Source: Undibacterium sp. | Lineage (GTDB): Bacteria > Pseudomonadota > Gammaproteobacteria > Burkholderiales > Burkholderiaceae_D | Length of the DNA stretch: 14,807 nt | Reading direction: 5' to 3' | NCBI GenBank assembly: GCA_019752975.1 | Contig: JAIELM010000011.1 | Location: 1-14,807 of the forward strand | Shown here: positions 1-14,807 of the stretch, piece by piece | How the letters are laid out: each line of letters starts with the position of its first letter | How positions within the stretch are numbered: the first letter of the stretch is position 1 | Notes under the pieces: generated by a model | Seen by the model: the letters and a program-made list of their open reading frames with translations, nothing else | Databases searched by the model: none | Told to the model about the DNA's origin: nothing | Position numbers and translations under genes: made by a program

Positions 1-154
1 TCGTTTAAACTGAACTCAAAGCATTCAATTAAGTAGAAAAATGAATTCAATCAAACTTAATTATTGTCTGAGTAAAATATCCACATTTTGTTTGGGACGG
101 CATTTTTAAACGCATAGAATTTTTCATGCAAAATCTCCCCGGTAAACTAAAAAC

Positions 155-179
155 GGCAAGCGTCTTTTTTACGCTTGCC
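155..179 (-). terminator. Intrinsic terminator of the metallopeptidase-like gene
   Basis: A perfect 9-bp stem, GGCAAGCGT (155-163) against ACGCTTGCC (171-179), encloses a 7-nt loop. On the minus strand the stem is followed by G and then five T, a short break and three more T (153 down to 144). It lies about 30 nt past the stop codon of the minus-strand gene ending at 208, so it fits as that gene's Rho-independent terminator. Confidence 0.8.
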
Positions 180-207
180 ATGTCGCAGCTATTTATTATA
201 TAAAAAA

Positions 208-765
208 TCAAACACGTGGCAATGAACTAAAGCACTTATCAATACCATTGGTATAGCCCCAACGCGTGTAGTAATCGCGTTGCGCTGGTGTTCCATGATC
301 TCCACCAGCGTATGCACGGGCGGTACTTACCGCAGTGGCTAAAAAATCACTATAACGCAAAGTATCAACAGCATAACGTATGTAAGATCCACCTGAGCAA
401 TCTGCTTGTAGCTCCATATACGGCGCACGTTGGTTGACACCGCGTGAGAATTGTATCGTGTGTCCCCATTCATGACCTAGGATAGCTTTTGCTGCGTAGC
501 TACCATAGGTATTTTCTGCGTTTTGCAAGAAGCGGGAACCAACACTGATGGTATACGGGCCACAGGCAAAGGCCGAGAGTGAAGGTTCGCCGCAGGCATA
601 ACGATCAATATATACCGTTGGGTTGGTGTAGTTCTTGTCTGCGATTTTGATTTCTGCAGCTGTCTTGTTGATATAGGTTGAATTGACAGTAACAGCATAA
701 GCAATTTGTGCAATACCAACTACCGCCAATGCTAAAGCGATGCTAATTTTACTTTTTTTGTTCAT
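208..765 (-). CDS. Small secreted zinc metallopeptidase-like protein (HEWGH type)
   Basis: The 185-aa protein starts with a clear Sec signal peptide (KK..., a hydrophobic stretch, then AYA near residue 24), so it should be exported. Residues 98-102 read HEWGH, the HExxH zinc/catalytic motif. ELQADC (118-123) supplies a likely third zinc ligand (Glu), and HGTPAQR (157-163) follows. The order HEwGH, ELQADC, HGt.aQR is that of the neutral zinc metallopeptidase family (YpfJ-like, PF04228), but this protein is much shorter than usual members and has little sequence ahead of the zinc site. Four Cys (58, 68, 123, 178) may form disulfides in the periplasm or outside the cell. GGGAG lies 7 nt before the ATG and supports this start. 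The gene stands alone with its own terminator. The substrate is unknown; proteolytic activity is inferred from the motifs only. Confidence 0.8.
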   Translation of the reverse strand: MNKKSKISIALALAVVGIAQIAYAVTVNSTYINKTAAEIKIADKNYTNPTVYIDRYACGEPSLSAFACGPYTISVGSRFLQNAENTYGSYAAKAILGHEWGHTIQFSRGVNQRAPYMELQADCSGGSYIRYAVDTLRYSDFLATAVSTARAYAGGDHGTPAQRDYYTRWGYTNGIDKCFSSLPRV

Positions 766-780
766 TATCTGACTCCCATG

Positions 781-1203
781 ATTGGATTTAATGTGGACTA
801 TTTCTGTATAAATTAGTGTGGCGACATAACTTAGACGGATGTTTGTCCTCGAACTGGCGCGATGTTTTGTTTCGCGTCAGTAGTTGTCAGTACACGCGAA
901 ATTAGTCTGAAATGGAAGCATTCTTGGTAGCATGATTTTGAAAGCTGAGGAATTATTATCAAAATTTACAGTAATTAATCTTAAATTATCTAGATATGAT
1001 GAGGGAATATTCTTAAAATGTCGAAAGTGCCAAATAAACTTCTTAACTGTAACATTTTTGTACCTACAGTTTTGATAAAAAATGGTGTATAAGAAAAACG
1101 ACGATTATCTGTAGTTATATGTGAAATCCATATTGTTGAGCGGTTATGTATTTTTCTTTCTGTTGAAACTAAGTGGTTTTTTATATGCGTTGTAATAATC
1201 CTG
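781..1203. other. AT-rich spacer without recognisable gene
   Basis: I see no convincing reading frame, RNA gene or strong hairpin here. The part next to 781 must hold the promoter of the minus-strand metallopeptidase-like gene. The best -10-like stretch (TATACA on the minus strand, near 805-815) has no good -35, so I do not call a promoter. Confidence 0.5.
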
Positions 1204-1375
1204 CCATTCCAGACATAACGGAACTCGCGCTCAAGCTCAAAGCTTCGCTGGTTTGAGCTTCGGTGAAGACGATGATTTTGGGTGAGATGGGAATGGATCT
1301 GGAATTGGTTTAGCCGAACGAAAAATTCAATCTCGCTGCAGACGCTTGATTTGCATGGGATAAAATTTTTCGTTC
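1204..1375. repeat. Cluster of nested inverted repeats in intergenic DNA
   Basis: Two perfect inverted repeats lie side by side. AAGCTCAAA (1233-1241) pairs with TTTGAGCTT (1252-1260) across a 10-nt loop. GAACGAAAAATT (1316-1327) pairs with AATTTTTCGTTC (1364-1375) across 36 nt. In addition CCATTCCAGA (1204-1213) is the reverse complement, with one extra base, of TCTGGAATTGG (1297-1307), bracketing the first hairpin. Neither stem is followed by a T-run, so they do not look like terminators. The arrangement suggests a small palindromic repeat element or structured RNA. No family was recognised. Confidence 0.5.
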
Positions 1376-1471
1376 AGTGACGCGTGGTGAAATTTGCGTC
1401 TGTGATGTTGCTTCTGTTTCCGCTCTAGTTAAAATAAGCCACGAACGGGATCACTTATATTAAGCTACAAA

Positions 1472-1858
1472 TTATTTTTTTGATATGATTTTCCACGCGT
1501 CACTTAACACATCAGGCTTAAATCCGATAATTTGGCGTTCACCAATCAATACTTTAGGAATACTTCCGCCACCTAAGGCTTTAAATTGTGCAGCGCCAGG
1601 TACTGAGTCTTCTATATCAATATCCAGAAACGGGATGTTTTTTTCTGTTAAATATTCTCGTGTTTTTTTACAATAAGCACACCACTTCGTGCCATACATT
1701 ACTACTTTGGTTTCTGCATTGGGATAATAAGCGGCGTAATTGCCTTCGGTATAGGCCGGTTTTAGCCATTCTGGAACTCGGGGAATAATATAGCCAATTC
1801 CTAAGCCGCCGGCTAAGATAAGTGCGTAAAGAAAAGTCGATTTAAGGATTTTTTTCAT
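1472..1858 (-). CDS. Membrane-anchored glutaredoxin-like protein
   Basis: The 128-aa protein has an N-terminal hydrophobic segment (about residues 5-25, after MKK) that should act as an uncleaved anchor. A thioredoxin-fold domain of glutaredoxin type follows from about residue 50. VVMYGTKWCAYC carries the active-site C60-A-Y-C63, and SIPKV (99-103) holds the expected cis-proline P101, as in the Grx TVPxVFI motif. The C-terminal part (IIGFKPDVLSDAW) matches the usual GF..d.L. end. It probably reduces disulfides or glutathionylated thiols at the membrane; after three positively charged N-terminal residues the domain would face the periplasm, but topology is inferred. The frame stays open upstream to 1972, but that extension is not glutaredoxin-like. 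I chose the Met directly before KKILKS, although no strong ribosome-binding site precedes it. CAYC differs from the common CPYC. Confidence 0.8.
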   Translation of the reverse strand: MKKILKSTFLYALILAGGLGIGYIIPRVPEWLKPAYTEGNYAAYYPNAETKVVMYGTKWCAYCKKTREYLTEKNIPFLDIDIEDSVPGAAQFKALGGGSIPKVLIGERQIIGFKPDVLSDAWKIISKK

Positions 1859-2070
1859 GTGAGGTTCTAAAGTGATGATCGTTTTTCGGATTCTTTGGTG
1901 TTTAGATTGACAAAACACAATTCGCCATTTGTATGACAAAATGAGTTTTACATAAAAACACTTTACTTGCAATAAAATTCCGTATAAATACTAATTGTTG
2001 TGTTATTGATTCGGGTATTTTGACGTAAATTATATTTTTTACACTTTGCTTGGAGGCTAACGCACTCATA

Positions 2071-2958
2071 CTACCTTTTACCATGGTATAGCCAGGGCAG
2101 CATCAACTCTGTGGTGTCGGACGCGACATCTAGAGGCGACACTGATTGGTGTGCGACCGCGCCACATAGTGCTTCAATTAAACATAAGACCGTGCCCTCA
2201 GAATTAAATTGTCCTTTGGTTTGCGCGTAGAGCGTCAAATCAGCGAGCGCAGCTAAGGGGGAACTGGCGCGATCCGTGAGCGCCAATACTGGCACTTTAC
2301 GTGCTTTGACTTGTCCTAGTAGTGTGATCACGTCGCTAGAATAACGTGGGAATGAAATACCGATAACGAGATCATTCTCGGTAAACCGATACATCTGCTT
2401 GGACACTTGAGCGGAGCCACCACTGCCTATGCTAGCTTGAACGCCGTCACAGTAGTTGGTCAGTGCATGGCACATAATACCGCCTAGGTAGGCGCTGGCA
2501 CCATAGCCAATAATGTAAATTCGTTTGGCGGCGAGGATCATTCTGACAGCTCTTTCGCATAGTTCAGGATTAAGCAATCGTGCGGTAGCTTCCAGATTTT
2601 TAGTGTCTTCTTCAAGCGAACGAAGAAATAATTCGGCGCTAGTAGACTGACGACTTAGTTCGGCGCGTAATTGATCGATAGGTGCCAACATGGATTCAAA
2701 TCCACTGACCAATTCGGCACGAAACAACGGATAGCCATCAAAACCCAGTGCATGGGCAAAGCGATTGGCCGTGGCATTAGAAATACCTACCGCCAGCGCC
2801 AATTCGTCGATAGACATCGTGGCTGCGCGAAAGGTATTTGACATGACATAGTCGGCAGCTTTTTTATGCGAGCGAGAAAGAGAATTATAGACTTGGCCAA
2901 TGCGCTCATTGATTCCACTCTGTGCTCCTCCCAGAGCAGGGTTATTTTCTTGATTCAT
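2071..2958 (-). CDS. RpiR-family transcriptional regulator (HTH + SIS domain)
   Basis: This 295-aa protein has the RpiR/HexR layout. An N-terminal HTH_6 domain spans about residues 15-90 (AADYVMSNTFRAATMSIDEL, then VGISNATANRFAHALGFDGYPLFR, the family's recognition region). A SIS phosphosugar-binding domain spans about 130-270 (IYIIGYGASAYLGG, then VIGISFPRYSSDVITLL and VPVLALTDRASSPLAALAD). RpiR regulators usually bind phosphorylated sugars or related metabolites through SIS and control the uptake or catabolism of that compound. Here the gene is transcribed away from a TonB-dependent receptor gene, which makes the receptor a likely target. The ATG at 2958 begins the conserved family alignment well; no strong ribosome-binding site precedes it. 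The effector cannot be named from the sequence. Confidence 0.9.
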   Translation of the reverse strand: MNQENNPALGGAQSGINERIGQVYNSLSRSHKKAADYVMSNTFRAATMSIDELALAVGISNATANRFAHALGFDGYPLFRAELVSGFESMLAPIDQLRAELSRQSTSAELFLRSLEEDTKNLEATARLLNPELCERAVRMILAAKRIYIIGYGASAYLGGIMCHALTNYCDGVQASIGSGGSAQVSKQMYRFTENDLVIGISFPRYSSDVITLLGQVKARKVPVLALTDRASSPLAALADLTLYAQTKGQFNSEGTVLCLIEALCGAVAHQSVSPLDVASDTTELMLPWLYHGKR

Positions 2959-2977
2959 TTTTAGTGTTGTAGGTTGA

Positions 2978-2990
2978 ATGACATCGTCAT
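2978..2990. promoter_or_regulatory. Candidate operator dyad upstream of the RpiR gene
   Basis: ATGAC-ATC-GTCAT is a perfect 5+3+5 dyad ending 20 bp upstream of the regulator's start codon. Its position suits autoregulation. No binding data are implied. Confidence 0.3.
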
Positions 2991-3018
2991 GATTTGATGC
3001 ATTGTAGCGTCAAAATCG

Positions 3019-3054
3019 TGGTACTTCAAAAAGCACCATACAAAAAGTACCATA
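3019..3054. promoter_or_regulatory. Candidate operator: two tandem 14-mers plus an inverted half-site
   Basis: CAAAAAGCACCATA (3027-3040) and CAAAAAGTACCATA (3041-3054) are adjacent 14-bp direct repeats with one mismatch. TGGTACTT (3019-3026) is the exact reverse complement of AAGTACCA (3045-3052). So three GTACCA-like sites lie within 36 bp in the gap between the divergent regulator and TonB receptor genes. This resembles a cluster of regulator-binding sites, with the RpiR protein as the first candidate. Confidence 0.4.
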
Positions 3055-3381
3055 AACACAGCGAGGCATCAATTGAGGTGGCAGTTACTTACACTTGCTT
3101 ACATCTTTATAGTTGCTTAAGGGTAAGTGCCGTTGAAAAAATATCCATCACACAAACGATTTTTTTGCATGAGCGAATTACTCAGACATTCATGCAAAAG
3201 AGCTCGTATTAGCTTGCGGTTTTTGTTGCAATTATGAGACATTACTTTTCGTCGGGCATAAGGTAATTTTTTAAAAGTGCTTAATTTCGGTTTAATATCA
3301 CGCTTGTTCTATTAAATATTTAAATTTTTGTCGATCTAAATTTTGTGCAAGCGGTGATTGCTTAGAGAATTTTTGAAAGTG

Positions 3382-3410
3382 GTGACGTTCATTTGCTTAA
3401 ATGCTATAGT
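3382..3410 (+). promoter_or_regulatory. Predicted sigma70 promoter of the TonB receptor gene
   Basis: GTGACG (3382-3387) and TATAGT (3405-3410) are 17 bp apart, and TG one base upstream of the -10 makes it an extended -10. Transcription would start near 3417, giving a leader of about 110 nt before the ATG at 3526. The rest of the 567-bp gap (2959-3525) is AT-rich and holds no convincing gene. Confidence 0.5.
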
Positions 3411-3525
3411 CACTTTTGTGAAAATAATTTTTCATTTTATGTGTTGTCGATTGTCGCGAATGCGCGGTTCTAAGCATTGGTGTGCAAAACGGCTCAGAAT
3501 TTAATTCCCATTATTTGGAAGACCT

Positions 3526-6500
3526 ATGTTAAAGAAAACTGTTATCGCCCATGCTTTAGGCTTGGCATTTGCCACTGGCACACTCTCTCTCGCTTTGGTT
3601 CAACCTGCATTCGCACAGTCGAACGCCAGCGGTACGGTTTTTGGACGTGTTGAGGCACAAGGTACGAGTATCTCCGTCAAGAATCTAGACACCAACTTGC
3701 AACGTAAAGTGACCACAGACGCAAGCGGTCGTTTTCAAATCACCGCTTTACCAGCTGGGCGCTATAAAGTTGATTTGCTACAGGGTGATAAAGTCATTAA
3801 CACCAGTGAAGTAGAGGTACTCAGTGGTCAAGGTGCGGAGGCTAGTTTTACCTCCGCTGTACAATCAGTACAAGTACTAGGCAAACGTACCAAGATTGAC
3901 GTTTCCAACACCAACAATGGCGCCAATTTCACCGCCCGTGATTTGGCAAAATTGCCGATTGCGCCTAACCTAGATGCGATCATTCAGTTGGCGCCAAATA
4001 CTACCCGTCCAGATTATCGTTATCTCGGTTCAAGCTTTGGCGGCAGCGGCGCGTCAGAGAATTCCTATTACATCAATGGCTTTCCTGTTACCAATGCCTT
4101 GACTGGTTTGGGCTCGTCAGAATTGCCATTCGGTGCGATTGCCGGCGCTCAAATTTTAACGGGTGGTTTTGGTGCGGAATTTGGTCGTTCTATTGGTGGC
4201 GTGGTGAATATCACTACCAAGAGTGGTACAAATAACTGGGAAACTGGTGCTCAGGTGAGTTTTACGCCAAGGAAGTTATTTGGCAAGCAAAAAGATATTT
4301 TGTACCCTAATACTGGTGCCACCGAAAATCTGACTACTGATGGGACAATGTATCAACGCCGCGCAGACAATACTCGTCAAGAAAAACTTATTGGCGCTTA
4401 TGTTGGAGGTCCAATTGTTCAAGATAAACTTTTCATGTTTTTGTCGGCAGAGACCAATTCAGTGGATCAAAGCCGTGTCGCTAGGGTAAGCTCTGAAGCA
4501 CCTGCGGCCTTGGCTAAATGGGGCTGGGGTGAGAGTACAGATAAAACCAATCGTTTATTGGCTAAGTTTGATTGGAATATCAACGACAATCATCGCTTGG
4601 AGTTGACCCATGTATTCGATGAGGCAACGCGCGACGTCTACTACTATGGCTATAACTATGCTAATTTTACTCACGGTAGCACCGTCAATTCAGGACAGCA
4701 TTATACCAATGATCCGGCCAGTAACACCGGCGTGGGTTCCAAGACTACCATGCTTAAGTACATCGCTAACATTACTGAAGATTTGACCTTGACAGCATTG
4801 GGTGGTCGTCTAGTTTCACCTCATAGTAATACTTTTGATGGAACCGACATTTATAGTTTGACCAGCTCAATACCGCAAGTGTCATCCACGTCACTCACGC
4901 GCGCACCAGGCTTGGTGTATAACAATAATCAAGCCATTTCCGGTAATATTTTGCCGCGTGGTGCTAACGACGTGGTGAAGTCTTTCCGCCTTGATTTGGA
5001 ATATAAACTCGGTAGTCACACCATACGGGTTGGTGGTGACAAGAATCGCTTAGACTCTACAGCGGGCGCCTTCCGCGCAGGTGGTAGTACATGGACATTC
5101 CAGAAGCAAGTGAACCCTACTGTTCCGTCTGCTTTGGTAGGTTCTGGGCCTACTAAGATAGCCATCGCTAACACTGGAGCTGGGCCTTTGGCAACTGCGG
5201 GATATTGGGTGAGTCAAACCATCTTCGATAGTGGGACTGTGATCGCTTCAGAGCAAACTTCTCAATACATAGAAGACCGTTGGCAAGCGACAAAAACACT
5301 GTTATTGTCATTTGGCCTGCGGGATGAGCAGTACAAGAACATTAATAGTGAAGGTGATGCTTTCTTGGATATGAAGAAGCAATATGCACCTCGCCTCGGC
5401 GCATCTTGGGACGTGAACGGCGATGCGTCATTCAAAGTATTTGGCACGGCTGGCCGCTATTACTTACAAGTACCTACTAGCATTTCTGTGCGTGCTCCTA
5501 GCCGCTCGATTAATACTACTCAAGCGTTTACTTATACCGGCTTAGATGCTAATGGCGCACCAACTGGTACGGTCGCATTAGCGGCGCCATTTTCAGCTAA
5601 CAATGAATACAATGTGCCTAAAGACGCGAAAGTCTTAGCCGCAATAGGTTTGAAACCTAACTTCCAAGATGAAATGACCTTGGGTTTTGAAAAAGCCTTT
5701 TCTCCTTCATTGAACTTCGGTGCTAAGGCCACTTACCGTAAATTGAAATCGACTTTAGATGACTATTGCGATCCACGTATTATTGATCGCTGGAAGTTGG
5801 CCAATCCTACAGTCGATACCTCTAAGATGAAAGCGCGCGGTTGCACCTTCATCAATCCAGGCGAGGACAACGTGTTTTGGCTAGATCTATATGATAATGA
5901 TCCAGCCTTGGCACGTAAGACCTATACTCGCGCAGTATTTACTAAAGAAATGTTGGGTTTGCCTAAAGCCGAACGTAATTATGCTGCGTTGGATTTATTT
6001 GCAGAACATCCTTTACGTGACGGTTGGTACGGTAAATTAAATTACACTTGGTCACGCAGTAAGGGTAATACCGAAGGACAAACTCGCTCCGACAACGGGC
6101 AAGCCAACCCAGGTTCCACGACCACATGGGATAGACCAGAGTTGGCAGAATACAGTAACGGTTTATTACCAAATGATCGCACCCATCAGATCAAGGGTTT
6201 TGGTTATTATGACTTCAATCCTCAGTGGACATTGGGTGGTAACTTCTTAGTTTCTAGCGGACGGCCTTTAAGCTGCATAGGAAATCACCCTACAGATACG
6301 GCCTATCAAGCTAATTACTTTTACTGTAAAGGGCAACCAGCACCTCGCGGCAGTTATGGACGATTGCCAGTTGATGCACGTCTTGATATGAATCTGGTCT
6401 ATCGTCCTCAGATGTTGAAGGACTTTGCGTTTCGATTGGATGTCTTCAATTTAACCGACAGACAGACGGTACAAGCTTTGAACGAAACCTATAATTCGGG

Positions 6501-6591
6501 CAATGCGGTTAACTCTGGTTATGGACGTGTTGCAAGTTACGCCTTACCACGTTCTGTACGTTTCACTGCTGAATACAATAAGAAGTTCTAA
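3526..6591 (+). CDS. Oar-like TonB-dependent outer-membrane receptor
   Basis: The 1021-aa protein has a signal peptide cut after AFA30. A carboxypeptidase-regulatory-like beta domain covers about residues 35-110 (VFGRVEAQGTSISV, then TTDASGRFQITALPAGRYKV). SVQVLGKR near 115 could be the TonB box. The plug covers about 120-235 and ends in GGVVNITTKSG. A large beta-barrel follows and closes with a terminal aromatic residue (EYNKKF), as in outer-membrane porins. It should import a scarce ligand across the outer membrane using TonB energy. Two Cys pairs (748/773 and 917/934) sit in probable surface loops and may be disulfides. GGAAG lies 4 nt before the ATG. It is divergent from an RpiR regulator and followed by a strong terminator. 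The ligand is not known; the neighbour hints at a sugar-like compound. Confidence 0.9.
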   Translation: MLKKTVIAHALGLAFATGTLSLALVQPAFAQSNASGTVFGRVEAQGTSISVKNLDTNLQRKVTTDASGRFQITALPAGRYKVDLLQGDKVINTSEVEVLSGQGAEASFTSAVQSVQVLGKRTKIDVSNTNNGANFTARDLAKLPIAPNLDAIIQLAPNTTRPDYRYLGSSFGGSGASENSYYINGFPVTNALTGLGSSELPFGAIAGAQILTGGFGAEFGRSIGGVVNITTKSGTNNWETGAQVSFTPRKLFGKQKDILYPNTGATENLTTDGTMYQRRADNTRQEKLIGAYVGGPIVQDKLFMFLSAETNSVDQSRVARVSSEAPAALAKWGWGESTDKTNRLLAKFDWNINDNHRLELTHVFDEATRDVYYYGYNYANFTHGSTVNSGQHYTNDPASNTGVGSKTTMLKYIANITEDLTLTALGGRLVSPHSNTFDGTDIYSLTSSIPQVSSTSLTRAPGLVYNNNQAISGNILPRGANDVVKSFRLDLEYKLGSHTIRVGGDKNRLDSTAGAFRAGGSTWTFQKQVNPTVPSALVGSGPTKIAIANTGAGPLATAGYWVSQTIFDSGTVIASEQTSQYIEDRWQATKTLLLSFGLRDEQYKNINSEGDAFLDMKKQYAPRLGASWDVNGDASFKVFGTAGRYYLQVPTSISVRAPSRSINTTQAFTYTGLDANGAPTGTVALAAPFSANNEYNVPKDAKVLAAIGLKPNFQDEMTLGFEKAFSPSLNFGAKATYRKLKSTLDDYCDPRIIDRWKLANPTVDTSKMKARGCTFINPGEDNVFWLDLYDNDPALARKTYTRAVFTKEMLGLPKAERNYAALDLFAEHPLRDGWYGKLNYTWSRSKGNTEGQTRSDNGQANPGSTTTWDRPELAEYSNGLLPNDRTHQIKGFGYYDFNPQWTLGGNFLVSSGRPLSCIGNHPTDTAYQANYFYCKGQPAPRGSYGRLPVDARLDMNLVYRPQMLKDFAFRLDVFNLTDRQTVQALNETYNSGNAVNSGYGRVASYALPRSVRFTAEYNKKF

Positions 6592-6615
6592 TTCAAGTTG
6601 TAAGGTGTAAAAAAA

Positions 6616-6647
6616 GCCGCTAGCTTTTTTGCTAGCGGCTTTTTTTT
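6616..6647. terminator. Strong terminator after the TonB receptor gene (copy 1)
   Basis: GCCGCTAGC (6616-6624) pairs perfectly with GCTAGCGGC (6631-6639) around a loop of six T. Eight T follow on the plus strand and seven A precede it, so it can act in both directions. It lies 24 nt past the receptor's stop codon. Confidence 0.92.
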
Positions 6648-6704
6648 ATTCCTCTCGCAACCAAGTTTGTGAACGTCCAAACAACGATATGCCAATATAG
6701 CCGC
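6646..6704 (-). pseudogene. 3'-end fragment of a DUF2147 gene
   Basis: Read on the minus strand, 6704 to 6646 encodes GYIGISLFGRSQTWLREE and a TAA stop, identical to the C-terminus of the intact DUF2147 protein at 7650-8099. Upstream of 6704 the similarity ends and the same frame soon meets stop codons. With no start and only 18 codons, it is a duplicated gene end rather than a gene. Confidence 0.85.
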
Positions 6705-6792
6705 TTAAGTTGCGTTATTATTTTTATAATTAACCAGTTTTTTTGCAAATCAACTTGAAAGTGATCAGATTTTGCGAAAAATCACTCTCTCC

Positions 6793-7077
6793 TTATGCCA
6801 TGTTTAGATAGATTATTCCCTTGATGGTACTCAGTTAGCTCACTCTTGCCACGCCAAATAAGAGCTTCGCTGTGTCGATGCATTTTTCAATGATATAGCG
6901 GTGCTTGCTAATGGGTTTCGGGGTTTTAATTTTTTGTGCTGTCAGCAGCGTGTTTCTTTACGCTTTACCTATGGTCGCAATGAAATGGGTGGCTTCAATT
7001 TCATTGGCATAGGTTGTGTGTACGTCACAAACATAACCATCGCTCTTGATCTGTTGCACGTGTGATGTTTTTATTCG
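6793..7077 (-). pseudogene. Decayed IS5-type transposase fragment
   Basis: One minus-strand frame from 7077 to 6793 reads through two in-frame stops (6958-6960 and 6835-6837) and resembles the C-terminal half of IS5-family DDE transposases. DGYVCDVHTTYANEIEATHF recalls the 'GlVh.v.tTaANvhd.tq' segment. PISKHRYIIEKCIDTAKLLF recalls the conserved '.i.r.RyvvEq.fgtlKr.f' segment with its catalytic Glu. The last part (LSTIKGIIYLNMA) recalls the usual '..L.ai..NL..A' end. The block between the two motifs, including the DaGY region, is missing, and no N-terminal half or terminal inverted repeat was found. It cannot encode an active enzyme. The assignment rests on motif memory, not a search. Confidence 0.55.
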
Positions 7078-7265
7078 GACGCGCCACCGATGTGATGAGC
7101 GTGGCGTAGGTAGAATAGTACAATTTAAATACAAAAATTTTAAAAATCAATATTATTAAATAATTTTTTATGATACATTCATAAAGGATGACGATGTTTT
7201 CCCATCCACGTTTCGTTGCTATTTTACACTAACGATAAATACACTTCGTTTGTTAATCGCTGGAA

Positions 7266-7294
7266 TTGACATTTGTGAAAAATCGACATAAAAA
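7266..7294 (+). promoter_or_regulatory. Possible promoter of the small secreted-protein gene
   Basis: A consensus -35 TTGACA (7266-7271) is followed after 17 bp by TAAAAA (7289-7294), a weak -10. Transcription would start about 25-30 nt before the ATG at 7328. Confidence 0.35.
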
Positions 7295-7327
7295 CACAAC
7301 TCACCTAAAACCTTTAATGGACTATCA

Positions 7328-7564
7328 ATGAAAACTCAAAAACTTAAACTATCGTTCTTGATGTTATTGTCAATTGCGATCTTAAGCTTAATTTCTATTC
7401 GCGCATTTGCATGGCCTCAATATGGATATGTTTATCTCTATTACGCCGAGCCAAGCAAAACTACTTTGGTTGGCTGGCGCGAATATGCATGTACAGGGAC
7501 GAATGCATTAGTCGCTAAAGAATCTGCTTACTTTGATATTGAGAGATATAATTGCGAGTATTGA
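7328..7564 (+). CDS. Small secreted protein, DUF6289-like
   Basis: This 78-aa protein has a clear signal peptide (KTQKLKLS, a hydrophobic core, then AFA near residue 28), leaving a mature peptide of about 50 residues. The mature part is rich in Tyr (YGYVYLYYAE) and has two Cys, in REYAC and in the terminal ERYNCEY. The pattern Y..YY...., vG.r...C.G, ...YfdiE...C resembles the DUF6289 family of short exported proteins; the function is unknown to me. The ribosome-binding site is weak. The gene sits alone inside the segment bounded by the 96-bp repeats, beside transposase remnants, and is closed by the copy-2 terminator. That setting suggests accessory cargo, which is inference. A single-disulfide peptide with a secretion signal could be a signal, toxin or envelope peptide; none can be chosen from sequence. 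Confidence 0.65.
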   Translation: MKTQKLKLSFLMLLSIAILSLISIRAFAWPQYGYVYLYYAEPSKTTLVGWREYACTGTNALVAKESAYFDIERYNCEY

Positions 7565-7612
7565 ATATAGTTCTGTGATGCAAGAATTGTTAGCCTTATT
7601 ATTGTAGACGTA

Positions 7613-7708
7613 AAAAAAAGCCGCTAGCTTTTTTGCTAGCGGCTTTTTTTTATTCCTCTCGCAACCAAGTTTGTGAACGTCCAAACAACGATATGCCAAT
7701 ATAGCCGC
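7613..7708. repeat. 96-bp direct repeat, copy 2
   Basis: This is the second copy of the repeat at 6609-6704, exactly 1004 bp downstream and identical over 96 bases. Here it forms the real 3' end of the intact DUF2147 gene plus its terminator, so this copy, or its ancestor, is the probable source. Confidence 0.97.
7620..7651. terminator. Bidirectional terminator between convergent genes (copy 2)
   Basis: GCCGCTAGC (7620-7628) pairs with GCTAGCGGC (7635-7643), flanked by eight A on the left and eight T on the right. On the plus strand it follows the DUF6289-like gene by 55 nt. On the minus strand it follows DUF2147 directly: that gene's TAA (7652-7650) overlaps the A/T flank of the hairpin. 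Confidence 0.92.
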
Positions 7709-8099
7709 GCACATCGAGTTTTTTGTTATTGTCGGTGACGGATAATTTGCTGTTATAAATCTTACCGTTGGCTGGGTCTAAGATGGAACCGCCGTTGTAC
7801 TCATCGCCATTTTTCTTGAGGCCAAATAGTATGGTCATTCCGAGTAATGGTTGGTCTTTGTTGGCGCCTTCGCATTTATCGCATTTGGGTTGTTGCTCTT
7901 GGTCGGGTTCGCGAAAAAGTTTTTCTATCTTGCCTTGTAATTCACCATTGGTTTCTGTGATGCGTACTAGCGATTTTACTTTGCCAGTTTTGTCATCGAT
8001 GGTTTTCCAAAGGCCTACTGGGGACTGGGCGTAGCAGAGTTGTGCTGCGAGTATGGTGATGCTGGCCAAAGATATTTGGACTATGTGCGATGTTTTCAT
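7650..8099 (-). CDS. DUF2147 exported protein
   Basis: The 149-aa protein has a signal peptide ending near CYA24-Q. Its mature part is a textbook DUF2147 domain: SPVGLWKTIDDKTGKVKSLV, then GKIEKLF, CDKC (73-76), LLGMTIL, GGSILDPANGKIY, and LDVRGYIGISLFGRSQTW at the end. Family members are small periplasmic or secreted proteins with a lipocalin-like look and no firmly established role. The CxxC pair could form a disulfide or bind metal. GGAG lies 5 nt before the ATG and supports the start. The gene is convergent with its left neighbour, and its last 18 codons plus the terminator are duplicated 1 kb away. It is probably transcribed from a promoter in 8100-8230, where I see no clear consensus. 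Confidence 0.92.
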   Translation of the reverse strand: MKTSHIVQISLASITILAAQLCYAQSPVGLWKTIDDKTGKVKSLVRITETNGELQGKIEKLFREPDQEQQPKCDKCEGANKDQPLLGMTILFGLKKNGDEYNGGSILDPANGKIYNSKLSVTDNNKKLDVRGYIGISLFGRSQTWLREE

Positions 8100-8137
8100 T
8101 GCGTCTCCGGTGGTTGGGAATAAAAACTATGGGGGTA

Positions 8138-8163
8138 TTTTGCAGCTTATTTTTGCAGCTTAT
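8138..8163. repeat. Perfect 13-bp tandem repeat, two units
   Basis: TTTTGCAGCTTAT occurs twice head to tail (8138-8150 and 8151-8163), about 40-65 bp upstream of the DUF2147 start. It could be a paired operator in that gene's promoter region or a simple slippage duplication. Confidence 0.85.
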
Positions 8164-8261
8164 TATTGCGCATAATTCGAGCAGCGGGTGAACTTTTATA
8201 GGCATTAGAGCTAGGCTTCGAATAATGAATTTAACCCAGACATAAAGAGGAGCAGACTTAA

Positions 8262-8285
8262 GATGGGCAGAAATAGGTGCCCATC
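8262..8285 (-). terminator. Possible terminator hairpin after valS
   Basis: GATGGGCA (8262-8269) and TGCCCATC (8278-8285) form a perfect 8-bp stem with an 8-nt loop, 42 nt beyond the valS stop codon. No proper T-run follows on the minus strand, so intrinsic termination would be weak. Confidence 0.4.
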
Positions 8286-8326
8286 CTATGGTTGATATCT
8301 CGGTTGAACGAATACAGAAATAACGA

Positions 8327-11137
8327 CTATGCCAATTTTGCCATTTGCTCCCTTAACTTACTCAAGGTGGCGTTAAACGCGGCCATGCGTTCTTGCTCCT
8401 GCGCGACCACTGCGGCGGGCGCACGTGCGACAAAGCTTTCATTGCCTAGTTTGGCCTGTGCTTTGCTGATTTCTCCCTCTAAGCGGGTGATTTCTTTCGA
8501 TAAACGCTCGCGTTCAGCTGCGGCGTCGATTTCTACTTTGAGCATGAGTTTAGTTTCACCCACGATGGAAACGGGGGCGGGGGATTCTGGCAAGACATCG
8601 ACCACTTGGACTTCTGAAAGCTTGGCGAGCGCTTGCAAATACGGCGCATAGCTTTGCAATAGTAGTTTGTCCTGTTGGTTCGCCGCTTGCATTAATAGGG
8701 GGACGCGCACCGCAGGCGAGAGTTGCATTTCGCCGCGTAAATTGCGACAAGCATCGGTGGTCGCTTTGAGGCCTTGCATCCAATTTTCTGCTGCAGGATC
8801 TATCGCGCCCGTGTCAGCGATCGGGTAGGCTTGAACCATGATCGAGTCACCCGCTTGATTGAGGATCTTTCCTGCTAAAGGTGCGACGGTTTGCCACAGT
8901 GTCTCGGTAATAAAGGGGATTACTGGATGGGCTAATCTTAAGGTAACTTCCAACACGCGTAATAGGGTGCGGCGGGTGGCACGTTGCTCCGCTTCGCTGC
9001 CCTGTTGCATTTGTACTTTGGCGACTTCCAAATACCAATCACAATATTCATCCCAAACAAATTGGTAGATGCTCGAAGCAATATGATCGAAGCGATAGTC
9101 GGTAAAGCCTTTTTCGATTTCAGCTTCGCTGCGCTGTAAGGTGGAGATAATCCAACGGTCAGCCTGTGAATAAGCTAGCTCAGCGTCTGCTGCTAAGCCA
9201 CAATCTTTCGCTTCGGTATTCATCAAAACAAAGCGGGTTGCATTCCATAGTTTATTGCAGAAGTTGCGGTATCCTTCGCAACGACCTAGGTCAAAATTAA
9301 TATTGCGACCAAGTGAAGCATAGCTCGCCATGGTGAAGCGTAGAGCGTCCGTACCATAGGCAGAAATACCTTCGGCAAATTCTTTGCGGGTGGCTTTTTC
9401 GATAGTGGCCGCTTGCTTGGGATTCATTAATCCAGCGGTGCGTTTGGCGACTAAATCATCCAGACGAATGCCATCGATCAAGTCGATTGGATCTAAGGTG
9501 TTTCCCTTAGATTTGGACATTTTTTGACCACTAGAATCTCGTACTAAACCATGTACATAGACCGTGTGGAAAGGCACTTTTCCGGTGAAGTGTGCGGTCA
9601 TCATGACCATGCGCGCGACCCAAAAAAAGATGATGTCAAAACCTGTGACTAAGACTGAAGATGGTAAGAATAATTCACTGTCTAAAGTTGCTTCCGGCCA
9701 GCCCATAGTGGAGAATGGAACGAGAGCCGACGAGAACCATGTGTCGAGTACATCTTCGTCACGTTTTAGGGGGCCGGTATAGCCAGCCGCGTGTGCTTTG
9801 GCGGTGGCTTTTTCTTCATTTTGAGCGACAAAAATTTCCCCATTTTCACCATACCAAGCCGGGATTTGATGGCCCCACCAGAGTTGCCGCGAGATGCACC
9901 AATCTTGGATATTGCCTAGCCATTGGTTGTAGGTGGTGCTCCAGTTTTCGGGTACGAATTTAACTTCACCATTAGCCACTTTTTCCAACGCCACTTCGGC
10001 AATGGATTTACCTGGGAAATGAGTTCCTTCTGGTGCCGGTTTGCTCATCGCCATAAACCATTGATCGGTCAACATAGGTTCGATCACAACGTTGGTTCTG
10101 TCGCCACGTGGCACCATAAGTTTATGTGGTTTGACGGATTCCAATAAACCCTGTGCATCGAGATCAGCCACCATTTGTTTGCGTGCGACAAATCTATCCA
10201 TGCCCTGATAGACAAGTGGCGCGTTCGCATTAATTTTTGCGTCAAGAGTGAGGATACTGATGAGTTCTAACTTGTGACGTTGACCGACCGCATAATCGTT
10301 GAAATCGTGTGCTGGAGTGATCTTGACACACCCGGTTCCGAATTCTTTGTCGACATAGTCATCCGCGATGATGGGAATTTCTCTATCGGTGAGCGGTAGT
10401 TTGAGCATCTTACCGACAAAAGATGTATAGCGTTCGTCGGTAGGATCGACCGCTACCGCAACGTCACCTAGGAGGGTTTCTGGACGGGTAGTGGCCACGG
10501 TTAAATGTCCGCTTCCATCAGCAAAAGGGTAGCGAATATGCCACATAGAACCGTCTTCTTCTTCCGAGACGACTTCCAAATCTGAAACGGCAGTGCCTAA
10601 AACAGGATCCCAATTCACCAAGCGTTTGCCGCGATAAATTAAGCCCTGTTCCACTAATCTAACAAACACCTCAGTTACGCTAGCTGAGCGCGGCGCATCC
10701 ATCGTAAAATATTCGCGTTGCCAATCAGGTGAAGTGCCCATGCGACGCATTTGACCAGTAATGGTGGAGCCGGATTGTTCTTTCCATTCCCAGACTTTTT
10801 CGACGAATTTCTCGCGTCCCAAATCATGACGCGATACTTTTTGCGCATCCAATTGACGCTCCACCACGATCTGGGTGGCGATACCTGCGTGATCGGTACC
10901 TGGTATCCATGCCGTATTGTGCCCGCGCATGCGATAGTAACGAGTCAGACCGTCCATAATCGTTTGATTAAACGCGTGCCCCATGTGTAATGTGCCGGTG
11001 ACATTGGGGGGCGGGAGTTGTATGCTAAACGAAGGCTTACTTTGGTCTGTGCTAGCAGCAAAATAGCCGCGTTGCTCCCACTCCTTGCGCCAAAAAGCTT
11101 CAATGTCGGTGGGTTCAAAAGATTTAGCTAATTCCAT
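8327..11137 (-). CDS. valS: Valyl-tRNA synthetase
   Basis: This 936-aa class I aminoacyl-tRNA synthetase charges tRNA-Val with valine in the cytoplasm. The HIGH motif appears as HMGH (51-54) after PPPNVTGTL, and the KMSKS loop is exact at 539-543 ([10 protein letters not shown]). The inserted editing (CP1) domain is shown by [10 protein letters not shown] (216-225) and [15 protein letters not shown] (267-281), which in this family hydrolyses mischarged Thr-t[17 protein letters not shown] sequence (414-426) and LDTWFSSAL (464-472) are further conserved blocks. The C-terminal 60-70 residues form the usual ValRS coiled coil ([20 protein letters not shown]). Length is normal for the family and the protein is complete. 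The ATG at 11137 begins the conserved N-terminus; the ribosome-binding site is poor. Confidence 0.98.
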
Positions 11138-11176
11138 AATGATGATAGGTAAGTTGGAGTGTGGGATAAACCGTCA

Positions 11177-11182
11177 ATTATA
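11177..11182 (-). promoter_or_regulatory. Possible valS -10 element
   Basis: On the minus strand this is a consensus TATAAT, about 40 nt upstream of the valS ATG. No good -35 lies at the right distance, so the call is tentative. The remaining spacer up to 11426 shows only short repeats. Confidence 0.3.
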
Positions 11183-11360
11183 TGTGAGTATCAGCGGCTC
11201 TGGCGCTAGCACAAAAATTATCGTCGAGATTGCTGTCGTAAATTACTGTTAAAAAGCAAAAAAATGCGTGATTCTGTCTGGGATGATGCTAGCATTGGCA
11301 TGGTATGAGTAAAATGCCCGAATAAACATCAATAGCATTCGGTCGCTGTTAGCAACAATC

Positions 11361-11384
11361 AGCAGCAAGCAGCAGCAAGCAGCG
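11361..11384. repeat. Short tandem repeat of a 10-bp unit
   Basis: AGCAGCAAGC occurs twice in tandem (11361-11380), with a diverged unit before it (AGCAACAATC, 11351-11360) and a partial unit after it. It sits about 45-65 bp upstream of the diguanylate cyclase start and could vary in copy number by slippage. Confidence 0.7.
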
Positions 11385-11426
11385 GAGGGCCGCCCGCAAC
11401 GTTTTCGCAGATAAGGTGATTGCCAG

Positions 11427-13550
11427 ATGAGGTATTTATTTAATTCCATAAATGCTCGTTTCCAAGGAGCTACAATAGACTCCCCGCAAGCGCAGGTGCT
11501 TGGCTCACCATTGACATTTGTATTTTGCCTCTTGATTTTATTATGCCAGACACCTATCGCCCGTGCGGATGATAAGGCCTTGTTTGATCGACTTGAAGCC
11601 ATTCATACTATTTCGGAAAAAAACAATGACGAGGGCATTCGTCAGCTAGAGGAATTTAAGAAGAGTCTACCTTCGACTGGTAGTTCAAAAATCCGTTTAC
11701 GCACCTTAGCACTACTTAGCGATTTGTATTGGGACGCGGGAAAAAGTAAGCTAGGCACCGAGCTCAACGAGGAATTTAAACGTCTAGCACAACAAGAAAA
11801 CGATGAAGATGCGCTGTTAAGCATACAAATTTTCGATAGCTGGTCCATCTTTGAGAAGTCTGGTGAGCAGGCCAGCTTTGAGCATTTGAGTAAATTGCAA
11901 AGCGTGGTGAAGAAAAGAAATGACCCCGATCTTACCATTCGTTTTATCAGTGTAAAAGCGCGCTTGAATGAGGTTGCAGGTCATTTTGATGTTGCACTTA
12001 AACTTTACTTTGAGATGCTAGCACTAGCCGATCAGCTAGGGCGAGGAAAAGTGCAGGCAAAGATGTACACCTGGAATGCAATTACGGGACTTTACTTAAA
12101 CATGAAAGATCCCGAAAAAGCCTTGGCCGTCAGTGCTGAGGCGCTGGCTTATGCATCCAGCGAGGACGCGCCAAAATCCTATATGGATATGGTAATTAAT
12201 CGCGGAGTGGCATTCACTACTTTACAACGTCATGATGAGGCTTTGGCCGAGTACGAACGGGTCTTAGCATTGGCGACCAAAGAAAATATACCGGGTTTCG
12301 CAGCGTTGGCGAAATTCAATATGGCGGATCAATATTTGATTAGGAAGGATTATAAAAAAGCCGAAGTTTATGCCACTGAAGCCATGCAACTTTCAGAATC
12401 GATAGGCGACACCCGTGGGGTTACTCAGGCAAGAGTCAATGTGGGTTTTGCCAAAGCGAGGCAGGGAAACGTAAAGCAAGGCATAGACTTGGTCAATCAA
12501 AGTTTAGAATTTTTCAGAAAGAATAAATTAATGGGCGACGTGGAGGCGATCTTGGGAGAGATGGTCGACATGTACGAAGAGGCAGGCATGTATCACGAAG
12601 CCTTGTTGGCTTCGCGTGAGCAGAGAAGTGTGAACACCGAAGTATTTCAAACCAAGCGCGCTCGGGATGTCGCCATCTTGCAAGAGCAATTTGAAGCGGA
12701 ACAACGTAAAAAACAGATAGAGTTGCTAGCTAAAGATAATGCCATTAAAGATGTGGATATTAAAAATAATCGTTTGCGGCAGATGATTGCTTTGCTTGCT
12801 TCCGTGATTGCTCTTTTGGTCGGTGGGGTTATTTATGCGCTATATCGACGTAGCATACGGCTGAATCTAGAGCTCAAAGAAGTTAATTCGCAATTGGAAT
12901 TTCATGCTGTACGCGATCCGTTGACAGGGCTGTATAACCGACGCTCATTCATCACCTTAATGTCAGCTCGAGGAGGGCGAGTCGAAGTGGATAGGCGTGA
13001 AGGCAGCTTGGGTAATCCTGATTGCATGATCTTGCTTGATATTGATTTATTTAAGAATATTAATGATACCTACGGCCATGCGGTGGGTGATACCGTTTTG
13101 AAAGAGGTGGCGACCCGCCTACGTGGTGCGGTGAGGGACGAGGATATGTTGATGCGTTGGGGAGGAGAGGAGTTTCTTATTTTTTCGCCAAAATCAAATC
13201 CTGAGCAGCTCACCAGTCTAGTCGAAAGAGTATTGCGTGAGGTTGGTGGAACACCCTATGTGAGTGGCGACCTCGTGTTTACTGTGACGGTGACTGCCGG
13301 TTTTATTTCGATACCGTTTTCCGATGTGCCTGAAGAATTCTGTGATTGGGAAAGAGCATTGCAAATTGCTGACATGGCTTTGTATTTAGGTAAAACCCAT
13401 GGTCGTAACCGTGCTTATGGCTTGTCGCGCTTGTTAGTACCATACGAAGAAGCGATACCGACCCTGACCCATGATTTGGCCATGGCGATAAGAAAAAACA
13501 TGGTCAACGTGATTGAAGTTTTGGGACCAGTGGATCAAGCAAAACAATAG
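11427..13550 (+). CDS. TPR-containing membrane diguanylate cyclase (GGDEF)
   Basis: The 707-aa protein should make cyclic di-GMP from two GTP. A signal sequence with a long n-region ends near ARA47. Residues about 50-400 are helical repeats of TPR type (for example DEALAEYERVLALATKENIP and YKKAEVYATEAMQLSESIGD), placed in the periplasm. A coiled coil (about 405-450), one membrane helix (about 453-473) and a short coiled linker lead to the cytoplasmic GGDEF domain. That domain starts at DPLTGLYNRR (497), has DIDLFKNINDTYGH with the metal-binding Asp, and carries an active-type GGEEF at 579-583. RDED exactly five residues before it is an intact inhibitory I-site (RxxD). AAGGTGA seven nt before the ATG supports the start despite the long n-region. 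The periplasmic TPR part probably senses a protein or peptide partner, which is inference. Confidence 0.92.
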   Translation: MRYLFNSINARFQGATIDSPQAQVLGSPLTFVFCLLILLCQTPIARADDKALFDRLEAIHTISEKNNDEGIRQLEEFKKSLPSTGSSKIRLRTLALLSDLYWDAGKSKLGTELNEEFKRLAQQENDEDALLSIQIFDSWSIFEKSGEQASFEHLSKLQSVVKKRNDPDLTIRFISVKARLNEVAGHFDVALKLYFEMLALADQLGRGKVQAKMYTWNAITGLYLNMKDPEKALAVSAEALAYASSEDAPKSYMDMVINRGVAFTTLQRHDEALAEYERVLALATKENIPGFAALAKFNMADQYLIRKDYKKAEVYATEAMQLSESIGDTRGVTQARVNVGFAKARQGNVKQGIDLVNQSLEFFRKNKLMGDVEAILGEMVDMYEEAGMYHEALLASREQRSVNTEVFQTKRARDVAILQEQFEAEQRKKQIELLAKDNAIKDVDIKNNRLRQMIALLASVIALLVGGVIYALYRRSIRLNLELKEVNSQLEFHAVRDPLTGLYNRRSFITLMSARGGRVEVDRREGSLGNPDCMILLDIDLFKNINDTYGHAVGDTVLKEVATRLRGAVRDEDMLMRWGGEEFLIFSPKSNPEQLTSLVERVLREVGGTPYVSGDLVFTVTVTAGFISIPFSDVPEEFCDWERALQIADMALYLGKTHGRNRAYGLSRLLVPYEEAIPTLTHDLAMAIRKNMVNVIEVLGPVDQAKQ

Positions 13551-13551
13551 T

Positions 13552-13580
13552 TTGAGTCTAGTTCCGTTCGCGGCTATAAT
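13552..13580 (+). promoter_or_regulatory. Predicted sigma70 promoter of thiC
   Basis: TTGAGT (13552-13557) and a perfect TATAAT (13575-13580) are 17 bp apart. It begins right at the stop codon of the diguanylate cyclase gene. Transcription would start near 13587, giving a thiC leader of about 300 nt that includes the palindromic element and the TPP riboswitch. Confidence 0.6.
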
Positions 13581-13587
13581 CTAGCTT

Positions 13588-13697
13588 TAGGACTTACGAA
13601 AAGCCGCCCCAGCTTTGTTGACGTCACCTAGTCGTGCTGGTGCTCAAACACTATCCTCGTTGGCACGCTTAGCAGGTGTAGTTTTTCGTCAGTCTTA
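13588..13697. mobile_element. MITE-like palindromic element with TA ends
   Basis: TAGGACTTACGAAAA (13588-13602) and TTTTCGTCAGTCTTA (13683-13697) are inverted repeats matching at 13 of 15 positions, bounding 110 bp. Inside, CTAGTCGTGC (13628-13637) and GCACGCTTAG (13663-13672) form a second inverted pair (8 of 10), and CACCT/AGGTG extends it, so the whole unit can fold into one long imperfect hairpin. Both ends begin with TA, as in MITEs of TA-targeting (IS630/mariner-type) elements. It has no coding capacity. It lies between the thiC promoter and riboswitch, so it would be transcribed. Confidence 0.55.
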
Positions 13698-13700
13698 TAA

Positions 13701-14807
<1,107 letters not shown>

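Follow-up and report, generated by a model that had tools for sequence, protein, structure and literature searches.

Results

The locus and its features

The window, by which we mean the whole stretch of 14,807 nucleotides analysed here, carries two copies of a direct repeat (R1 and R2) on either side of a short interior, and these lie between a TonB-dependent receptor gene and a DUF2147 gene. Judging by its named relatives, the bacterium belongs to the genus Undibacterium. The relevant features are as follows:

2071-2958, minus strand: gene of an rpiR-family regulator (HTH_6 plus SIS), which adjoins DUF2147 in seven named loci of relatives and marks the empty interval
3526-6591, plus strand: TonB-dependent receptor gene, presumably Oar-like (Pfam CarboxypepD_reg and OMP_b-brl_4, with a weak Plug match)
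6609-6704, no strand assigned: R1, the first repeat copy, a putative terminator hairpin plus a detached DUF2147 3' end (18 codons and stop), identical to 7613-7708, hairpin z -8.2
6705-7612, no strand assigned: interior between R1 and R2, 908 bp, with parts at 35-37% GC, single copy in its own assembled genome
6796-7146, minus strand: C-terminal remnant of a decayed IS5-family transposase, with two in-frame stops, some 35 residues absent inside and both ends absent
7328-7564, plus strand: ORF of 78 amino acids with a signal-peptide-like start (by eye), a divergent relative of DUF6289 (PF19806) proteins
7613-7708, no strand assigned: R2, the second repeat copy, a putative terminator hairpin plus the DUF2147 3' end in place
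7650-8099, minus strand: intact DUF2147 gene (Pfam PF09917, E 1.9e-33)
8327-11137, minus strand: ValS gene, which in relatives also often adjoins DUF2147

The receptor stop codon is separated from R1 by 17 nt, and that of the 78-aa ORF from R2 by 48 nt. Outside this region, a TPP riboswitch (RF00059, 59.4 bits, above the gathering score) was found near the right end of the contig (13714-13814, plus strand), and the minus strand at 208-765 encodes a protein with a HEWGHT motif and a weak match (24.6 bits, where the cut-off is 250) to NF050010, a family of neutral zinc metallopeptidases.

Structure of the repeats

Direct comparison of R1 and R2 showed an identity of exactly 96 bp with zero differences. 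The right edge is abrupt (TTAAG versus GCACA beyond the identity) and in R1 coincides with no gene or hairpin boundary, while the left edge lies inside an A-tract that is found in both flanks, with 7 A in R1, 8 A in R2 and GT before both. Each copy contains the stop codon and last 18 codons of DUF2147, two further nucleotides and a strong hairpin, and the DUF2147 stop codon merges directly into the A-tract of the latter. The plus strand folded at -25.6 kcal/mol (z -8.2) in R1 and -29.3 kcal/mol (z -8.8) in R2, and the minus strand of R2 at -30.4 kcal/mol (z -8.0). Exact comparison, Pfam and folding thus confirm what the initial annotation had described, namely identical 96-bp copies of a DUF2147 end with its hairpin. 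The hairpin call rests on folding, since the promoter- and terminator-like sites of a consensus scan were at or below chance level and neither hairpin was listed among them. An Rfam search of 6500-7800 at E up to 1 returned 23 matches, most of them over the hairpins and all under the gathering score of their family (best E 1.9e-4). From their positions, R1 would be the terminator of the receptor gene and R2 a bidirectional terminator serving DUF2147 on the minus strand and the 78-aa ORF on the plus strand.

Two short matches around R1 were noticed by eye. AAGTTG occurs in direct orientation on either side (6595-6600 and 6707-6712), and 6592-6600 and 6751-6759 match over 9 nt in inverted orientation (TTCAAGTTG/CAACTTGAA). 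By a rough estimate, both may be traces of a joint or may have arisen by chance.

Copy number and rarity

R1/R2 is the sole exact direct repeat of at least 24 bp within 5 kb in the window. A further 40 contigs of this genome, 572 kb in total, contained seven such repeats, none of at least 60 bp, and R1/R2 was also the longest exact repeat in the 46 contigs examined (window included, four cut at 20 kb), the runner-up measuring 62 bp. The pair is therefore far beyond chance. Close direct repeats are not in themselves rare in the genus, since G014 has ten of at least 24 bp within 5 kb in 200 kb, seven of them of at least 60 bp (two of these seven resemble tRNA genes by eye); G005 has two in 200 kb, one of at least 60 bp. 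In G005 (L260), a terminator-bearing sequence of 94 bp that occurs twice in direct orientation, 286 bp apart, was considered as a parallel and rejected, as it belongs to an array in which one unit matches a toxic small RNA of Betaproteobacteria (RF02278). This array (5891-6590) consists of three intergenic units that resemble one another and point the same way, the third recognized by eye; two share 94 identical bases.

The search for the 96-bp unit across the genome and in other strains, proposed in the initial annotation, placed it at a single locus: no copy was found elsewhere in its own assembled genome, which is 73% complete and may hold a further one, and with up to two mismatches the hairpin occurred in the same assembly only at R1 and R2. 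Thus, neither a scatter of the unit over unrelated loci nor relatives carrying both repeats, the two observations that the initial annotation had named as refuting its reading, was seen in the genomes searched. The many genomic copies of a dispersed terminator or REP-like repeat were likewise lacking, the hairpin having two sites only. A 53-bp piece of the unit had no exact match in viral contigs, and plasmids yielded a single match of 79 bp to Rhizobium (79.7%) in the DUF2147-tail part. The same genome does hold two dispersed repeat families of other sequence, one containing GACTTACGCAAAACAGACGCTGGCGTTGTTGC (for example at L221 10923 and 10995, L225 10371, L226 4921-5348 and L233 1187) and one with CGCCGAGGCGCGGAGACGCGGAG (for example at L214 16961, L227 8302-8370, L238 3964 and L239 2775-2860), the latter also present at a contig end (L183, base 1).

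The interior

In its own genome the interior had no second match better than E 2.6. When the whole stretch was compared at the nucleotide level with 59 relatives, a search in which only seven candidate places were scored in most genus genomes, matches were confined to the repeats and the bases directly beside them, with none in the interior. The description of this DNA as foreign-looking is weak, as its GC content resembles that of the intergenic region between rpiR and the receptor gene (35%).

The transposase piece makes up about 40% of the interior. Its family was established through a homologous remnant in G022 (E 2.4e-7 to the interior), which matched the IS5-family model NF033581 with E 7.7e-11 and 41.9 bits (below the cut-off of 140) and in Pfam exceeded the cut-offs for both DDE_Tnp_4 and DDE_Tnp_1. 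The 117-aa read-through from the window itself reached E 0.019 and 14.3 bits with the same NF033581 model (cut-off 140) and had no match in Pfam; in 145 genomes of the family it found, besides itself, four weak places (E 0.02-0.09). Alignments with full-length IS5 transposases (E 3e-4 and 0.002) revealed the internal gap and the missing ends, and together with the two stops these bear out the view that the transposase is old and decayed. No terminal inverted repeats were detected at the ends of the interior, the observed score being reached by 461 of 500 shuffles. Nothing was found in Pfam with five interior pieces up to E 10, in NCBIfam with two interior pieces and the 78-aa ORF at E 1, among phages with 6705-7330, or among plasmids by tblastn with two transposase pieces; the G022 piece matched eight plasmid records, several of them named as IS5 family.

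The 78-aa ORF matched small proteins in four of 42 other genus genomes (E 1e-9 to 3e-5, 30-36% identity). Three of these four passed the DUF6289 cut-off and one fell short of it, and an alignment of all five proteins had eight invariant columns. The ORF itself did not match the DUF6289 Pfam model, nor did it find a homologue in a large protein set or a match in PHROGs at 0.1; a Pfam match to T_cell_tran_alt (E 0.045) was taken as chance. In G002:C2 (L179 4245-10989), a DUF6289 small protein gene was observed with two receptor sequences in its vicinity, one an intact gene and the other a homologue interrupted by in-frame stops.

The locus in related genomes

A DUF2147 match was present in 37 of the 59 relatives, including 32 of the 35 belonging to the same genus. 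The gene was next to ValS in 22, next to rpiR in six and next to neither in one of 29 loci with flanks of about 1.5 kb; in 19 named loci with flanks of up to 6 kb, drawn from overlapping genomes and hence not independent of the former, the figures were 11, seven and one. In none of these loci was a receptor match found beside DUF2147, and the conserved neighbours are ValS or rpiR, which argues against the ancestral convergent pair of TonB receptor and DUF2147 that had been postulated. Within the stretches examined, only the window has both ValS and rpiR near DUF2147. In the seven named loci of the rpiR type, about 335-642 bp lie between the DUF2147 and rpiR matches; in the window the two genes are 4.7 kb apart. 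When these seven intervals were searched by blastn with the interior and with the intergenic region on the receptor side, only DUF2147-tail matches and short ones at chance level were obtained. As for the proposed search for an empty site with one copy, these seven loci have no receptor, interior or second repeat, and none has the arrangement receptor, one repeat and DUF2147.

Within the stretches examined, the 3' end of DUF2147 was single in all 18 relative loci tested with its last 45 coding bases, up to nine mismatches being allowed, and a second end was seen in none. Past the DUF2147 stop, relatives have a different sequence, with any hairpin some distance beyond (by eye). The closest relative of the receptor in the genus (71%, in G024) is at a different locus, and by eye nine other receptor 3' flanks, seven from relatives and two from paralogues in the same genome, are unlike the repeat, so that R1 is not a conserved receptor terminator. 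Among the best 120 of 7,997 DUF2147 proteins, none except that of the window was above 78% identity. Judged by its conserved neighbours, the interval between DUF2147 and rpiR is variable and takes up DNA, and the repeat pair is specific to this lineage among those sampled.

Age of the duplication

With no differences in 96 positions, the 95% upper bound on divergence is 3.1%, assuming no gene conversion. The perfect identity had been read as a sign of either recent origin or gene conversion; on sequence grounds the duplication is apparently recent, and an older one could have been kept identical by conversion. Since 96 identical bases stand beside a long-dead IS5 piece, the duplication seems younger than the decay of the transposase, and if so it was not the work of any enzyme that the interior still encodes.

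Discussion

Origin of the duplication

The structure is real but most likely ordinary. On balance, we lean towards reading the repeat pair as a scar, non-mobile and of recent origin, left by a duplication in the variable DUF2147-rpiR interval. This interval would have taken up the receptor gene and a segment with the small gene and the IS remnant, and a second DUF2147 tail with its terminator would have been placed between the receptor and the interior by a recent illegitimate recombination. The route that we favour is a one-sided recombination of two alleles, rpiR-receptor-terminator-DUF2147 and a resident interior-terminator-DUF2147, in which the incoming allele would have used homology on the rpiR side and end-joining inside the DUF2147 tail, that is, homology-facilitated illegitimate recombination (HFIR). 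We prefer this joining because a single event would explain an R1 cut inside a gene, the identical copies and why no recombinase was needed; moreover, a right edge of R1 at no gene or hairpin boundary is as expected for a broken DNA end. Neither supposed parental allele appeared in searches of the 59 relatives and of the best 120 of the 7,997 DUF2147 proteins. It also counts against the scar that a 3' end copy beside an intact gene is what a site-specific element leaves as well. HFIR is known in three competent species and, rarely, in E. coli, where the measured frequency was very low (3x10^-10 per recipient, PMC3240628), and such a rate counts against HFIR where competence is absent. Replication template switching would be a close alternative route, and complex rearrangements in starving E. 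coli have been read in this way (PMC3161906).

In the resulting arrangement, the second DUF2147 tail and terminator would now occupy the position expected for the terminator of the receptor. The receptor transcript would end at R1, and those of DUF2147 and the small gene at R2. If R1 and R2 recombined, the interior could be lost without damage to either outer gene, and one terminator would remain.

Tandem duplications are common. Had a segment of about 1 kb with the DUF2147 tail at its end been duplicated, and had most of the first copy then been lost by deletion between A-tracts or terminators that resemble each other, the left edge would lie at the foot of the hairpin, as seen. Such a history requires two events, however, and there is no trace of a second interior or of the remaining DUF2147, so we regard it as unlikely. 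We also see only a small chance that the structure is a product of metagenome assembly or strain mixing, with some cells having receptor-terminator-DUF2147 and others the interior in a different arrangement, a tandem array or a circle. The window is the whole of one contig in a genome of 575 contigs that is presumably a MAG, and a 96-bp repeat, the longest encountered in the 46 contigs examined, may exceed the word length of the assembler (to which the contig ends gave no clue), in which case the assembler may have guessed how to traverse it. Against this, both the repeat-interior and the interior-repeat joints need reads even in a collapsed graph, and the assembled genome is the simplest one that fits all joints.

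A further possibility is the remnant of a CIME-like site-specific integrative element that lost its integrase, with the DUF2147 3' end as attachment site, R2 as the rebuilt gene and R1 as the displaced original end. Such elements classically leave direct repeats that represent the 3' end of a gene and, on one side, the gene itself undamaged; as in an IME, ICE or CIME, the flanking direct repeats here consist of a gene 3' end, that of DUF2147, with its terminator; the small gene of the interior is moreover cargo-like. Site-specific integration, suggested initially on the basis of this pattern, has nothing else in its favour. In line with the statement that no integrase is present, Pfam disclosed no tyrosine or serine recombinase in pieces of the interior or in 14 ORFs of the window, although a CIME need not carry one. 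The interior occupies one genomic place, is unmatched in the 59 relatives and is just 908 bp long with a large share of transposase remnant. The same attachment site was not seen in other genomes, the second DUF2147 end being missing from all 18 relative loci, and the viral contigs lacked the 53-bp piece. The attC motif is RYYYAAC ... GTTRRRY, and no attC core site was found on either strand around R1 or R2. As to an insertion sequence, terminal inverted repeats and an intact transposase were not found, and we know of no 96-bp target duplication for IS5 elements. A literature search with the wording "DUF2147" and "insertion site" returned no paper containing both. We hold an integrative remnant to be quite improbable.

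Finally, we think it very unlikely that the locus is a recombinase-free loop-out cassette, in which a small secreted DUF6289-like gene would sit between two copies of its neighbour's tail and bidirectional terminator, host recombination would remove the gene precisely, the receptor would always keep a terminator, and a gene new to a locus could obtain a terminator by duplicating that of its neighbour.

If the recombination scar is the true explanation, the locus is a clear case of short duplications resembling attachment sites that arose without a mobile element, and shows a newly arrived gene given a terminator copied from its neighbour; if it is not, this is ordinary genome wear. The locus also cautions against calling genomic islands on flanking repeats alone.

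Comparison with known systems

In integrative and mobilizable or cis-mobilizable elements located at gene 3' ends, the direct repeats represent the 3' end of the gene, which stays intact at one side. The repeats of the window are likewise a gene 3' end with DUF2147 intact at one side; the window differs in that no integrase was found, no transfer genes were seen, the interior is tiny and there is no recurrence in the 18 relative loci. With IS5-family insertion sequences (NF033581) the interior shares a C-terminal transposase remnant, but it has this remnant only and no inverted repeats were found. In HFIR (PMC3240628), one homologous and one illegitimate joint would add DNA and might duplicate a stretch with no recombinase involved; for the window, HFIR is a proposed origin.

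The H47 genomic island of E. coli and its pUY-FRT model (PMC5426353) resemble the window in having a segment between direct repeats and no recombinase of its own. The repeats of the H47 island, of 148 and 144 bp, are imperfect and lie 12,635 bp from each other, and its excision was detected by PCR (PMC5426353), whereas excision in the window is a prediction. Plasmid pUY-FRT, with 46-bp perfect repeats 886 bp apart, undergoes deletion in a RecA-deficient setting (Azpiroz and Lavina 2017, PMC5426353), and its dimensions are similar to those of the window (96 bp and 908 bp). By analogy with this RecA-independent deletion, the interior of the window would be expected to be losable.
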